DNA from: Lysobacterales bacterium | Lineage (GTDB): Bacteria; Pseudomonadota; Gammaproteobacteria; Xanthomonadales; SZUA-36 | Direction of reading: 5' to 3' | Assembly: GCA_011773845.1 (NCBI GenBank) | Contig: WVWV01000042.1 | Span: 8,251 to 66,305 of the forward strand | Length of the DNA stretch: 58,055 bases | Part shown: positions 1 through 58,055 of the stretch, piece after piece | How positions within the stretch are numbered: the first letter of the stretch is position 1 | Layout of the letters: each line of letters opens with the position of its first letter | The notes under the pieces: generated by a model | Seen by the model: the letters and a program-made list of their open reading frames with translations, nothing else | The model's database searches: none | Told to the model about the DNA's origin: nothing | Position numbers and translations under genes: made by a program

Positions 1-771
1 GCCCAGCAGGTACAGGATTTCCTGGCTGCGACCAATGGCGAATGCCGGTATCAGGATGTTGCCGCGGCCCGGACCGGATCCGCTGATGATCTCGCCGATT
101 TCGCGGATGGTGTCCCGGCGCTCGCGATGCCGGCGATCCCCATAGGTCGATTCCATCAGCACCAGGTCGGCATGGTCGATGGCCTCGGGATCGCGCAGGA
201 TGGGCGTGTCGTACTGGCCGAGGTCGCCGGAAAACACCAGCTTGCGTTCCACCTCGCCTTCGCGGGCCCACAACTCGACCGCGCAGGAGCCGAGGATGTG
301 ACCGGCGTCGCGAAAGCGCACATCGAGCCCGGGCACCACCTCGATGCGCTGGCGGTAGCGAACCCCACGCATCTGCCGCATGACCCGCTCCCCCTCGGCG
401 ACGGTATACAGCGGCTTGACCTGGCGGCCGGTTTTGCGGCTCAGGTACTCGGCGTCGCGCTCCTCCAGCCGGGCGGCATCCGCCAGCAGTATGGCGGCCA
501 GCTCGCAACTGGCTTCCTGCGCGAAGATGGGGCCGCTGAAGCCGCGCTTGACCAGCAGCGGCAAGCGCCCGCAATGATCGAGGTGGGCATGGCTCAGGAC
601 CACGGCGTCGATGTCGGCGGCCCGGAACGGGAAGGGATCGTGGTTGCGCTCCTCGTCTCTGCGCCCGCCCTGGATCAGGCCGCAGTCCAGCAGCACGGTG
701 CGCCCGCCGACGCGCAGGATGTGACAGGAGCCGGTCACCTCGCCGGCGGCGCCGTAGAATTCGAGGTCCAC
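1..771 (-). CDS. MBL-fold / beta-CASP RNA-processing exonuclease (3' end cut by window edge)
   Basis: The visible 257 residues are the N-terminal part of a metallo-beta-lactamase-fold nuclease of the YSH1/CPSF73-like type. The zinc motif HAHLDH is at residues 61-66. A further His is in DAGHILGS near 158, an Asp in FSGD near 183, and an ESTYGDR block near 207-213 leads into the beta-CASP region. Known members hydrolyse RNA through two zinc ions in the cytoplasm. The chosen start is GTG at 771, 25 bases past the stop of the DUF885 gene, so the two may be co-transcribed. No ATG lies near this N-terminus, which begins directly with the first beta strand. The C-terminal part lies outside the window. 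Confidence 0.85.
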   Translation of the reverse strand, partial: MDLEFYGAAGEVTGSCHILRVGGRTVLLDCGLIQGGRRDEERNHDPFPFRAADIDAVVLSHAHLDHCGRLPLLVKRGFSGPIFAQEASCELAAILLADAARLEERDAEYLSRKTGRQVKPLYTVAEGERVMRQMRGVRYRQRIEVVPGLDVRFRDAGHILGSCAVELWAREGEVERKLVFSGDLGQYDTPILRDPEAIDHADLVLMESTYGDRRHRERRDTIREIGEIISGSGPGRGNILIPAFAIGRSQEILYLLG

Positions 772-796
772 GCGAGAATCCCGCCGCCGGCGTCGT

Positions 797-2605
797 TCAG
801 GGCGCGCCCGCTCCAGGGGCAGCCGGGCCGTCGGCCACCCGCCAGCGCTCCAGGAAGGCCGGGAAGACCGCTCGCGGCCGGTCCTCGCCCATCATCTGCT
901 GGCGCACCATGGGTATCGGCGGGCCGCCGAAGGACAGAAAGGCGTCGTGAAAATCACGCCAGGCCGCGCGCCCGCCGCGGCTGGCGCTCCAGTCATCCCG
1001 CAGCCGCATGATCATCAGCTTGCCCATGTTGTAATTGAGGAAAGCGGGATCCCAGGTGCCGCGGGCGGCCTGCTGCATGGCGTTGCCGCGATCCTGGAAT
1101 GCCTCCTCCATGAAGAAGGCTTCCGCCTGCTCCACGCTCCAGCCGCGGGTATGCAGCCCCATGGACACGATGAACCGCGCATTGCGCAACAGCGCATTGC
1201 TCAACTGGCCGATGCGGGTCTCCGGGTCGCCATCACGAAAGCCCGCCTCCATCATCATCTCCTCGGTGTAGTGCGCCCAGCCCTCGGCGAATGCGTAGCC
1301 CACGAACACGCGGCCAAACAGGAAATCCGAGCGCTTGGCGTGCAGGAAGTTGAGGAAATGGCCCGGCCAGACCTCATGGATGGAGGTGCCCAGCAGGTCC
1401 GCCTCACCCGGTATGTAGTCGGCCTGGACCTCTTCGGGCCATTCCGGGTTGGGCGGCGCGATGTAATAGGTGGAGGGCTGATTTTCCGCGTAAGGTCCCG
1501 GGATGCTGATGTAGGCGAAGTTGGATCGCGCATAGGGTGGCGCCTCGTCGACGCGCGCCTCCTCGGTGCCGGGAATGCTGACCAGCTGCTGTGCCTCCAC
1601 GAAGGCCCGCGTTTCCCGCAGCTGGTCCCGCGCGGCGATCACCGAGCCGTCCCGCGGCTTGTTGTCGGCCATGCGGGCGAAGCAGGCGCGCACGTCCTCG
1701 CCCGGCGCGAAGCCGGCGCAAACCTCCCGCAGGGACTGCTGGTTGCGCCGCAGGTCGGCCCAGCCAATGGCCCACAATTCGTCCAGCGGAATATCGACGC
1801 GCTCGGTGTCCCACAGCATTGCGCGGTACCGCTCCTCCCCCAGGGCGTAATCCTCGGTCGCCGCCTCGCGCTGCGCACTGAGCCAATCGGCAAGTTCCTG
1901 CATGGCGGCCACAGCGGCCGCGTTGGCGGCGGCGAAGTCTGCCTGCAGCGCCGGCTCCTGGACCGCCGCCCAGACCTCCGGCACTTCATCGCCGAAATAA
2001 GCGGCGTAACCGTTGAAGGCATCGATGCCGAATTGCAGGTGGGTGCGCGGCAGGGGCATCTCCAGGTTGTCGCGAATCTGCCCGGTGGCGGTCGGCACGG
2101 CCTGGAGATAGCGGATGAAGGCCCGCATGCGCTCTTCGACGGGGGCATAGTCGAGCGTGATGTAGGTGCTGGGATCCAGCGAGTCGGACATCCAGCCGAG
2201 GTAGAACAGCGGGTTGAAGAAGGGCTGACGCGCCTTCTTCAGCCAGAACAGGTCGTGGTCGACCCGCGCTATCAGGTAGTCGCGCTGGAAGCGCGTACGC
2301 TCGTCGAGCGCATCGTCGCCAAACCGCTCGGCGGCGCTTCGCGCGGCATGCAGCCTGGCGATCTCGGCCTCGATGCCGCCGCGGCTCCAGTCCGGCAGCT
2401 GACCGTCATACTCGTGCCGGCCCATGTCCGCCGCCCAGGCCGGGTGCGCGACCAGCGAGGCCTCGATGTGCTGGTTGACGAACGCATCCCAGTCGGCCGC
2501 GGCGGTGGCCTCGCCCGGCGGCGCACTGCGCTGGCAACCCGCAAGCCCCCCGGCGGCCAGGATGAATACGACGCACAGAACGGCCGTGCCGTAGCGAACG
2601 CGCAT
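797..2605 (-). CDS. DUF885 family lipoprotein, putative zinc metallopeptidase
   Basis: This is a 602-aa exported protein. A hydrophobic signal ends in LAGC with the lipidated Cys at about residue 24, so it is probably an outer-membrane or periplasmic lipoprotein. The HEVWPGH motif at 410-416 and the EGWAHY motif at 441-446 form the HExxxGH plus E zinc-site pattern of the DUF885 family, whose members are thought to be peptidases. The start at 2605 was preferred over upstream in-frame codons because AGGAG sits seven bases before it and the signal peptide begins there. It follows the POT peptide transporter on the same strand by 74 bases, which fits a role in releasing or using short peptides. 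Confidence 0.85.
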   Translation of the reverse strand: MRVRYGTAVLCVVFILAAGGLAGCQRSAPPGEATAAADWDAFVNQHIEASLVAHPAWAADMGRHEYDGQLPDWSRGGIEAEIARLHAARSAAERFGDDALDERTRFQRDYLIARVDHDLFWLKKARQPFFNPLFYLGWMSDSLDPSTYITLDYAPVEERMRAFIRYLQAVPTATGQIRDNLEMPLPRTHLQFGIDAFNGYAAYFGDEVPEVWAAVQEPALQADFAAANAAAVAAMQELADWLSAQREAATEDYALGEERYRAMLWDTERVDIPLDELWAIGWADLRRNQQSLREVCAGFAPGEDVRACFARMADNKPRDGSVIAARDQLRETRAFVEAQQLVSIPGTEEARVDEAPPYARSNFAYISIPGPYAENQPSTYYIAPPNPEWPEEVQADYIPGEADLLGTSIHEVWPGHFLNFLHAKRSDFLFGRVFVGYAFAEGWAHYTEEMMMEAGFRDGDPETRIGQLSNALLRNARFIVSMGLHTRGWSVEQAEAFFMEEAFQDRGNAMQQAARGTWDPAFLNYNMGKLMIMRLRDDWSASRGGRAAWRDFHDAFLSFGGPPIPMVRQQMMGEDRPRAVFPAFLERWRVADGPAAPGAGAP

Positions 2606-2679
2606 TGGATTTCTCCTGCAGAAAAAGCGCGCCATTGTAGCAAACGCGCCGCTGCCCGGCCCGCGCCGGGCGCGGGACG

Positions 2680-4209
2680 TCACTTCACGCCATGCATCAG
2701 CCGGTTCACGGCCGGCGCCACCAGCAGGTACAGGATGCCAAACGCCAGGCCGAACCAGAACAACTGCTCATAGGTGGTGGCGTACTGGGCGATGTTGGCG
2801 CCCACCGGCGCCCCGTGGCCGTCGATACTGCCACCGGACGCGATGGCGGCGATGATGCCGGCGACGTACTGCGCCATGGCAATCGACAGGAACCAGCCGC
2901 CCATGGCCAGCCCGACCTCGTGTTCGTCCGCGAGCTTGGTCACCATGCTGAGCCCGATGGGCGACAGGCACAGCTCGCCGGTGGTGTGCAGCAGGTAACA
3001 GAGCGCCAGGAACACCCAGGGAACCAGCCCGGCGGCGTTCTGCATGTGCCCGATCGCGAACACCAGTATGTAGAAGCCCAGCCCCACCTGGATCAGCCCC
3101 AGCGCGAACTTGCGGGGAATCGAGGGATTGAGTTTGCGCTTGTCCAGCCACGGCCACATCATGGCGAACAGGGGCGCGAACAGCAGGATGTACAGCGGGT
3201 TCAGCGACTGGAAGATGCCGAATCCGCCGGCCTGCCAGGTTTCCATGTCGCCGAACATGGGCGTGACATACTCGCGGGCGAAGAAGTTCAGCGAGCTGCC
3301 GGCCTGCTCGAACAGCGCCCAGAAGATGGCGTTGGCCAGGAACAGGATCAGCATGGCGATGTAACGGTGCAGCTGGACCTTGTTCTTGCTGCGGATGCCC
3401 GCGCCGATGAAGTACACCACCAGCCCCAGCATGATCACCACCAGCAGCAGGCCGAGGATCTCGCTTTCCGAGAGCAGGAAGTAGATCACGGGTACCATGG
3501 CCAGGGTGCCGGCCATGACCCCGAAAAACCGCCCCCAGCCTTCCTTGCCCGGATCCGGGCGGCCCACCTGGCCGAGCGAGCGCTTGGCCACCTCCAGGAA
3601 CAGGGTGCTCAGCACCATACCCAGCGCGGCGGCGAAGAAGCCCCATTTCATGCCCCAGGTGGCGCCCACCCAGGCGGCGGTGATGAACGGCGCGATGAAG
3701 GCACCGAGGTTGATGCCCATGTAGAACACGGTGAACCCGGAATCGCGGCGTATGTCACCGGGGGCATACAGCTTGCCGATCATGGTCGAGATGTTCGGCT
3801 TGAACAGGCCGTTGCCCGCCACGATCAATGCCAGGCCGATCAGGAACCAGGTCAGTTCCTCGACCAGCAGCATGAACAGCCCCGCCGCCATGACCAGTGC
3901 GCCCAGCAGGATGGAGCGCTGGTAGCCGAGCACCTTGTCGGCGATGTAGCCGCCGATGATGCCGGTGGCGTAGACCAGTGCCGTGTAACCGCCATACACC
4001 AGGCTGGCCTCCGCATTGGCCTGATCGCCCAGGTGGTCGAAGAAGGTGGTCGCCACGTAGACGGCCAGCAGTGCGCGCATGCCGTAAAAGGCGAAGCGTT
4101 CCCACATCTCCACGTTGGACAGCTGCCACAGGGCCTTCGGATGGCCGAGGAATTCCCCGTGCGGCAAATCGGGCTGCGGTGCGTTCGGCAGGTCAGTCTG
4201 GGTCGCCAC
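2680..4209 (-). CDS. POT/PTR family proton-dependent oligopeptide transporter
   Basis: A 509-aa inner-membrane MFS protein with about 14 hydrophobic segments. The POT signature EMWERFAFYG lies near residues 34-43, directly before the first membrane helix. The family imports di- and tripeptides with protons. The start was set at the GTG at 4209 because GGAGG precedes it by five bases. A GTG nine codons further upstream (4236) has no clear ribosome-binding site. The neighbouring DUF885 lipoprotein downstream and the divergently transcribed M20 peptidase make a peptide-use group. Confidence 0.9.
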   Translation of the reverse strand: MATQTDLPNAPQPDLPHGEFLGHPKALWQLSNVEMWERFAFYGMRALLAVYVATTFFDHLGDQANAEASLVYGGYTALVYATGIIGGYIADKVLGYQRSILLGALVMAAGLFMLLVEELTWFLIGLALIVAGNGLFKPNISTMIGKLYAPGDIRRDSGFTVFYMGINLGAFIAPFITAAWVGATWGMKWGFFAAALGMVLSTLFLEVAKRSLGQVGRPDPGKEGWGRFFGVMAGTLAMVPVIYFLLSESEILGLLLVVIMLGLVVYFIGAGIRSKNKVQLHRYIAMLILFLANAIFWALFEQAGSSLNFFAREYVTPMFGDMETWQAGGFGIFQSLNPLYILLFAPLFAMMWPWLDKRKLNPSIPRKFALGLIQVGLGFYILVFAIGHMQNAAGLVPWVFLALCYLLHTTGELCLSPIGLSMVTKLADEHEVGLAMGGWFLSIAMAQYVAGIIAAIASGGSIDGHGAPVGANIAQYATTYEQLFWFGLAFGILYLLVAPAVNRLMHGVK

Positions 4210-4396
4210 AGTGTCCTCCAGGTTCTCAAAATTCACTCAGTGCCCGGCGGCCAATCCGCGGCGGCCGCGGGCAAAGTGCGGCAAGCATAGCAGAGTATCG
4301 GGCGCCTCGGGGTATCCGGCGCCCCATGCGGGCGCGCACCATGCGATAATGGAAAGTCACGCATCCCGAACGCCAGGTCACGCAAGGTCGCCACCC

Positions 4397-5821
4397 ATGG
4401 ATCAACAAGCCGCCGCCAAATTCATCGACGAGATGTGGATGGACTCGATTGTCCCTGAGTTGGTCGAATACATCCGGATTCCGAACAAGTCACCGCACTT
4501 CGACCCGGACTGGGAATCCAATGGCTACATGGAGGATGCCGTGCAGCAAATCTTCGCCTGGTGCCGCGCGCAGCCAATCCCGGACATGACGGCGGAGATC
4601 GTGCGCCTGCCCGGCCGTACGCCGCTGATCTTCATGGAGATCCCGGCGAGCGAGGGCGACGGCGAGGACACCATCCTGCTGTACGGCCACCTCGACAAAC
4701 AACCCGAAATGACCGGCTGGGCCGATGGCCTCGGTCCATGGCAGCCGGTCATCCGCGAGGACAAGCTGTACGGCCGCGGCGGGGCGGATGACGGCTATGC
4801 CGCCTACGGCTCGCTGGCAGCCATCATGGCAGTGCAGCGCCAGCAACTGCCCCACGCGCGCTGCGTGGTCCTCATCGAGGCCTGCGAGGAATCCGGCAGC
4901 TACGACCTGCCCGCCTACATCGAGCACCTCAGCGACCGCATCGGCCAGCCCTCACTGGTCGTGTGCCTGGATTCGGGGGCGGGTAATTATGATCAGCTGT
5001 GGCTGACCGTGTCGCTGCGCGGCATGGCGGCCGGCACGCTGCGCGTGGACGTCACCCGCGAGGGCGTCCATTCCGGGTCGGCCTCCGGCATGGTGCCGTC
5101 CAGCTTTCGCATCCTGCGCCAACTGCTCAGCCGCCTCGAGGATGAAGCGACCGGCCGGGTGCTGCCGGAGTACCTGCAAGCCGAGATTCCCGAGCAGCGT
5201 CTCGAGCAGACCCGTGCCATGTGCGAAGCGCTGGGCGACAGCCTGTGGCGCGAGATGCCCCTGCTCGACGGAGTGCAGCCCATGGCGGAGGACAATCTCA
5301 ACCGCCAGCTCAACCGCACCTGGCGCCCGGCCCTTTCGTATACCGGGGTCGACGGCATGCCGCCCCTGGGCTCCGCCGGAAACGTCCTGCGGCCGCACAC
5401 GGCACTCAAGCTGTCCATGCGCCTGCCACCGACCCTGGACGGCGAGGCGGCCACTGTCGCCATGCAGCGCAGCCTCGAGGCCGACCCCCCGAGCGGCGCG
5501 CGGGTGCGCTTCGAGCCCGACCAGTCCGCGTCTGGCTGGAATGCACCCGCCGTGGCGCCGTGGTTGCACGAATCGCTCGAGCGCGCCTCGCTGGCGCTGT
5601 ACGGCCAAAGCGTCATGTACATGGGCGAAGGCGGCACCATTCCGTTCATGGCCATGCTGGGTGATGCCTACCCCGGCGCGCAGTTCATGATCACGGGCGT
5701 GCTTGGCCCCAAGTCCAACGCGCACGGGCCCAACGAGTTTTTGCACATCCCCTACGCGCGGCGCCTGACCGCCTGCGTGGCACGCGTGATCGCCGACCAC
5801 CGCGCCCGCGACGCCGGCTGA
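4397..5821 (+). CDS. M20 family metallopeptidase (dipeptidase-like)
   Basis: A 474-aa cytosolic co-catalytic zinc peptidase. The metal-site motifs are in order: GHLDKQPE (His98, Asp100), GRGGADDG (Asp131), EACEESG (catalytic Glu164 and Glu165) and LDSG (Asp192). The C-terminal His is probably in the NAHGPNE stretch. A dimerisation domain follows the central Glu pair, as usual in M20. The ATG at 4397 begins a typical M20 N-terminus with no signal peptide. In-frame ATGs further upstream run through the divergent promoter region. Divergent from the POT transporter, it probably hydrolyses imported dipeptides. Confidence 0.9.
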   Translation: MDQQAAAKFIDEMWMDSIVPELVEYIRIPNKSPHFDPDWESNGYMEDAVQQIFAWCRAQPIPDMTAEIVRLPGRTPLIFMEIPASEGDGEDTILLYGHLDKQPEMTGWADGLGPWQPVIREDKLYGRGGADDGYAAYGSLAAIMAVQRQQLPHARCVVLIEACEESGSYDLPAYIEHLSDRIGQPSLVVCLDSGAGNYDQLWLTVSLRGMAAGTLRVDVTREGVHSGSASGMVPSSFRILRQLLSRLEDEATGRVLPEYLQAEIPEQRLEQTRAMCEALGDSLWREMPLLDGVQPMAEDNLNRQLNRTWRPALSYTGVDGMPPLGSAGNVLRPHTALKLSMRLPPTLDGEAATVAMQRSLEADPPSGARVRFEPDQSASGWNAPAVAPWLHESLERASLALYGQSVMYMGEGGTIPFMAMLGDAYPGAQFMITGVLGPKSNAHGPNEFLHIPYARRLTACVARVIADHRARDAG

Positions 5822-5838
5822 GCGCCGGTCATCCACCC

Positions 5839-6387
5839 GTGGCGGCAGCACCGAGGTGGCTCCCATGCGTGCTGGCGACGCTCGCGGCTCCACCGCTGGG
5901 GGCCGAGGTCCGCTCGGTGTCGGCCCACGGTTTCGAGGTCGGTCACCGCATCGAAACGGCGGCCGCCCCGGAAGCCGTGTTCCAGGCCGCCACCGGCGAC
6001 ATCGCCCGCTGGTGGGATACCGACCACAGCTGGAGCGGTGAGGCCACCAACCTGTATTTCGATGTACGGCCCGGCGGGTGCTTTTGCGAGCGCCTGCCCG
6101 ACGCGGGCGGCGTCGAGTATCTGCGCATCGTCTACCTGGCCCCGGGACGGGAAATCCGCATGCAGGGCGCGCTGGGCCCGCTGCAGCCGATGGGGCTGCA
6201 GGGCACCATGACCTGGCAATTCGAGCCGAGTGCGTCCGGCAGCGTGGTGACCTGGCGGTACATGGTGCACGGCCACCTTCCCGGCGGTTTCGAGGCACTG
6301 GCACCGTCCGTGGGTGGCGTCATCGAGGCGCAACTGAACCGGCTCGGCGCATACCTGCAGGCGTCCCGCGCTACCCCGCCAGACTGA
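5839..6387 (+). CDS. Exported SRPBCC (START/Bet v1-like) family protein
   Basis: A 182-aa protein starting at GTG, 17 bases after the M20 peptidase stop. Residues 1-22 look like a signal peptide ending near LGA. The remainder has the SRPBCC pattern: an alternating beta start, then AAPEAVFQAATGDIARWW, and a C-terminal helix. This is the fold of polyketide cyclase and Aha1-like domains. The family binds hydrophobic ligands, but no substrate can be read here. A signal peptide is uncommon in this family, so the periplasmic location is an inference. It is probably co-transcribed with the peptidase. Confidence 0.75.
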   Translation: MAAAPRWLPCVLATLAAPPLGAEVRSVSAHGFEVGHRIETAAAPEAVFQAATGDIARWWDTDHSWSGEATNLYFDVRPGGCFCERLPDAGGVEYLRIVYLAPGREIRMQGALGPLQPMGLQGTMTWQFEPSASGSVVTWRYMVHGHLPGGFEALAPSVGGVIEAQLNRLGAYLQASRATPPD

Positions 6388-6396
6388 AACCCGACA

Positions 6397-7311
6397 TCAA
6401 TCCGCGCAGTGCAGTGACTGGTGACACGTCGCCTCGTCGCCCCCGCGCTCGACCTGGAAGGTCGCGTGGTCGACGAAGTAGCGCTCCTTGAGGGTGGCAG
6501 CCAGATCGTGCAGGAAGGCATCGCTCGGTACGCCGTCAGGCATGACCAGGTGCGCGGTCAGGGCGGTGTCGGTGGTGCTCATGGCCCAGATGTGCAGGTC
6601 GTGCAGGTCGGTCACGCCCGGTTGGCCTTGCAGGAATTCCCGCACCGCCTCCGGGTCGACGTTCCGGGGCACGGCGTCGATCGCCAGGTTCACTGAATCC
6701 CGCATCAGATCCCAGGTGGAGATGAAGATGACGCCCGCAATGACCAGGCTGATGACCGGGTCCACCCACACCAGGCCGTAGCGCCAGATGACGGCGCCGG
6801 AAATGACCACGCCCAGGGAAACCGCGGCATCCGCCGCCATGTGCAGGAAGGCCCCCCGGATGTTCAGGTCGCGTTCGCGGCCCTTCAGGAACAGCAACGC
6901 GGTCGCGGTGTTGATGACCACCCCGATACCCGCCACCAACATGATGGTTTCGCCGGCCGGGAGGGCGGGCTGCATGAATCGCTGCACCGCCTCCCAGGCA
7001 ATCGCGCCCACCGCCGCCAGGAGCAGGAGCCCGCTGGCCAGCGAGGCCAGGATGGTGGCGCGCGAATAACCGTAGGTGCGGCGGATGGAGGGCCTGCGCG
7101 AAGCCAGCGCGCTGGCGCCCCACGCCAGCAGCAGGCCCAGCACATCGCTCAGGTTGTGGCCCGCATCCGTCAGCAGCGCCAGGGAATCGGCCAGCAGCCC
7201 GAACACCACCTCCACCACCACGAAGCCGACATTCAGGGTGACCCCGATGGCAAAGGCGCGGTTGTAGTCGGGCGGCCCGTGGTGGTGCGAGTGGTTGATG
7301 TTCCGGTTCAT
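6397..7311 (-). CDS. Cation diffusion facilitator (CDF) family transporter, CzcD/ZitB-like
   Basis: A 304-aa inner-membrane exporter with six predicted helices. His-rich residues at the N-terminus (HSHHHG) are typical of CzcD-type proteins. The two metal-site pairs are visible as DAGHNLSD in helix II and HMAADA in helix V, giving the HxxxD plus HxxxD tetrahedral site that favours zinc or cadmium. A cytosolic C-terminal ferredoxin-like domain follows. It lies 15 bases downstream of the GDT1 gene on the same strand, suggesting a two-gene divalent cation efflux operon. Confidence 0.92.
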   Translation of the reverse strand: MNRNINHSHHHGPPDYNRAFAIGVTLNVGFVVVEVVFGLLADSLALLTDAGHNLSDVLGLLLAWGASALASRRPSIRRTYGYSRATILASLASGLLLLAAVGAIAWEAVQRFMQPALPAGETIMLVAGIGVVINTATALLFLKGRERDLNIRGAFLHMAADAAVSLGVVISGAVIWRYGLVWVDPVISLVIAGVIFISTWDLMRDSVNLAIDAVPRNVDPEAVREFLQGQPGVTDLHDLHIWAMSTTDTALTAHLVMPDGVPSDAFLHDLAATLKERYFVDHATFQVERGGDEATCHQSLHCAD

Positions 7312-7326
7312 CGCCCGGTGCTCACC

Positions 7327-7611
7327 TCATCCCGCGCGCAGCCCGTGCAGCAGTGTCCAGGCACCGATCGCGATGAAGCCGGTCCCGGCAATCAGGGCCA
7401 TGGTGCGCTCGTCGATCACCTCGGCCAGGAATGCCCCCGCCGCCACGGCGATGGCGCTGGTCAGTGCCAGCGCGAGGGCGGCGCCGAAGAACACCGTCCA
7501 CTTGCTCACCTCGCGGTCGGCTGCGAACAGCAACGTCACCAACTGGGTCTTGTCGGCCAGCTCGGCAATGAAGACAGCGGCAAAAACGGTTGCGAAAAGT
7601 TTCCATTCCAT
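7327..7611 (-). CDS. TMEM165/GDT1 family (UPF0016) single-domain transporter
   Basis: A 94-aa protein with three hydrophobic segments. The signature ELADKTQL (consensus E-x-G-D-K-[ST]) lies near residues 16-23 with the typical Ala in place of Gly. Single-domain GDT1 proteins form dimers and carry Mn or Ca against protons. The ATG at 7611 begins the first membrane helix. In-frame ATGs further upstream would add a non-hydrophobic extension. A TACAAT -10-like hexamer lies about 35 bases upstream. I looked for a yybP-ykoY manganese riboswitch and found no convincing match. It is next to a CDF exporter. Confidence 0.88.
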   Translation of the reverse strand: MEWKLFATVFAAVFIAELADKTQLVTLLFAADREVSKWTVFFGAALALALTSAIAVAAGAFLAEVIDERTMALIAGTGFIAIGAWTLLHGLRAG

Positions 7612-7766
7612 GTCTGTGGGCTCGCGAGCAGCAAAACCTTGCCCATTGTACGCGAGCGGGGCCCGCATGCTCACGGGTCGCCACCGCCTTCCGCGCCTTT
7701 GCGCTTGATCTCCCGACGCCGCAGTCGGATACTTGCCGGCCCGGATTGGCGGCGGGCTGAAGGCCG

Positions 7767-8684
7767 ATGACACGAGAATACCGAACCTGGTTCAACGGAG
7801 CATTGCGCGACCACGAGGCGTGCACCGTCAACGTACGCAGCCATGCACTGCATTACGGTTCATCGGTGTTCGAGGGCGTGCGGGCCTACGAGACGCCCTC
7901 CGGGACCATGGCGTTTCGCCTCACCGACCACCTGCGTCGCCTGTATTGGTCGGCGTCGGTGTACCGCATCCCGATACCCTATCCGCTCGAGGAACTGCGA
8001 CAGGCGTGCCTGGAGACGGTGCGCGCCAATGGCCTGAGCAATGCCTACATCCGGCCGCTCGTCATGCGCGGGGATGTCGGGCTGGGGGTCCTGCCAAAAA
8101 ACATGAACACGGTGGATGTCGCCATCATGGTGACCCAGTGGGGCGCCTACATGGGCGAGGAGGGACGGGAAGTGGGCATCGACGCCTGCATCTCCTCCTG
8201 GCAGCGCCTGGCGCCCAACACCATACCGCCGGGCGTCAAGGCGGGCGGCAACTACCTGTCCAGCCAACTGGTGATGTTCGAGGCCCGCGACCACGGCTAC
8301 CACGAGGGCATCTCGATGGGCGTCGACGGCCTGCTTAGCGAAGGCGCCGGGGAGAACGTGTTCGTCGTGCAGCGGAACCGCATCCTCACCCCGCCCGCGT
8401 CCTCCGCGATCCTCAGCGGGATCACCCGCGACACCGCCATCGAGTTGGCGGCCGACCTGGGCCTGGAGGTGGTGGAGCAGGCCATCTCCAGGGAGCAGCT
8501 GTACGCCGCCGAGGAAATCTTCTTCACCGGCACCGCGGCGGAGATCACACCCGTCAAGAAGATTGACCACCTGCCGGTAGGCGAGGGCGTGCGGGGGCCC
8601 GTGACCCGGCGCATGCAGGACCGGTTCTTCGGGCTCTTCGATGGCAGCACACCGGACCGCTGGGGGTGGCTGGAACCGGTCTGA
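7767..8684 (+). CDS. ilvE: Branched-chain amino acid aminotransferase
   Basis: A 305-aa PLP class IV aminotransferase that performs the last step of Leu, Ile and Val synthesis in the cytoplasm. The catalytic Lys is at about 158 within PGVKAGGNY. The substrate and PLP-phosphate regions SSVFEGVRAYET, GEGAGENVF-like (SEGAGENVF) and SGITRDT are all present. Length and motif spacing match IlvE closely. GAAGG lies about five bases before the ATG. It is divergent from the GDT1 gene and is followed by the structured intergenic RNA at 8871-9051. Confidence 0.95.
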   Translation: MTREYRTWFNGALRDHEACTVNVRSHALHYGSSVFEGVRAYETPSGTMAFRLTDHLRRLYWSASVYRIPIPYPLEELRQACLETVRANGLSNAYIRPLVMRGDVGLGVLPKNMNTVDVAIMVTQWGAYMGEEGREVGIDACISSWQRLAPNTIPPGVKAGGNYLSSQLVMFEARDHGYHEGISMGVDGLLSEGAGENVFVVQRNRILTPPASSAILSGITRDTAIELAADLGLEVVEQAISREQLYAAEEIFFTGTAAEITPVKKIDHLPVGEGVRGPVTRRMQDRFFGLFDGSTPDRWGWLEPV

Positions 8685-8835
8685 GACTGCAACGGCCGCC
8701 GTGCCCGCCCACCGAGGGGGTGACAATTTCCGTCACCGAGACGCCACGGAGCGGCAACCCGGCCACCCACCGGCCCCTTAGCAGCGCCGGCATTTTTAAT
8801 CCAATAACCTGATTTTGATACGTTTAATGCGTCTC

Positions 8836-8864
8836 TTGACGCCTCGGCCCGGTTCTTGCATAGG
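8836..8864 (+). promoter_or_regulatory. Promoter of the candidate small RNA at 8871
   Basis: A sigma-70 reading gives TTGACG (8836-8841), a 17-base spacer and CATAGG (8859-8864), with +1 near 8871. The same stretch also fits a sigma-54 pattern: GG at 8846-8847 and GC at 8858-8859 have the required 12-base offset (TCGGCCCG, four bases, TTGCA). Both readings predict the same start, so the sigma factor cannot be decided by eye. An AT-rich patch lies just upstream (8792-8830). Confidence 0.5.
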
Positions 8865-8870
8865 TTTTGC

Positions 8871-9051
8871 CCGAGAACGGCTTCCCGGCAGGTTCGGAAA
8901 GCGCCGATTCGCGCAAGGGGACACGCTGTGGTGGCCGGTGCCGGACCGACAGTCCGTCGTCTGGCCACCTCGAGGGGGATGCTCGACGACCGCCGGCGCG
9001 GGCGGTCGCGAACCGGAGGAGACCCGCGGATCTCGGGTCTTCTCTTTTTTT
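8871..9051 (+). ncRNA. Candidate structured small RNA, about 180 nt
   Basis: No gene is read here, but the sequence is built from nested complementary blocks. An outer helix pairs 8891-8896 with 9009-9014, and a second pairs 8901-8906 with 8994-8999. Inside these are three hairpins: 8911-8913 with 8924-8926; 8930-8936 with 8963-8969, which carries an inner 8942-8946 with 8952-8956; and 8970-8974 with 8982-8986. A strong terminator ends it. Two hairpin loops show GGGGA, and the transcript has several GGA triplets, as in CsrA-binding RNAs. It does not match 6S, 4.5S, tmRNA or RNase P layouts that I know. It sits between ilvE and the convergent NYN gene, so it is not an obvious leader. Confidence 0.6.
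9015..9051 (+). terminator. Rho-independent terminator of the candidate small RNA
   Basis: AGACCCG (9020-9026) pairs perfectly with CGGGTCT (9034-9040). The stem extends outward through GGAGG against TCTC with one G-T pair. Seven T residues follow at 9045-9051. The orientation is +, so it serves a + strand transcript and not the convergent NYN gene. Confidence 0.85.
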
Positions 9052-9087
9052 ATGGGGTACCCGACGCGCCTCGCCGGGCGGCAAAGC

Positions 9088-9894
9088 TCACTCGCTGGCG
9101 TAAGCGGTGATGATGTAACCGCCCGATTTCGAGTCGTGCTCCAGATCGAGCAGCTTGTTTTTCTCCATCTCTTCCAACAGCAAACCGAACGAGCGGAACC
9201 CGTGATAGCTCTCGTTGAAACCGGGCTTGCGGCGCTTCAGGGCCTGTTTGACCATCGAGCCCCACACCTTCGACTCGTCCCCGCGTTCGCTGAAAATGTC
9301 GTCCAGGGTCTCGAGCACCATCACGAAAGCCTGCTGGGCGCGCTCCTCCATCTTGCGGGCGGCGCCATCGCCGTTGCCTTTCTTGGCCACGGTCTTTTTC
9401 TTCTTCGGCTTGCGTCGATGCGCCTGGCGCACGATGTCCTCGTAGTAGATGAACTCGTCGCAGTTGGCGATCAGCAGGTCCGAGGTGGATTCCTTGACGC
9501 CCACGCCGATCACCAGCTTGTTGTTCTCACGCAGCTTGGAGACCAGCGGCGAGAAATCCGAATCGCCGCTGATGATCACGAACGTGTCGACGTGCGCCTT
9601 CGTGTAGCACAGGTCCAGGGCATCGACCACCATGCGGATGTCGGCGGAGTTCTTGCCCGATTGACGCAGGTGGGGAATCTCGATCAACTCGAAGGAGGCC
9701 TCGTGCATGTCGGCCTTGAAATCCTTGTAGCGTTCCCAGTCGCAATACGCCTTCTTGACGACGATATTGCCTTTGACCAGCAACCGTTCGAGCACTTCCT
9801 CGATGTCGAAGCGGGCGTAACGGGCGTCACGCACGCCCAGCGCAATGTTCTCGAAATCGCAAAAGAGCGCGAGATTCTTGGTTCCGTTGGTCAT
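9088..9894 (-). CDS. NYN-domain ribonuclease-like protein with C-terminal LOTUS/OST-HTH domain
   Basis: A 268-aa cytosolic protein. Residues 7-150 form a PIN-like NYN domain (LabA/DUF88) with acidic metal-site residues Asp13 (FCDFEN), Asp85 (NSADIRM) and Asp111/Asp113 (SGDSDF). A Lys-rich linker (RRKPKKKK) near 158-166 follows. Residues 185-265 match an OST-HTH/LOTUS RNA-binding domain ending YIITAY. The known family acts on RNA, but the target here is unknown. The ATG at 9894 begins directly at the first beta strand, and upstream in-frame codons add an unrelated extension. It is divergent from srkA. Confidence 0.85.
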   Translation of the reverse strand: MTNGTKNLALFCDFENIALGVRDARYARFDIEEVLERLLVKGNIVVKKAYCDWERYKDFKADMHEASFELIEIPHLRQSGKNSADIRMVVDALDLCYTKAHVDTFVIISGDSDFSPLVSKLRENNKLVIGVGVKESTSDLLIANCDEFIYYEDIVRQAHRRKPKKKKTVAKKGNGDGAARKMEERAQQAFVMVLETLDDIFSERGDESKVWGSMVKQALKRRKPGFNESYHGFRSFGLLLEEMEKNKLLDLEHDSKSGGYIITAYASE

Positions 9895-10051
9895 GCAGAG
9901 GGTAAAGCCCCAGGTTGGACATCCTATTCTAATTGATCTGCGCCGACCTGTCTCTCGCCTTGCCGAATCCGGCGCCGAAAACCCCGGTGACCTGGCTCCC
10001 GCCCCCGGCCGGAAACCGCTATCATGCGCACTCGACCCACCCCGAAGCGGC

Positions 10052-11050
10052 ATGAATCCGAGCAGCGACGCCAGCACGCCCTATTATCGGCTCGACCCGG
10101 ACACCGTCATCCATGCGATCGAATCGACAGGGCTGGTGTGCGACGGGCGGCTGCTCGCGCTGAACAGCTACGAGAACCGGGTCTACCAGGTCGGCCTCGA
10201 GGACGGCGAGCCGGTGGTCGCCAAGTTCTACCGGCCCGGCCGCTGGACCAATGCGCAAATCCTGGAGGAGCACGCCTTCGCCCTGGAACTGGCGCAAGCC
10301 GAGATTACGCTGATCCCGCCAATGGTGTTGGGCGAGCGCACCCTTCACCATTTCGAGGGCTTTCGATTCACCCTCTTCGAGCGGCGCGGCGGACATGCCC
10401 CCGAACTGGACGACCGGGATACCCGCCAATGGCTGGGTCGGTTCCTCGGCCGCATCCATGCGGTCGGCGCGGCGCGCCCGTTCACCACCCGCCCGGCGCT
10501 GACGCCCGAGCGTTACGGTCTCGAGTCGATTGCCACCATTCGGGACGGAGGCTGGCTGCCACCCCACCTGGAAGATGCATTCGAAAGCCTGGCCAATGAC
10601 CTGCTGGTCCACATCCAGGCGGGCTATGCGCGGGCGGGCAGCACCCGAGACATCCGGCTGCACGGTGACTGCCACCCCGGCAACATCCTGTGGCGCGATG
10701 GCCCCCTGTTCGTCGACCTGGACGACTGCCAATCGGGCCCGGCCGTGCAGGACCTGTGGATGTTGCTGTCCGGTGATGCCGGGGAGATGGCCGGGCAGAT
10801 GAAGGACATCCTCGACGGCTACCTGGAGTTCCGCGATTTCAATCTGCAGGAACTGCAGCTCATCGAACCACTGCGCACCTTGCGCATGCTGCACCATGCC
10901 GCCTGGCTGGCCCGGCGGTGGGAAGACCCGGCCTTTCCCATCGCCTTCCCGTGGTTCGGCGAGCCGCGTTACTGGGAAGACCTGGTGCTCGGACTCAGGG
11001 AACAGCTGTCCCGCATGCAGGAACCGCCCATCCAGTTACCGGCGCGGTAG
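10052..11050 (+). CDS. srkA: Serine/threonine stress-response protein kinase
   Basis: A 332-aa member of the YihE/SrkA/RdoA family, aminoglycoside-phosphotransferase fold. Visible elements are the ATP-site Lys58 (VVAKFYRPGRW), the catalytic loop HGDCHPGNILW (Asp206, Asn211) and the metal Asp222 in FVDLDDC. The family phosphorylates Ser/Thr in the cytoplasm and protects against envelope and antibiotic stress in E. coli. The ATG at 10052 gives the usual SrkA length. Codons upstream of it overlap the divergent promoter region of the NYN gene. Confidence 0.93.
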   Translation: MNPSSDASTPYYRLDPDTVIHAIESTGLVCDGRLLALNSYENRVYQVGLEDGEPVVAKFYRPGRWTNAQILEEHAFALELAQAEITLIPPMVLGERTLHHFEGFRFTLFERRGGHAPELDDRDTRQWLGRFLGRIHAVGAARPFTTRPALTPERYGLESIATIRDGGWLPPHLEDAFESLANDLLVHIQAGYARAGSTRDIRLHGDCHPGNILWRDGPLFVDLDDCQSGPAVQDLWMLLSGDAGEMAGQMKDILDGYLEFRDFNLQELQLIEPLRTLRMLHHAAWLARRWEDPAFPIAFPWFGEPRYWEDLVLGLREQLSRMQEPPIQLPAR

Positions 11051-11054
11051 CCTG

Positions 11055-12803
11055 CTACCAGCCGATCCGCTCCATCAGGGCGCGGAAACGGGGGCGATCA
11101 CGCAGGGGATCAAACCACGGGCCAGCGGGCAGGTAGATCAACTGGCTGTTGCGTTGCGCGTAGGCCGCCTCCAGTTGCTCGATGGCCTCGTCATATTCGC
11201 CCAGCCCCAGGTGCACCATGGCGGTGTCATAGGGAGCCGGGGTGGCGGCGGAATACAGCCTCTCCAGCACGGACCGCGCCTGCGCTGTGTCACCGGCCAG
11301 CGCCAGGTGATAGCCATAGGTGCCGAGGAACAAGGAAGCCTGGGGGGCGAGCTCCAGCGCGGTGCGATCCAGCTCCAGCGCCCGCTCGAGGTTGCCGCGC
11401 TCGCCTTCCACCAGCGCCATTGAGAACTGCAGCAAGGGGTCGCCGGGATCGAGATCGACCGCCTCCGCGAAAGCGGTCAGCGCGTGGTCGAACTTTCGCG
11501 CCAGGAAGTAGACCTGGCCCAGGGCATGGGTGGCCACCGTACTCAGAGGATCGTGCTCGAGGGCTTTCAGCGTCGGCGGTAACGCCTCCTCGAAGCGACC
11601 CGACTCTCCGAACAACCAGGACAGGTGGATCAGGGCGCGCACGCTGCCGGGGTTCAACTCCAGCGCGCGCCGCAACTGGCGCTCGGCAGCGTCGCGGTCA
11701 TATTCCAGGTAGTAGTCGATCCCCGCCATGGCGACGTGCGCCTCGGCCAGCTTCTCGTCCAGTTGCAGGGCACGCTCGGCGGCGGCCAGGGATTCGGCAT
11801 GGATGTCACCGGGCATCACGAAGTTGAAAAACGCCTGATACTGCAGGCACAGGGCCAGTTCCGCCTGGGCCGGCGCCCAGGCCGGGTCCAGCCGCACCGC
11901 CTCGCGCATCCGTTCGACGCCCTGCGCCATTTCCTGGGGACTCCAGTTGTCGCACAGGTAACGTCCCTGCAGGTAGTTTTCGTACACCTGGGGCAGCACC
12001 TCCCGCTCGGTGCGCAGGCGGGAAGCCTCCACCGGCGTCACCTTGACCCGGATTTGCGCCACGATGGATTGCGCGACCTCGCCATACAGCGAGAGGATGT
12101 CCGTCAATTTGCGGTCGAAATTGTCCGCCCACAGATGCCGGTCGGTGCCGGCCTCGATCAGCTGCGCCGTGATCCGGACCGTGTCACCGGCCCTCAGCAC
12201 GGAGCCCTCGACGACAGCATCCACCCCCAACTCGCGGGCGATCTGGGGCACCGGTTTGTCCGAATCCTGGTAAGCCATCGCGGATGTGCGCGAAATGACC
12301 CGCAGGGCCTGGACCTTGGACAACTCGGTGATCAGCGCCTCGTGCATGCCCGCCACGAAGTAGGCCTGGCCGGGGTCGTTGGTCAGGTCCTCCAGCGGCA
12401 GCACCACGATCGAATCGATCGCCTCGGGGGCGCCTGCGGTCGTGGCCGGCCCCGCGGGCGCGCCACCCCGCTCGCGCGTCGCCACCGCGTACGCGGCGAT
12501 CGCCACCAGCGCGAGAAGGATCACTCCGTCCACCTTGCGGAACCCGCCCGGCTGGGCCCGGGACGCCACGGCCTGGCGTTCGCGGCGCAAGCCATCGGGG
12601 GTGAGCTCGAACGCCCAGGCCAGCACCAGGGCCACCGGAAAGCCGAGTACCAGCAGCACGAACACCAGGTTGGGTGTCCATTCCGGCAACGGCAGGAAAG
12701 ACATGAACACGTCCGCCACCTGCAGCACCAGCCAGCTGACGATGATGTACAGCGCGGCCACGCGATACACGTTGCGGCGTCTAAGTTCGGTGAATAGTGA
12801 CAT
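11055..12803 (-). CDS. Membrane TolB-N / TPR repeat protein (paralogue 1)
   Basis: A 582-aa protein. The N-terminal block F-x-E-L-R-R-R-N-V-Y-R-V leads into two membrane helices (about 17-38 and 47-68), closed by ELTPDGLRRE. A third helix lies near 90-105. A TolB-N-terminal-like domain (IVVLPLEDLTN to about residue 270) follows, then TPR-like repeats to the end. The DNA-binding winged helix of CadC is absent. Such proteins are annotated as TPR or adenylate-cyclase-associated, but their role is unknown. GAAGGG lies just before the ATG at 12803. Two paralogues lie at 24907-26754 and 29447-31282. Confidence 0.8.
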   Translation of the reverse strand: MSLFTELRRRNVYRVAALYIIVSWLVLQVADVFMSFLPLPEWTPNLVFVLLVLGFPVALVLAWAFELTPDGLRRERQAVASRAQPGGFRKVDGVILLALVAIAAYAVATRERGGAPAGPATTAGAPEAIDSIVVLPLEDLTNDPGQAYFVAGMHEALITELSKVQALRVISRTSAMAYQDSDKPVPQIARELGVDAVVEGSVLRAGDTVRITAQLIEAGTDRHLWADNFDRKLTDILSLYGEVAQSIVAQIRVKVTPVEASRLRTEREVLPQVYENYLQGRYLCDNWSPQEMAQGVERMREAVRLDPAWAPAQAELALCLQYQAFFNFVMPGDIHAESLAAAERALQLDEKLAEAHVAMAGIDYYLEYDRDAAERQLRRALELNPGSVRALIHLSWLFGESGRFEEALPPTLKALEHDPLSTVATHALGQVYFLARKFDHALTAFAEAVDLDPGDPLLQFSMALVEGERGNLERALELDRTALELAPQASLFLGTYGYHLALAGDTAQARSVLERLYSAATPAPYDTAMVHLGLGEYDEAIEQLEAAYAQRNSQLIYLPAGPWFDPLRDRPRFRALMERIGW

Positions 12804-12930
12804 ACCCTTCCCTGTCGTGTGGCGCCCCCGCCCTGGACAATGGCCCTTCGCCAGTCGGGCGAATGGTACCGCCGCCTTCGGGGTGGGGCAAACGCCGCCG
12901 ATGCCCGGCTCGCCGCATTGCATGAGCGCT

Positions 12931-12945
12931 TATAATCGCCGCATG
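12931..12945 (+). promoter_or_regulatory. Consensus -10 box placed for a leaderless start
   Basis: TATAAT occupies 12931-12936 and the ATG of the small 68-aa gene begins at 12943. The expected +1, seven bases after the hexamer, is therefore the A of the ATG. No good -35 box is visible. The same spacing recurs at 29435 and 44699. Confidence 0.45.
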
Positions 12946-13149
12946 CCCCGACAGCCACGCCCATCGATCCGCCCGTGGCGCGCCTCGCTGCGCGAGATGG
13001 TGCTCATCGTCGCCAGCATCCTGATCGCGTCTTTCCCGGATGCGTGGTGGGACGAGCGGATCGAGGCCCGGGCCCTGGATGAGATGCAGCTGGTGGACGG
13101 CCACCTCGAACACATTCCGGGGTTGCTGGATTCCGCAGGCGCTCAGTAG
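12943..13149 (+). CDS. Small membrane protein, probable remnant of a DUF6090-like protein
   Basis: A 68-aa ORF. Residues 17-40 (LREMVLIVASILIA, then DAWWDER) strongly resemble the N-terminal membrane anchor of a common family of single-anchor membrane proteins of about 220-260 aa (DUF6090-like). The expected extracytoplasmic part is missing: the frame stops about 30 residues after the anchor, within the tail-to-tail overlap with slyX. It may be a decayed fragment or a true small membrane protein. The perfect -10 upstream argues that it is still transcribed. The family assignment is from memory of the motif and is tentative. Confidence 0.5.
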   Translation: MPRQPRPSIRPWRASLREMVLIVASILIASFPDAWWDERIEARALDEMQLVDGHLEHIPGLLDSAGAQ

Positions 13150-13379
13150 TGCGGGGGCACCTCCTGCCCCGGGTCGGCGTCCGGGCCCGATCGGGAGCCC
13201 CGCAATTCCGCCAGCCGGGCGGACAGCTCCGCGATGTGGCGCTGCAGTTCGGCGATCTCGCGGTCCTGCCGAGCCACCACCTCGTTGAGTTGCTGGCTGA
13301 GGGCATCGTGGAAAGCCAACTGGCTCTCGACCTCGGCCAGGCGCTCCCGGATGCGGCGAAGGTCAGTTGTCGTCGGCAT
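13143..13379 (-). CDS. slyX: SlyX family protein
   Basis: A 78-aa protein, nearly all coiled coil from residue 7 to 60, with the typical SlyX phrases VESQLAFHD and LNEVVARQ and the C-terminal PPHY. The SlyX function is unknown. It is found across Gammaproteobacteria, which helps place the organism. Its 3' end overlaps the convergent 68-aa gene by seven bases. Its start overlaps the end of the upstream hydroxylase by 17 bases, suggesting co-transcription. Confidence 0.9.
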   Translation of the reverse strand: MPTTTDLRRIRERLAEVESQLAFHDALSQQLNEVVARQDREIAELQRHIAELSARLAELRGSRSGPDADPGQEVPPHY

Positions 13380-14067
13380 CCGTCGCGGGGCCTGCCGGCG
13401 GCGGCTTCCACAGCTCCGCGCGGGTGCCGAACAGCCAGTCCCCGATGGGGTAGGTGATGTTGAAGTTGCAGCGCGACATCAGCTGCGGGTCGTGGTGCAC
13501 GCGGTGCAGGCGGCGCAGCCGCTGCACGCCGGGCAACCGCCCCACCCGCGAGGCCGGTTCGCAATGGTAGGCGAAATGCAGCCATTCGTAATTGAGGAAA
13601 TAGGCGAAACCGGTCGCCACGGACAACCAGGCCACGTTCGGGCTGGCGAACAGGTACAGCAGCAGCCACATCGGCAACGCCATGGCGCCCAGGAAGAACA
13701 GGATCAACAGCGGAGGGAACAGCACGGCCCGATAATCCCGCGGGCCATCGAATGCCATGGCCTCGCGGGTGAAAAAGCGGTGGTGCTGAAGGGTGTGGCG
13801 GGTGTAGATGCTGCGCAAGCCACGCCAGGGGCGGTGCATGGGGCCCCGATGCCCCCAGTACTCGGCGAGGTTGGCGTACAGGAATACCGCGGGCAGGGCC
13901 AGCCACTCCCATGCGGATACCGCCGACAGCTGGGCCAGGCATCCCCCCACCACCGCCAGCGTGGCCACGCTGGTGAACACCAGGTGGGCGCGCCCGCTGT
14001 AGCGCGGCGGGATCTCCGTGCCGCGATAGGCGGCTCGGAAGGCGTCGACTTCGGCGGGCCGGGCCAC
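13363..14067 (-). CDS. Sterol desaturase / fatty acid hydroxylase family protein
   Basis: A 234-aa integral membrane di-iron enzyme. The His clusters are HRGPMH (73-78), HTLQHH (91-96), HFAYH (164-168) and HRVHH (188-192), the eight-His arrangement of the ERG3/CrtZ-like superfamily. Four membrane segments surround them. Members hydroxylate or desaturate lipid carbons with O2, but the substrate cannot be read from the sequence. The start is GTG at 14067, nine bases after the stop of the dienelactone hydrolase, so the pair and slyX form one operon. Confidence 0.88.
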   Translation of the reverse strand: MARPAEVDAFRAAYRGTEIPPRYSGRAHLVFTSVATLAVVGGCLAQLSAVSAWEWLALPAVFLYANLAEYWGHRGPMHRPWRGLRSIYTRHTLQHHRFFTREAMAFDGPRDYRAVLFPPLLILFFLGAMALPMWLLLYLFASPNVAWLSVATGFAYFLNYEWLHFAYHCEPASRVGRLPGVQRLRRLHRVHHDPQLMSRCNFNITYPIGDWLFGTRAELWKPPPAGPATDADDN

Positions 14068-14076
14068 CGGCTTACC

Positions 14077-14820
14077 TCAATCGGCGAACACCTCCTGGAA
14101 CACCATGCGCATGTGCGCCCAGGAGGTCTCGTCCGCCAATGGATCGTACCTCAGCGGCAAACCGAACTTTTCGCCGTTGGAGGTGGCCTTGGGGTTGCTG
14201 AAGCCATGCAGGGCGCCGGGTAACTGGACCAGGTAGTAGTGGGCCCCGGCCTGCTGCATGGTCTCCTCGAAGCCCGCGATTTCCTCGGCGCTGACGAAGG
14301 TGTCGGCCTCGCCGTTGTACACCGCCACCCGGGTGTGCATCCGCTCCACCCCCGGCACCTGCGCCAGGCCCAGGGAGCCATGGAACGAGGCCACCGCGTC
14401 CAGATCGGAGCCGACCCGAGCCATGTGCAGCACCACGCCGCCGCCGAAGCAGAAGCCGATGGCGCCGGTCTTGGCGGCGTTGACCGTGGGATGGCCCTTG
14501 AGCGCCTCGAGCGCCGCTTCGAACCGCGCGCGGCCGGCCTCCATGTTCTCGAGCACGGAGGTCATGAGTGCGCCGGCCTGGTCGGGGTGTTCCGCGGTCT
14601 CCCCCTCGCCGTACATGTCCACCGCCATCGCGGTGTAGCCGAGCTCCGCCAGCATTTCGGCACGGTGGCGGGCATACGCGTTGTTGCCCCACCACTCGTG
14701 TACCACCAGGATACCCGGGCGCTCACCCTCGATGTTGCCATCCCAGGCCATGTGGCCCTTCATGGTGACATCACCTGCTGAATAGGTGACTTCTTCCGTA
14801 CGTAGATTTGCTCCGCTCAT
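14077..14820 (-). CDS. Dienelactone hydrolase family protein
   Basis: A 247-aa cytosolic alpha/beta hydrolase. The catalytic triad is Cys124 (GFCFGGG), Asp173 (GEADTF) and His205 (ALHGF). HEWWG at 41-45 carries the Glu that activates the Cys in dienelactone hydrolases. The ATG at 14820 was chosen because GGGGAG precedes it by seven bases; earlier in-frame codons lack one. Substrates of this broad family vary, so the name should not be read as proof of aromatic degradation. Confidence 0.9.
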   Translation of the reverse strand: MSGANLRTEEVTYSAGDVTMKGHMAWDGNIEGERPGILVVHEWWGNNAYARHRAEMLAELGYTAMAVDMYGEGETAEHPDQAGALMTSVLENMEAGRARFEAALEALKGHPTVNAAKTGAIGFCFGGGVVLHMARVGSDLDAVASFHGSLGLAQVPGVERMHTRVAVYNGEADTFVSAEEIAGFEETMQQAGAHYYLVQLPGALHGFSNPKATSNGEKFGLPLRYDPLADETSWAHMRMVFQEVFAD

Positions 14821-15052
14821 GACCGCGCTCCCCAACAAGATTTCCGTTAACCCTATTCTAAGCATGCGCCTGCCGCCGGGACAGCGCCGGCCGTTTGCCG
14901 CCCACACCGGATCAGTTACACTCGCTACTTCCCGATGCGGCCGCCATGCGCACCCGTGGTCCCAGAACCCGGCTCCGCGGCCTGGCTTGCATTGCGGCAC
15001 ACCGAACCCCACCCATGGTGGGTATGAGACAGAATTTACAGGAATCAAACCG

Positions 15053-15457
15053 ATGGATGAAGCCAGCCAGAACCCGGAAATCCGCATGGATGCGGAGCAA
15101 CTCGCCCGCGAGGACGTCTTCACCGACAGCCGCATCGGGACCATCCGCCGGCTCACGCCGGTCACGGCGGACGGTGCGGACGACCCGAGCCGGCCCATTC
15201 AGTACGTGGGGTCCACCCAGATCCTGACGCCGGCCGGCCCGCTGCCGATCTCGTTCGAGATTGCCGCGGGTTCGCTGCAGGAGGCGGTCGACGGCTTCGG
15301 CGATGCGGCCAAGGCTGCGGTCGAGAACACCATGGAGGAACTCAAGGAGCTGCAACGACAGGCAGCCTCGTCCATCGTGGTGCCCAAGGCCGGCATGGAC
15401 CCCGGCGGGCTGGGCGGCGCTGGTGGAATGGGTGGTGGCAAGATCCACCTGCCCTGA
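15053..15457 (+). CDS. Conserved protein of unknown function, Gly-rich C-terminus
   Basis: A 134-aa soluble protein with no signal peptide. A charged, predicted beta-containing middle (IGTIRRLTPVTADG, then TQILTPAGPLPISFEI) is followed by an acidic helix at about 78-115 and a flexible Gly/Met-rich tail ending GGGKIHLP. I recognise it only as a recurring uncharacterised gammaproteobacterial protein. AGGA lies nine bases before the ATG. Its last 23 bases overlap the GTG start proposed for the following cyclophilin, so the two are probably translationally coupled. Confidence 0.75.
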   Translation: MDEASQNPEIRMDAEQLAREDVFTDSRIGTIRRLTPVTADGADDPSRPIQYVGSTQILTPAGPLPISFEIAAGSLQEAVDGFGDAAKAAVENTMEELKELQRQAASSIVVPKAGMDPGGLGGAGGMGGGKIHLP

Positions 15458-16313
15458 GCGAAACGCGCCCGGCACTGCCCGGCTGCTGGCGCTGAGCCTC
15501 GCCCTGGCGGCACTGGCGGCCTTCGGCCAGGAAGTGACCTGGCGCAAGGTGGACCCTGCCAACCTGGTGCACATGACCCTGGACCAGGGCACGGTGGTCA
15601 TCGAGCTCAACCCCCGGTTCGCGCCCAAGACCGTCGCCCGGTTCAAGCGGCTGGTGGAGGAAGATTTCTACCGCGGCCTGAGTTTCTATCGCGTGATCGA
15701 CGGCTTCGTCGCACAGGGCGGCGACGAGAGCGACATCGAGGGGCCCGGACCCGATGCCGAGCCCACCCTGCCCGCGGAATTCGAACGCGAATGGGACAAG
15801 GAGCTGCCCTGGACTCGGGTCGAAAAGCAGGACATGTTCCGCGCGGAAACCGGGTTCATCGACGGCTTCGCTGCCGCTCGCGAGCGGCAGCGCGTGTGGC
15901 TGACGCACTGCCCGGGCGTCATCGCCATGGCGCGGGGTGACGAGCCCGACACCGGCCGCACCGATTTCTACATCGTGATCGGCCAGGCCCCCCGCTACCT
16001 GGACCGCAACCTGACCATCTTCGGCCGCGTGATTCATGGCATGGAGGTGGTGCAGCGCATCCATCGCGGCGAGCTGCGTGACAACGGCATCATCGCGAGC
16101 GACCTGGAGCGCACGCGCATCCTGCGCATGCGTTTCTCCGAGGACCTCGATGCCGAAGACCGCAGGGATTATTACGTGATGGAAACGACCGGACCGGAAT
16201 TCAGGCAATACCTGCAGGCAAGGCGCAACCGCGACGACCGGTTCTTCCACCATCGCCCCCCGCGGGTGCTGGATGTGTGCCAGGTTCCGATCGCCACCCG
16301 GGTGGAAAAGTAG
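15435..16313 (+). CDS. Exported cyclophilin-type peptidylprolyl isomerase
   Basis: A 292-aa protein with a hydrophobic signal-like segment (LLALSLALAALAAFG) followed by a cyclophilin domain: TLDQGTVVIELNPRFAPKTV, then FYRVIDGFVAQGGD and FGRVIHGMEVVQRI. Its role would be periplasmic prolyl isomerisation. The active-site region is recognisable, but an insertion of about 50 residues separates the GGD strand from the GVIAMARG strand. No ATG lies near this N-terminus. GTG at 15435 (or 15432) was chosen as the only plausible start that leaves a normal signal peptide, and it lies inside the 3' end of the previous gene. Confidence 0.82.
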   Translation: MARSTCPERNAPGTARLLALSLALAALAAFGQEVTWRKVDPANLVHMTLDQGTVVIELNPRFAPKTVARFKRLVEEDFYRGLSFYRVIDGFVAQGGDESDIEGPGPDAEPTLPAEFEREWDKELPWTRVEKQDMFRAETGFIDGFAAARERQRVWLTHCPGVIAMARGDEPDTGRTDFYIVIGQAPRYLDRNLTIFGRVIHGMEVVQRIHRGELRDNGIIASDLERTRILRMRFSEDLDAEDRRDYYVMETTGPEFRQYLQARRNRDDRFFHHRPPRVLDVCQVPIATRVEK

Positions 16314-16320
16314 CCCGCCC

Positions 16321-17928
16321 TCAATCCGCGCCCAGCTCCACCCCCGCTTCTTCCCGCACGTCGTAGCCACCGAGGTGCGCGGCGACTCGCCAGACGTGGT
16401 GCGCCACTCGCGCCAGCCAGCGCGCACCCGCCATGCGCTGGTTGGTCTCGGCAATGCTGAGATCCTGTGCCACGGCCTCGGCGATGGCCTGCGACCGAAA
16501 CGCGGCGGTGCTGTCCTGCAGGCGCCGGGCGAATTCACCGGCCCGCCGGTAGGTGTCCTCACCGATGCGCCCCCCTGGCCTGGACTGGATCTCGGCGCAC
16601 AGGGTTCGGAATTCGATGACCTGCGGCTTGAGGGCCTTGTCCCGGCCCAGCGCGGTCACGCGGTCGCGCTGTTCCAGGCGGTGATACAGCCGCCGCAGGT
16701 GATCGAGTGCGTGGATGGCGACCCCCACCCGTGGCTGATAGCGGCCCCGCTCACCCGCCGCGTTGAGTTGGTCGAGGTAGTCGCGCGCATCCCCGAGGTC
16801 CTGCAGCACCACGCCCACCGGGATGCCCTCCGGCGGGCCCCGGTCGATCAGCGCCCGGCCCACCCACTCCAGCAGGTAGTCGAACGCGTCCGCCAGCGTG
16901 GCCTCCAGCGCCGCAGCCGCGGCGACCGGCTCCTGCAGCAGCCGCTTGTCGAGCCGGTAGGCCAGGCTCGACTGCCGCGCAGGCACCAGCCGCTCCATCA
17001 GGCGTGCGAACGGGCTTGCCAGCGGCACGCCCGCCGCCAGCGAGGCGAAGTTGAACAGCGTGTGGAACCCGACCAGCGCCAGCTCCGGGTTGTCACCGAT
17101 GGTGGTTGGCGCCAGCTGCCCCAGCAGCCAGACATAGGGCCCCAGCAGGACCAGCGCGCCGACGGCGGTGAACAGGTTGAAAATGGTATGCGACAGCCCG
17201 GTGCGACGTGCGGCCTCGGAGCTGCCGATGGATGCCAGCACGGCCGTGATCGTGGTCCCGACATCCATGCCGATCACCATGGCCGCGGCCTGGGGGAAAC
17301 TGATGGCGCCCAGGCTGAGTGCTGTCATGGCGATCGCCACGCCGGCACTGGAGGACTGTGTTACCAGCGTGATGACGATACCCAGGCCCACCAGCAGCAG
17401 CCGGCCCAGGAAGCTGTCGGCCGGAAAGCTGTCCGGCGTGACCACGCCGCGGAACGCGCCCATGCCCTGCTGCAGGAAGTCCAGGCCGAGGAAGATCACC
17501 CCGAAGCCCGCCAGCACGCGGCCCGCATGCTGCCAGTTGCCGCGCCCGAAAATGCGCAGCACGGCGCCCGCGAATACCACCGGCAGCGCGGCCGCACCGA
17601 CCTTCAGCTTGAAGCCGAATACCGCCACCATCCACCCGGTGACCGTGGTGCCGAGATTGGCGCCGAACACGATGCCCAGCGCCTGCGGGAAAGTCAGCAG
17701 GCCCGCCGCCACGAAGCCCACGGTGGTCACGGTGGTTGCGCTGGATGATTGCAGCACGGCAGTGGCCACCGTCCCGGTCAGGGCGCCCGTGGCCGGGCTG
17801 TGGGTGAAGCGGGTCAGCCATGCATGCAGGGCATCACCCGCCATGGCCTTGAGGCCATCGGTCATGATGACCATGCCGATCAGGAACAGGCCGAGGCCGC
17901 CCAGTGCCGTGAGTAATTGCGAGGTCAC
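16321..17928 (-). CDS. Na/Pi cotransporter family protein (NptA/YjbB-like)
   Basis: A 535-aa protein. Residues 1-320 hold two inverted membrane repeats, each with the sodium-site motif QSSSA (Gln60 and Gln191). Residues 330-530 form a cytosolic PhoU-like helical domain. The family moves phosphate with sodium, often as an exporter in bacteria with the PhoU extension. The start is GTG at 17928. It lies downstream of the cation:proton antiporter on the same strand with a 104-base gap, so co-transcription is possible but not certain. Confidence 0.9.
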   Translation of the reverse strand: MTSQLLTALGGLGLFLIGMVIMTDGLKAMAGDALHAWLTRFTHSPATGALTGTVATAVLQSSSATTVTTVGFVAAGLLTFPQALGIVFGANLGTTVTGWMVAVFGFKLKVGAAALPVVFAGAVLRIFGRGNWQHAGRVLAGFGVIFLGLDFLQQGMGAFRGVVTPDSFPADSFLGRLLLVGLGIVITLVTQSSSAGVAIAMTALSLGAISFPQAAAMVIGMDVGTTITAVLASIGSSEAARRTGLSHTIFNLFTAVGALVLLGPYVWLLGQLAPTTIGDNPELALVGFHTLFNFASLAAGVPLASPFARLMERLVPARQSSLAYRLDKRLLQEPVAAAAALEATLADAFDYLLEWVGRALIDRGPPEGIPVGVVLQDLGDARDYLDQLNAAGERGRYQPRVGVAIHALDHLRRLYHRLEQRDRVTALGRDKALKPQVIEFRTLCAEIQSRPGGRIGEDTYRRAGEFARRLQDSTAAFRSQAIAEAVAQDLSIAETNQRMAGARWLARVAHHVWRVAAHLGGYDVREEAGVELGAD

Positions 17929-18032
17929 CGCCGATGTCCAACGCCGTAGCCGTGATCTAGCTTACACGCCACGGCCGCGGGGATCACGGTGGCGCTGCCG
18001 GGCGCCGGGGCATGGGCGCCGCGGCCCTCCGC

Positions 18033-19355
18033 TTAGCCGCTACCCGCAGGTGGTGCCGGCGGATCGTCGGCGCCATGCCCTTGCCGCTCGCGCATCCAGG
18101 CCGGCAGTTCGCGCGCACCCGTGCACCAGGGCTTCCACCAGCGGATCAGCACCGGCACCGACCAATTCAGCAGGAACGCCGAGAGCATGAGGGTATAGAA
18201 CGCCTCCGGCGAGAGGATGGGATATTGCACGTAGGCGATACCCATCACGACGAAGGCCAGCTCGGCCCGGCCGAGCATGCCAAACCCGATCATGACGCTG
18301 TCCGCCCAATCAAAGCCGCCGGTGTAGCGAGCCGCGAGACCGGCGGACAGCACCTGGGCGAACATCAGTCCCAGGTACAGCCCGATGGCCGGCGCCAGCA
18401 CGGCGGCCAGCAATTCACCTTCGAATACCAGCCGCGCGCCCAGGGTGACGAAAAATACCGGGCCGATCCAGGTAAAAGCCACGTCATCGATGACGTGCTT
18501 GGTGCGCAGGTAGAGCTCGCGTGAGGGCCGATCGCGGACATGGAAGTACTCTTCCCGCAGGATCAGTCCGGCAAGGTAGGCGCCCACCGCCGGATGGAAG
18601 CCCAGCGCCTGTCCGATCAGGGCCAGCGACATCGCCAGCAGCAGCATGACCAGTGACGCCTGCATGCCTTCACCGATCTGGATCAGGTGGCGAATGCCGT
18701 AGCGCCCGATGAACGGCAGCCGGCGAGCCCGGCTCGCCCCCAGATCGTGCGGAATCACCCAGACGCTGAGGGCCAGCACCAGCCCGAAGAAGGTCAGCGC
18801 CTTGGTCAGCGCCCACAGTTCACTGCCAAGGCTGACCGGTTGCGCGCTCACGACCAGCGGCACCAGCAGCGCCACCAGCGCCAGGGAGGCCAGGTCGTCC
18901 AGCACCGCAGAGGCCATGATGCCGGTGGCGGCCGGGGAATGCTGCAAGCCCTCGCTACGCAGCGAGACCATGGTCAGGGACACCGCGGTGGCGGTCATGG
19001 CCAGACCGCACATCAGGGCGATGCGCGGGTCCCCGAACCACCACAGCGCCAGCCCCCAGGCCATGGCGAACGGCGCCAATGCCCCGAACAGCGCAATGCC
19101 CCAACTGCGCTGCGCGGTTTTGAGAAAACGTCCAACGTCCTCCTCGAAACCGAGGGCGAACATGATCACGATGATGCCGAGCTCCGAGAAGCGCTCGATA
19201 AAACCTTGCGGCGCCTCGGGCAACCAGCCGAGGTTGACCAGTGCCGCGCCCATGAAGAGGTACCAGAGCACGGGCGTCATGCGCGTGCGCTCGGACAGCC
19301 AGGTCGCGACCAGCACGCTGGCCCAGATGATCGCGAGATGACCGAGTGGATCCAT
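18033..19355 (-). CDS. Monovalent cation:proton antiporter-2 (KefB/YbaL-like), no RCK domain
   Basis: A 440-aa inner-membrane CPA2 antiporter with about 12 helices. Characteristic pieces are ELGIIVIMFALGFEEDV, a TATAVSLTM segment, the SAVLDDLASL ion-binding Asp pair, and FHPAVGAYLAGLILREEYF. The C-terminal RCK/TrkA-N regulatory domain usual in KefB is missing; the frame ends with a short Pro-rich tail. The ATG at 19355 begins the first helix. Longer in-frame extension upstream is not hydrophobic and would cross the promoter of the divergent membrane gene. Confidence 0.88.
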   Translation of the reverse strand: MDPLGHLAIIWASVLVATWLSERTRMTPVLWYLFMGAALVNLGWLPEAPQGFIERFSELGIIVIMFALGFEEDVGRFLKTAQRSWGIALFGALAPFAMAWGLALWWFGDPRIALMCGLAMTATAVSLTMVSLRSEGLQHSPAATGIMASAVLDDLASLALVALLVPLVVSAQPVSLGSELWALTKALTFFGLVLALSVWVIPHDLGASRARRLPFIGRYGIRHLIQIGEGMQASLVMLLLAMSLALIGQALGFHPAVGAYLAGLILREEYFHVRDRPSRELYLRTKHVIDDVAFTWIGPVFFVTLGARLVFEGELLAAVLAPAIGLYLGLMFAQVLSAGLAARYTGGFDWADSVMIGFGMLGRAELAFVVMGIAYVQYPILSPEAFYTLMLSAFLLNWSVPVLIRWWKPWCTGARELPAWMRERQGHGADDPPAPPAGSG

Positions 19356-19509
19356 GTTCGACGCTGATCGCTTGGCTATCGACCAGCATACGGGCATTGC
19401 GGGAGCGGACGATTGACGCCCGTCAGCCCGGGCTGCCGGCCCGCGGGCGCCGCCGCGCTCACCCCGGTTCGCATATACTGCAAGGGACACGCAGATCGAG
19501 AGAGCAGGC

Positions 19510-19962
19510 ATGACATTTAACTGGAAGGTCATTTTTATCGGCGGCCTGGTGATGTACATCGGGCAATTCATCGCCAGCATCGCGACCGGGGCGCTCATCC
19601 ACGAGGGTGTGCTGGAAGGGCTGTACAAGGCGACCAGCGAATTCTGGCGCCCTGAACTCCGGCAGGACCCCCCGGACACCGCCGCGCTGATGCCCCGCTG
19701 GATCATCGTGGGCTTGGCCATGGCGTGTGTCTTTGCGGCCATCTACGACAACATTCACACCGCGTTCAACGGCTCCGGGGCCGTCAAGGGCCTCAAATTC
19801 GGGTTCGTGCTGGGCCTGATATCGGCCGCGCTGTTCGCGGGATGGTCGGGCGTGTTCAACCTTCCGGACGCCATCTGGGCATGGTGGGCGGTCGACACGT
19901 TCATCTACTTCGGCGTCGGCGGCCTGGCGCTCGGATGGTACGCGTCCCGGTGGGGCGGGTGA
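19510..19962 (+). CDS. Four-helix integral membrane protein of unknown function
   Basis: A 150-aa protein with four hydrophobic segments at about 5-27, 62-82, 95-113 and 124-145. There is no catalytic motif that I recognise. A central periplasmic or cytosolic loop (WRPELRQDPPDT) separates helices 1 and 2. A TATACT -10-like box lies near 19474 with a short leader containing GAGAGAG before the ATG. It is closed by the strong hairpin terminator at 19983, so it is probably a single-gene unit. Confidence 0.7.
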   Translation: MTFNWKVIFIGGLVMYIGQFIASIATGALIHEGVLEGLYKATSEFWRPELRQDPPDTAALMPRWIIVGLAMACVFAAIYDNIHTAFNGSGAVKGLKFGFVLGLISAALFAGWSGVFNLPDAIWAWWAVDTFIYFGVGGLALGWYASRWGG

Positions 19963-19982
19963 GCGGCTGACAGCCCTCATCG

Positions 19983-20010
19983 AGAAAGCCCGGCGCGCGC
20001 CGGGCTTTCT
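19983..20010 (+). terminator. Strong hairpin terminator, symmetric
   Basis: AGAAAGCCCGGC pairs perfectly with GCCGGGCTTTCT, a 12-base-pair stem around four bases. The A-rich and T-rich ends make it usable in both directions. It follows the 150-aa membrane gene by 20 bases. Confidence 0.85.
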
Positions 20011-20051
20011 TCGCGGTGCGGTTTGTCGCAGAACCAGGAGGCGCCACCGGA

Positions 20052-21359
20052 ATGAGACCCCACGCGACGCGCTGGCTGGCCGGCCTGGCCTGCCTGGCGT
20101 TGCAGCTTGCGCCGACGCAGGCGAGTGGCGAGCCCGGCCGGGAGCCGGACCGACCGAATGGCTCGGGCGGGATCAATGCGCCAGGCCACCGGCAGGCACC
20201 CTACCTGGTGCTGGTGTCCATCGACGGTTTTCGCTGGGATTACCTCGACACCTACCGGCTGCCGGCCATCGCGGCCATTGCTGCCGGCGGCGTGCGCGCC
20301 GAGCGCCTGGTCCCGGTCTGGCCGTCGCTGACCTTTCCCAATCACTACTCGATCGTCACCGGGATGCAGCCCGCGCGGCACGGCCTGGTCAGCAATGATT
20401 TTTTCGATCCCCAGGCCGGCCGCTGGTACCGGATGCGGGACCGCGGGGCGGTCGAAGACGGGTCATTTTACGGCGGGGAGCCGATCTGGGTGACCGCAGA
20501 GACCCAGGGCATGGTCGCCGCGTCCTTCTTCTGGGTCGGCTCGGAGGCCGACGTGGCCGGTATCCGACCCACCCACTGGCGCAGCTTCGACAAGCGCGTG
20601 TCCGGTGAACAGCGGGTGGACCAGGTGCTGGCCTGGCTGGCGCAATCGCCGGAACGCCGGCCGCACCTGTACACGCTGTATTTCGAGGACGTCGATGACC
20701 ACTCGCACGGCTCGGGTATCGGCTCGCAACCATTCCTGGCCGCCCTGCAGAAGGTGGACGGCTACCTGGCGCGGCTGCTGGCCGGCATCGAGGCCTTGCC
20801 CCACGCCCCCCAGGTCTACCTGGCGCTGGTGTCCGACCACGGCCAACTGCCCTATGCGAACACGCCGGCGCTGGTGCTGGAAGAACGGGTCGACCTGGCC
20901 GGGCTGGAACTGGTCGACGGCGGGGCGTTCGTGTTTGGCTGGCCCCGGGCCGGCTACGAAGGCGACCTGGAGGCACTGGCAATGGCCATCAACCGCGACT
21001 GGGCGCATGGTCGGGCCTATCTCCGCGATGAGGCGCCCCGCGCATGGCGGCTGGCAGGGAACCCGCGCTGGCCGTCACTGATCGTGCAGGCCGACCCGGG
21101 CCATGCCGTGCTGTCCAGCGCGGCCCGGCGCGAAAAGATCAGCGCGGCCGACCATGGCTGGGCGCCCGGGGCGCCCGACATGCACGGCATCTTCATCGCC
21201 CGCGGGCCGGGAATCCGTCCCGGGCAGCGCCTGGGGCCGGTGCACGTGACGGACCTGTACCCCTTGTTCTGCGCCATGCTCGGGCTGCGCCCGGCGGGCG
21301 ATCTGGACAGTGACCCTGCCGTGTTCGAGGGGCTGCTCGAGAGCGCCAGGTCGGAGTGA
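20052..21359 (+). CDS. Exported alkaline-phosphatase-superfamily nucleotide pyrophosphatase/phosphodiesterase (ENPP-like)
   Basis: A 435-aa protein with a signal peptide (residues 1-25). It has the ENPP two-zinc site: Asp58 (SIDGFRWDY), nucleophile Thr94 in SLTFPNHYS, Asp213-His217 in EDVDDHSHG, Asp262-His263 in SDHGQ, and His in PDMHGIF. The family hydrolyses phosphodiester or pyrophosphate bonds in the periplasm, for example of nucleotides. Length and order match the bacterial Xac-NPP type. AGGAGG lies about nine bases before the ATG. Its 3' end is one base from the convergent KAP gene. Confidence 0.92.
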   Translation: MRPHATRWLAGLACLALQLAPTQASGEPGREPDRPNGSGGINAPGHRQAPYLVLVSIDGFRWDYLDTYRLPAIAAIAAGGVRAERLVPVWPSLTFPNHYSIVTGMQPARHGLVSNDFFDPQAGRWYRMRDRGAVEDGSFYGGEPIWVTAETQGMVAASFFWVGSEADVAGIRPTHWRSFDKRVSGEQRVDQVLAWLAQSPERRPHLYTLYFEDVDDHSHGSGIGSQPFLAALQKVDGYLARLLAGIEALPHAPQVYLALVSDHGQLPYANTPALVLEERVDLAGLELVDGGAFVFGWPRAGYEGDLEALAMAINRDWAHGRAYLRDEAPRAWRLAGNPRWPSLIVQADPGHAVLSSAARREKISAADHGWAPGAPDMHGIFIARGPGIRPGQRLGPVHVTDLYPLFCAMLGLRPAGDLDSDPAVFEGLLESARSE

Positions 21360-21360
21360 A

Positions 21361-23220
21361 TCAGCCGCCCTTCTTGTCCTTGCGACCCTCGCTCTCGGGC
21401 CTTGATTGGCCGGTCACGATGCGGAACAGCGCGTTCATCAGGCCAATCGCATCCTTGGCCGGCAGGTTGGTCATCTTGGAGTAGTCCACCAGGGTATCGC
21501 CGAAGCCCGTCAGCGAGGCCTCCTTGTCGAACATGGCGCGCGTCATGGTGATGGCCTCACTGCTCACCGAGCGCTTGCTGTTCCAGAAGGCTTTGAGGCC
21601 GGACGCGATCTCTTCCGGTGGCATTGCGAGGCGAAAGATCAGGGGCTGGTGCCGCAGACTGACCATTGAACCGATCTGCCTGCCGTCATAAACCATGGTG
21701 ACGTAACGCCGGCCGGACTTGCGATACCGGCACTCGCTACCGAGATACCACACGGACTTCATGAACACGTTCTCGAGGAAGGTATCCACCAGCGCGCTCT
21801 GACCGGCGTTGTTCTCGCGCACGCGCCGCACGATGTAGTCCCGGGGGCGCTCGTGGCCGCCGGCGGCGGTCATGCGGGCCCGGGACATGACCTCCATCAC
21901 CGGCTCCAGTTCCCGGGTATCGATCTGGCCGTCGTCGTTTTCGTCGAGCAGGCTGAACAGGGTGTCGAAGAACGTCGACACGTTGTTCTTGACCTTTTCG
22001 CGGTCGGGCGAGCGCTCGAACAGCGCGCGCGCCTCCGGGAGACGCTCGAGGTAGGCCCAGTTCTCGAGGCTGGTGACGGTATCCACCGTGGGGTCGGCGA
22101 TGAAGTGGTCGTAGAGCTCCGGCCAGGCCACCTGCATGCAGATCATGGCGTACAGGATCTTCGCTTCCCGCGCATCCGACGGCTCCGAGCCTTCGTGCCG
22201 GCGGATGCGCTCCAGCAGGTTGGCATAATTCATGACGCGCTTGATGTTGCGCGGGTTCTTGCCCACCGTGCACAGCGTGACGTCGACGAAATAGCGGGCG
22301 CTGTCCTCGTCCTGCTGCAACTCCTCGCCAAACGGAAAGGCGGACTTCACCAGCAGCCGCAGGATGTACTCGTCGAGTTCATAGGACGCCGACGGCACCA
22401 CGAAAGGCAGCTGTATGATCTTGTCGTAGAACGCCTTGCCGCTGGTCCGCTGTTGCTCGGGACCGAGCCATTCGGCCACGCCCTGCTGCACCACCTCGTA
22501 GTCCACGGCGAGCACGAACACCAGGCTCGGCACGTCGATGAAGTTCTTGATCGCCTCCAGCAACACCACCACCTCGGTCGGGCGGATGCGGTCGAGATCG
22601 TCGATGAAGATGACCAGCCGACGGCGCTCGTCCGCGCCGGCCCAAAGCCGCAGCAATGCCTCGAATTGGCCGCGGAAGCGCAGCATGTCGGCGGCCAGGT
22701 CATGATGCAAAGGCGTGTCCAGGCTACCGTCCGAGCCGCGCAGTCGGTACGGCCCCTTGGGCACCTCGGTATGGGCCTGGCGGAAGACGTGCTCCAGGAT
22801 CTCCCTTGCCTCGCGCACCGACTCGCTGATTTCGTAGTCCGGAAGCTCGCCCGCCGCCGTGATCACCTCACCGATCTTGCCGGTCAGCGCGTGCAGGCAG
22901 GCCAGCGCCAGGTTGTGCTTCTCGTTGAACTGGGCATACGACCAGGTTTCAAAATTAACCACCGCGCAATGCTTGCCGCGCAGCAGGCCGGAGTCTTCCA
23001 CCGCTTCGCTGCCGCGCAGCATGTTCATCAGCGTGGTCTTGCCCACGCCCCACTCGCCCTGGATGCCGATCGACATCGGCGTCTCGCAGCCCAGAATGAA
23101 GTCCCGCAGGGCCTCCGCGTAGGGCAGCAGCTTGAGGGTGTCGTGGGCGCGTTCCGCCTCGCCTTTCTGCAGTGAGGTCTCGAAGGTCAGCGGCGCTTCG
23201 CGCAGGCTCAGGTCGATCAT
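21361..23220 (-). CDS. KAP-family P-loop NTPase with an embedded EF-hand
   Basis: A 619-aa protein. Walker A is GEWGVGKT at 55-62 and Walker B is LVIFIDDLD at 202-210. The helical KAP region continues to about 400. At 426-437 there is a textbook EF-hand loop: Asp at positions 1, 5 and 9, Asn at 3, Gly at 6, Ile at 8 and Glu at 12, within a helix-loop-helix (FDTLFSLL before, LEPVMEVM after). No convincing membrane helix is seen, although many bacterial KAP proteins have them. The C-terminal 180 residues are unassigned. Known KAP proteins organise membrane complexes or act in defence; the calcium link here is inferred. ATG 23220 begins a typical N-terminus. Confidence 0.85.
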   Translation of the reverse strand: MIDLSLREAPLTFETSLQKGEAERAHDTLKLLPYAEALRDFILGCETPMSIGIQGEWGVGKTTLMNMLRGSEAVEDSGLLRGKHCAVVNFETWSYAQFNEKHNLALACLHALTGKIGEVITAAGELPDYEISESVREAREILEHVFRQAHTEVPKGPYRLRGSDGSLDTPLHHDLAADMLRFRGQFEALLRLWAGADERRRLVIFIDDLDRIRPTEVVVLLEAIKNFIDVPSLVFVLAVDYEVVQQGVAEWLGPEQQRTSGKAFYDKIIQLPFVVPSASYELDEYILRLLVKSAFPFGEELQQDEDSARYFVDVTLCTVGKNPRNIKRVMNYANLLERIRRHEGSEPSDAREAKILYAMICMQVAWPELYDHFIADPTVDTVTSLENWAYLERLPEARALFERSPDREKVKNNVSTFFDTLFSLLDENDDGQIDTRELEPVMEVMSRARMTAAGGHERPRDYIVRRVRENNAGQSALVDTFLENVFMKSVWYLGSECRYRKSGRRYVTMVYDGRQIGSMVSLRHQPLIFRLAMPPEEIASGLKAFWNSKRSVSSEAITMTRAMFDKEASLTGFGDTLVDYSKMTNLPAKDAIGLMNALFRIVTGQSRPESEGRKDKKGG

Positions 23221-23300
23221 GGTGACGGTTCCCGGCACGTCATGGTAACAAGGATAGTCTACTTCGCCGGCCGCCTGGGGACATCTGCCGGACCCCGGCA

Positions 23301-23329
23301 TTGACGCAGCCTGGGGCTGCGTTTACTTT
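23301..23329 (+). promoter_or_regulatory. Promoter for the orphan haem-copper-like gene
   Basis: TTGACG (23301-23306), a 17-base spacer and TACTTT (23324-23329) precede the ATG at 23357, with +1 near 23336. The spacer holds a hairpin (ACGCAGC with GCTGCGT). The -35 is strong and the -10 matches three of six positions. Confidence 0.5.
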
Positions 23330-23356
23330 TCCCCTGCACCCATCGGCCCGCCGACC

Positions 23357-24709
23357 ATGCCCACAACCCAATACGACCTTCCCGTGCTGAACGATTCCAT
23401 GCGCCGCAGCGCGGCGGCCTGGCTGATCCTGGGGCTGGCCGCGCTGGTCTGCGCCGGGATCTATTCCATTCTGCTGGTGCTCTCGCGCACACCCGTGGTG
23501 CAGGAATTGACGCCGTTCATCGATTTCTTCCACGTGGCGCTGGTGGTGCACGTCGACCTGTCGGTCCTCATCTGGCTGCTGTCGCTGGCCGGCGTGTTCT
23601 GGGCCCTGGGCGCGGACCGCGAACTGCCGGCCTGGGACCGCACGTCGTTCTGGCTGGCCGCCGCGGGCACCGCGATCGTGATCCTGGCCCCGTTCCTGGG
23701 TGCCGGGCGACCGCTAATGAACAACTACGTGCCGCTTCTTCAGCATCCGGTGTTCTATGCCGGCCTGGCCCTGTTCGCGGCGGGCAGCTGCAGCCACCTG
23801 CTGCGCTCGCTGCTGGGCGGACGGCCACCCCGCCCGCTCGACGGTCCGGCCGCGCTGCATCATGGCATCCGGTTCTCGGCCGTGGTCACGGCCATCGCGA
23901 TCGCCGCCTTCGGGGCCTCGTGGGCCGGCATGTCCACTGCCATGGATGGACAGGTCTTTTTCGAGTTCCTGTTCTGGGGCGGCGGGCACGTGCTGCAATT
24001 CACCTACACACTGCTGATGATGATCGCCTGGGTGGTGCTGGCCTCCGCCAGCGGCTGCCACTTCGAACTGACGCCGCGGCTGACCCTGACCTTCCTGCTG
24101 CTGCTCGCGCTGCCGGTCATCACCGTGCCGTTTCTGTATGCCGCCCACGACGTCGTGTCCCCCGGCCACCGGCTGGCATTCACCGAGCTGATGAAATACG
24201 GGGGGCTGTCCTGCCTGCCGCTGGGCGCCGCGGTGCTGGCCAGCCTGTTCCGGGCCCAGCCTCCGGTCGGGCCGGCCCGCTACCTGAGGGCGGCTTTGCT
24301 GTCCTCGCTGGTGCTGTTCGCGGTCGGGGGTGTTCTGGGTTTCATGGTCTCCGGATTGGACATCGTGATCCCGGCCCATTACCACGGCTCGACCGTGGGC
24401 GTCACCATCGCCCTCATGGGGCTCAGCTACCACCTGCTGCCGCGCCTGGGGTTCGGGCCGCCGCACCAGCGCCTGGCCTTCTGGCAGCCGGTGGTCTATG
24501 GCGGCGGGCAGTTGATGCACATCGTCGGCCTGGCCTGGTCCGGCGGTTACGGCGTGCAACGCAAGGCCGCCGGGCTGGCCCAGGGCCTGGACCGCGTCGG
24601 CGAGATCGCCGGCATGGGGCTGATGGGCCTGGGCGGCCTGGTGTCCGTGATCGGCGGGGTCATGTACCTGGTCGTGGCCTACCTGTCGATCGCCGCGCGG
24701 AGGCCATGA
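23357..24709 (+). CDS. Orphan haem-copper oxidase subunit I-like membrane protein
   Basis: A 450-aa protein with about 12 helices. Helix II carries FFHVALVVHVDL, helix VI GGGHVLQF, and helix X the HxH haem pair in IPAHYHGSTVG followed by LSYHLLPRLG. These mark the haem-copper superfamily. The CuB site looks incomplete: the His-His of helix VII is reduced to one His (YAAHDVVSPG), and the position four after the helix VI His is Phe, not Tyr. No subunit II or cytochrome c is adjacent, only a 61-aa membrane protein overlapping at ATGA. It may be an NO-reductase-like or regulatory homologue. Catalytic type is unknown. Confidence 0.75.
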   Translation: MPTTQYDLPVLNDSMRRSAAAWLILGLAALVCAGIYSILLVLSRTPVVQELTPFIDFFHVALVVHVDLSVLIWLLSLAGVFWALGADRELPAWDRTSFWLAAAGTAIVILAPFLGAGRPLMNNYVPLLQHPVFYAGLALFAAGSCSHLLRSLLGGRPPRPLDGPAALHHGIRFSAVVTAIAIAAFGASWAGMSTAMDGQVFFEFLFWGGGHVLQFTYTLLMMIAWVVLASASGCHFELTPRLTLTFLLLLALPVITVPFLYAAHDVVSPGHRLAFTELMKYGGLSCLPLGAAVLASLFRAQPPVGPARYLRAALLSSLVLFAVGGVLGFMVSGLDIVIPAHYHGSTVGVTIALMGLSYHLLPRLGFGPPHQRLAFWQPVVYGGGQLMHIVGLAWSGGYGVQRKAAGLAQGLDRVGEIAGMGLMGLGGLVSVIGGVMYLVVAYLSIAARRP

Positions 24710-24891
24710 TGGAAATCCTGGTATTCACCCTGAACGCGATCGTGGTGTACCTGTTCTCGGACTGGCTCGTGCGCCTGATCGAACAGCGACGCGGGGCGGC
24801 GCTCAAACAGCGTCAGCTCGTGTTCTTCGCCATCTTCCTGGTCGTGGCGCTGGCCACCTTCCGGGTGCTGAGAAGCCTGTTCGGCGGTTGA
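24706..24891 (+). CDS. Small membrane protein coupled to the orphan haem-copper-like gene
   Basis: A 61-aa ORF beginning at ATGATG that overlaps the stop of the previous gene (24706-24709). Two hydrophobic helices (about 5-22 and 38-58) are separated by a basic loop (RLIEQRRGAALKQRQ). The overlap implies translational coupling, so it is probably a small subunit or assembly partner. No known family was recognised. GGAGG lies just before the ATG. Confidence 0.65.
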   Translation: MMEILVFTLNAIVVYLFSDWLVRLIEQRRGAALKQRQLVFFAIFLVVALATFRVLRSLFGG

Positions 24892-24906
24892 TCCCGACGT
24901 CCCCCG

Positions 24907-26754
24907 TCACCAGTGCTTGGCGGGAAAACGAATCGGCGTCGGCGGCGGCCAGGCGAGCCCCGCCTCCTCGATACGAGCCCGGAACCGGGGCGTGGCCTCG
25001 AGGTCGAAGGGGGCGCCGCAAAAACAGTTCTCCACCGTCGAGATCAGCAGTAGCGGCCCACCGAGGCGCGCATCGATGGCCGCCGCCGCCTCGTTGGCCA
25101 GTTGCCGGTCGCCGAGCGCGGCGCCCACCAGCACGCGGTTCATGTCATCCACGTGCTCGCGCGCGCTGAAGTCGTCGAATAACGCGCGGGCCGCGGCGAT
25201 CTGGTTGGCGATGGCGTGCCCGAAAATGGTGCGCGGTACCTGGTAGGTGCTGTCCGCCGGCGTCGGGCCGAAGAAACCCGGCTCGTCGACCCAGCGGCCG
25301 GTGGCCTGCAGCAAAAAGTAGCGGGAGTCGTCCGCCCAGGCCTCGTAACCCTGCTGCTCGAGCCACCGCTCGACCATGACCAACGCCTCTTCCGCGCGGC
25401 CGTCCCAGGTCAATGCCTGGGCGGCCTGCTGCACGGGCGTGCCGGCCAGCGGGTCGCACTGGACCACGGCCAACTGGTGCGTGGCCAGCGCTCCCGCCCA
25501 GCCATAGGGGGCGCCCAGGGCCGACATCCAGTTCAGCCAGTTACAGTCACCGGGCTCGAACGCCTTCTCGAGCCGGCGCGTGAGGCCGCGCCAATCGTCG
25601 CTGAACAGGGCGAGCTCGGTCTGCAGGGCCGCGCGCAGGGGCTCGTTGTTGGCCGCGCGGATGGCGCGCGCCAGGCTGGAACGTATCTCCGCCAGCGCGT
25701 CATCCAGTTCGGCCTGCGGAAAGGCGGCAAAGTTGCCCGCGTGGTCGAACAGCTTGTGACCGTAGAGGTCGGTGCGCAGATACAGGGCATTGCCGATGTC
25801 CGGGACCCGCTCCAGGGCGCGGTCGAACCAGCGATTGGCCTCATCGAGGAGTGGCATGGGGTTCGCGGTCTGGTGCGCCTGGCTGAACAGATCCATGCCT
25901 CGCTGGTAGGCGATGAACGCATCGACGTCGCCAATTCCCGCCCGGCGCATGGAGGCCAGCTTGTGCTCGTCGAGCACCACGTCCAGCTTGCTCGCGATGT
26001 TGGCCGCGATGTCTTCCTGCAGCGCGAAGACGTCCTGCAGGGTGCGGTCGTAGGTCTGCGACCAGAGGTGGAAGCCGTCGGAGGCCCGCACCAATTGCGC
26101 CGTGACCCGCACCTGGTCGCCCGAGCGCCGCACGGAGCCCTCGACCACGTGATCCACCCCGAGCCGCGCCGCGATCTCCGGTATCGGCAGATCCTGGTCC
26201 TTGAAAAAGAACGCAGAGGTGCGCGCGGTGACCAGCAGTTCGGGCAGGCCGGTCAGGTAATTGAGGATTTCCTCGGTCAGCCCATCGGCGAAATAGGCAT
26301 CGTTCTCGCCGCTGCTCATGGTGCGGAACGGCAGCACGGCCACCGACTGGCGCTGCGGCGGCGCTTCCGGGCTTGCCTCGACCGCGACCGGCACCGGCGC
26401 GGCACGTCGGTCGAGGTAGAGTTCGTCGAACGCCAGCCAGGCCACCACCAGGCCCAGGACTGCCAGGATCATGCGATCCAGCTTGCGCCCGGTCTGCCCG
26501 GTGATCGAGCGGCTGCGGTCCACCTCGTGCTCGCGCCTGAGCCCCTCGGGGGTCATTTCGAAGGCCCAGGAGAAAAAAACGGCGAACACCAGCCCGGCCG
26601 CCAGCAGCACCAGCACCGTCTTCATCACCCAGGGAGGGGAGCCGAAGCTGTCCAGGATCAGTTCCAGCACCTGCGCCACCAGCCAGGCGACGACCACGTA
26701 GGCGATCGCGACCCTGAACACGTTGCGGCGTCTGAGTTCGTCGAATAACGACAC
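24907..26754 (-). CDS. Membrane TolB-N / TPR repeat protein (paralogue 2)
   Basis: A 615-aa protein of the same build as the one at 11055. F-D-E-L-R-R-R-N-V-F-R-V is followed by two helices, EMTPEGLRRE, a DRSRSIT segment, a third helix (LDRMILAVLGLVVAWLAF), a TolB-N domain beginning SVAVLPFRTM (about 135-270), and degenerate TPRs. It ends with a conserved-looking RIEEAGLAWPP. The start is GTG at 26754 with GGGAG five bases before it. Its role is unknown; it may sense or relay an envelope signal, but there is no DNA-binding or cyclase domain. It lies next to paralogue 3 across five genes. Confidence 0.8.
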   Translation of the reverse strand: MSLFDELRRRNVFRVAIAYVVVAWLVAQVLELILDSFGSPPWVMKTVLVLLAAGLVFAVFFSWAFEMTPEGLRREHEVDRSRSITGQTGRKLDRMILAVLGLVVAWLAFDELYLDRRAAPVPVAVEASPEAPPQRQSVAVLPFRTMSSGENDAYFADGLTEEILNYLTGLPELLVTARTSAFFFKDQDLPIPEIAARLGVDHVVEGSVRRSGDQVRVTAQLVRASDGFHLWSQTYDRTLQDVFALQEDIAANIASKLDVVLDEHKLASMRRAGIGDVDAFIAYQRGMDLFSQAHQTANPMPLLDEANRWFDRALERVPDIGNALYLRTDLYGHKLFDHAGNFAAFPQAELDDALAEIRSSLARAIRAANNEPLRAALQTELALFSDDWRGLTRRLEKAFEPGDCNWLNWMSALGAPYGWAGALATHQLAVVQCDPLAGTPVQQAAQALTWDGRAEEALVMVERWLEQQGYEAWADDSRYFLLQATGRWVDEPGFFGPTPADSTYQVPRTIFGHAIANQIAAARALFDDFSAREHVDDMNRVLVGAALGDRQLANEAAAAIDARLGGPLLLISTVENCFCGAPFDLEATPRFRARIEEAGLAWPPPTPIRFPAKHW

Positions 26755-26858
26755 GGCTCCCGGCTCCCAGCCAGCTTCAGGGCTTAGCGTAGCCGTTCAT
26801 CCCGGGAATGCCAAATGCGGTTTTCCGACGGCCACCCCCGCCCGCGGCATACCGGTGT

Positions 26859-27014
26859 TCAGGGCGCGTCCGCCGGCGCCAGCGTATCCCTGGCGCACAG
26901 ATAGAACATGAAATTGCCCAGGATCTGTATGACGTGGAACAGGTCATTGTGGTTGAACGCCGGGTGCGGTGCGAGGCCGGTTCGCAGGATTTCGCGGTGG
27001 CCGGGGTCAGCCAT
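26859..27014 (-). CDS. Small ORF overlapping the PNPOx-type gene, possible fragment
   Basis: A 51-aa ORF that starts inside the last codons of the upstream gene (eight-base overlap), suggesting translational coupling. It contains a polar start (MADPGHREIL) and then one hydrophobic stretch with FNHNDLFHVIQILGNFMFY. The HNDLFH phrase resembles the last helix of a multi-helix membrane family (DUF6962-like), which would make this the tail of a lost gene. That resemblance is from memory and weak. It could equally be a genuine small protein. Confidence 0.4.
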   Translation of the reverse strand: MADPGHREILRTGLAPHPAFNHNDLFHVIQILGNFMFYLCARDTLAPADAP

Positions 27015-27471
27015 CAGCTCGGGCGCCGCCCATGCGCGCCGCGAAATCCCAGGAAGTCAGCCAGGTGGGGACGATGCGGATGGCGACCTCGTTGCTGGCG
27101 CGGGCCATGAGCCAGCGCGCGAACTGCGAATCGCCATCGCCAAGATACCGGTCGATGAGCTGCGCGAGAACCTCCGGGCCGCGCGCTTCGGACAGCGTGA
27201 CCCGCCCCTGGCCCCGCACGCCGCGGTAGGGCAGCGGGTCCGGCGCAACCTCGAAGCCGCACAGGGGGTGATTCTGCAGGTAGCGGGCCACCCGGGCGGT
27301 CTTCTGCGTGGCGCACCACAGCGCGCCGTCGCCGTACTGATACCAGAGCGAGCAGACCACGGGCGCGCCGGAATTCGTGATGCAGGCAAGGCGCACGGGT
27401 ATCACGCAGGTGTCGAGAAAGCTTTCGATCTCCTGCAATGACCATGCGCTCGATTCGCGTACCCGACTCAT
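27007..27471 (-). CDS. Pyridoxamine 5'-phosphate oxidase-like flavin-binding protein
   Basis: A 154-aa split-barrel protein. The PNPOx-like pattern is seen in VIPVRLACITNSGAPVVCSL, WYQYGDGALWCATQ and VARYLQNHPLCGFEV, with RGVRGQGRVTL as the later strand. Such proteins bind FMN, F420 or haem in the cytoplasm, and the true ligand cannot be told. The ATG at 27471 was preferred over a TTG two codons upstream. Its stop overlaps the 51-aa ORF. It stands 125 bases after the NCS1 permease gene. Confidence 0.78.
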   Translation of the reverse strand: MSRVRESSAWSLQEIESFLDTCVIPVRLACITNSGAPVVCSLWYQYGDGALWCATQKTARVARYLQNHPLCGFEVAPDPLPYRGVRGQGRVTLSEARGPEVLAQLIDRYLGDGDSQFARWLMARASNEVAIRIVPTWLTSWDFAARMGGARADG

Positions 27472-27549
27472 CGCCAAAGCCTAGCCTCCCAGCGCCCGGC
27501 CGCGACCGGGACGGACCGATTATGACACCATCGGTGCGCTCCCTGCAGG

Positions 27550-27590
27550 CTCGACGGACGGCAAGCGCGGCGTGGCCCGCCTCCGTCGAG
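27550..27590. repeat. Inverted repeat just after the NCS1 permease stop
   Basis: CTCGACGGA (27550-27558) and TCCGTCGAG (27582-27590) form a perfect nine-base stem with a 23-base loop, five bases past the permease stop. No T-run follows, so it is at most a weak or Rho-assisted terminator or an mRNA 3'-end stabiliser. Confidence 0.35.
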
Positions 27591-27595
27591 ATGGC

Positions 27596-29038
27596 TCAGA
27601 TGTTCGGCGTGATGATCTGGCCGCCCGGGCGGGGCGCCTCGGTCGGGGCGTAATCCCGCAGCCACAAGCGCATACCGGCCCAGTAGATGAGCCCCGGCAG
27701 CACGAACGCTGCAATCGAGGCAGGCACGAAGCTGAAGATCCAGTGCGCCGCGTCCGTGAAGGGGTTGTACACCGCAAAATACGTGATCTGCCCGATGACG
27801 ACGCTGCCCAGGGCCAGCACGTTGAAGCCCCGCCAGTAATGGTAGGCGCCCGATGGCGCGGCCTCGAAAATCGCCCACAGGTTCAAGCTTTGCCTGCGCA
27901 GGAAGAAGTAATCCACTAGCAGGATGCCGCCCACCGGCGCGTGCATGGTGCCGTTGTAGGCCAGGAAGGCGTCGCCGAAGTCGTAGAGTTCCTGCGGCCA
28001 GATCACGAAGAAGCACAGCGGCACGATGGTCAGGGCGATGATGAACCGCCAGGCCTTCTGGTGCAGTCCCGGAACATGCCGCAGCGCCAAGCCGCTCGCG
28101 TACAGCGAGATGGACGTGGAGGTGATGTTGGCGAGCGCCACGAACGCGAGCGCCAGCACGCCCATGACCACGCCGCCCAGCGGCACCATCCACTGCGTGG
28201 GGTCGTCGGACCCGACCACCAGGCCCGAGAACAGCGCGATGGAGCACACGATGCCGAACACGATGCCGAGCTGGATGACCTCCGGGTAGATGGCGTTGCG
28301 GCGGGTGCGCGTATTGCGGGCCAGGAACCCGATGCCGCCCCACCAGGACATGCCGGACGCCACGCCCAGTTCGAGGGCGATCGCGTAATTCAGCAGCGGG
28401 TCGTCATACGGCTCGAGCGGCGCGGCAGTGACGATGTCCTGCCAGCTGTAGCTGGTGATCAGCATGTAGAACATGAATGCGGTGATGACGACCAGCGCCG
28501 GCGTCACGATGGAGTTGAACAGCTTGAGCAGGTGCACGCCGCGCGTGGCCAGCAGGTAGGACAGCCAGATGCCGAGCGCCACGCCGGCGCCGACCAGCCA
28601 GTCCGGTGGCTGCTGACCGAGTGCCAACAGGATGTTCTGGATGCCGTTGCCGAACATGACCAGGATCAGCCCCGACCAGCCGATCATGTTGATGAGGTAG
28701 AACACCAGGATGACGCGGGCCCCGTACTGACCGAACGACGGCTTGCAGAAATCGATCTGCTCCAACCCGTAGCGCTGGCAACCCATGGACAGCGGCGCGG
28801 CGATCAGGAACACGCCGATGACATTGCCGACCACCAGGCACACCATCCCCTGGACGGCGCCCACCAACTGCGCGGCATAGCCGCCGGTCAGAAAACACCA
28901 GGTCGCAATCGCGTAGGCGAAACAGGTCCCATGCGCGCCCAGCGTGCCGTACTCGCGCTCTCCCAGCGTGAGCGGCATGCGCCCGAAAAGGCTGAGCGAC
29001 TCGTGCTCGGCCGGCGAACCTGGACGTTCGGTGCTCAT
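27596..29038 (-). CDS. NCS1 family nucleobase/cytosine-purine permease
   Basis: A 480-aa inner-membrane protein with 12 helices. NCS1 marks include the N-terminal TLGEREYGTLGAHGTCF, GANVI-like GNVIGVFL, MSWWGGIGFLARNTRTRRNAIYPE after helix 5, and YNGTMHAPVGGILLVDYFFLRRQ near helix 10. Members import cytosine, purines, allantoin or hydantoin with sodium or protons; the substrate is not readable. The start at 29038 overlaps the stop of the 56-aa small ORF as ATGA. An in-frame start further upstream would bury that ORF. Confidence 0.9.
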   Translation of the reverse strand: MSTERPGSPAEHESLSLFGRMPLTLGEREYGTLGAHGTCFAYAIATWCFLTGGYAAQLVGAVQGMVCLVVGNVIGVFLIAAPLSMGCQRYGLEQIDFCKPSFGQYGARVILVFYLINMIGWSGLILVMFGNGIQNILLALGQQPPDWLVGAGVALGIWLSYLLATRGVHLLKLFNSIVTPALVVITAFMFYMLITSYSWQDIVTAAPLEPYDDPLLNYAIALELGVASGMSWWGGIGFLARNTRTRRNAIYPEVIQLGIVFGIVCSIALFSGLVVGSDDPTQWMVPLGGVVMGVLALAFVALANITSTSISLYASGLALRHVPGLHQKAWRFIIALTIVPLCFFVIWPQELYDFGDAFLAYNGTMHAPVGGILLVDYFFLRRQSLNLWAIFEAAPSGAYHYWRGFNVLALGSVVIGQITYFAVYNPFTDAAHWIFSFVPASIAAFVLPGLIYWAGMRLWLRDYAPTEAPRPGGQIITPNI

Positions 29039-29205
29039 CGGAATGCAACGGCCAGGAGGATCGGCGCCACGATGCAACTCAGCACCAGCACCAGCCAGTC
29101 GTACCCGCCGAACCCGCCAAACGCGGCGTCATCGGCGCGCTCGAGTTGCTCGATCCGCTCTTCCAGCTCGCGCCGCAGGTCGGCCTGGTGTTCGGTCGGA
29201 GACAT
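29035..29205 (-). CDS. 56-aa small membrane protein coupled to the NCS1 permease
   Basis: The ORF begins with MSPTEHQADLRRELEER, a short charged helix, passes a Gly-rich hinge (AFGGFGGYD) and ends with one membrane helix (WLVLVLSCIVAPILLAVAF). Its stop overlaps the permease ATG (29035-29038), the classical sign of translational coupling, so it is probably an accessory subunit. Similar small partners are known for other sodium symporters, such as DUF4212 and MetS. It is itself preceded by the 17-codon ORF whose stop lies three bases upstream. Confidence 0.65.
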   Translation of the reverse strand: MSPTEHQADLRRELEERIEQLERADDAAFGGFGGYDWLVLVLSCIVAPILLAVAFR

Positions 29206-29208
29206 GCG

Positions 29209-29262
29209 TTAGCGGCGCTCGTGGGCCAACTCGAATGCAACCCATGCAGCAGTGATCGACAT
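29209..29262 (-). CDS. 17-codon leader or micro-ORF upstream of the permease operon
   Basis: The ORF MSITAAWVAFELAHERR has a clear ribosome-binding site (GGGAG, about seven bases before the ATG at 29262). Its TAA lies three bases before the ATG of the 56-aa gene, which has no good site of its own. It may therefore bring ribosomes to that gene or act as a regulatory leader peptide. It could also be chance, but site strength and spacing favour translation. Confidence 0.45.
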   Translation of the reverse strand: MSITAAWVAFELAHERR

Positions 29263-29434
29263 GGTGTTTCTCCCGCCACGGCATCGGCCCCGTGCCGTGC
29301 GGGCCGCCGCACCCGATTATGCCGCATTCATCGCCGCGCTTGAATCATCCCGCACGCGGCGATGCGGGCGCCACCCTGCGGACCATCGCGGGGCCGGTGG
29401 CCGGCGACCGGTACCACGTGCCGGGGCATGCCCG

Positions 29435-29449
29435 TATACTGCGGGCATG
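29435..29449 (+). promoter_or_regulatory. -10 box placed for a leaderless start of TPR paralogue 3
   Basis: TATACT (29435-29440) ends six bases before the ATG at 29447, so the predicted +1 is the A of the start codon. No ribosome-binding site precedes that ATG. A -35 box is not evident. Confidence 0.45.
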
Positions 29450-31282
29450 GCGGACGACCCGCGACCATCACTTTTTGTCGAGCTCAAGCGCCGCAACGTG
29501 TTTCGCGTCGGCGTGGCCTACATCGCCGTCAGCTGGGTGCTGCTGCAGATCGGCGATGTGATTTTCGACTTCCTCGAACTGCCGGCCGTGGCGGGCAAGT
29601 TCCTGTTGGCAATCCTCGCCCTGCTGTTCGTGCCCATCCTGGTCTTCGCCTGGGCATACGAAATGACGCCGGAGGGCCTGAGGCGGGAATCGGACGTCGA
29701 CCGCTCCCGATCCATCACCCACGTCACCGGCCGCAAACTGGATTACCTCACCATCGGGCTGGTCGTGTTCGGCGTGGCGTTCGTGGTCGTGGATCGCACT
29801 TTCCTGCACCGTCACGTCGCAGCGCCGGCAACCGTGGAGCAAGCCGCCACCCCGGGCCTGGCGGACGACAACTCGATCGCGGTGCTGCCGTTTGCCGACA
29901 TGTCTCCGCAGGGTGACCAGCAGTACTTCTCCGACGGCATCTCCGAGGAATTGCTCAACCTGCTGTCGCGGGTGGACCGGCTGCGGGTGGCTTCCCGCAC
30001 CTCATCGTTCGCCTACAAGGAACAATCCGGTCTGAGCGTCACCGAGATCGCCGGCGAGCTCAAGGTCGGCCACATTCTGGAGGGCAGCGTGCGCAAGGCG
30101 GGCGACCGCGTGCGCATCACCGCGCAGCTCATCGACGCCGGGCGCGACAAGCACCTGTGGTCCGAAACCTACGACCGCGAGCTCGACGACATCTTCGCCA
30201 TCCAGGACGAAATCGCCAACAGCATCGTCGAGGCCCTGCGCGGCACCCTCGGCCTGGCCGCCGGCGAGGGCGTGATCGAGGTCGAGAAAGCCACCGACAA
30301 CCTGAACGCCTACGACCTGTTCCTCAAGGCCCGCGATCTGTTTCTCAACCGCAGCCGGGAGACATTGCCCGCCGGCATCGAGACCGCGCGGCGGGTCGTC
30401 GAGCTGGACCCGAATTTCGCGCGCGCCTGGGAACTGCTGGGCGCGTTTTACTCGGTCGCGCCTTCCTGGGGCGTGGGCGACAGCGAGGAATATGGGCCGC
30501 TCGTGCAGGAGGCGGTCGATCGCGCGCTCGCGCTGAACCCGGGCCTGGCGTTTGCCTATGCCATCAAGGGCCAGGCCCTGTTCGACAGCGGCTACGTGGA
30601 GTGGGAAGAGGTGCTGAGCCTGATCGGCAAGTCCCTGGAGCTGGACCCCACCGATGCGACCGTGTGGCTGTGGCAGGGCATCGCCGAGCGGTCGCTCGGA
30701 TTCATCGACCGCGCCGCGACCAGCTTCGAGCGCTGCCAGGAACTCGATCCGGCCTACGAGAACTGTTTCAACCACCGGGTCATGGTGTACTTCGACCGCG
30801 GCCAGGCCGAAGCCGGACTGCGCGGTTTCGATGAACACATGGCGCGTTCGAAGGTGCGCACGGTGCACTGGAACCGGTACATGGTGCCCGACCTGGTCAG
30901 GATCGGCGACCGACGTGCCGCGCTGCTGGCGGCGGCCCCGGTCTTCGACAACAACAACGAGGCGGTCAACGACTGGATCGCGCTCCTCGAGCAGCCGGGC
31001 CAGACCGACCCCAGGCACGAGCGGCGCCTGGTGGAATGGGCGGGCGCCCATGACCGGCTCGAAGATCTCTCGATCGTGTGGATGACCATCGGCCGCTATG
31101 ACCTCGTCGCGGCCAATTACGAGACCCGCCTGGCCATGTGGCGCGATGACCTTCGCGACTTTCGCCGATCCGACGATTTCCAGCGCGTGGTCCGGGACTC
31201 CGGCATCGGAGTTTATTGGCGATCCTACGGCTTCCCGCCGCAGTGCCGTCCGCTGGATGGCGATCGCGTCGAGTGCGACTAG
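29447..31282 (+). CDS. Membrane TolB-N / TPR repeat protein (paralogue 3)
   Basis: A 611-aa protein. F-V-E-L-K-R-R-N-V-F-R-V leads into helix 1 (GVAYIAVSWVLLQIGDVIF), helix 2, then EMTPEGLRRE and DRSRSIT as in paralogue 2. Helix 3 follows near 100-120, then a TolB-N domain from SIAVLPFADMS (about 140) to EGVIEVEK (about 285), and TPRs to about 560. Two Cys at the C-terminus (PPQCRPLDGDRVECD) could form a disulphide if this part is periplasmic. The start at 29447 looks leaderless. It is divergent from the NCS1 operon, and its function is unknown. Confidence 0.8.
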   Translation: MADDPRPSLFVELKRRNVFRVGVAYIAVSWVLLQIGDVIFDFLELPAVAGKFLLAILALLFVPILVFAWAYEMTPEGLRRESDVDRSRSITHVTGRKLDYLTIGLVVFGVAFVVVDRTFLHRHVAAPATVEQAATPGLADDNSIAVLPFADMSPQGDQQYFSDGISEELLNLLSRVDRLRVASRTSSFAYKEQSGLSVTEIAGELKVGHILEGSVRKAGDRVRITAQLIDAGRDKHLWSETYDRELDDIFAIQDEIANSIVEALRGTLGLAAGEGVIEVEKATDNLNAYDLFLKARDLFLNRSRETLPAGIETARRVVELDPNFARAWELLGAFYSVAPSWGVGDSEEYGPLVQEAVDRALALNPGLAFAYAIKGQALFDSGYVEWEEVLSLIGKSLELDPTDATVWLWQGIAERSLGFIDRAATSFERCQELDPAYENCFNHRVMVYFDRGQAEAGLRGFDEHMARSKVRTVHWNRYMVPDLVRIGDRRAALLAAAPVFDNNNEAVNDWIALLEQPGQTDPRHERRLVEWAGAHDRLEDLSIVWMTIGRYDLVAANYETRLAMWRDDLRDFRRSDDFQRVVRDSGIGVYWRSYGFPPQCRPLDGDRVECD

Positions 31283-31319
31283 GTGAGCACCCTCCGGGGC
31301 GCCCCTGATATGCGGCGGC

Positions 31320-31715
31320 TCAGGTGTGAATGCGGTCGTGCAGCCGTGCGTCGAAGGTGGCGAAGTGCCGCCCGAACCAATCGGCAAGCCGTTGTTGCAA
31401 CAAACGCAGGCCGGCTTCCCGATCCTCGTCGAAACGATCCATGAAGTCGCGAATCTGGTCCAGCAAGTCCTCGTGGTCTTCCTTGTGCGCCCCGTACTCG
31501 GGGTAGTTTGAGCGCAGCATCAACTGCTCCTCCAGCGCGAAATGCGCCGCGATGCCGGCGTGGATCTCGCCCAGGAAACGCTCGATCGCCGCAGTATCGG
31601 CGTCGCTGCCCATGCGCTCATAGCACTCGTTGATCAACCCGATCATTTCCCGGTGCTCGAGATCCACCGCGGGGATGGCCAGTGAATAGGCGGGTTTCCA
31701 TTGCAGAAGTGTCAT
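31320..31715 (-). CDS. Bacteriohemerythrin
   Basis: A 131-aa four-helix non-haem di-iron protein with every ligand in place: His21, His58 with Glu62 (HxxxE), His77 with His81 (HxxxH), and His117 with Asp122 (HxxxxD). Hemerythrins bind O2 and react with NO, storing or delivering gas to membrane enzymes. It begins four bases after the stop of the cytochrome b fusion gene and so belongs to the SCO / cytochrome b unit. That placement beside a haem-copper enzyme suggests gas delivery or protection. Confidence 0.92.
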   Translation of the reverse strand: MTLLQWKPAYSLAIPAVDLEHREMIGLINECYERMGSDADTAAIERFLGEIHAGIAAHFALEEQLMLRSNYPEYGAHKEDHEDLLDQIRDFMDRFDEDREAGLRLLQQRLADWFGRHFATFDARLHDRIHT

Positions 31716-31719
31716 ATCG

Positions 31720-33759
31720 CTACCTGAAGACGAATCGCTGATCCACGTGATCGAATTCCGCCACCAGGTGCTGGCCACTGGCCAGGGGCACCTGTTGTCG
31801 CAATTCGAAATCGAATCCCTGCGCGCGGCCACTATCCCGCATGCCGATGAACAGCTCGTGGCTGCCGGCCGGCACCTCGAAGCGGCGATACACGGTGGAT
31901 TCGCCGTCTTTCCAGATGCCGCTCGGCGGGTGCGCCCGGCGGTGCAGGGTTTCGCCATCCACGCGAAATTCCACCCATACGGGCAGGCGTTCCCGCGGGC
32001 AGTCGATCGGATTGCGCATGTTCGGAGCGAGGCGCTGCAGCTCCTCCTGGCTCAGGCGACGGCACTCGTGCACCCGCTGCCCGGCCCGCGAGAAGGTCAA
32101 TGAAACCATCGCCTGCCCGGGCTCCAGCAGGCGGTAGGGCGGCCACACCGACAGCGCCGCCACCACCGCGGCAAACGCACCCCAGGCCGCGGCTTGCGCC
32201 AGGCGCCGGCGGCCGGCCGCGGGCGATGCGGCAGCAGGAGATCCCAGCGAGCGCCGGAAGTCCGCCAGCAACCGCCGCAGGTCGGTATGCGCCTGCCATC
32301 GATCGCTCCAGGCCAGGGCAATGCGTTCGCCCGGCACCCGTTTGCGCAGGCGCGGGTCACGCTCGCGCTCGAGGCGCTGCCGGGTCCAGCGCATGCCGAA
32401 GCGGTACTGGCAGTCGCCCGCGCGGCAGCCCGCCAGCACGATGCCGTCGGCCAGCCCCCGGCTCAACACCCAGTCGACGAACGCCGGCGGCAGCTGGGCC
32501 ATGCATTCCAGCCGAACCGCGGCGGTCTGGTGGTCCTCCAGCCGCCTCAGCCCCCGGCTGCCCGCGCAACCGAAGACCAGCACCCGCTGTGTGCCTGCGA
32601 GCCGCTCTGCGCGTTCGCGGATCTCCTCCCGCAACCCGGCCAGCGGCTGGTCCGGCAGGTCGATGCCCGGCACCAGGGCGGTGCGGGTCCGGAACGGCGT
32701 GGCGGTGGGGCAGGCACCGACGCAGATGCCGCACGCCAGGCACAGGGTGGGGTCCACCACCGCCTCGCTGGCATACGCGGTCCCGTCGCTGCGGGGCTCC
32801 ATGGTGATGGCCCCGAACGGGCAGTCGACCGCGCAGCGCTCGCAGCCGTTGCAGTTGCCGAGGTCCACCTGGGCCGACCGGCGGTCCCGCCCGGGTGGCA
32901 GCCAGGGCGCGAGGCACAGCAACAGGCTGATGCCGAGGAGCAGCGCCCACACTGCGCCCGCTGGCCAGGCTTGCATCAGCGGGTAGACCAGCAGGTAATA
33001 CCAATCGAAGGCCAGCGCCTCAGGCACCTGCGCGGGGTCGGCCTTGCCCTGGCTCACGGCCGGGTAAACCAGCGATGCCAGCAGCATCGCCAGCAACGAG
33101 CCGGCCATCAGCACGCGCGGCGGATTGATCTGGGGCCCGTTGAGCCGGAACACGTGCAGCCAGATGCCGAACACCAGGAACAGTGGCAGGCCGATCAGGT
33201 GCAGAAACGCCATCAAGGTGAAGAACCGGTCACTGAGCGCCTCCACGGTAAGGAAATTACGCGCCATGGAATCCGTGAAGATCGGCAGCCGGTCGAGCAA
33301 CTCCGCCGAGGTGATGGCCACATAGTGCGCCAGCTGGTCCCACACCAGCCAGTAACCGGTGATGCCGAGCGGAAACACCAGCCACAGCAGCGGCACGCCC
33401 GTCACCCAGTTGAACCAGCGGGCGCCGCGGTACCGATCATGCGCGAACTCCTTGAGGATGTGCAGTGCCAGCGTGATGATGGCCGCGTCCGAGGCGTAGC
33501 GATGCAGGCTACGCATCACCCCGCCGAGGTACCACTGCTGGTGGGTCAGATATTCGACCGATTCCCAGGCACCGTCGACGCTGGTGCGGAAGAAGATGAA
33601 CAGCCAGATGCCGCTGACCAGCACGATCCAGAAGAAAAAGATGGTCAGCGCGCCGAGGTGGTGCAAGGGATTCAGGGCTGCCGGAGGAAAGCTGCGCGCG
33701 AGGACGAAGCGCAGCGGCTCCAGCGCCAGGCGCAGGAATTTGTGCAGCAGTGCGAGCAA
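31720..33759 (-). CDS. Cytochrome b6-like / 2x[4Fe-4S] ferredoxin / FlpD-MvhD fusion, membrane redox protein
   Basis: A roughly 679-aa fusion. Residues 1-235 are a cytochrome b domain with haem ligands His86/His100 and His187/His202; the second pair has 14 residues between, as in b6. More helices run to about 285. Residues 300-355 hold two ferredoxin clusters (C303, C306, C309, C313; C340, C343, C346, C350). Residues 392-500 match FlpD/MvhD (GCAG, then GCRAGDCQYRFG), with Cys398, 419, 445 and 450. One more helix (about 521-540) precedes an unassigned tail. It probably moves electrons between quinone and a soluble carrier. The start is uncertain: TTG at 33759, 12 bases after the SCO stop, is the only near choice. 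Confidence 0.8.
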   Translation of the reverse strand: MLALLHKFLRLALEPLRFVLARSFPPAALNPLHHLGALTIFFFWIVLVSGIWLFIFFRTSVDGAWESVEYLTHQQWYLGGVMRSLHRYASDAAIITLALHILKEFAHDRYRGARWFNWVTGVPLLWLVFPLGITGYWLVWDQLAHYVAITSAELLDRLPIFTDSMARNFLTVEALSDRFFTLMAFLHLIGLPLFLVFGIWLHVFRLNGPQINPPRVLMAGSLLAMLLASLVYPAVSQGKADPAQVPEALAFDWYYLLVYPLMQAWPAGAVWALLLGISLLLCLAPWLPPGRDRRSAQVDLGNCNGCERCAVDCPFGAITMEPRSDGTAYASEAVVDPTLCLACGICVGACPTATPFRTRTALVPGIDLPDQPLAGLREEIRERAERLAGTQRVLVFGCAGSRGLRRLEDHQTAAVRLECMAQLPPAFVDWVLSRGLADGIVLAGCRAGDCQYRFGMRWTRQRLERERDPRLRKRVPGERIALAWSDRWQAHTDLRRLLADFRRSLGSPAAASPAAGRRRLAQAAAWGAFAAVVAALSVWPPYRLLEPGQAMVSLTFSRAGQRVHECRRLSQEELQRLAPNMRNPIDCPRERLPVWVEFRVDGETLHRRAHPPSGIWKDGESTVYRRFEVPAGSHELFIGMRDSGRAQGFDFELRQQVPLASGQHLVAEFDHVDQRFVFR

Positions 33760-33770
33760 GGCGCAACCGT

Positions 33771-34610
33771 TCAGCCGCGGCGCGGGCGCCGCAGGCCCCG
33801 CCACAGGAACACCAGCACCGTCGCGATCGCGGCCAGGCCGATGGCCATCTGGATGAACAGCGAATAGTCGAAGTGGTACCGGCCGCTGGAGGGGTCGAAG
33901 ACGGTGCAGAACAGGCGGATGCGGTCGACCAGGCCGGCAAACGGCCGCCCTCGCGACTCGGGGCGGTTGAAGACCAGGTCCTTGAGCGGCTCGACCAGCC
34001 ACGGCAGCTCGAACTGCACGCCGTAGACCTGGCTGTAGACCACCCCGCCGGCATCCACCACGCTGACCTGGGTGAGGTGATCGAATCCGCGCGGCGAAGC
34101 GAAATAGATGAATCCGAGGTCAGCGGCCAGGCCCTCGATGGTCTCGGGTGTGGCGCTCAGGAAATCCCAGCCCGGGCGCGACACCGCCTGGGCGCGCGCA
34201 AACGAGCGCATCGCCGCTGGCGTGTCGTTGGCGGTATCGAAACCGACGGTGACCACGTTGAAGGCCTCCTGTCCGAGCACCTCCCGCGCCGCGCCGACCG
34301 CCTCGTCGAGGTGGCGCGTGGTGAGAGGGCACACGTGGTGACAGGAAGTGAAGATCATGCTGATCAACAACGGCTTGCCGGCATATTCCGCCAGGCGCAC
34401 CGGGCTGCCGTCAGGGCGCGTCAACGGGTAATCACCCAGCACGCGTCCGATCGCGGCCTGGGAATACTGCAGGGCCGAGTCGGCATCCCACTGGGCCGAC
34501 CCGGCCGGCTCGGTCGCGAGGCCGGTTCCGGCCAGCAGCAGGGCACACGCCAGCACGACGCGGGCCGCCTGCCGGCGTGGGTTCCTCGTTTGCTCCAGGA
34601 GTCGATTCAT
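33771..34610 (-). CDS. SCO1/SenC family copper chaperone with C-terminal membrane anchor
   Basis: A 279-aa protein with an N-terminal signal (about 17-32), a thioredoxin-fold SCO domain with the copper ligands Cys90 and Cys94 (SCHHVC) and His178 (FDHLTQ), and a C-terminal helix (about 250-270). SCO proteins load the CuA centre of subunit II in the periplasm. The C-terminal anchor is a variant seen in some lineages. It is separated from subunit I by a terminator, so it heads a second unit with the cytochrome b fusion and hemerythrin. The start at 34610 has no clear ribosome-binding site, and an ATG six codons upstream is possible. Confidence 0.88.
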   Translation of the reverse strand: MNRLLEQTRNPRRQAARVVLACALLLAGTGLATEPAGSAQWDADSALQYSQAAIGRVLGDYPLTRPDGSPVRLAEYAGKPLLISMIFTSCHHVCPLTTRHLDEAVGAAREVLGQEAFNVVTVGFDTANDTPAAMRSFARAQAVSRPGWDFLSATPETIEGLAADLGFIYFASPRGFDHLTQVSVVDAGGVVYSQVYGVQFELPWLVEPLKDLVFNRPESRGRPFAGLVDRIRLFCTVFDPSSGRYHFDYSLFIQMAIGLAAIATVLVFLWRGLRRPRRG

Positions 34611-34682
34611 GGGCCCGCATAGCATAGATGAAACCAGCGTACCGGGCTGCCCTCGATGACCGGGCCGCCTTGGCGGCCGCCC

Positions 34683-34715
34683 GAAAGAAAACCGGGCGGG
34701 TTTCCCCGCCCGGTT
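34683..34715 (-). terminator. Rho-independent terminator after haem-copper subunit I
   Basis: A perfect 11-base stem (AACCGGGCGGG with CCCGCCCGGTT, four-base loop) is followed on the minus strand by a T-rich run (TTTTCTTTC). It lies 20 bases past the subunit I stop. It separates the three structural genes from the SCO / cytochrome b / hemerythrin genes. Confidence 0.85.
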
Positions 34716-34735
34716 CTTTGCAGCCCCCAAAACGG

Positions 34736-36448
34736 TCAGGACAGTGGCCAGACCGAAGCCAGGTACTTCCAGTTGACGGCGTAGTAGATGACAAATATCG
34801 CCAGGAAGAAGAGGGCAAACAAAAAGGTGCCTGGTGCGGCGAAACCCCACCTGCCCGCGGCCGCGTGACCGCCGGACGGGACAATGTCGGGTTGCGCGCG
34901 CATCAGGCGGGAGGTGACCGTTCCATAACTGGATTCGGATCCGACGCGCTTGCCGAAGAACACCGAGACCACCGTGACGAGGATGAACACCGCCCCGCCC
35001 ACGATCGCCGCCATGCCGCTGATGCCCGCGATGCCCATGAGGGTATAGGCGCTCGCCGGATAGTCGAACCCCAGCGCGGAGTCCGTGAAGGCCATGTCCC
35101 AATGGCGCCGTTCGACACCCAGCGTGCCTGCAGCGAGCAGCATGAGGGTGAAGACGCCCATGCCGAAGCCGAACAGGTACGGCTGCCACTTGGCCAGCGC
35201 CGGGAACGCCAGCTGGCGCCGGAACAGCACCGGGATCAGGTAGTAGGTCAATGACATGAAGGCCAGCGTCGTGCCCAGCACCACGGTCGCATGGAAATGC
35301 CCGGGCACGTAGATGGTGTTGTGAATGATGAGGTTGATCTGCTCGGTGCCCATCACCACCCCGGAGATGCCGCCGATGAAGCCGAATCCAATCAGCGAGA
35401 TGAACATCCCGGAGAAGGTGGGATTACCCCATGGCGCCTTGCGCAGCCATTGATAGAGCCCCTTGGTGAGCCCCTTGGCGCGCTGGGCGACCTCGATCGA
35501 GCCCGGCACCGTGAGGCCATGCACCATGCTGGCCAGCACCGCCAGGTACATGGCGTAGCTGGTGTTGAAGATCTTCCACTCGGAGCTCAGGCCGGGGTCC
35601 ACCAGCAGGTGATGGGCGGAGGCGATCTGCAGGAACGCGATGTACAGGAAGAAGGCGGTGCGGCTGACCTTTTCCGACAACGGCTTGGCGCCGAACACGA
35701 TGGCCGCGATGGCGTACCAAACCGCCACGTGCGCCGCCACGTTGATCTGCTGGGAGGAATGTCCGAAGGCCCACCACACCAGCCGATACATGGCCGCATC
35801 GATATGCGCGATCCAGCCCACCGACCACAGGAAGGTGGGGATGAGGATGATCGCGCCCGAGGCGATGGTGAACACTGCAATGATGCAGGCGGTCAGGGCG
35901 CCGAAGGTGACCAGCGGGATCGATCCCTCGTAGGTTTTCTCCTCCTTGGCCACCACCAGGGTACCCAGGAAGATGAAGCAGCCGATCAGGGCGCCCACCG
36001 CGAACAGGATCAGGCCGAGGTAGAACAGCGGGTTGGCCGGCATCGGCACGTAGGAGGTCATCATCACCGATGAATCGCCCCTCAGCACCACCAGGTTGTT
36101 CATCACCGCGCCGGCCACCATCAGCCCGAACGCCACCCAGCCCAGGCGGGGCGTTGCCAGGCGGCAGCGCAGCAGGGTCGAGGAGCAGAAATACAGCACC
36201 GCCATCTCGAAGAAGATGATCCAGAAGATCAGCATGTTGATGCCGTGCAGCGTCAGCAGCTGGTAGTACTGATCGGCCGGAAGCAGATGTATGGCCGGCC
36301 AGCGGGTGAGCGTCACGCCGACCGCGGTGAGGCCGCCGATCAGCAGGATGACCACTGCCACCACGGCATTGGCGCGCATCAGCCATTCCGCCGGGCGGTG
36401 GAATTGCAGGCCCGATTCGGGACAGGTACGGAAGAGTTGAGTCGTCAT
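34736..36448 (-). CDS. B-family haem-copper reductase subunit I, Tyr replaced by Gln (candidate NO reductase)
   Basis: A 570-aa, about 13-helix protein that aligns by eye with Thermus ba3 oxidase: WWxxGH in helix VI, the HH plus VDPG of helix VII, and VPGHFH of helix X. Metal ligands are His68 and His386 (low-spin haem), His384 (active-site haem) and His230, His279 and His280 (CuB). The residue four after His230, Tyr237 in ba3 and essential for O2 reduction, is Gln234 here (GHSSQQ). B-family NO reductases are known to lose this Tyr, so NO reduction is likelier than O2 reduction. It overlaps subunit II by ATGA. Automatic annotation would probably call it cbb3- or ba3-type oxidase. Confidence 0.85.
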   Translation of the reverse strand: MTTQLFRTCPESGLQFHRPAEWLMRANAVVAVVILLIGGLTAVGVTLTRWPAIHLLPADQYYQLLTLHGINMLIFWIIFFEMAVLYFCSSTLLRCRLATPRLGWVAFGLMVAGAVMNNLVVLRGDSSVMMTSYVPMPANPLFYLGLILFAVGALIGCFIFLGTLVVAKEEKTYEGSIPLVTFGALTACIIAVFTIASGAIILIPTFLWSVGWIAHIDAAMYRLVWWAFGHSSQQINVAAHVAVWYAIAAIVFGAKPLSEKVSRTAFFLYIAFLQIASAHHLLVDPGLSSEWKIFNTSYAMYLAVLASMVHGLTVPGSIEVAQRAKGLTKGLYQWLRKAPWGNPTFSGMFISLIGFGFIGGISGVVMGTEQINLIIHNTIYVPGHFHATVVLGTTLAFMSLTYYLIPVLFRRQLAFPALAKWQPYLFGFGMGVFTLMLLAAGTLGVERRHWDMAFTDSALGFDYPASAYTLMGIAGISGMAAIVGGAVFILVTVVSVFFGKRVGSESSYGTVTSRLMRAQPDIVPSGGHAAAGRWGFAAPGTFLFALFFLAIFVIYYAVNWKYLASVWPLS

Positions 36449-36996
36449 GATCCGCCCTCCGTCACGTAGATCTTGCCCACCATGTTGTGGTGGCCGATGC
36501 CGCAGTACTCGTTGCAGATGATGGTTTGCTCACCACTGGTGTCGGGTGTCACGGTGAGCACGATTTCGTAACCGGGCAGGATCTGGGTGTTGATGTTCAC
36601 CGGCTGCAGGGAAAAGCCGTGCTGCCAGTCCATGGAGGCGATGTGCAGCCGGTAGGTCTGGTCTTTCTCCAGCTCCAGCATCGGCCACCATTGCCACAGG
36701 CGGGCGATCAGGTAGACATCGCTGCCGGGCGGCGGACGTACCACGGGAATCTGCTGGTCGGTCTCGGTACGGACCGTATACTCGTTCACCATGGCCATGG
36801 TCTTGGCCTGGAAGGCCTCGGGCGTGGTGCGGTACGCTTCGTTGGAGAGGTTTTGCTTACCGTACACGTGCCACAGCGGCATCATGACGAACATGATGAG
36901 GGACCAGACCAGCGCGATGGCGATCCAGGTCCCTTCGACCCTGTCCAGCGGTTGTTTCCACCACAGGATCTCACTCGGGGGTTGTATCGAACTCAT
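36445..36996 (-). CDS. Haem-copper enzyme subunit II with CuA site
   Basis: A 183-aa protein with one N-terminal helix (about 24-44) and a periplasmic cupredoxin domain. The CuA ligands are His126 (DWQHGF), Cys161, Glu163, Cys165, His169 and Met172 (CNEYCGIGHHNM). It accepts electrons from a periplasmic donor and passes them to subunit I. Its length, with a single helix, matches B-family (ba3) subunit II rather than A-family. It overlaps subunit I by four bases and follows the 54-aa subunit by 20 bases. Confidence 0.92.
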   Translation of the reverse strand: MSSIQPPSEILWWKQPLDRVEGTWIAIALVWSLIMFVMMPLWHVYGKQNLSNEAYRTTPEAFQAKTMAMVNEYTVRTETDQQIPVVRPPPGSDVYLIARLWQWWPMLELEKDQTYRLHIASMDWQHGFSLQPVNINTQILPGYEIVLTVTPDTSGEQTIICNEYCGIGHHNMVGKIYVTEGGS

Positions 36997-37016
36997 GGTC
37001 TGCGCCTCCCTCGCGG

Positions 37017-37181
37017 TTAGTTGGCCAACGGGATGGTCACGATTTCCATGACACCCCAGATGACGTAAAACACCGCCGGGATGACGACGCCGATGAAGAG
37101 CAGCAGGAACGGGTTTTCCAGAATCCGCTGCATCACGGGCACCCTCTCGTTCTCATTGAAAGATGTCACTTCCTGGTTCAT
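37017..37181 (-). CDS. Small single-helix subunit of the haem-copper enzyme
   Basis: A 54-aa protein with a polar start (MNQEVTSFNENERVPV) and one membrane helix (about 25-48, PFLLLFIGVVIPAVFYVIWG). Its position directly before subunit II matches the small subunit IIa (CbaD-type) of B-family enzymes, though sequence similarity at this length cannot be proved. AGGA lies eight bases before the ATG at 37181, with an in-frame ATG upstream that lacks one. It is the first gene of the FNR/DNR-box operon. Confidence 0.75.
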   Translation of the reverse strand: MNQEVTSFNENERVPVMQRILENPFLLLFIGVVIPAVFYVIWGVMEIVTIPLAN

Positions 37182-37234
37182 GTTGTTTTCCTGGCTATTT
37201 GGGACTGGGTTGCACTGCACTTACAATTGCGCCG

Positions 37235-37276
37235 AAGCTAGCACACGATTTTTTCGCGCCAATTGATGCAGATCAA
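37235..37276 (-). promoter_or_regulatory. FNR/DNR-type operator and class II promoter
   Basis: TTGAT-GCAG-ATCAA at 37263-37276 is a perfect match to the FNR/ANR/DNR palindrome. On the minus strand a -10-like TAGCTT lies at 37240-37235, the place expected for a site centred at -41.5, giving +1 near 37228 and a leader of about 46 bases. A second palindrome, TGATGCATCA, lies at 37300-37309 and may serve this or the divergent gene. The box indicates control by low oxygen or NO. Confidence 0.75.
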
Positions 37277-37368
37277 TTACCTCAATATTCAGGTAATTCT
37301 GATGCATCAAATACTCCGGAAGGCCCGGCCGGCGATGTCCCGGGACCGAACGCAATCAGGGTGGAAGG

Positions 37369-38016
37369 ATGCGAGTGAATGTCATGCAAGGCGGCTGGTG
37401 GGTGCTGGCCGGCCTGTTGATCGCGGGCTGCGATCGCGAACCCGCTCCCGCGCCGGAGCTGCACGACACCAAGTACCTGGCCATCGGGGCCAATGGCGAG
37501 CCGGCCGGCGAGGCCGAGGAAGCGTTTCCCTGCGTGCTGGACCAGTACACGGGGCTGACCTGGGAAGTGAAGTCCGACCGGGCCGGGCTGCACGACTGGC
37601 GCAACACCTACAGCTGGTTCAATCCCCGGGAGGCGAACGACGGCGAACTGGATTACCGCGGCACGGCGCATGGCGGCACATGCGCCGGCAGCGGTTGCGA
37701 CACCGAGGCCTTCGCGGCGGCAGTGAATGCGGCTGGGCTGTGTGGATTCGATGATTGGCGGGTGCCGACCCGCGATGAGCTCGCTTCCATCAGTGACCCG
37801 CGCAAGGCCGCGGCGCCGCCCACGATCAACACGGCCTATTTCCCGCATGCCCAGGCCGACGAATACTGGTCGAGCAACGACTACTCCTTCCAGTGGAACG
37901 CAGCCTGGCTGTGGAATTTCCAACACGGCCACGACCGGGTGGAATGGAAAGCCTCACCCCGTCACGTGCGGCTGGTCCGTGGCGAGCCGCGGGCGCTGCA
38001 GCGCGTGAAGGACTGA
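37369..38016 (+). CDS. DUF1566 (Lcl C-terminal) domain lipoprotein
   Basis: A 215-aa protein. The signal ends in IAGC, so it is a lipoprotein. The remaining sequence has the DUF1566 pattern: FPCVLDQYTGLTWEVKSD, then FAAAVNAAGLCGFDDWRVPTRDEL, EYWSSNDYS, and RHVRLVRG. This is a C-type-lectin-like fold found on many bacterial surface proteins, role unknown. It is divergent from the haem-copper operon and may share the FNR/DNR box. The start could instead be the ATG five codons downstream (37384). The haem A synthase gene follows by seven bases. Confidence 0.82.
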   Translation: MRVNVMQGGWWVLAGLLIAGCDREPAPAPELHDTKYLAIGANGEPAGEAEEAFPCVLDQYTGLTWEVKSDRAGLHDWRNTYSWFNPREANDGELDYRGTAHGGTCAGSGCDTEAFAAAVNAAGLCGFDDWRVPTRDELASISDPRKAAAPPTINTAYFPHAQADEYWSSNDYSFQWNAAWLWNFQHGHDRVEWKASPRHVRLVRGEPRALQRVKD

Positions 38017-38023
38017 CCCGCCG

Positions 38024-39001
38024 ATGCGAACGCTGGCTCGCTTCTCGCTGTTGCTGGTGCTCATCCTGGTGGTGGTCAGCGCCTACCTGAGGCTGCACCA
38101 GTCCGGCCTCGGCTGTGCCGACTGGCCGGCTTGCTACGGACAGATCGGTGCCCTCCCGGCGCCCGCCACCGGGGGTGCGGCCGAGGAAGCCTATCGCCGC
38201 ATCCTGGCCGCATCCGATGCCCCGCTGGCCTGGGCCGCGCCGCTGCACCGGCTGGTGGCCACCCTGCTGGGCCTGGCCGTGGTGGTGCTGAACTTGCTGG
38301 CGTTCCGGGCCCGGCAGCACCGGCTGCTGAGTATCTCGTTGCTGGGCCTGACGCTGCTGCTGGCGGCGCTCGGGCTGCGATCCGGTAACCTGCATGACCC
38401 GGCGGTGGTGATGGGCAACCTGGCCGGCGGCTTCGCCATGGTGGGGCTGCTCGGCTGGCTGGCCTTTGAACTCGGCCCGCGCCGGCCGCGCTACACCGAT
38501 ACCCACGTCCGCGCCATCCGGCCGCTCGTCAGGTTGGGCCTGGCGCTGCTGTGCCTGCAAATCCTGCTGGGCGGCCTGACCAGCGTGAACTTCGCCGCCA
38601 CCGCCTGCCCGTCGCTGCCGCACTGCGAGGGCCAATGGTTTCCGGACGCCACGCTGTACGGCGCGCTCAGGCTCGACCGCGCCCGCGCCGTCGACGCCAC
38701 CGGCCACGCGATTGGCGGCCACGAGCGGCAGGCCGTGCACCAGGCCCATCGGGTCGGCGCGCTGCTCGCCGCCGCCGCGCTGCTGGCCGCCGTGATCGCC
38801 GGGCTGCGCGGTGTCACCGCAACGCGGCGGGTCGCGGTCGTGATCCTGGCGGTGCTGGTGGTCGAGTTCGCGATCGGCGTGGTGGCGGTGGTAACCCGCC
38901 TGCCCATCGCGGTGGCGGTGGCACACAACGCGCTGGCCGCAGTGCTGCTGCTGGCGACGATCCGGTTGTGGGTGCTGACACGACGGCCCCGGATGCCCTA
39001 A
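38024..39001 (+). CDS. ctaA: Haem A synthase (Cox15/CtaA family)
   Basis: A 325-aa inner-membrane protein with eight helices in two similar halves. Each half shows the conserved features: LRLHQSGLGCADWPACYG after helix 1 and HRLVATLLG in the first half, and VHQAHRVGALL and AHNALAAVLLL in the second, providing the haem-ligand His residues. It oxidises the C8 methyl of haem O to make haem A. Its placement next to the haem-copper operon implies that subunit I carries an a-type haem. No haem O synthase is seen in the window. Confidence 0.92.
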   Translation: MRTLARFSLLLVLILVVVSAYLRLHQSGLGCADWPACYGQIGALPAPATGGAAEEAYRRILAASDAPLAWAAPLHRLVATLLGLAVVVLNLLAFRARQHRLLSISLLGLTLLLAALGLRSGNLHDPAVVMGNLAGGFAMVGLLGWLAFELGPRRPRYTDTHVRAIRPLVRLGLALLCLQILLGGLTSVNFAATACPSLPHCEGQWFPDATLYGALRLDRARAVDATGHAIGGHERQAVHQAHRVGALLAAAALLAAVIAGLRGVTATRRVAVVILAVLVVEFAIGVVAVVTRLPIAVAVAHNALAAVLLLATIRLWVLTRRPRMP

Positions 39002-39600
39002 GCCTCACCGGCCCAATCATCGAGGGCCCCTTGCAGGACCACCATCGGGCGGGCGAGCATTTCCGCGAGCACGGCGTTGCCGTCGCGCCGCAGGGCCCGG
39101 AATTCCGTTGCCGTGAACACCTGCGGTCGCAGGGTCCGGCCAATGCGGTTCTCCACCCGTGTCAGGCCGCTCACGATGTCCGCATACCCGAGGTCGTCGG
39201 TCACCAGCAACAGCTCGATACTCGTGTCTTCGCGGTCCGGGGGCTCGACCAGCACCACCGCCAGCTCGAGGCTTCCCGGCAGGTTCCGGAGCGCAGCCCG
39301 TAACTGTTCGACAATGCCGAAGGTCTTCAGCACGATGCTGCGCAGTTCGGGGAAAATCGGCGATGCGCGGTTGGCCTGGTAATGGGTCTGGTTGCCGACC
39401 CTGCGCACTGTCAGCAGGCCGGCCCCGACGAGCCGCGCCAATTGGCGCTGCACCGAGCCGGTGCCCACGCCGGCAATGCGCACCACCTCGTTGGCATAAT
39501 AGCTGCGCTCGGGATGGCCGAAAAACAGCGCCAGCAGCTGCCGCTGGGTGCGCGTGAACAACGCGTTCCAGAGGCTCTTCCCTTGCGTAATAATACCCAT
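38998..39600 (-). CDS. HTH regulator fused to a degenerate nucleotidyltransferase domain
   Basis: A 200-aa protein. Residues 1-85 form a winged helix (TRTQRQLLALFFGHPERSYYANEVVRIAG, then GSVQRQLARLVGAGLL). Residues 100-185 resemble the MNT/NTase fold, but the active site is lost: the usual G-S and D-x-D are replaced by V-E and S-I-E (VLVEPP, TSIELLLV). It is therefore probably a transcription factor with a non-catalytic sensor domain. Start 39600 or 39615; both lie inside the palindromes at 39590-39619, implying autoregulation. Its 3' end overlaps ctaA by four bases. Confidence 0.75.
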   Translation of the reverse strand: MGIITQGKSLWNALFTRTQRQLLALFFGHPERSYYANEVVRIAGVGTGSVQRQLARLVGAGLLTVRRVGNQTHYQANRASPIFPELRSIVLKTFGIVEQLRAALRNLPGSLELAVVLVEPPDREDTSIELLLVTDDLGYADIVSGLTRVENRIGRTLRPQVFTATEFRALRRDGNAVLAEMLARPMVVLQGALDDWAGEA

Positions 39601-39619
39601 ATAAGGTATTATCATACCT
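39590..39619. promoter_or_regulatory. Overlapping palindromic operators at the start of the HTH gene
   Basis: ATAATACC (39590-39597) pairs with GGTATTAT (39605-39612). AGGTAT (39604-39609) pairs with ATACCT (39614-39619) across four bases. The shared GGTAT half-site is used by both repeats, and the start codon lies between them, as expected for autorepression. The stretch is much richer in A and T than its surroundings. Confidence 0.55.
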
Positions 39620-39645
39620 CGTTTGGGTTTTTGTATTGAAATCAA

Positions 39646-40005
39646 TTGTAAAGGGACTCATAACAAGGGCGCAAGCTGGTTGGGCGCGGCATCCGGGGAA
39701 CACCCCGCATCCGCACCGCCAGACTCCCCGGAACCATTGAAGTTCATGCCAGAACCCGAACGAGAGCGACGATCCAGGGATCATGGCCCGTATTGCACGG
39801 GTGTGAAACGGACGCCGCCCTGTTGACGGCTAGCGGCCGCCTCGCGGTCGTCTGCGGTCAGCGAGTTCGCCACCCGCTTCGGTACGGCCCACGCCCGCGA
39901 GGGCGATGATTTCAAATGGAGGGGCCGGAGAACAGGGTCGGCCACATTGGCCGGGTACCCGCCTGGGTACCCGGTTTCTTATCCTCGGCGGCTGCGCCCG
40001 CCGCG
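39646..40005. other. Intergenic stretch with one terminator-like hairpin
   Basis: No gene with convincing codon use is seen on either strand in these 360 bases. The only clear element is the inverted repeat at 39951-39974, followed by TTTCTT on the + strand. The first 20 bases are AT-rich and may hold the promoter of the HTH gene. A short + strand open frame runs from 39623 to 39826 but has no ribosome-binding site. Confidence 0.5.
39951..39977 (+). terminator. Terminator-like hairpin without an assigned gene
   Basis: CCGGGTACCC (39951-39960) and GGGTACCCGG (39965-39974) form a perfect ten-base stem with a four-base loop, followed by TTTCTT. The orientation fits a + strand transcript, yet no + strand gene ends here. 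It may end an unannotated RNA or block transcription running toward the opposing gene that ends at 40006. Confidence 0.45.
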
Positions 40006-41463
40006 TCAGTGGGCCGCGAAAAACGCCGCCAGGCGCAGCATCACCTCGGTATCCCGTCGGCAATACTCCAGCAATTCCCGTCGCACCGCCGCCACCCGCT
40101 CGGCGGGCGCGCCGGGCCGGATGGCTTCGAGGAACGCGCTGGATGCCTGGTTGCCCTCGGCAATGCCGTCCAGTTGGGCGTAATCGAGACCCGAGGCGAT
40201 CGTTGGCGCCACCGCCTTGATCGACCAGGAGCCGAGCATGGCCGGATGGTAGTAGTTCGCCTTGGTGACGGGACGTAAATCCACCAGGCGTTCGATGATG
40301 GCCTGCAGGGCATTGGCGAGGTCGGGGCATCGCTCGGCGAGGCCCTCGATGACGCGCTGCTCGTAGGCCGTGTACATGATGACCGGCCCGCTGCGCCCCA
40401 GGGTGCGAACCAGCTCCTCGGCCAGCGCGCGCATGGGTGGCTCGCCGGACAGGTCGAGGAATTCCGCGTGACTCACCTGGCCGGGTGCCGGTTCGATATG
40501 ACAGGACCACTGGAACGGCAGCAGTTCGTAGGGGCGGGTGCCTGGCCAGACCGGCACGGCCGGGGCAATGGTTTCGAAATCGAGGTAGTAACGCGGATAC
40601 GGCAGTGCGCGCACGAACTCGCCCGCTCCGGGCAGAATCTCGGGCTGTCCGCTGCGCGTCACGCGCCGGATGCGTAGGTGGTCCTCGCTGTTCAGCAGCG
40701 CGGCCGGTATCTCGCGGATGTCCCGGTAGCCCGCCGAAACCAGCTCGCCCAGCTTCTTGCGGCTGCCCCGCAGGCCGTGCACCGGAAACGCACTGTCCTG
40801 CGGCCAGCAGTGAGTGAAGAATGGGCATTCGTAGGGGCTGAAGCAATGCTGCCCGACGGGTACCTGCGGCTCGTCTCCGGCCACCGCCTCCTTGGCCCGC
40901 TGCACCCAGAGCGGCACCGAGGTCTGCAGCTCCCGGACCTCGGCGGTCAGGTCCTGCTCGACCAGGATGCCGCGGTAGTCGCCGCCACCCGGGTATACGA
41001 AGCGGTTGTCGATATGGGCCAGCGCGATGCTCTCCAGCGGGTAGCCCGCGCCCTCGTGGACCCATGCCTGGATTGCACAGTCCTGCACGTGCTCGGGCTT
41101 GGGCTTGGTGGATGCCTTCACCTCCACGATGCGCCAGCTCGCGCCGCTCGGCAGCAGCACGTCCTCCCGCACCAGCACCCCATCGTGTTGCAGGGTGGCC
41201 TCGAACACCGGCTCGTCCCGCGGCCCCCGCAGCAGTCCGGCGGTGAGTTGCAGGGCCTGGCCGAGCCCGGCTTCGTAGGGGATCAGCTCGCCGCGCCCCT
41301 GGCCGTAGACCTCGATGGCGATGTCCCCCACCTGGTGGCCAAGCTCGAAGGCCATTTGCGTCGCGGGCGAATACACCGCCAGCTCCGGCCGATGCACCTC
41401 GAAATGCACGCGCCGGGCGCATTGCAGCGAGGACATGAGGCGGGATTTGGACAGCCTGGGCAT
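40006..41463 (-). CDS. DUF2779 protein: Cas4-like FeS nuclease fused to a DnaQ-like exonuclease
   Basis: A 485-aa protein. The N-terminal half has a PD-(D/E)XK core (Asp101, EVK at 114-116) bracketed by four Cys (Cys15, Cys207, Cys213, Cys219) placed as in Cas4/AddB-type iron-sulphur nucleases. The C-terminal half (about 290-485) carries an RNase-H-like 3'-5' exonuclease core with DFET (295-298) and a late DTEVM. Such proteins are presumed DNA-processing enzymes of unknown pathway. ATG 41463 gives the usual start PRLSKSRL. It lies 64 bases after the ABC exporter gene on the same strand. Confidence 0.82.
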   Translation of the reverse strand: MPRLSKSRLMSSLQCARRVHFEVHRPELAVYSPATQMAFELGHQVGDIAIEVYGQGRGELIPYEAGLGQALQLTAGLLRGPRDEPVFEATLQHDGVLVREDVLLPSGASWRIVEVKASTKPKPEHVQDCAIQAWVHEGAGYPLESIALAHIDNRFVYPGGGDYRGILVEQDLTAEVRELQTSVPLWVQRAKEAVAGDEPQVPVGQHCFSPYECPFFTHCWPQDSAFPVHGLRGSRKKLGELVSAGYRDIREIPAALLNSEDHLRIRRVTRSGQPEILPGAGEFVRALPYPRYYLDFETIAPAVPVWPGTRPYELLPFQWSCHIEPAPGQVSHAEFLDLSGEPPMRALAEELVRTLGRSGPVIMYTAYEQRVIEGLAERCPDLANALQAIIERLVDLRPVTKANYYHPAMLGSWSIKAVAPTIASGLDYAQLDGIAEGNQASSAFLEAIRPGAPAERVAAVRRELLEYCRRDTEVMLRLAAFFAAH

Positions 41464-41527
41464 GTGCGAAGCATACCCCAGCCGGGTGGATTCCACCGCC
41501 TGCGCCACGCCGGGCGCGGCGCGCGCC

Positions 41528-43306
41528 TTACAGGTCGTCGCCGAACTGCAGCGCGGCGAGCCGGGCGTAAAGTGCGCTGCTCGCCACCAGCTCTTCGTGC
41601 CGGCCGGTGGCCACGATGCGTCCATGGTCCATGACCACGATGCGGTCCACCTGTTTCACGGTCGCCAGCCGGTGGGCGATGACCATGGTGGTGCGCCCGT
41701 GCATGAGATGCTCGAGGGCGCCCTGCACGAGGCGCTCGCTCTCGGCATCCAGGGAGCTGGTGGCCTCGTCCAGCAGCAGGATGGGCGGGTCCTTCAGAAT
41801 GGCGCGCGCGATGGCGATGCGCTGCCGCTGCCCGCCCGACAGCCGCATGCCGCGTTCACCGAGAAAGGTATCGTAGCCCTCCGGCAGCGCGGTGATGAAC
41901 GCGTCCGCGGCGGCGGCCCTCGCGGCGCGTCGCACGTCCGCATCGCTGGCCTCCGGGTTGCCGTAACGAATGTTCTCCAGCGCGGTCTCCCCGAACAGCA
42001 CGGTCTCCTGCGGCACCAGCCCGATCTGGCGGCGCAGGTCGGTCGGGCGCATGCGGGCGACATCGACGCCGTCGATCAGAATCCGGCCCTCGAGGGGATC
42101 GTAGAAGCGCAGCAGCAGCTGAAAGCTGGTGCTCTTGCCGGCGCCGGAGGGGCCGACGATGGCCAGCGTCTCACCGGGCTGAACGTGCAGATCGAACGCG
42201 TCGAGCGCCGGCGTGTCGGGCCGCGACGGATACCGGAACGCCACCCGCTCGAAGTGAATCTCGCCCCGCAACTTGGCCGGCAAGCTCACCGGCCGCTCCG
42301 GAGCCCGGATCGAGGGCTCCGCGTTCAGCAATTCCGTCAACCGCTCCATGGCGCCCGCACCGCGCTGAATCTCGCCCCACAATTCACTCAGGGCGGCGGA
42401 TGAGGAACCGACGAATACGGAATACATCAGGAACTGGGCCAGCTGGCCCCCGGTCATGGTGCCGGCGAGCACCGCGCGGGAGCCCGCCCACAGGATCACC
42501 GTGATGGCTCCGAACACGAAGATGATGCCGATCGCCGTGAGGCCGGCGCGGGTTCGGATCCGCCGCACCGCGGCCTGGAAACTGGCAGCCACCGCATCGC
42601 TGAAGCGCTCGCTTTGCAGGGACTCCAGCGTGAAGGCCTGCACCGTCTGCATGGCGTTGAGCGTCTCTCCCGCCAGCCCGCTGGTGTCGGCCACGCGATC
42701 CTGGGCAGTGCGGGACAGGCGGCGGATGCGCCGGCCGACGATGATGATGGGCGCAATCACCAGCGGCACGCCGAGCAGGAAGTAGGCCGTCATCAGGGTG
42801 CTGGTGAGCATCAGCATCACCAGCCCGCCCAGCAGGTTGATGGAGGCGCGCAGCGCGATGGACAGGCTCACGCCGGATATGCTCTGCACCAGGGTGGTGT
42901 CGGTGGTGAGTCGCGAGAGCACCTCCCCCGTGCGGGTGATTTCGAAGAAGGCCGGGTCCATGCGGATCACGCGCCGGTACACCGCATCGCGGATGTCCGC
43001 CACCACCCGCTCGCCGAGCCAGGTCACCAGGTAGAAACGCAGGGCCGCGAAACCTCCGAACATCATGGCCGCCACGAAGAACCACCCGAAGTACCGGTTG
43101 ACCATGGCGGGGTCGTTGGCGATGAAGCCGTTGTCGATCACGAAGCGCAGCGCCACCGGCAACGACAGCATTGCGGCCGAGGCGATCAGCAGCGCCAACA
43201 GCGCGCCCGCCAGCCGGCCCCGGTAAGGCCGCACGAATGGCACCAGGGTGCGCAGGGGCTTCAGCGAAGTTCCCCGGGGACGCTCAGAGGATTGCGGTTC
43301 GGCCAT
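41528..43306 (-). CDS. ABC exporter half-transporter (MsbA/ATM1-like), ATPase fused to permease
   Basis: A 592-aa protein with six membrane helices (about 30-310) and an ATPase domain (about 350-585). Walker A is GPSGAGKS, the signature is RLSGGQRQR, Walker B is ILLLDEATS, and the switch His is in VIAHRLA. The half-transporter dimerises and exports lipids or drugs; the substrate is not readable. The ATG at 43306 was preferred over an earlier codon because the longer version only adds a Pro-rich extension. Neither has a good ribosome-binding site. Confidence 0.92.
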   Translation of the reverse strand: MAEPQSSERPRGTSLKPLRTLVPFVRPYRGRLAGALLALLIASAAMLSLPVALRFVIDNGFIANDPAMVNRYFGWFFVAAMMFGGFAALRFYLVTWLGERVVADIRDAVYRRVIRMDPAFFEITRTGEVLSRLTTDTTLVQSISGVSLSIALRASINLLGGLVMLMLTSTLMTAYFLLGVPLVIAPIIIVGRRIRRLSRTAQDRVADTSGLAGETLNAMQTVQAFTLESLQSERFSDAVAASFQAAVRRIRTRAGLTAIGIIFVFGAITVILWAGSRAVLAGTMTGGQLAQFLMYSVFVGSSSAALSELWGEIQRGAGAMERLTELLNAEPSIRAPERPVSLPAKLRGEIHFERVAFRYPSRPDTPALDAFDLHVQPGETLAIVGPSGAGKSTSFQLLLRFYDPLEGRILIDGVDVARMRPTDLRRQIGLVPQETVLFGETALENIRYGNPEASDADVRRAARAAAADAFITALPEGYDTFLGERGMRLSGGQRQRIAIARAILKDPPILLLDEATSSLDAESERLVQGALEHLMHGRTTMVIAHRLATVKQVDRIVVMDHGRIVATGRHEELVASSALYARLAALQFGDDL

Positions 43307-43392
43307 GGTCAATGGATGGGGCCGCCCGGCGGCCAATCAAGCCCGGCGCAGGGCTGGGCCCGGGAAGAGCGCGGCACGGCCGCGGGCCTGGC

Positions 43393-44190
43393 CTAGGGGT
43401 TTTCCGCCGTGATCGCGGCCCGGATTTCCCGCAACTTCGCCCGCACCCGCGCGGCATGTTCCGGGCCCATGCGGAGCAGGGTCTTCTGGCCGGCCGCGAG
43501 CGACTCCAGGGACTCGTCCGCATACAGGTAGACCGCCTCGGGCTTGACCAGCCGGAGCGGCCCGTCCGGCTCTGGCGTGGCGAGCAGCAGGTCGATGACC
43601 TCCACCACGCGGTCATTGAAATGGGCGTCCTGGTAGCCGAGTTCCTCGTAGGCCTGCTGGAACAGCGGATAAAAGCGCAGGTAGGCCGCCACCATCGCCT
43701 CGGTGTCGGTGCCCGCCAGCAGCTCCACCAGCGGTGCATAGCGATCGGCGTTCTCCGCGCCGATGAACGTCTCCTCCCCCTCGCTCGCAACCTGGAATTT
43801 ACCGGGCACCGGCTGTATTGGCATGATCAGCGCGGGCACCTGGCGGCTGGCAAGGCTGTCCACCGTGGCCACCAGGCGGTTGATGAACTGTTCGGTGACG
43901 AACAAGGTCCCGAGCGCCTCGGGACCGATGAGCCCGGCGGCCGCCTCGGCCACCAGCGGGTCGCTGTCCCCGAGTGCGGGCAGGGGTTCCGGCTCCGGTT
44001 CGGGCTCGGCTTCGGCCGTAACCAACTCCTCCACCGGGTACTGGGCCGGCGGCGGCTCGGGCGGCTCCTCCACCGTGGGCAGTGCGACCACCGACGGGTG
44101 GGTCTCCGTGGGCTCGCGATCCAGCAGATACCAGGCGCCGGCGGCGACCAGCAACACGACGAGCAGCAACCAGGGGATCGATCTTTTCAT
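43393..44190 (-). CDS. DUF3014 family membrane-anchored protein
   Basis: A 265-aa protein with an N-terminal anchor (IPWLLLVVLLVAAGAWYLL, about 4-22), then an acidic Pro/Glu-rich linker with EPEPEPEP (about 30-75), and a globular periplasmic domain (about 85-260) with FVTEQFINRLVATVDSL and YAPLVELLAGTDTEAMVAAYLRFYPLFQQAYEELG-type helices. DUF3014 has no known function. It sits between the ABC exporter and the divergent DUF2845 gene and appears to be a single-gene unit. Confidence 0.85.
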   Translation of the reverse strand: MKRSIPWLLLVVLLVAAGAWYLLDREPTETHPSVVALPTVEEPPEPPPAQYPVEELVTAEAEPEPEPEPLPALGDSDPLVAEAAAGLIGPEALGTLFVTEQFINRLVATVDSLASRQVPALIMPIQPVPGKFQVASEGEETFIGAENADRYAPLVELLAGTDTEAMVAAYLRFYPLFQQAYEELGYQDAHFNDRVVEVIDLLLATPEPDGPLRLVKPEAVYLYADESLESLAAGQKTLLRMGPEHAARVRAKLREIRAAITAENP

Positions 44191-44349
44191 GGTTTCTCCA
44201 CCGCAGTGACCCGGCCATTGAGACCGCCGTGACCGCACGGCGGTTCCTGCGCGGGCATGATCTCCCACAAGCATAGCGTCAGATCGCCTACCTTGCCGCA
44301 CCGCGATTCCCGATCCCGGGACCCGGAGGCGCGAATTAGGCTGGAGCGC

Positions 44350-44655
44350 ATGAAGGTTTCCGCACAGGCAGGGGTCATGTGGCTGACGTGCATGGTGACC
44401 CTGGCCTTGAGCGTCGGGGCGCCGGCCGACGGGTTCCGATGCGGCACGCGATTGATCCGTCCCGGCGACTCCGTCACCCGGCTCGAGCAACTGTGCGGGC
44501 CGCCGCGGCTCAAGGTGCGAACCCGCGTGCGGGCCGATGGCCGCGGCGACCGCCGCGAACGCAGCGTGGTGCAGTGGATCTACGACCGCGGCCGGCACCG
44601 CGACATGATCGTCTCCGTACACGGCAGCCGGGTGATCACGGTCGAACTGGACTGA
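44350..44655 (+). CDS. Exported DUF2845 family protein
   Basis: A 101-aa protein with a signal peptide (residues 1-27, VMWLTCMVTLALSVGAPADG). The mature part has the DUF2845 pattern FRCGTRLIRPGDSVTRLEQLCGPP, with two Cys that could pair, then VVQWIYDRGRHRDMIVSVHGSRVITVE. Function is unknown. GGAG lies five bases before ATG 44350, which supports this start over an upstream in-frame ATG. It is divergent from DUF3014. Confidence 0.8.
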   Translation: MKVSAQAGVMWLTCMVTLALSVGAPADGFRCGTRLIRPGDSVTRLEQLCGPPRLKVRTRVRADGRGDRRERSVVQWIYDRGRHRDMIVSVHGSRVITVELD

Positions 44656-44698
44656 GCCCGCCCGTCGCCGCGGACCACCTCGGCAGGCGCCTTGCGCC

Positions 44699-44743
44699 TA
44701 TAATCCGGCCATGGCAAGCGCTCCATCCCACCCGGGTCGCTGA
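44699..44743 (+). promoter_or_regulatory. Consensus -10 box with a leaderless 10-codon upstream ORF
   Basis: TATAAT (44699-44704) lies six bases before an ATG at 44711, which opens a ten-codon frame (MASAPSHPGR) ending at 44743. The GDSL hydrolase ATG follows at 44755 in another frame. If the start site is as predicted, the transcript begins with this ATG. The short ORF could tune translation of the hydrolase. Confidence 0.4.
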
Positions 44744-44754
44744 CCCGGCATCAC

Positions 44755-45513
44755 ATGCTGTACAGCCCCGTCTCGTGGTTGATGGCGCCGCTGGCGCTGG
44801 CCCAGGGCCTGTGGGTGCGGCGGCGCACGCCTCGCCTGCCCGAAGCCGCCGGCCCGAGCGAGGCCTGCGCCGGCTCGGGGCCCACGCTCAGGCTGCTGGC
44901 GATCGGCGACTCGATCGTGGCCGGCGTCGGCGTGGCGCAGCGCGAGCAGGCCTTGCCTGCGCGGCTCGCGGCTGCCCTGGCGGCAATGCTCGAAGCCCGC
45001 GTCTGCTGGCGTGCATGGGGCGCCAACGGCGCGCGCACCACGGACCTGCTCACCTGGCTTGCGGGTGTCGGCACGCTGGACGCGCAGCTGCTGGTGCTGT
45101 CCAACGGGCTCAACGACGTCACCTCGTTCAGCGCCCTGAAGCGCTGGCTCGGGGAGATGTCCCGCCTGTTCGACCGCTTGCGCGCCCTGGCGCCCGAAGC
45201 CCTGATCGTACAACTCGGAATTCCGCCGCTGGCGCACTTCCCGGCCCTGCCGCAGCCACTGCGCCATCTACTCGGCCAACGTGCGCTGGTGTTCGACCAC
45301 GCCGGCGAGGCTCTGGTCAACGGGCTACCCCGGTCGCTGTATCTGCCCTTCCGAGAGCGCCCGGATCCAGGGCTGTTCGCCCTTGACGGTTACCACCCCG
45401 GCCCCGAGGCGGTCGATCTCTGGGCCCGGCATCTCGCGCCCGCCATCGCCGCCGCCCTGCCGTCGGGTGCCGGCGTAGGCCCCGTCCCGGCGAGCGGCCT
45501 CAGAGTTCCCTGA
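44755..45513 (+). CDS. SGNH/GDSL-family hydrolase (esterase/lysophospholipase-like)
   Basis: A 252-aa protein. Block I is IGDSIVAGVG (catalytic Ser near residue 53), block II Gly in WGANGARTTD, block III SNGLNDV, and block V DGYHP with the catalytic Asp and His. The first 18 residues are hydrophobic and may be an anchor rather than a cleaved signal. The family hydrolyses acyl or acetyl esters; the substrate is unknown. Its last 14 bases overlap the convergent ABC permease gene. Confidence 0.85.
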   Translation: MLYSPVSWLMAPLALAQGLWVRRRTPRLPEAAGPSEACAGSGPTLRLLAIGDSIVAGVGVAQREQALPARLAAALAAMLEARVCWRAWGANGARTTDLLTWLAGVGTLDAQLLVLSNGLNDVTSFSALKRWLGEMSRLFDRLRALAPEALIVQLGIPPLAHFPALPQPLRHLLGQRALVFDHAGEALVNGLPRSLYLPFRERPDPGLFALDGYHPGPEAVDLWARHLAPAIAAALPSGAGVGPVPASGLRVP

Positions 45514-46705
45514 GCGCCACCGCTACCGGCTGCCGCGCCGCGCGCACGGCGGGAAACAGGCCGCCGACCAGGCCGATCAGGAGTGCATAAACGATACCCT
45601 GCACCAGCAGCGGCGGCGACACGTTGAAGGTGAAGGTCATCGCGCTGAAGCTGGCCCAGTTGAGGGTGGCCGCCTGGAAACCGTCGAAGGCCAGCCACGC
45701 CAGCGCCGCGCCGACCGCGCCGCCGGCGAGCGCCAGCAGCAGGGATTCGGTCAGCACCGACACCACCACCGGGCCCGCCTGAAACCCGAGTGCCCGCAGG
45801 GTGGCGATTTCACGCGTACGCGACGCGGTCGCGGTGTACATCGTGTTGAGGGCGCCGAACACGGCGCCGAGGCCCATGATGACCGCCACCAGCGTGCCGA
45901 GTACCGTGATCAGGCGATAGACAGTGACCGATTGCTCGGCGTAGTAGTCCTGCTCGCTGGTGACCTTCACGCTCAGGCGCGGATCGGTGGCCAGGGCATC
46001 GCGAAAGGCGGCGAAGTCCTGCGGCGAATCGAGCCGCACGAACACGGACTGGAACGAATTGCCGCGCCGGTAGGCCGGCTGCAAAACGGCTGCATCCACC
46101 CAGATTTCGGACTCGGCAATGCCGCCGTTGGCCTCGAACACACCTACCACGCGCCAGGCTTCCCGCCCGACCTCGATGGTCTCCCCCAGCTCGAGGCCGG
46201 CGAATTCGTGTTGCGCGCCGGCACCGACGATCACCTCGTTGAGGCCCCACTCGAACATTCGCCCGGCCACGATCCTGAACCCCTCACGGACCGTGAAGGC
46301 CTGCTGCTGCACGCCGCGCATCGGCACGTTGGCATCGGTCCCGGTCGAGCGCATCGGCAGGTTGATGACCACGAACAACTCGGGCGAGGCCATGGCACCC
46401 AGCTCGTTGCGCGCGATGCCGGGCCCTTCGGCGATGATGTCGGTCGCCTCGCCCATGAGGGCGCTCATCATCTCGGTATTGGCACCGGCCCGCATCACGA
46501 TGACATTACCCGGCGCCGCGGAGTTCTCCATCATGCGCACGATGCCGTGCGCGATCGACAGCACGCTGACCATGACCGCCACCACCCCGGCAATGCCGAA
46601 CATCGCCGTGGCCGATGAGCCCTTGCGCTGCGGCAGCGAGCGCAGGTTGAAGCGGGTGACCGCGGCAATCTGCAACAGCCAGTTCAACGGACCGCGCATG
46701 GCCAC
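45500..46705 (-). CDS. ABC transporter permease, FtsX/MacB type (second permease)
   Basis: A 401-aa protein with one N-terminal helix, a large periplasmic MacB core-like domain (about 70-270) and three C-terminal helices (about 275-395). Phrases such as TMYTATASRTREIATLRALGF and LFPAVRAARQPVAVALREL are typical of FtsX permeases. The start was set at GTG 46705, six bases after the stop of the previous permease; an ATG two codons later is equally possible. It is the last gene of an adaptor / ATPase / permease / permease operon. Confidence 0.88.
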   Translation of the reverse strand: MAMRGPLNWLLQIAAVTRFNLRSLPQRKGSSATAMFGIAGVVAVMVSVLSIAHGIVRMMENSAAPGNVIVMRAGANTEMMSALMGEATDIIAEGPGIARNELGAMASPELFVVINLPMRSTGTDANVPMRGVQQQAFTVREGFRIVAGRMFEWGLNEVIVGAGAQHEFAGLELGETIEVGREAWRVVGVFEANGGIAESEIWVDAAVLQPAYRRGNSFQSVFVRLDSPQDFAAFRDALATDPRLSVKVTSEQDYYAEQSVTVYRLITVLGTLVAVIMGLGAVFGALNTMYTATASRTREIATLRALGFQAGPVVVSVLTESLLLALAGGAVGAALAWLAFDGFQAATLNWASFSAMTFTFNVSPPLLVQGIVYALLIGLVGGLFPAVRAARQPVAVALREL

Positions 46706-46711
46706 CGTTCC

Positions 46712-47863
46712 TCAGCGCCGCAGCGCGTCCGCGATCTGCAGGCGTTGCGCCTGCAGTGCCGGCAGGATGCCCGCCGCCAGCGCCAGCACCGCAATCAGCA
46801 GGATTCCGATCGCCAGGTCCCGGGCCGGGAAGAAGAACACCGGCAGCGAACCGCCCGTCGGGTCGCCCGTGGATACGAGGACCCAGGCCAACACCAACCC
46901 GAGGCCCCCACCCACGCCCGCCAACAGCAGCGACTCGCCCAGCACCAGGCCCAGCACGCCGCGGTCGGTGAAGCCAATGGCCTTCAGCATGGCCAGTTCG
47001 CTGGTTCGCTCGCGAACCGCGTAGGCCATGGTGTTGCCCGCCACCAGCAGGATGGTGAAGAACACCGCCGCAACGATGGCGGTCATGATCAGGCCGATAT
47101 CGCCCACCTGGTTGGCGAAACCCTGCACGAAGGCGCCCTCTGGTTCGGCCTTGGTTTCGCGTGGCGAGTTGGCGAACTCCGCATCGATGGCCGCCGCCAC
47201 CTCGGCCGCTCGCGCGGGGTCGTCGATGCGCACCACGTACCAGCCGACCAGCCCGGAGCCCCACGCCCGCGCCTCTTCGAAGTAGTCGTGGCGAAAGAAG
47301 AACTGCGTGTCGTCCGTGCCCTTCTCGGCGCCGTCGTAAATACCGACCAGGTCGAACTCCCAGAAGCCCGCCCCGTCCTTGCGCCGCCACGCCACCACCT
47401 TGATGGGAATGCGATCGCCCACCTGCCAGCCGAACCGCTCGGCCGTTCGGCGCCCGGCGATGGCCCCGGTGCGGGTGGCCAGGAAAGCCGCCCGGTGCGC
47501 ATCGCTCAGGAGGTATTCGGGATACATGTCGAACAACTCCTCGGGCACCACCGGAATCTGGGCGAAGAAGTTGGTGGGTTTCTGGTACTCGCCACCGAAC
47601 CAGGTCATGTGCATGGCGTTGGCGACCCCGGGGATCTGCTCCATGCGCGCCTCGTAGGTCTCCGGCAGGAACTGGATGATGGAGACCTTGTGGCGCACGA
47701 TCAGGCGGTCGGCGCCGGCGACGTCCACACCCGCGCTGAAGGCCTGTCGAATGGCGGCCAGGTAACCGAACAGCACGAATGCCACCAGCACGGAAAGCAG
47801 GGTCAGCAGCGTGCGCAGCTTTCTGCGCTTCAGGTTGCCCCATACCAGCCCCAGGTACTTCAC
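46712..47863 (-). CDS. ABC transporter permease, FtsX/MacB type (first permease)
   Basis: A 383-aa protein built like its neighbour: helix 1 (LRTLLTLLSVLVAFVLFGYL), a periplasmic domain (about 45-255), and three helices with NTMAYAVRERTSELAMLKAIGF and GILPALQAQRLQIADALRR. The two permeases probably form a heterodimer, unlike the homodimeric MacB. The ATG overlaps the stop of the ATPase gene by four bases (47860-47863), supporting one operon. Confidence 0.88.
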   Translation of the reverse strand: MKYLGLVWGNLKRRKLRTLLTLLSVLVAFVLFGYLAAIRQAFSAGVDVAGADRLIVRHKVSIIQFLPETYEARMEQIPGVANAMHMTWFGGEYQKPTNFFAQIPVVPEELFDMYPEYLLSDAHRAAFLATRTGAIAGRRTAERFGWQVGDRIPIKVVAWRRKDGAGFWEFDLVGIYDGAEKGTDDTQFFFRHDYFEEARAWGSGLVGWYVVRIDDPARAAEVAAAIDAEFANSPRETKAEPEGAFVQGFANQVGDIGLIMTAIVAAVFFTILLVAGNTMAYAVRERTSELAMLKAIGFTDRGVLGLVLGESLLLAGVGGGLGLVLAWVLVSTGDPTGGSLPVFFFPARDLAIGILLIAVLALAAGILPALQAQRLQIADALRR

Positions 47864-48558
47864 GCCTCCGGCTCCCGGGTCAGTGTGCCCTTGGTGAGAT
47901 AGAGCGTGCGCGTGGCGCGGGCCGCGGCATGGAGATCGTGGGTCACCATCACGATGGTCTTGCCCTGCTCGCGGTTGAGCGCCTGCAGCAGGTCCAGGAT
48001 CTCGTCGCCCGACTTGCGGTCGAGGTCACCCGTCGGCTCGTCGCACAGCAGCAGCGTGGGATCGGTGACGATGGCGCGCGCGATGCCGGCGCGTTGCTGT
48101 TCGCCGCCCGACAACTGGCGCGGAAAATGATGCTGCCGGTGGGACAGGCCGACGATGTCCAGCGCCAGCAATGCCTGCTCCCGCCGCCGCGTGCGACTGA
48201 GGCGGGTCAGCAGTAACGGCAGCTCGACGTTCTGCAGGGTGTTCAGCACCGGCATCAGGTTGTAGAACTGGAACACCAGCCCCACGTGCCGCGCGCGCCA
48301 GGCCGCCAGCCGCCGGTCGGACAGGCGGTCGATTCGCTGCCCCCCGACCTCGACGCTGCCCTGGCTCGGCCGGTCGAGACCTCCCAACAGGTTGAGCAGG
48401 GTGGACTTGCCCGAGCCGGACGGGCCCATCAGGGCGAGGAATTCACCCTCCGGGATTTCCAGGTCCAGCCCGCCCAGCACATGGATCTCCTCCGAACCGC
48501 GATGGAAGACCTTGTCGACCGAGTTGACCCGCACCAACAGTCCCCGCCCATCGTTCAT
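47860..48558 (-). CDS. ABC transporter ATP-binding protein (LolD/MacB type)
   Basis: A 232-aa cytosolic ATPase with Walker A GPSGSGKS, Q-loop FQFYNLMP, signature QLSGGEQQR, Walker B LLLCDEPTGDLD and the H-loop VTHD. The FYNLMPVLNTLQNVELPL stretch is typical of the LolD/MacB/FtsE group that drives mechanotransmission without moving the substrate through the membrane. It overlaps the adaptor gene and the first permease gene by four bases each. Confidence 0.93.
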   Translation of the reverse strand: MNDGRGLLVRVNSVDKVFHRGSEEIHVLGGLDLEIPEGEFLALMGPSGSGKSTLLNLLGGLDRPSQGSVEVGGQRIDRLSDRRLAAWRARHVGLVFQFYNLMPVLNTLQNVELPLLLTRLSRTRRREQALLALDIVGLSHRQHHFPRQLSGGEQQRAGIARAIVTDPTLLLCDEPTGDLDRKSGDEILDLLQALNREQGKTIVMVTHDLHAAARATRTLYLTKGTLTREPEA

Positions 48559-49760
48559 TTCGAAGCCTCCCGCAACGCGGCGCCGTCGCTGAGCCGGGCG
48601 GAGGCCGTGGTGACCACCCGCTCGCCCCCGGACAGGCCCGCGCTCACCAGCACCTCGTCCTGGCGGCGCTCCACGACGCGCACGGCCCGCCGCTCGGCGA
48701 CGCCATCGCGCGCGATGAACACCACCTCACGCTCACCTTCGGCCCGCACCGCCGCCGCGGGCACCGCCACCAGCCGACCCCCGCCCTCGGCAGCGGATGA
48801 GTCCCGAAAGGCCACCTTGACGCCCATGTCGGGAAGGATGCGCACATCCAGTTGGTCGAATCCAACCCGCACCTCGACCGTGGCCCGCTGTCGGTCCGCG
48901 GTGGGAATGATGGCGATCACGTGGCAGGGAATCTGCCAGTCGGGGTAGGCGTCCAGCGTCGCGACGACCGCCTGGCCCGCCGTCACCCGGTTGATGTAGG
49001 CCTCGTTGACGTCGACCTCGATCTCCAGCGAGTCCATGTCCACGATGGTGCCGATGCCGGTGCGGGTGAAGCCGCCGCCGGCCGAGATCGGCGAGATCAT
49101 CTCGCCGGGCTGGGCGTTCTTGGCCACCACGATGCCGGCGAACGGCGCCCGGATGATGCTGTCCTCGAGTTGCTGCCGGTAGACGTCCAGCTCCCGCAGC
49201 GCCACTTCCACGTCGGCCTCCTTGCGCTCGAGCTGGGCAGCCAGCGATTCCGCCAGCGCCCGGGCGCGGTCCAGTTCCGAATCGCTGGCCAACCCGCGTG
49301 CGACGAGGTTGGCGCTGCGCTCGTAGTTGGCGCGCGCCTCGGTCAACAGCGCCTCGGTCTCCTTGCTGCTGGTCCGGGCGGAGGCGAGCCGGGCTTCCGC
49401 CAGCCTGAGGCTGGCGTTGATGTTGGACGCATCGAGCCGGGCCAGCACCTGGCCGGCCTCCACTTCCATGCCCTCCTCGATCAGGATTTCCTCGACCCGG
49501 CCGGTGAATTTGGCCGATACGGTGGCCTGTCGTCGCGCCGTCACGTACCCGGAAGCGTTGAGCACCGTGCCCGGGACCGGCCCCTGGATCAGGCGGGCGG
49601 GCTCGGTCGTGACCTCGATCTTCGCCGCAGGCTGGAGCAGCAGCCATGCCGCGGCGGCCGCCACGACGCCAAGCACCGCCAGCACCATCAGCCAGCGCAC
49701 GGATGGGCGGCGTTCCGGCGGCCGCTCGATGCGCAGTTTGTCGAGTTTGCTCTTGTCCAT
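48555..49760 (-). CDS. Periplasmic adaptor (membrane fusion) protein, MacA/HlyD-like
   Basis: A 401-aa protein with an N-terminal anchor helix (about 22-42), a lipoyl-like half (GRVEEILIEEGMEVEAGQVLARLD), a long coiled coil (about 100-185), the returning lipoyl half (SIIRAPFAGIVVAKNAQPGEMI), a beta-barrel and a membrane-proximal domain. It links the inner-membrane ABC complex with an outer-membrane channel, which is not encoded here. ATG 49760 begins the cytosolic tail MDKSKLDK. It is the first gene of the operon. Confidence 0.92.
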   Translation of the reverse strand: MDKSKLDKLRIERPPERRPSVRWLMVLAVLGVVAAAAAWLLLQPAAKIEVTTEPARLIQGPVPGTVLNASGYVTARRQATVSAKFTGRVEEILIEEGMEVEAGQVLARLDASNINASLRLAEARLASARTSSKETEALLTEARANYERSANLVARGLASDSELDRARALAESLAAQLERKEADVEVALRELDVYRQQLEDSIIRAPFAGIVVAKNAQPGEMISPISAGGGFTRTGIGTIVDMDSLEIEVDVNEAYINRVTAGQAVVATLDAYPDWQIPCHVIAIIPTADRQRATVEVRVGFDQLDVRILPDMGVKVAFRDSSAAEGGGRLVAVPAAAVRAEGEREVVFIARDGVAERRAVRVVERRQDEVLVSAGLSGGERVVTTASARLSDGAALREASK

Positions 49761-50040
49761 GGACCTGTCGCGATGATCCCTGGCCCAATGATACTGCCTG
49801 CGAGCCGGGCGCTGCAGCATTCAGGACCAAGGGAGCTGCGACGCGCGGGGCAACCTCGCATTTTGGCATCCGGTTGCCTATCATGCGCCGAGGAGCTGCA
49901 CGCCCCGAACATGGCCGCGATGCCCGGCCGGCCCGTGCCGGGTCGGGGCCGGAACGCCAGAAGGAACCGCCACAGATGCCCTTCAATTCGCTGACGTTCA
50001 TCGTCGTAAACTCGGTCGCAACCCGATCAGGCACCCGGCC

Positions 50041-51486
50041 ATGAGTGACGCCCCGACCCACACGATCGTCTGGTTCCGCCAGGACCTGCGGGTCCAGGAC
50101 AACCCGGCGCTGGCCGCGGCGGCGGCGCTGGGACAGCCCGTCATTCCCGTTTACATCCACGCCCCCGAGGAGGAGGGTGACTGGCCGCCCGGCGGCGCGT
50201 CATGCTGGTGGCTGTTCCACGCCCTGGCCGAGCTGCGCGAGGCGCTGGGCGAGACCGGGCTGCCGCTGATCATCCGGCGCGGGGACAGCCGTGCGCAACT
50301 GCTGGGGCTCGCAGCCGACCACGGGGTGTCCCACGTGTTGTGGAACCGCCGTTACGAGCCCGCGGCGCGCGCGCGGGATGATGCGGTCGAGGCCGCCCTC
50401 GGCCGGGCGGGCGTGGAGACCCGGAGCTTCAATGCCAGCCTGCTGTTCGAGCCCGCCGAACTGCTCAACCGCAGTGGCCAGCCCTTCCGTGTGTTCACGC
50501 CGTTCTGGAAGCACCTGCAGACCCAGGCCGTCGCCGCGCCCGTGATCGTGGCCACGGATCAGCTCCGGGGCCCGTCCGATCGCGTTGCCTCGGAACCGCT
50601 GGAGCAACTGCAGCTGCTGCCAGATATCCCCTGGGATGCCGGGTTTTATACGCAATGGCAACCGGGGCTGGAAGACGCCCACCGGATACTCGCGGAGTTC
50701 GTCGGGCAGCCGATTCTGGCCTACCGCGACCGACGCGATGAGCCTGGCGTGGAGGGCACCTCGCGGCTGTCACCCTACCTGCACTGGGGCCAACTCGGTC
50801 CGCGCCAGGTCTGGCGGGCGGTGCAGGAGTCCGGGGCGTTCGACAGCAACGGTGGCTTCACCTTTCTCAGCGAAGTGGCCTGGCGCGAGTTCGCCTATCA
50901 TCTGCTGTTTCACTATCCCGACACGCCCACCGAACCGCTGCAGGCGGCCTACCGCACCTTTCCCTGGCAACCGGACGAGCACTACCTGCAGGCCTGGCAG
51001 CGGGGGCTCACCGGCTTTCCGGTTGTCGACGCGGGCATGCGCCAGTTGTGGCGCAGCGGCTGGATGCACAACCGGGTGCGCATGATCACGGCCTCCTTTC
51101 TGGTCAAGCACCTGTTGCAGCCGTGGCAGGACGGTGCCCGCTGGTTCTGGGACACGCTGGTGGATGCGGACCTCGCCAACAACACGCTCGGCTGGCAGTG
51201 GACCGCCGGCTGCGGGGCCGACGCGGCGCCCTACTTCCGCATCTTCAACCCCATGCTGCAGGGCGCCAAGTTCGACCCGTTGGGCCGCTACGTGCGGACC
51301 TGGGTGCCGGAACTGGCCCGGTTGCCGGACGCCCACATCCATCAGCCCTGGGAAGCCCCGGAACCGGTGCTGCGCGAGGCCGGCGTGCGCCTGGGCGAAA
51401 CCTATCCCCATCCCGTCATCGGGCACCGGGAAGGCCGCGCCCGGGCGCTGGAGGCGCTGGCGCGCAACAAGGCCGCCCACCGCTGA
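50041..51486 (+). CDS. phrB: Deoxyribodipyrimidine photolyase (CPD class I type)
   Basis: A 481-aa flavoprotein. The N-terminal antenna domain starts TIVWFRQDLRVQDNPAL. The C-terminal FAD-binding domain includes EGTSRLSPYLHWGQLGPRQVW, EVAWREFAYHLLFHYPD, VDAGMRQLWRSGWMHNRVRMI, and DADLANNTLGWQWTAGCGADAAPYFRIFNP-type blocks with the Trp chain. It repairs UV dimers with blue light. The SDR gene follows by 21 bases. The region further downstream encodes a second, iron-sulphur photolyase on the other strand. Confidence 0.95.
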   Translation: MSDAPTHTIVWFRQDLRVQDNPALAAAAALGQPVIPVYIHAPEEEGDWPPGGASCWWLFHALAELREALGETGLPLIIRRGDSRAQLLGLAADHGVSHVLWNRRYEPAARARDDAVEAALGRAGVETRSFNASLLFEPAELLNRSGQPFRVFTPFWKHLQTQAVAAPVIVATDQLRGPSDRVASEPLEQLQLLPDIPWDAGFYTQWQPGLEDAHRILAEFVGQPILAYRDRRDEPGVEGTSRLSPYLHWGQLGPRQVWRAVQESGAFDSNGGFTFLSEVAWREFAYHLLFHYPDTPTEPLQAAYRTFPWQPDEHYLQAWQRGLTGFPVVDAGMRQLWRSGWMHNRVRMITASFLVKHLLQPWQDGARWFWDTLVDADLANNTLGWQWTAGCGADAAPYFRIFNPMLQGAKFDPLGRYVRTWVPELARLPDAHIHQPWEAPEPVLREAGVRLGETYPHPVIGHREGRARALEALARNKAAHR

Positions 51487-51507
51487 CGCACGCCGCCCGG
51501 GAACGCC

Positions 51508-52254
51508 ATGACCACCCCCGCTGCACCTTTCGATTGTCTCGTCGTCGGCGCCAGCCGCGGGATCGGACGGGCCATCGCCCTTCGCTTGCTGGACCGGACG
51601 GACGTCCGCAGGGTCTACGCCACCACGCGCCAGCCGCAGGCCGGCGAGGAGGTCGACGCGAGCCGCTGGCGCGGGCTGGTGGCGGACGTCACCGACGAGA
51701 ACAGCCTGCAGGCCCTGGCCGACACCCTGCAGGCCGACGCTGCCCGGCTGCAGTTGGTGATCCACTGCGCGGGCCTGCTGCATGGCCCGGGCATGGCCCC
51801 CGAGAAGGCGCTGTTCCAGTGCCGCGGCGACCACCTGATGCAACTGTTCGCCGTGAACAGCATCGGCCCGCTGATGCTCGCCCGGTGCGTGCTCCCGCTG
51901 TTGCCGCGTCGGGACCCGTCGCATTTCGCAGTGCTGTCCGCCATGGTCGGCAGCATCGGCGACAACCGCCTTGGAGGTTGGTACGGCTACCGCGCCTCCA
52001 AGGCCGCGCTCAATCAGTTCATGCGAACGCTGGCCATCGAATGCCACCGCACCCATCCCGGCCTGTGCATTACGGCCATCCACCCCGGTACCACCGACAC
52101 CGACCTCTCCCGGCCGTTCCAGGCCAATGTCGAGCCCGACAAGCTGTATCCGCCGGAACTCAGCGCCCGGCGCATTCTGGACGTGGTGCTGGCCGGGGCC
52201 GCCGAGGACAGTGGCCGCTTCGTCAACTGGGACGGCCGGCGCATACCGTGGTGA
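51508..52254 (+). CDS. SDR family oxidoreductase (C-factor/CsgA-like)
   Basis: A 248-aa Rossmann-fold dehydrogenase. The cofactor loop is VVGASRGIGRAI (the GxxxGxG type), the active site is Ser near 143 with YGYRASK (Tyr and Lys), and NSIGP carries the structural Asn. Substrate is unknown. CsgA-like SDR genes often occur with photolyase and CFA-type genes in light or singlet-oxygen gene groups; that is family-context knowledge and the link here is inferred. It probably shares a transcript with phrB. Confidence 0.88.
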   Translation: MTTPAAPFDCLVVGASRGIGRAIALRLLDRTDVRRVYATTRQPQAGEEVDASRWRGLVADVTDENSLQALADTLQADAARLQLVIHCAGLLHGPGMAPEKALFQCRGDHLMQLFAVNSIGPLMLARCVLPLLPRRDPSHFAVLSAMVGSIGDNRLGGWYGYRASKAALNQFMRTLAIECHRTHPGLCITAIHPGTTDTDLSRPFQANVEPDKLYPPELSARRILDVVLAGAAEDSGRFVNWDGRRIPW

Positions 52255-52271
52255 AGCGAACGACCCGCCTT

Positions 52272-52300
52272 TTGTATAAATATTATTATTTTTGTATAAT
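52272..52300 (+). promoter_or_regulatory. Upstream promoter in an AT-rich island
   Basis: TTGTAT (52272-52277), a 17-base spacer and a perfect TATAAT (52295-52300) predict +1 near 52307. The surrounding 45 bases are almost pure A and T, in sharp contrast with the GC-rich genes. Transcripts would run through the palindrome at 52350 into the candidate RNA. Confidence 0.55.
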
Positions 52301-52349
52301 TATTTGATTCGATTGCTCTGCCCGTCAAGCGTTTTTATCGCAAATTTCA

Positions 52350-52375
52350 TGGCCAATTTGCTGCTGAATTGGCCA
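52350..52375. repeat. Palindrome, possible operator
   Basis: TGGCCAATT (52350-52358) and AATTGGCCA (52367-52375) are perfect inverted repeats around eight bases. No T-run follows on the + strand. It lies between the two promoters, a place suited to an operator that represses or separates them. Confidence 0.5.
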
Positions 52376-52382
52376 AAAACAC

Positions 52383-52411
52383 TTGCATCGCACCCATTTT
52401 ATGTATATTAT
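52383..52411 (+). promoter_or_regulatory. Promoter of the second candidate small RNA
   Basis: TTGCAT (52383-52388), a 17-base spacer and TATTAT (52406-52411) predict +1 near 52418. A second -10-like TATAGT at 52415-52420 would give +1 near 52427, exactly the 5' base of the first RNA stem. Confidence 0.5.
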
Positions 52412-52424
52412 TTGTATAGTTTTA

Positions 52425-52580
52425 GGGGTGGCGATCAAAGGCTCTTCCGAACGGCGCCACCGACCTGATCAATGGGGAAAGACTGCTGAACTGATTGCCC
52501 TCCAGGACTCCCTCTGCACTCCCCCCGCAAGTTGGAGGCAATCACGCCTGACCCGCCGGATTCCGGCGGGTCTTTTTTTT
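52425..52580 (+). ncRNA. Candidate structured small RNA, about 155 nt, with C-rich loop
   Basis: No protein gene is seen between the SDR and the FeS photolyase. Three folded parts follow the promoters. Hairpin 1 pairs GGTGGCG (52427-52433) with CGCCACC (52455-52461). Hairpin 2 pairs 52493-52504 with 52533-52543, 11 base pairs with one bulged C. The third is a strong terminator. The hairpin 2 loop is rich in CUCC and CCCCCC, the anti-Shine-Dalgarno type of sequence used by trans-acting small RNAs, and the U-tail of eight suits Hfq. Its place in the light-stress region suggests stress regulation, which is inference. Confidence 0.6.
52550..52580 (+). terminator. Rho-independent terminator of the second candidate RNA
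   Basis: GACCCGCCGGA pairs with TCCGGCGGGTC in a perfect 11-base stem, immediately followed by eight T. The orientation is +, so it does not serve the convergent photolyase gene that ends at 52603. Confidence 0.9.
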
Positions 52581-52602
52581 GCTCTTCGCCGTGATGTTTG
52601 CT

Positions 52603-54156
52603 TCAAAGCTCCTCGAGCCGCTCGAGGTTCCGAGCCGCCGTGGCCAGAATCGCAGACCGCCGCTGGCGGTCCATGCGATCCCAGTTGCGGTAGAGCATGG
52701 CCACCCGCGGGTTGCGGGCCAGGCGTTCCCGGTGCCGCAGCATGAAGTCCCAGTACAGGCTGTTGAACGGGCAGGCGTCGGGCCCGCTGCGCGCGCCCAC
52801 GTCGTAGTGGCAGCCTGCGCAGTGGTCGCTCATCCGCTTGATGTACTGACCCGAGGCACAATACGGCTTGCTCGCGATGATGCCCCCATCGGCAAATTGG
52901 CTCATGCCGCGGGTGTTTGGCAACTCCACCCATTCGATCGCGTCGATGTAGATTCCCAGGTACCAGGCGTCCACCTCGTCCGGCTCGACGCCCGCCAGCA
53001 GCGCGAAATTGCCTGTCACCATCAGGCGCTGGATGTGATGTGCGTAGGCGTAGCGCAAGGACTGGCCGATCGCGGCGGCCATGCACGCCATGCGGGTATC
53101 GCCGTCCCAGTAGTAGTGCGGCAGCGGCCGCTGGTGCCCGAGACTGTTGAGCTCGGCGTAGGCGGGCATGTTGGCCCAGTAGATGCCGCGCATGAACTCA
53201 CGCCAGCCGATGATCTGTCGCACGAAGCCCTCGAGCTGCGCCAGCGAGATCGTATCGGGCGCCGCCTGCCAGGCACCGATGGCGGCGTCCACGACCTCGG
53301 CCGGAGACAGCATCTTGGTGTTCAACGAAAACGACAGGCGGCTGTGGAACAATGACCAGCCGCGGTCGGTCATGGCGTCCTGGAAGCGACCGAAGCGCGG
53401 CAGGCACTCGCGCAGGAAGTGGTGCAGCAACTCGAGTGACTGCTCACGGTTAATCGGCCATGGGAGCTCCGTGCCGGCCAGGGTGCCGAGGGTGGGTATG
53501 GCATGCCGCTCGATCCGCTGCAACTCGTCGGCGACCGGGTTGCGGAATAACAGCGGCGAGGGCAGAGCCTCGTCCTGCGGCAGGCGCTCACGGTTCTCGG
53601 CGTCGAAGTTCCAGCGCCCGCCAACCGGCTCGCCATCGCCGTCCACCAGGATGCCGAGGCGGCGGCGCATGCCCCGGTAGAAACGCTCCATGCGATGCGC
53701 CTTGCCGGTCGGCAGCAGCTGCCCGAGTTCCCCAAACGGCACCAGGAAGTGCTCGCTGTCACAACAGGTTTGCGCGACCGGCAGCGTCGCCCCAACGGCT
53801 TCCAGTTGCCTCAGCAGCCGGTACTCGTCCGGGCGCTGGTATTCAAAGCGCTGTACGCCCAGCGTGGTCACCTGGTGGCGCAGCAATGCGCCCAGGTCCT
53901 CGAATGCTGCCGTCGCGTCGAGGTCCAGATGCTGTACACGGTGGCCCTGCGCGTCCAGCCAACCGGCGAATGCCCGCATGGCCGCGAAAAACGCGGCCAC
54001 TTTCTGGACATGGTGCCGCGCGTAGGTCGCCTCCTGGCGCAACTCCGCGAGCAAGTACAACACACCAGGGTCGCGGCGCCGGAACCAGCTGTGCTGCGGG
54101 TTCAACTGGTCGCCGAGCAGCAGCCGCAGGGTATGGAATTCGGGTGCGGCAGCCAT
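52603..54156 (-). CDS. Iron-sulphur photolyase/cryptochrome family protein (FeS-BCP, (6-4) photolyase-like)
   Basis: A 517-aa flavoprotein. The start LRLLLGDQLNPQHSWF is typical of bacterial (6-4) photolyases (PhrB/CryB). The C-terminal quarter holds the four [4Fe-4S] Cys in YCASGQYIKRMSDHCAGC and later GPDACPF. The FAD region includes GWREFMRGIYW and LMVTGNFALLAGVEPDEVDAWYL-type blocks. It probably repairs (6-4) photoproducts or signals light. ATG 54156 overlaps the TGA of the DUF2256 gene by one base. It is the last gene of the lipid/light operon. Confidence 0.92.
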   Translation of the reverse strand: MAAAPEFHTLRLLLGDQLNPQHSWFRRRDPGVLYLLAELRQEATYARHHVQKVAAFFAAMRAFAGWLDAQGHRVQHLDLDATAAFEDLGALLRHQVTTLGVQRFEYQRPDEYRLLRQLEAVGATLPVAQTCCDSEHFLVPFGELGQLLPTGKAHRMERFYRGMRRRLGILVDGDGEPVGGRWNFDAENRERLPQDEALPSPLLFRNPVADELQRIERHAIPTLGTLAGTELPWPINREQSLELLHHFLRECLPRFGRFQDAMTDRGWSLFHSRLSFSLNTKMLSPAEVVDAAIGAWQAAPDTISLAQLEGFVRQIIGWREFMRGIYWANMPAYAELNSLGHQRPLPHYYWDGDTRMACMAAAIGQSLRYAYAHHIQRLMVTGNFALLAGVEPDEVDAWYLGIYIDAIEWVELPNTRGMSQFADGGIIASKPYCASGQYIKRMSDHCAGCHYDVGARSGPDACPFNSLYWDFMLRHRERLARNPRVAMLYRNWDRMDRQRRSAILATAARNLERLEEL

Positions 54157-54296
54157 CAATCCCGCCGCCGTCGGCGCCGGCAGCGCTCAGAGCAGTAACG
54201 CACCTCTTCCCAACAGGCCGCCCATTTGCGGCGCCAGGTGAAATTCAGCCCGCAGACGGCGCACACTTTGCTTGGCAATGGCTTGCGTTGCGGCAT
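54156..54296 (-). CDS. DUF2256 zinc-finger-like small protein
   Basis: A 46-aa basic protein. The DUF2256 pattern is clear: [37 protein letters not shown]. Two CxxC-like pairs (C12 and C15, C36 and C40) suggest a zinc knuckle. The family is nearly always found beside FeS photolyases or CFA-type genes, as here. It lies eight bases after the methyltransferase stop and overlaps the photolyase start. Function is unknown. Confidence 0.85.
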
Positions 54297-54303
54297 GCGC
54301 CAC

Positions 54304-55551
54304 TCATCCCGGCTTCTCGGCCAACAGGTGCACATCGCTGATGGCGCGCTCGAGGAAACCGCCCTCGCAGTAACAGAAGTAGTACTCCCACATGCGAATG
54401 AATGCCTCCGGGTAGCCGAGGGCCCGCACCTCGTCCAGGCGGGCGAAAAAATTGCGGCGCCAGTGGTTGAGCGTGGTGGCGTAATGCAGGCCGATATCCT
54501 CGATGCCGGTCACCTGCAGGTCGCTGACCCGGGCAATGGTGCCGACCATGACCGACACGCAGGGCAGGCAGCTGCCCGGAAAAATGTAACGCTGGATGAA
54601 ATCCACGCTTTTCTGAGCCTGCGCGTAGCGCCGGTCGGCGATGGTGATGGCCTGGATCAGCATGCGCCCGCCGGGCTTCAGCAGTTCGCTGCAGCGGTTG
54701 AAGTAGCTGTCATACTGGTAGCTGTCGATGGCCTCGATCATCTCCAGGGACACGAGCTTGTCGAACCGGCCCCGAAGATCGCGGTAATCCTGCATCAATA
54801 CCGTGATCCGGTCGCCCAGGCCGGCGGCCGCGACCCGTTCCTGCGTCAACGCGTACTGCCGCCGGGAGATGGTGGTGGTGGTCACCCGGCATCCGTGTCG
54901 TTCGGCCGCGTAAATCGCAAAGCCGCCCCAGCCGGAACCGATCTCGATCACGTGGTCGTCCGGTCCCAGGTCGAGCTTGCGGCACACGGCGTCCAGCCGC
55001 GCCAGCTGGGCTTCTGCCAGAGTCATGTCCGGGCGCTCGAAGATGGCCGACGAGTACATCATCGAAGGGTCGAGCCACAGGGCGAAGAATTCATTGCCCA
55101 GGTCGTAGTGCGCCGCGATGTTGCGCCGCGCCCCCGTGCGGGTATTGCGGTTCACCCAGTGAAACAGTTTTTGCAGTGGCCGGCTCAGGCGCGCCCATCC
55201 GCCCTCCATGCCCTCCAGGACGGAGCGGTTGCGAAGCATGATGCGCACCAGCGCCACGAGGTCATCGCAATGCCAGGCCCCCTGCATGTACGCCTCGCCC
55301 GCACCGATGGAACCGCCGAAGGCGATATCGCTCCAGAATCGGGCGTCACAGACCGTGATGCTGGCCTCCATGACGCCCGCTCCTCCCGGCTCGCCGAACA
55401 CCGCTTCCTGCCCGTCGTGCACCAGCCGGATGCGGCCGTGGCGCAACGCGCCGAGCCGACGCAGCACCAGCCGGCAGGCCAGTGCATCCAAACCGGCCGG
55501 TTTGGTGGTGGCGGAAAGGTGGGAGGCCGAGGACAGGCTGGCTGATTTCAT
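54304..55551 (-). CDS. Cyclopropane-fatty-acyl-phospholipid synthase family methyltransferase
   Basis: A 415-aa SAM-dependent enzyme. The SAM site is [12 protein letters not shown], with [23 protein letters not shown]-type residues before it and [19 protein letters not shown] after it, all typical of CFA synthases. It methylates unsaturated acyl chains in membrane phospholipids. In this gene neighbourhood it may make a variant lipid, such as a methylated furan fatty acid precursor, rather than the cyclopropane ring. The ATG at 55551 overlaps the DUF1365 stop and is preceded by AAGGA. Confidence 0.92.
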
Positions 55552-56324
55552 TTTCCTTTCTCCATCGGCGCGGCATAGTGCCGCGGATGGTCGAACACGG
55601 GGCAGCGCTTCAGCCACAGGCGCAATGCCTGCCAGTGGATACCCAGGATGACCCGCAGCGTCATCAGGGGAAAGCGCAACAGGACGCCGGCCAGCGCCGG
55701 GCCGGTGATCTCGCGGCGACGCAGGTCCAGGCTGGCATCGAAGACTTTGCGCCCTTCGAGCGCGGTTTCCATGAGCACCGTCAGGCGCTGGCCCGGCGGC
55801 GAGAAGCGCCATGCATAATCGACCTCCATCGGCATGAACGGCGACACGTGCATGGCTTTCTCTGGGCGGTGGACCCGGCGTCGATCGGCGGCGGGACGGC
55901 CCGACTCATCCAGCACGTAACAATGCCGCTCACCCCACGGCGTGTTGTTGACCTCGGCCACGATGGCATCGACCTGCTGGTCCGCGCCATCGAAGCAATA
56001 GTAAAAACTGACCGGATTGAAGCAGTAGCCGAAATACTGCAGATGCGTGAGCAGCCGGATGGGGCCCAGCGGCCGGTGGCCGGTCTCGCGCTGGACCAGG
56101 TCGCGCACCGACGCCTCCAGCGAGCTGCCTGGCCGGCCCAGGTGGTGCTCGCGGCGGAAGCGCGCCAGTGCCGGCCGGCGCGTCGACCACAGCCAGCGCC
56201 CCCTGAACACCTGGTCCAGCTCCGCCAGGTCGAGGTACATCATGAACAGCCGGTAGCTGAACGCGTGCTCCACTGGCGCCACGCGGCAGTGTCTAACTTG
56301 CCCAACGAAAATACCGCTGTTCAT
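55548..56324 (-). CDS. DUF1365 family protein
   Basis: A 258-aa protein. The DUF1365 pattern is seen in GQVRHCRVAPVEHAFSYRLFMMYLDL, LTHLQYFGYCFNPVSFYYCFD, VAEVNNTPWGERHCYVL and KAMHVSPFMPMEVDYAWRF. The function is not established; it always travels with an FAD oxidoreductase and a CFA-type enzyme and is presumed to act on acyl chains. ATG 56324 lies inside the 3' end of the FAD gene (32-base overlap), and its stop overlaps the CFA start. Confidence 0.9.
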   Translation of the reverse strand: MNSGIFVGQVRHCRVAPVEHAFSYRLFMMYLDLAELDQVFRGRWLWSTRRPALARFRREHHLGRPGSSLEASVRDLVQRETGHRPLGPIRLLTHLQYFGYCFNPVSFYYCFDGADQQVDAIVAEVNNTPWGERHCYVLDESGRPAADRRRVHRPEKAMHVSPFMPMEVDYAWRFSPPGQRLTVLMETALEGRKVFDASLDLRRREITGPALAGVLLRFPLMTLRVILGIHWQALRLWLKRCPVFDHPRHYAAPMEKGK

Positions 56325-57570
56325 GTTCCTGTCGTTCCGTGAAATGCTCCAGCGCGGCCAGCGCGCTGACCACCCCGTCTTCGTGGAATCCGTAGCGCCA
56401 GTAAGCGCCACAGTAATACGTGCGGTTGACGCCATTGAGGTCCCGCTGGCGCCGTTGCGCGGCGACCGCCTCGGGCGTGAACACGGGATGCGCGTAATCG
56501 AAGCGAGCGATGATCCGGTCCGGGTCGATGGCTTCCCGGCGGTTGAGCGTGACGCAGAACTGCGCGGGCGCCTTCAGGCCCTGCAGGATGTTCATGTTGT
56601 AGGTGACGGCCACGCGCCGTTGGCGGCGGCGCGGGATGTGATAGTTCCATGCCGCCCACGCCCGGCGCCGCCTGGGCATCAGGCTGGCGTCCGTGTGCAG
56701 CACGGCCTCGTTGTGCTGATAGCCGATCGCGCCCAGGGTGCGGCGCTCCAGTTCGCTGGGATCGGCCAGCATCGCCAGCGCCTGGTCGCTGTGGGTGGCA
56801 ATGAACACCTGGTCGAAGCGTTCCGGCGCCTGGTGCGCGGCCCGCACCTCCACGTGGTCCGCGCAGCGGCGGATGCGCTGCACCGGACTGGACAGGCGAA
56901 TGCGCTCGCGGTGACCGGCCACCAGCTTCTCCACGTACCGTGCCGAACCCCCGCGGATGACCCGCCAGGTGGGCCGCTCATTGACGCTCAGCATGCCATG
57001 GTTATGGAAGAAGCGAACGAAAAACCGCGCCGGCACGCGCCCAAAGCCGTCCGGCTTTGCGGACCAGATCGCCGCGCCCATGGGCAGCACATAGTGATCG
57101 CGGAACTCACGCGAGTAGCCCTTGCCATGCAGGTAGTCCTCGAGGCTGCAGTCCGGCGCGCCGGGACGCAGCAGTTCCGTGGCTTCGCGATTGAAGCGCA
57201 GAATGTCGCGCACCATGCGGTGGAACGACGGCCGCAACAGGTTGCGGCGTTGGGCGAACAGGGTGTTCAGGCTTGCACCGTTGTATTCCAGGTGGTGGTG
57301 CCGGCACTGCACGCTGAAACTCATGTCGCTGTCCTGCCAGCCCACGCCCAACTCATCGAGCAGGGCGATGAAGTTGGGATAGGTCCACTCGTTGAACACG
57401 ATGAACCCGGTATCCACCGGATAACTGGAACCCTGCCACTCCACTTCCACCGTGTTCGTGTGCCCTCCGACGCGGGCATCGGCCTCGAACACGGTGATCT
57501 CGTGCCGCCGTGCCAGGTGGTAGGCAACCACATTGCCAGCAATGCCGGTTCCGATGACCGCGATCTTCAC
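56293..57570 (-). CDS. FAD-dependent oxidoreductase (amine oxidase fold)
   Basis: A 425-aa protein. The N-terminal dinucleotide site is IAVIGTGIAGNVVAYHLA with Glu near 33 and RVGGHTNTVEV. The pattern EYNGASLNTLFAQRRNLLRPSF and the C-terminal YYCGAYWRYGFHEDGVVSA mark the subfamily adjacent to DUF1365 and CFA genes. It probably oxidises or desaturates a membrane acyl chain. The start is GTG 57570 with GGGAG nine bases upstream. It overlaps the desaturase stop by four bases. Confidence 0.9.
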   Translation of the reverse strand: MKIAVIGTGIAGNVVAYHLARRHEITVFEADARVGGHTNTVEVEWQGSSYPVDTGFIVFNEWTYPNFIALLDELGVGWQDSDMSFSVQCRHHHLEYNGASLNTLFAQRRNLLRPSFHRMVRDILRFNREATELLRPGAPDCSLEDYLHGKGYSREFRDHYVLPMGAAIWSAKPDGFGRVPARFFVRFFHNHGMLSVNERPTWRVIRGGSARYVEKLVAGHRERIRLSSPVQRIRRCADHVEVRAAHQAPERFDQVFIATHSDQALAMLADPSELERRTLGAIGYQHNEAVLHTDASLMPRRRRAWAAWNYHIPRRRQRRVAVTYNMNILQGLKAPAQFCVTLNRREAIDPDRIIARFDYAHPVFTPEAVAAQRRQRDLNGVNRTYYCGAYWRYGFHEDGVVSALAALEHFTERQEHEQRYFRWAS

Positions 57571-58055
57571 CTTGCACCGCTCCCGGAACACGCTGCGGCG
57601 AGCTTGCCGGCCTCGCGGCGCGCCAGGGGTACCGGGCGCAACTCGCGGATCAGTCCGAGCATCGCCAGCAGGCGCAGGAAGTAGTAGGTCAGGTCCAGTT
57701 CCCACCAATAGAAACCCTGGCGGGCCGCCGCCGGGTAATGGTGGTGGTTGTTGTGCCAGCCCTCGCCCAGGGTCAGCAGCGCCAGCCAGAAGTTGTTGCG
57801 GCTGTCATCGGTGGTCGCATAGCGGCGACGGCCCCAGCGATGGGCCAGGGAATTGATGGTGAACGTTGCATGGTAGAGCACCACCGTCGAGACGAAGAAT
57901 CCCCATACCAGCATCTGGCCGGCGCTGGTGCCCCACCCGGGCGCGTGGCGCTCCAGCCATGCCCCGGCCGCGAGCAGGCCGACGGCAAGCAGCAGCGGCA
58001 CCACGATGTCGAAGCGGTCGAGAAAGCGCAACTCGGGATACCGTAGCAGGTCGCG
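57567..58055 (-). CDS. Fatty acid / acyl-CoA desaturase (5' end cut by window edge)
   Basis: The last 162 residues of a membrane desaturase. The frame is open to the window end, so the N-terminus and the first two His boxes lie outside. The third His box is seen in EGWHNNHHHYP, after two helices and the phrase TINSLAHRWGRRRYATTDDSRNN. This matches delta-9-type acyl desaturases, which put a double bond into acyl chains with a di-iron centre and O2. It leads the visible part of the operon, supplying unsaturated chains to the CFA-type enzyme. Confidence 0.9.
   Translation of the reverse strand, partial: RDLLRYPELRFLDRFDIVVPLLLAVGLLAAGAWLERHAPGWGTSAGQMLVWGFFVSTVVLYHATFTINSLAHRWGRRRYATTDDSRNNFWLALLTLGEGWHNNHHHYPAAARQGFYWWELDLTYYFLRLLAMLGLIRELRPVPLARREAGKLAAACSGSGAR

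Follow-up and report, generated by a model that had tools for sequence, protein, structure and literature searches.

The locus examined here raises the question of what a membrane protein that joins cytochrome b6, a ferredoxin and an FlpD/MvhD domain in one chain does beside a haem-copper enzyme. The protein is encoded in a window of 58 055 nucleotides from a Lysobacterales bacterium, the window being the whole stretch of DNA that was analysed. Our study suggests that the fusion is probably the dedicated redox partner, not previously described, of an sNOR-type nitric oxide (NO) reductase, because the two occur in genomes nearly one to one.

The fusion is read from a single unbroken frame on the minus strand (31720..33759), in the order cytochrome b6, two [4Fe-4S] clusters, FlpD, transmembrane (TM) helix and C-terminal domain. 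Translation from a TTG at 33759 gives ~679 aa; this start is plausible, and the same frame is open up to 34002. The frame starts 11 bases past the SCO gene and ends 4 bases short of a haemerythrin gene, and its GC content of 70, 49 and 87 % at codon positions 1, 2 and 3 shows strong coding periodicity. The earlier note, which had described this single-chain architecture, considered that a frameshift or an assembly error might have joined separate genes, and proposed a search for the same domain order elsewhere. A scan of ~85,000 species genomes recovered 206 stretches encoding relatives, of which 80 loci were kept, and an error of this kind is therefore excluded; the same cytochrome b6-ferredoxin-FlpD frame is intact in ~78 alignment rows from separate genomes. 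The C-terminal domain stands as a separate protein in many relatives, as an artefact would predict, but at least nine relatives carry it fused as in the window, and we regard an artefactual origin as extremely improbable.

The cytochrome b6 core (33142..33684, minus strand; residues 30-210) is a four-helix di-haem bundle matching Pfam PF00033 Cytochrome_B at 3e-18, with haem ligands His90, His104, His191 and His206 and a WD motif at 144-145. Its nearest PDB sequences are cytochrome b6, while the nearest fold matches of the fusion are cytochrome b of bc1/b6f complexes, and the best 50 whole-chain matches are all cytochrome b. Two further TM helices (32899..33117, minus strand) follow, carrying a Qo-like xDW[FY] motif (D256-W257) and a weak match to PF00032. 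The dicluster ferredoxin (32698..32880, minus strand; residues 298-358, Pfam Fer4/Fer4_7) has Fer4 motifs across residues 300-356, with cysteines at 307/310/313/317 and 344/347/350/354. The FlpD/MvhD domain (32236..32583, minus strand; residues 397-512) matches PF02662 at 414-491 (9e-9) and aligns to MvhD in PDB entries 5odc and 9sw2. A single TM helix (32149..32208, minus strand; residues 522-541), seen in the hydropathy and in the AlphaFold2 (AF2) model, then connects the C-terminal domain with the cytosolic region. Structure prediction, which the earlier note had also proposed, gave a confident model (87 sequences; pLDDT 92, pTM 0.88) with helices at 219-235, 271-290 and 522-541. No PepSY_TM or CcoG family was found among the Pfam and NCBIfam matches returned for the fusion.

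The four haem histidines and all eight ferredoxin cysteines were present, as had been claimed, and are 100 % conserved in an alignment of 78 homologues; the WD and xDW[FY] motifs are likewise invariant. The claim that ‘the FlpD Cys’ was present was accurate but incomplete, as there are four conserved cysteines rather than one (Cys402, 423, 449 and 454), kept in all 78 rows with the exception of position 454 in one row.

The C-terminal part (31723..32139, minus strand) had previously been left unassigned, and in terms of database matches it stays so: no Pfam or NCBIfam family matched fusion residues ~520-683, a structure search against the PDB returned nothing convincing (best E 0.006, TM ≤0.41), and no metal-binding motif was recognised. 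It is nevertheless identifiable as a small protein family that has been fused in the clade of the window, and whose members in most relatives are independent proteins with one TM helix. The stand-alone form was found in 32 loci as an ORF of ~165 residues with one N-terminal helix; in 31 cases it lies directly downstream of the fusion, in most of them with an overlap of a few bases between the two genes. Two cysteines (Cys570 and Cys591 in the fusion), two arginines and several glycine and aspartate residues are invariant in the family alignment, and AF2 predicts a beta-rich fold (pLDDT 95). The helix count and the charges indicate that the domain is probably periplasmic.

The adjoining genes were as the earlier note described them. 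Directly upstream of the fusion is an SCO/SenC-type copper chaperone (33771..34610, minus strand; PF02630, 1.6e-12), and downstream is a bacteriohaemerythrin (31320..31715, minus strand; NF033749, 93.3 bits, above the cut-off). Beyond the chaperone lie the two subunits of the haem-copper enzyme (34736-36996), NorY (34736..36448, minus strand; PF00115 and alignments) and NorS (36445..36996, minus strand). NorS is a subunit II of the CuA type; its CuA motif (H..CxxxCxxxHxxM) is complete, and all the ligands line up with the Thermus CuA domain 2cua (6e-15). NorY is a B-family subunit I whose best PDB matches are the ba3-type oxidases of Aquifex and Thermus; it keeps the helix VII HH pair, and at the position of the cross-linked tyrosine it has a glutamine (GHSSQQ, with HSSQQ aligned to HPVVY of the ba3-type enzymes). 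The functional tie to the adjacent enzyme that the earlier note proposed is supported, whereas that enzyme appears to be an sNOR-like NorSY with a Tyr to Gln replacement and no generic oxidase. The active-site residue has been given as Asn for sNOR and Gln for eNOR (PMC8756737, Table A4). The glutamine of NorY is at H+4, the tyrosine position, and a conserved asparagine is two residues on at H+6; the sNOR-type label given to this predicted CuA-containing B-family NO reductase therefore rests on gene order and taxonomy and not on the residue. The order norS-norY-SCO-fusion agrees, in gene order only, with the norSY-senC-orf1 cluster of ammonia oxidisers, which has been annotated as a haem-copper NO reductase (PMC4940428, PMC3764937). 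sNOR is a proposed NOR family outside the biochemically characterised NO reductases (PMC11388526), and is described as an electrogenic enzyme that oxidises cytochrome c (PMC8906906).

The same neighbourhood recurs in relatives as an operon of norS, norY, ctaB (haem O synthase), SCO, the fusion, in some cases the haemerythrin, the C-terminal-domain protein and a second haem-copper gene. Among the fusion copies examined in the 80 loci, SCO is immediately upstream in 43 and CtaB directly upstream in 11, with CtaB present in 34 loci overall. A divergent CtaA-like haem A synthase, named from sequence only, is encoded in the window at 38024..39001 (plus strand), and its family recurs beside the fusion in 15 loci. 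Inspection of the recurrent neighbour clusters recognised no Rieske protein, and no hydrogenase, Fdh, HdrA or HdrBC was recognised in the conserved neighbourhood. The second haem-copper subunit I-like protein of the window (23357-24709, plus strand; COX1, 1.3e-12) belongs to a family often found beside the fusion and present in 29/34 carriers. Members of this family have no helix VII His pair for the active site; three residues past the helix VI His they have Gln, and the tyrosine position is taken by Phe. The protein of the window gave no PDB sequence match and may be either gNOR-like or a relative that is not catalytic. Two further genes of the window, at 24907-26754 (minus strand) and 29252-31282 (plus strand), have similar starts (LRRRNVFRV... 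and LKRRNVFRV...); they apparently belong to one family and flank ~3 kb on opposite strands.

The pairing of the fusion with NorY was quantified in 369 evenly drawn Gammaproteobacteria genomes. The fusion was found in 34 and NorY in 33, with both in 32, the fusion only in two and NorY only in one (Fisher p 1e-42, a test that ignores shared ancestry). Ancestry alone is unlikely to be the explanation, since the carriers span 24 families and the pattern is patchy within one family; among close relatives, the fusion and NorY occur in the identical set of 9/41 genomes. The earlier note had allowed for a phylogenetic profile unrelated to haem-copper enzymes, and these counts speak decisively against this. 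Two of the three exceptions look like assembly losses, as one genome (G297) has a NorY fragment and in another (G302) the contig ends just after NorY; the third (G253) is 77 % complete. In groups such as Magnetococcales, Thioploca and Parabeggiatoa the fusion does not adjoin norSY; in such cases the genome almost always encodes NorY at another place: of 19 genomes without norSY seen upstream of the fusion, 16 encode full NorY and two a fragment. NirS shows a weaker link than NorY, being present in 27/34 carriers and absent from the genome of the window. The genome of the window has no FlpD besides that of the fusion, and the same holds for 22/34 carriers, so that no Mvh/Hdr-type partner is implied; the link to hydrogenase, formate dehydrogenase or heterodisulphide reductase that FlpD had suggested left no sign here.

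All 80 loci are from Pseudomonadota in the broad sense. Records of Thermus and Thermomicrobium plasmids that encode sNOR-like enzymes contain no gene for a fusion-type protein. The conduit is therefore no inherent part of the enzyme's chemistry, and the pairing is, as far as tested, a trait of Pseudomonadota. Carriers include Gallionellaceae, Mariprofundaceae and Thiotrichaceae, which are lithotrophic groups; the cultivated Magnetovibrio blakemorei is also a carrier. A search for ammonia oxidisers with the AMO family (PF02461) gave no match in fusion carriers, and none in the controls either. The Magnetococcales fusion adjoins nirS and haem d1 genes (L042:7908-12178, plus strand), with norSY-ctaB-SCO on another contig (L102). 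A Mariprofundaceae contig carries two tandem cytochrome b6-FlpD fusions followed by the C-terminal-domain protein (L026:21-3674, plus strand). Two genomes have one fusion in the norSY cluster and one elsewhere (L084:7776-9449 with L100; L061:7899-9545 with L101), and the L084 copy is beside a multihaem cytochrome c-like gene.

The cytosolic module of the protein is exchanged in paralogues. A second cytochrome b6 copy is fused to a plant-type [2Fe-2S] ferredoxin with FAD and NAD domains (L037:3990-5915, L107), and such FNR-type paralogues are found in several betaproteobacterial and related genomes; the C-terminal-domain protein is also found after this form. One genome has an unusual architecture of cytochrome b6, flavodoxin, FAD and NAD domains, amounting to an NADPH diflavin reductase (L105:1675-4212, minus strand). 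In a maximum-likelihood tree built on the cytochrome b6 region, both forms nest inside the FlpD clade, the diflavin form with support of 98/83 and the FNR forms beside betaproteobacterial FlpD copies. Reductases of both types normally oxidise NAD(P)H, and the membership of the swapped modules in such families is the strongest hint that electrons would run from the cytosol outwards. The common cytochrome b6 is thus most likely a modular conduit driven in this direction.

Taken together, the domains with their ligands, the fold that is predicted, the place in the operon, the nearly one-to-one occurrence with NorY and the exchange of the ferredoxin-FlpD part in paralogues suggest, with a probability of roughly 0.4, that the fusion is a dedicated transmembrane electron conduit for NO reduction by sNOR (NorSY), from the cytosol to the periplasmic face. 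With its cofactor sites occupied and the topology as predicted, electrons would enter on the cytoplasmic side at the [2Fe-2S] site of FlpD, travel via both [4Fe-4S] clusters, reach first haem bN and then haem bP in cytochrome b6, and exit at the periplasmic face, where they would keep NorSY supplied for turnover rather than for assembly. The hand-over to NorSY as final acceptor could be through its CuA subunit, through a quinone on the p-side, or with the C-terminal domain as a docking piece, and the conduit would bypass the bc1/cytochrome c route. The conserved p-side xDW[FY] motif fits quinol oxidation and inward flow equally, and the SCO, CtaB and CtaA neighbours fit a role in maturation as well.

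As a maturation reductase, the protein would act together with SCO and the haem synthases while the CuA or active site of sNOR is being assembled, using electrons from the cytosol to reduce copper, thiols or haem on the periplasmic side. The adjacency to SCO and CtaB, the near-obligate pairing with one client and the precedent of membrane reductases that support haem-copper enzymes (PMC13038864) are in keeping with this, and the support from neighbouring genes is almost equal for maturation and for electron supply. However, two haems and three clusters are a heavy wire for low-flux assembly, the fusion of Magnetococcales is beside nirS and haem d1 genes and away from SCO, and the C-terminal domain has no recognised metal-binding motif; on balance we consider maturation a credible but unlikely role.

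Flow in the opposite direction appears rather improbable. Quinol would here be oxidised at a Qo-like site, with one electron passed to CuA of NorS and the other through the b haems and Fe-S clusters to FlpD, giving low-potential reductant or NAD(P)H for reverse electron transport in lithotrophs. The invariant WD and xDW[FY] motifs and the many carriers in groups known, from general knowledge, as lithotrophic accord with such bifurcation, and a similar proposal has been made for the anammox Rieske/cytochrome b complexes (PMC12954380). It is at odds with the recurrent neighbours, among which no Rieske protein was recognised, with the diflavin variant, whose class normally runs from NADPH to an acceptor, and with those carrier groups that are not known as lithotrophs. 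The cytochrome b6 fold with its Qo-like motif would also suit an oxidoreductase that exchanges electrons between a cytosolic donor and the quinone pool alone, which recalls the quinone-linked gateway of the earlier note. A general pool enzyme without a specific partner would not be expected to track NorY almost one to one, and both NirS and the second haem-copper gene associate less tightly than NorY, making this very doubtful. 

Returning to the dedicated conduit, we tentatively propose, at somewhat less than even odds, a new modular class of transmembrane redox partner for NO reductase. In this class one cytochrome b6 wire would be combined with a new periplasmic domain and with any of three cytosolic electron sources (FlpD/ferredoxin, [2Fe-2S]-FNR and NADPH diflavin reductase); it would either feed NO reduction directly or run it as a bifurcating complex that lacks Rieske.

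Database entries for the fusion gene bear generic names such as ‘cytochrome b N-terminal domain-containing protein’, as on a Defluviimonas plasmid, where the gene adjoins haem o synthase and SCO. A search of the available literature turned up no account of the fusion or its C-terminal family, of the module swapping or of the pairing with NorSY; the single exception was a passing entry in a table (PMC8756737). If the pairing is truly obligate, it offers a way into the question of how sNOR receives its electrons or is put together, and into N2O production, in organisms that nitrify, denitrify or oxidise iron or sulphur; it would also present cytochrome b6 as an interchangeable wire outside the bc complexes.

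Compared with known systems, the fusion shares with cytochrome b of bc complexes and cytochrome b6 the fold, the two His pairs for haems bP and bN, the WD motif and a Qo-like motif. It differs in that PEWY is replaced by xDW[FY], a cytosolic Fe-S/FlpD module is fused on, and neither Rieske nor cytochrome c1 was recognised among the recurrent neighbours. The ferredoxin followed by FlpD, with most of the Cys pattern, resembles MvhD/FlpD of Mvh-Hdr and the ferredoxin-MvhD end of HdrA2, and residues 297-490 match NCBIfam HdrA2; in contrast to these, the fusion is membrane bound, has no recognised HdrA, HdrBC or hydrogenase partner, and leaves the first 25 positions of the FlpD profile unmatched. 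The anammox complexes (PMC12954380) likewise couple cytochrome b with an NAD(P) or Fe-S module in the cytosol; they have several subunits including Rieske proteins, whereas the fusion is one chain for which no Rieske partner was recognised. CcoG and CrpH (PepSY_TM), proposed to support the assembly of other haem-copper oxidoreductases, are also membrane redox proteins linked to haem-copper enzymes, CrpH through haem ligands (PMC13038864), but they belong to unrelated families and the analogy is functional only. Another comparable protein is RME88945.1 (PMC8756737, Table A3), for which cytochrome b6, a DMSOR-beta-like Fe-S domain and FlpD are given in one ORF, as in the fusion; this protein is listed as by-catch on account of an additional c-type (C1) domain, without discussion. 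The published norSY-senC-orf1 cluster resembles the window in its order of norS, norY and SCO followed by one gene, in its subunit II with CuA and in its B-family subunit I without the catalytic tyrosine, and orf1, represented by NE0686 and Nmul_A2664 and with no domains described (PMC4940428, PMC3764937), is a candidate counterpart of the fusion or of its FNR-type paralogue.

Follow-up and report, generated by a model that had tools for sequence, protein, structure and literature searches.

The evidence from the window, by which we mean the whole 58-kb stretch of Lysobacterales DNA analyzed here (58,055 nucleotides), suggests with a probability of roughly 0.87 that the heme-copper subunit I gene at 34736-36448 (reverse strand) codes for the catalytic subunit of a nitric oxide (NO) reductase of the eNOR type, which belongs to a branch derived from the B family of heme-copper enzymes. 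This assignment builds on what the analysis shows directly: the residues and the CuA site, the membership in one clade, the operon, and the promoter box. eNOR is reportedly a B-family-derived heme-copper NO reductase that was described by Hemp and Gennis in 2008. Its defining marks are a Gln in the alignment column that otherwise holds the catalytic Tyr and a cupredoxin subunit II encoded immediately upstream; it has one predicted proton channel and ranges across the Alpha-, Beta-, Gamma-, and Deltaproteobacteria, Chloroflexi, and Halobacteria; its genes are usually misannotated as cytochrome c oxidase (PMC8756737). It is also listed with the biochemically characterized NO reductases (PMC11388526). 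Membership of the window gene in eNOR appears well supported by its match to the published description, that is, by the Gln column, the His ligands, and a CuA-containing subunit II encoded directly upstream.

The subunit I gene encodes a COX1 protein of 570 residues, as judged from the ORF, Pfam, alignments, a tree, and a structural model. Among proteins of solved structure, it is closest to the ba3 oxidases 7deg and 1ehk (E ~1e-42 to 1e-44), and the first structural match of its AlphaFold model (mean pLDDT 82, pTM 0.87) is likewise a ba3 oxidase (TM ~0.8). The original prediction held that the protein keeps the heme and CuB His ligands and carries Gln where ba3 enzymes carry Tyr, and both points are confirmed. 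His68, His230, His279, His280, His384, and His386 are all present, as seen in the ORF translation and the family alignment, and phmmer alignments to Thermus ba3 and 7deg place Gln234 opposite the Tyr of GHPIVY/GHPVVY. A B-family (ba3) enzyme is recognized by a Tyr located four residues beyond the His of helix VI, and this protein has Gln there. The helix VI motif is GHSSQQ (residues 229-234), which includes the CuB ligand His230 as well as Gln233 and Gln234. The positions first given for it, 35747-35761 on the reverse strand, encode HSSQQ (residues 230-234) correctly and omit Gly229, with which the full motif extends over 35747-35764.

Relatives of subunit I were collected from the family, phylum, and class of the source organism, from plasmids, and from named genomes. 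The contig scan gave 538 relatives, its second pattern also fitting oxidases, and the 80 loci that were read are the counted members. Gln233, Gln234, and Asn236, which lie three, four, and six residues after the helix VI His (H+3, H+4, and H+6), are invariant in the family alignment (114/114); the ten related B-family oxidases in the same alignment all have Val, Tyr, and Trp at these positions. His68, His230, His279, His280, and His384 are found in 114/114 members and His386 in 113/114. In a second sample, Gln is present in 29/29 members and Tyr in all 12 readable, more distant oxidase matches, such that Gln occupies the catalytic Tyr column in 143/143 members of the two samples combined. Among the sampled proteins, all those with more than ~44% identity have Gln, all those with 26-34% identity have Tyr, and there are no intermediates. 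The Gln/Gln/Asn pattern is far beyond chance, and Gln234 is a family-wide trait and not a local mutation. Since the motif is invariant throughout the Gln family, misalignment and sequencing error are ruled out as its source, and the loss of the Tyr is genuine, as originally claimed.

Members of the Gln family span at least 11 phyla and are found in Chloroflexota, Thermomicrobiota, Deinococcota, Gemmatimonadota, Acidobacteriota, Nitrospirota, Nitrospinota, Myxococcota, Bdellovibrionota, Kiritimatiellota, Spirochaetota, and Pseudomonadota. Within the class of the source organism, the family is present in ~35 of 368 sampled genomes. In a tree of 76 sequences (IQ-TREE, LG+C20), the Gln family forms a single clade with support of 100/99, apart from the B-family Tyr oxidases and from the A family, and the window protein is therefore not placed inside the Tyr-oxidase clade. 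The Gln clade contains members from Thermus, Thermomicrobium, Chloroflexota, and Proteobacteria, groups that also appear in the published eNOR tree. The tree and the conserved Gln column thus bear out the earlier description of a B-family subunit I that lacks the catalytic Tyr. As a separate observation, one member encoded on a Thermus thermophilus plasmid (positions 8001-9683 of locus L080) carries Lys where the low-spin heme His of helix X would be, with GHFK instead of GHFH, and is alone in this among the 114.

The genes around subunit I form an operon on the reverse strand. Its first gene is a small hydrophobic ORF (37017-37181) for a single-TM peptide of 54 residues in a position like that of subunit IIa, and a small hydrophobic ORF is found at the equivalent place in 78/84 loci. 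Next comes subunit II (36445-36996), which overlaps the start of subunit I and consists of one TM helix and a cupredoxin domain with the complete CuA motif CxExCxxxHxxM; the full motif is present in 80/80 subunit II homologs, and the gene lies directly upstream of subunit I in 78/80. Subunit I is followed by a gene for an SCO1/SenC copper-site assembly protein (33771-34610, the tblastn span; Pfam PF02630) and by a gene for a fusion of a cytochrome b N-domain, two [4Fe-4S] motifs, and an MvhD/FlpD-like domain (31720-33774, assigned with Pfam, start codon approximate). Both the cytochrome b part and the Fe-S part are present in each of the 37 full-flank loci, which come from different phyla, and are sometimes divergently transcribed; this fusion is perhaps an electron supply. 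Among the same full-flank loci, SCO is found in 26/37 and CtaB (heme O synthase) in 15/37. The operon ends with a gene for a hemerythrin-domain protein (31320-31958, with the true start nearer 31715; Pfam PF01814), which is conserved in many Proteobacteria. Divergent from the operon, on the forward strand, are a lipoprotein-like gene with an Lcl_C domain (37369-38016) and a CtaA/COX15 heme A synthase gene (38024-39001), both of which are conserved in close relatives. Elsewhere in the window, a DNA photolyase gene (50041-51486, forward strand) lies close to a gene for a DPRP (photolyase-related) protein (52603-54159, reverse strand).

Upstream of the operon is an FNR/NnrR-type palindrome, TTGAT-N4-ATCAA (37263-37276), which is an exact match and the only exact copy in the window. 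With up to one mismatch allowed, such a box is present in 22/84 upstream regions versus 0.9 expected from shuffled sequence. We infer that the operon is under FNR/NnrR control, the predicted box fitting regulation by anoxia or by NO. Together with the tree, the conserved column, and the operon, this NO/anoxia-type box lends support to the original proposal that a candidate NO reductase is encoded here.

We propose that a soluble cytochrome c, or else a cupredoxin, would deliver electrons to CuA in subunit II, from where they would pass by way of the low-spin heme to the high-spin heme/CuB site, where NO, as the presumptive substrate, would be reduced according to 2 NO + 2 e- + 2 H+ -> N2O + H2O. 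The heme would be heme A, to judge from the neighboring CtaA. For O-O cleavage, the cross-linked Tyr would contribute an additional electron and proton; it would be dispensable for the two-electron coupling of NO, and the loss of Tyr in the described NO-reductase branches fits NO coupling without the electron and proton of Tyr. Since Gln233, Gln234, and Asn236 show no variation in the family and occupy the same helix turn as the CuB ligand, they probably replace Tyr in hydrogen bonding; they would hydrogen-bond N-N intermediates or carry protons. For the proton path, we take the K path of the B-family ba3 enzyme to consist of Tyr, Ser, Thr, and a second Tyr, and these positions were mapped onto subunit I. 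Tyr245 and Ser307 are kept, Thr is replaced by the invariant His310, and the second Tyr is replaced by Val/Ile, which makes a modified proton path plausible.

The alternative that survives best concerns the physiology and not the family, and it overlaps with the eNOR explanation. The enzyme could be an NO scavenger for defense and not a respiratory enzyme, the chemistry from NO to N2O being unchanged, with hemerythrin and HCO2, a second heme-copper protein discussed below, as NO-handling partners. We regard this as possible but on the whole doubtful. There is no recognized nitrite reductase in the source genome (~90% complete), in which NirS was not found and neither NirK nor NarG gave a match above the cut-off, and a hemerythrin gene is next in the operon; these points would suit a scavenger, whereas the CuA entry and the retained Tyr245 and Ser307 of the B-family proton path would suit an energy-coupled enzyme. 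Because none of NirS, NirK, and NarG was recognized, a point that weighs against the eNOR reading, NO from elsewhere or an unrecognized nitrite reductase must be assumed. A search of the genome for NosZ gave no match, and its control was likewise silent. On the NAR1 plasmid of Thermus thermophilus, a member of the Gln family lies near a nitrite reductase gene. Detoxification and opportunistic NO respiration are both possible roles for the eNOR-type enzyme.

It is very unlikely that subunit I is instead an oxygen reductase of high affinity that can dispense with the cross-linked Tyr. Such an enzyme would account for the complete oxidase-like set of metal and heme ligands, for the SCO and CtaA/CtaB assembly genes nearby, and for the lack of NirS, NirK, and NarG matches, and the FNR-type box suits microoxic, high-affinity oxidases too. 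However, there is no Tyr either at the A/B position or six residues before the His-His pair of helix VII (HH-6), and this latter site holds Leu/Ile in 114/114 aligned members. HH-6 is the position that we take to carry the Tyr of cbb3 (C-family) enzymes, and a C-family-like replacement Tyr is thus ruled out. Furthermore, the Gln clade is separate from every Tyr oxidase, and additional COX1 genes elsewhere in the genome can serve oxygen respiration. A different residue, Tyr269, which is ten residues before the His-His pair (HH-10), is kept in 113/114 members and is specific to the Gln family; it sits a further helical turn away from CuB and may contribute to a proton path.

Least likely of all is that subunit I is an sNOR of the norSY-senC type found in ammonia oxidizers, for the order of subunit II, subunit I, and SCO matches norSY-senC, but the further genes differ and the published residue of sNOR is Asn (PMC8756737 Table A4), whereas the site here holds Gln in 143/143 members. 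No true sNOR sequence was present among the B-like matches from 398 genomes of the phylum, 369 genomes of the class, and plasmids, the readable ones all having Tyr, and for this reason the sNOR comparison rests on the published residue. This B-type enzyme has itself been argued to act as an oxidase (PMC6967387). The same table gives Asn for CuA-NOR/bNOR and Asp for gNOR at the Tyr column (PMC8756737 Table A4). The original prediction had cited CuA-NOR and its relatives as B-family NO reductases that have lost the Tyr: the loss of Tyr holds as a shared trait, but identity with CuA-NOR/bNOR is ruled out by Asn versus Gln, and eNOR takes its place.

The least explained part of the eNOR cluster is HCO2, a B-like heme-copper protein of 450 residues (23357-24709, forward strand), which was characterized by a homolog alignment and a model (pLDDT 88) with the ba3/NOR fold. 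In 37/37 homologs, helices II and X keep their heme His, helix VI keeps its His, and the His-His pair of helix VII, which provides two CuB ligands, is absent; the loss of this pair is seen in a profile alignment to ba3 as well. Gln is found at H+3 in 35/37 homologs, and Phe is found at H+4. Asp or Glu is frequent, and not invariant, near the lost His-His pair, and no subunit II gene lies beside the HCO2 gene. HCO2 was compared with gNOR, of which we would presumably expect a two-subunit operon. The published mark of gNOR is Asp as the active-site residue (PMC8756737).

HCO2 and eNOR genes are 3-6 kb apart in close relatives and 10 kb apart in the window, and they are also linked in Nitrospirota, Nitrospinota, Leptospiraceae, Myxococcota, and Chloroflexota. 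In Fisher tests that are uncorrected for relatedness, HCO2 co-occurs strongly with eNOR in the phylum sample (23/23 eNOR carriers, one by a weaker match, versus 25/374 noncarriers) and, with weaker detection, also in the class sample (22/35 carriers versus 8/333 noncarriers). HCO2 also occurs without eNOR. HCO2 is probably a companion of the eNOR cluster. A more speculative and rather unlikely proposal is that HCO2 belongs to a family not described before, in which two of the three CuB ligands are lost and both heme sites kept, and that it serves eNOR as a partner, for example, as a heme-only subunit that binds NO or relays electrons. In this proposal, the cytochrome b/[4Fe-4S]/MvhD fusion and hemerythrin would possibly feed HCO2, and the NO-respiring complex would be larger than the described two-subunit eNOR. 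In Leptospiraceae metagenome-assembled genomes (loci L110 and L147), a very divergent HCO2-like protein is encoded upstream of subunit II in the eNOR cluster.

Subunit I does not represent a new kind of enzyme, because eNOR has already been described, including from Proteobacteria (PMC8756737; PMC11388526); the family is known, and the gene itself brings little novelty. Its naming matters nonetheless, as NO reductases, and with them sources of N2O, are concealed among the genes annotated as cytochrome oxidases. It had been anticipated that such a gene would be named an oxidase by default, and public records indeed label relatives as "cbb3-type" or "b(o/a)3-type cytochrome c oxidase." The part that would be new is the conserved neighborhood, that is, the cytochrome b/Fe-S fusion beside eNOR and the co-occurring paralog without CuB. 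We found no description of the fusion, hemerythrin, or HCO2 as eNOR partners in the literature searched. If the fusion and HCO2 are subunits, then current views of the eNOR complex and of its source of electrons will have to change.

Among known systems, eNOR shares with the window protein the Gln in place of Tyr, the His ligands, the CuA/cupredoxin subunit II encoded upstream, the taxonomic spread, and the misannotation as an oxidase, and we found no difference in subunit I when it was compared with the published description. The ba3 oxidase of Thermus thermophilus (1ehk) is similar in fold, His ligands, CuA subunit II, and sequence (~25-30% identity), but the window protein has Gln for its Tyr, Gln and Asn for its Val at H+3 and Trp at H+6, and, throughout the Gln family, the invariant His310 for its K-path Thr. 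sNOR (norSY-senC) resembles the window system in its B-type subunit I and in its II-I-SCO gene order and differs in its published active-site residue, which is Asn where the window protein has Gln. The bNOR/CuA-NOR enzyme of Bacillus azotoformans is likewise a B-derived NO reductase with CuA, but its published active-site residue is also Asn and it is reported from Bacillota only.
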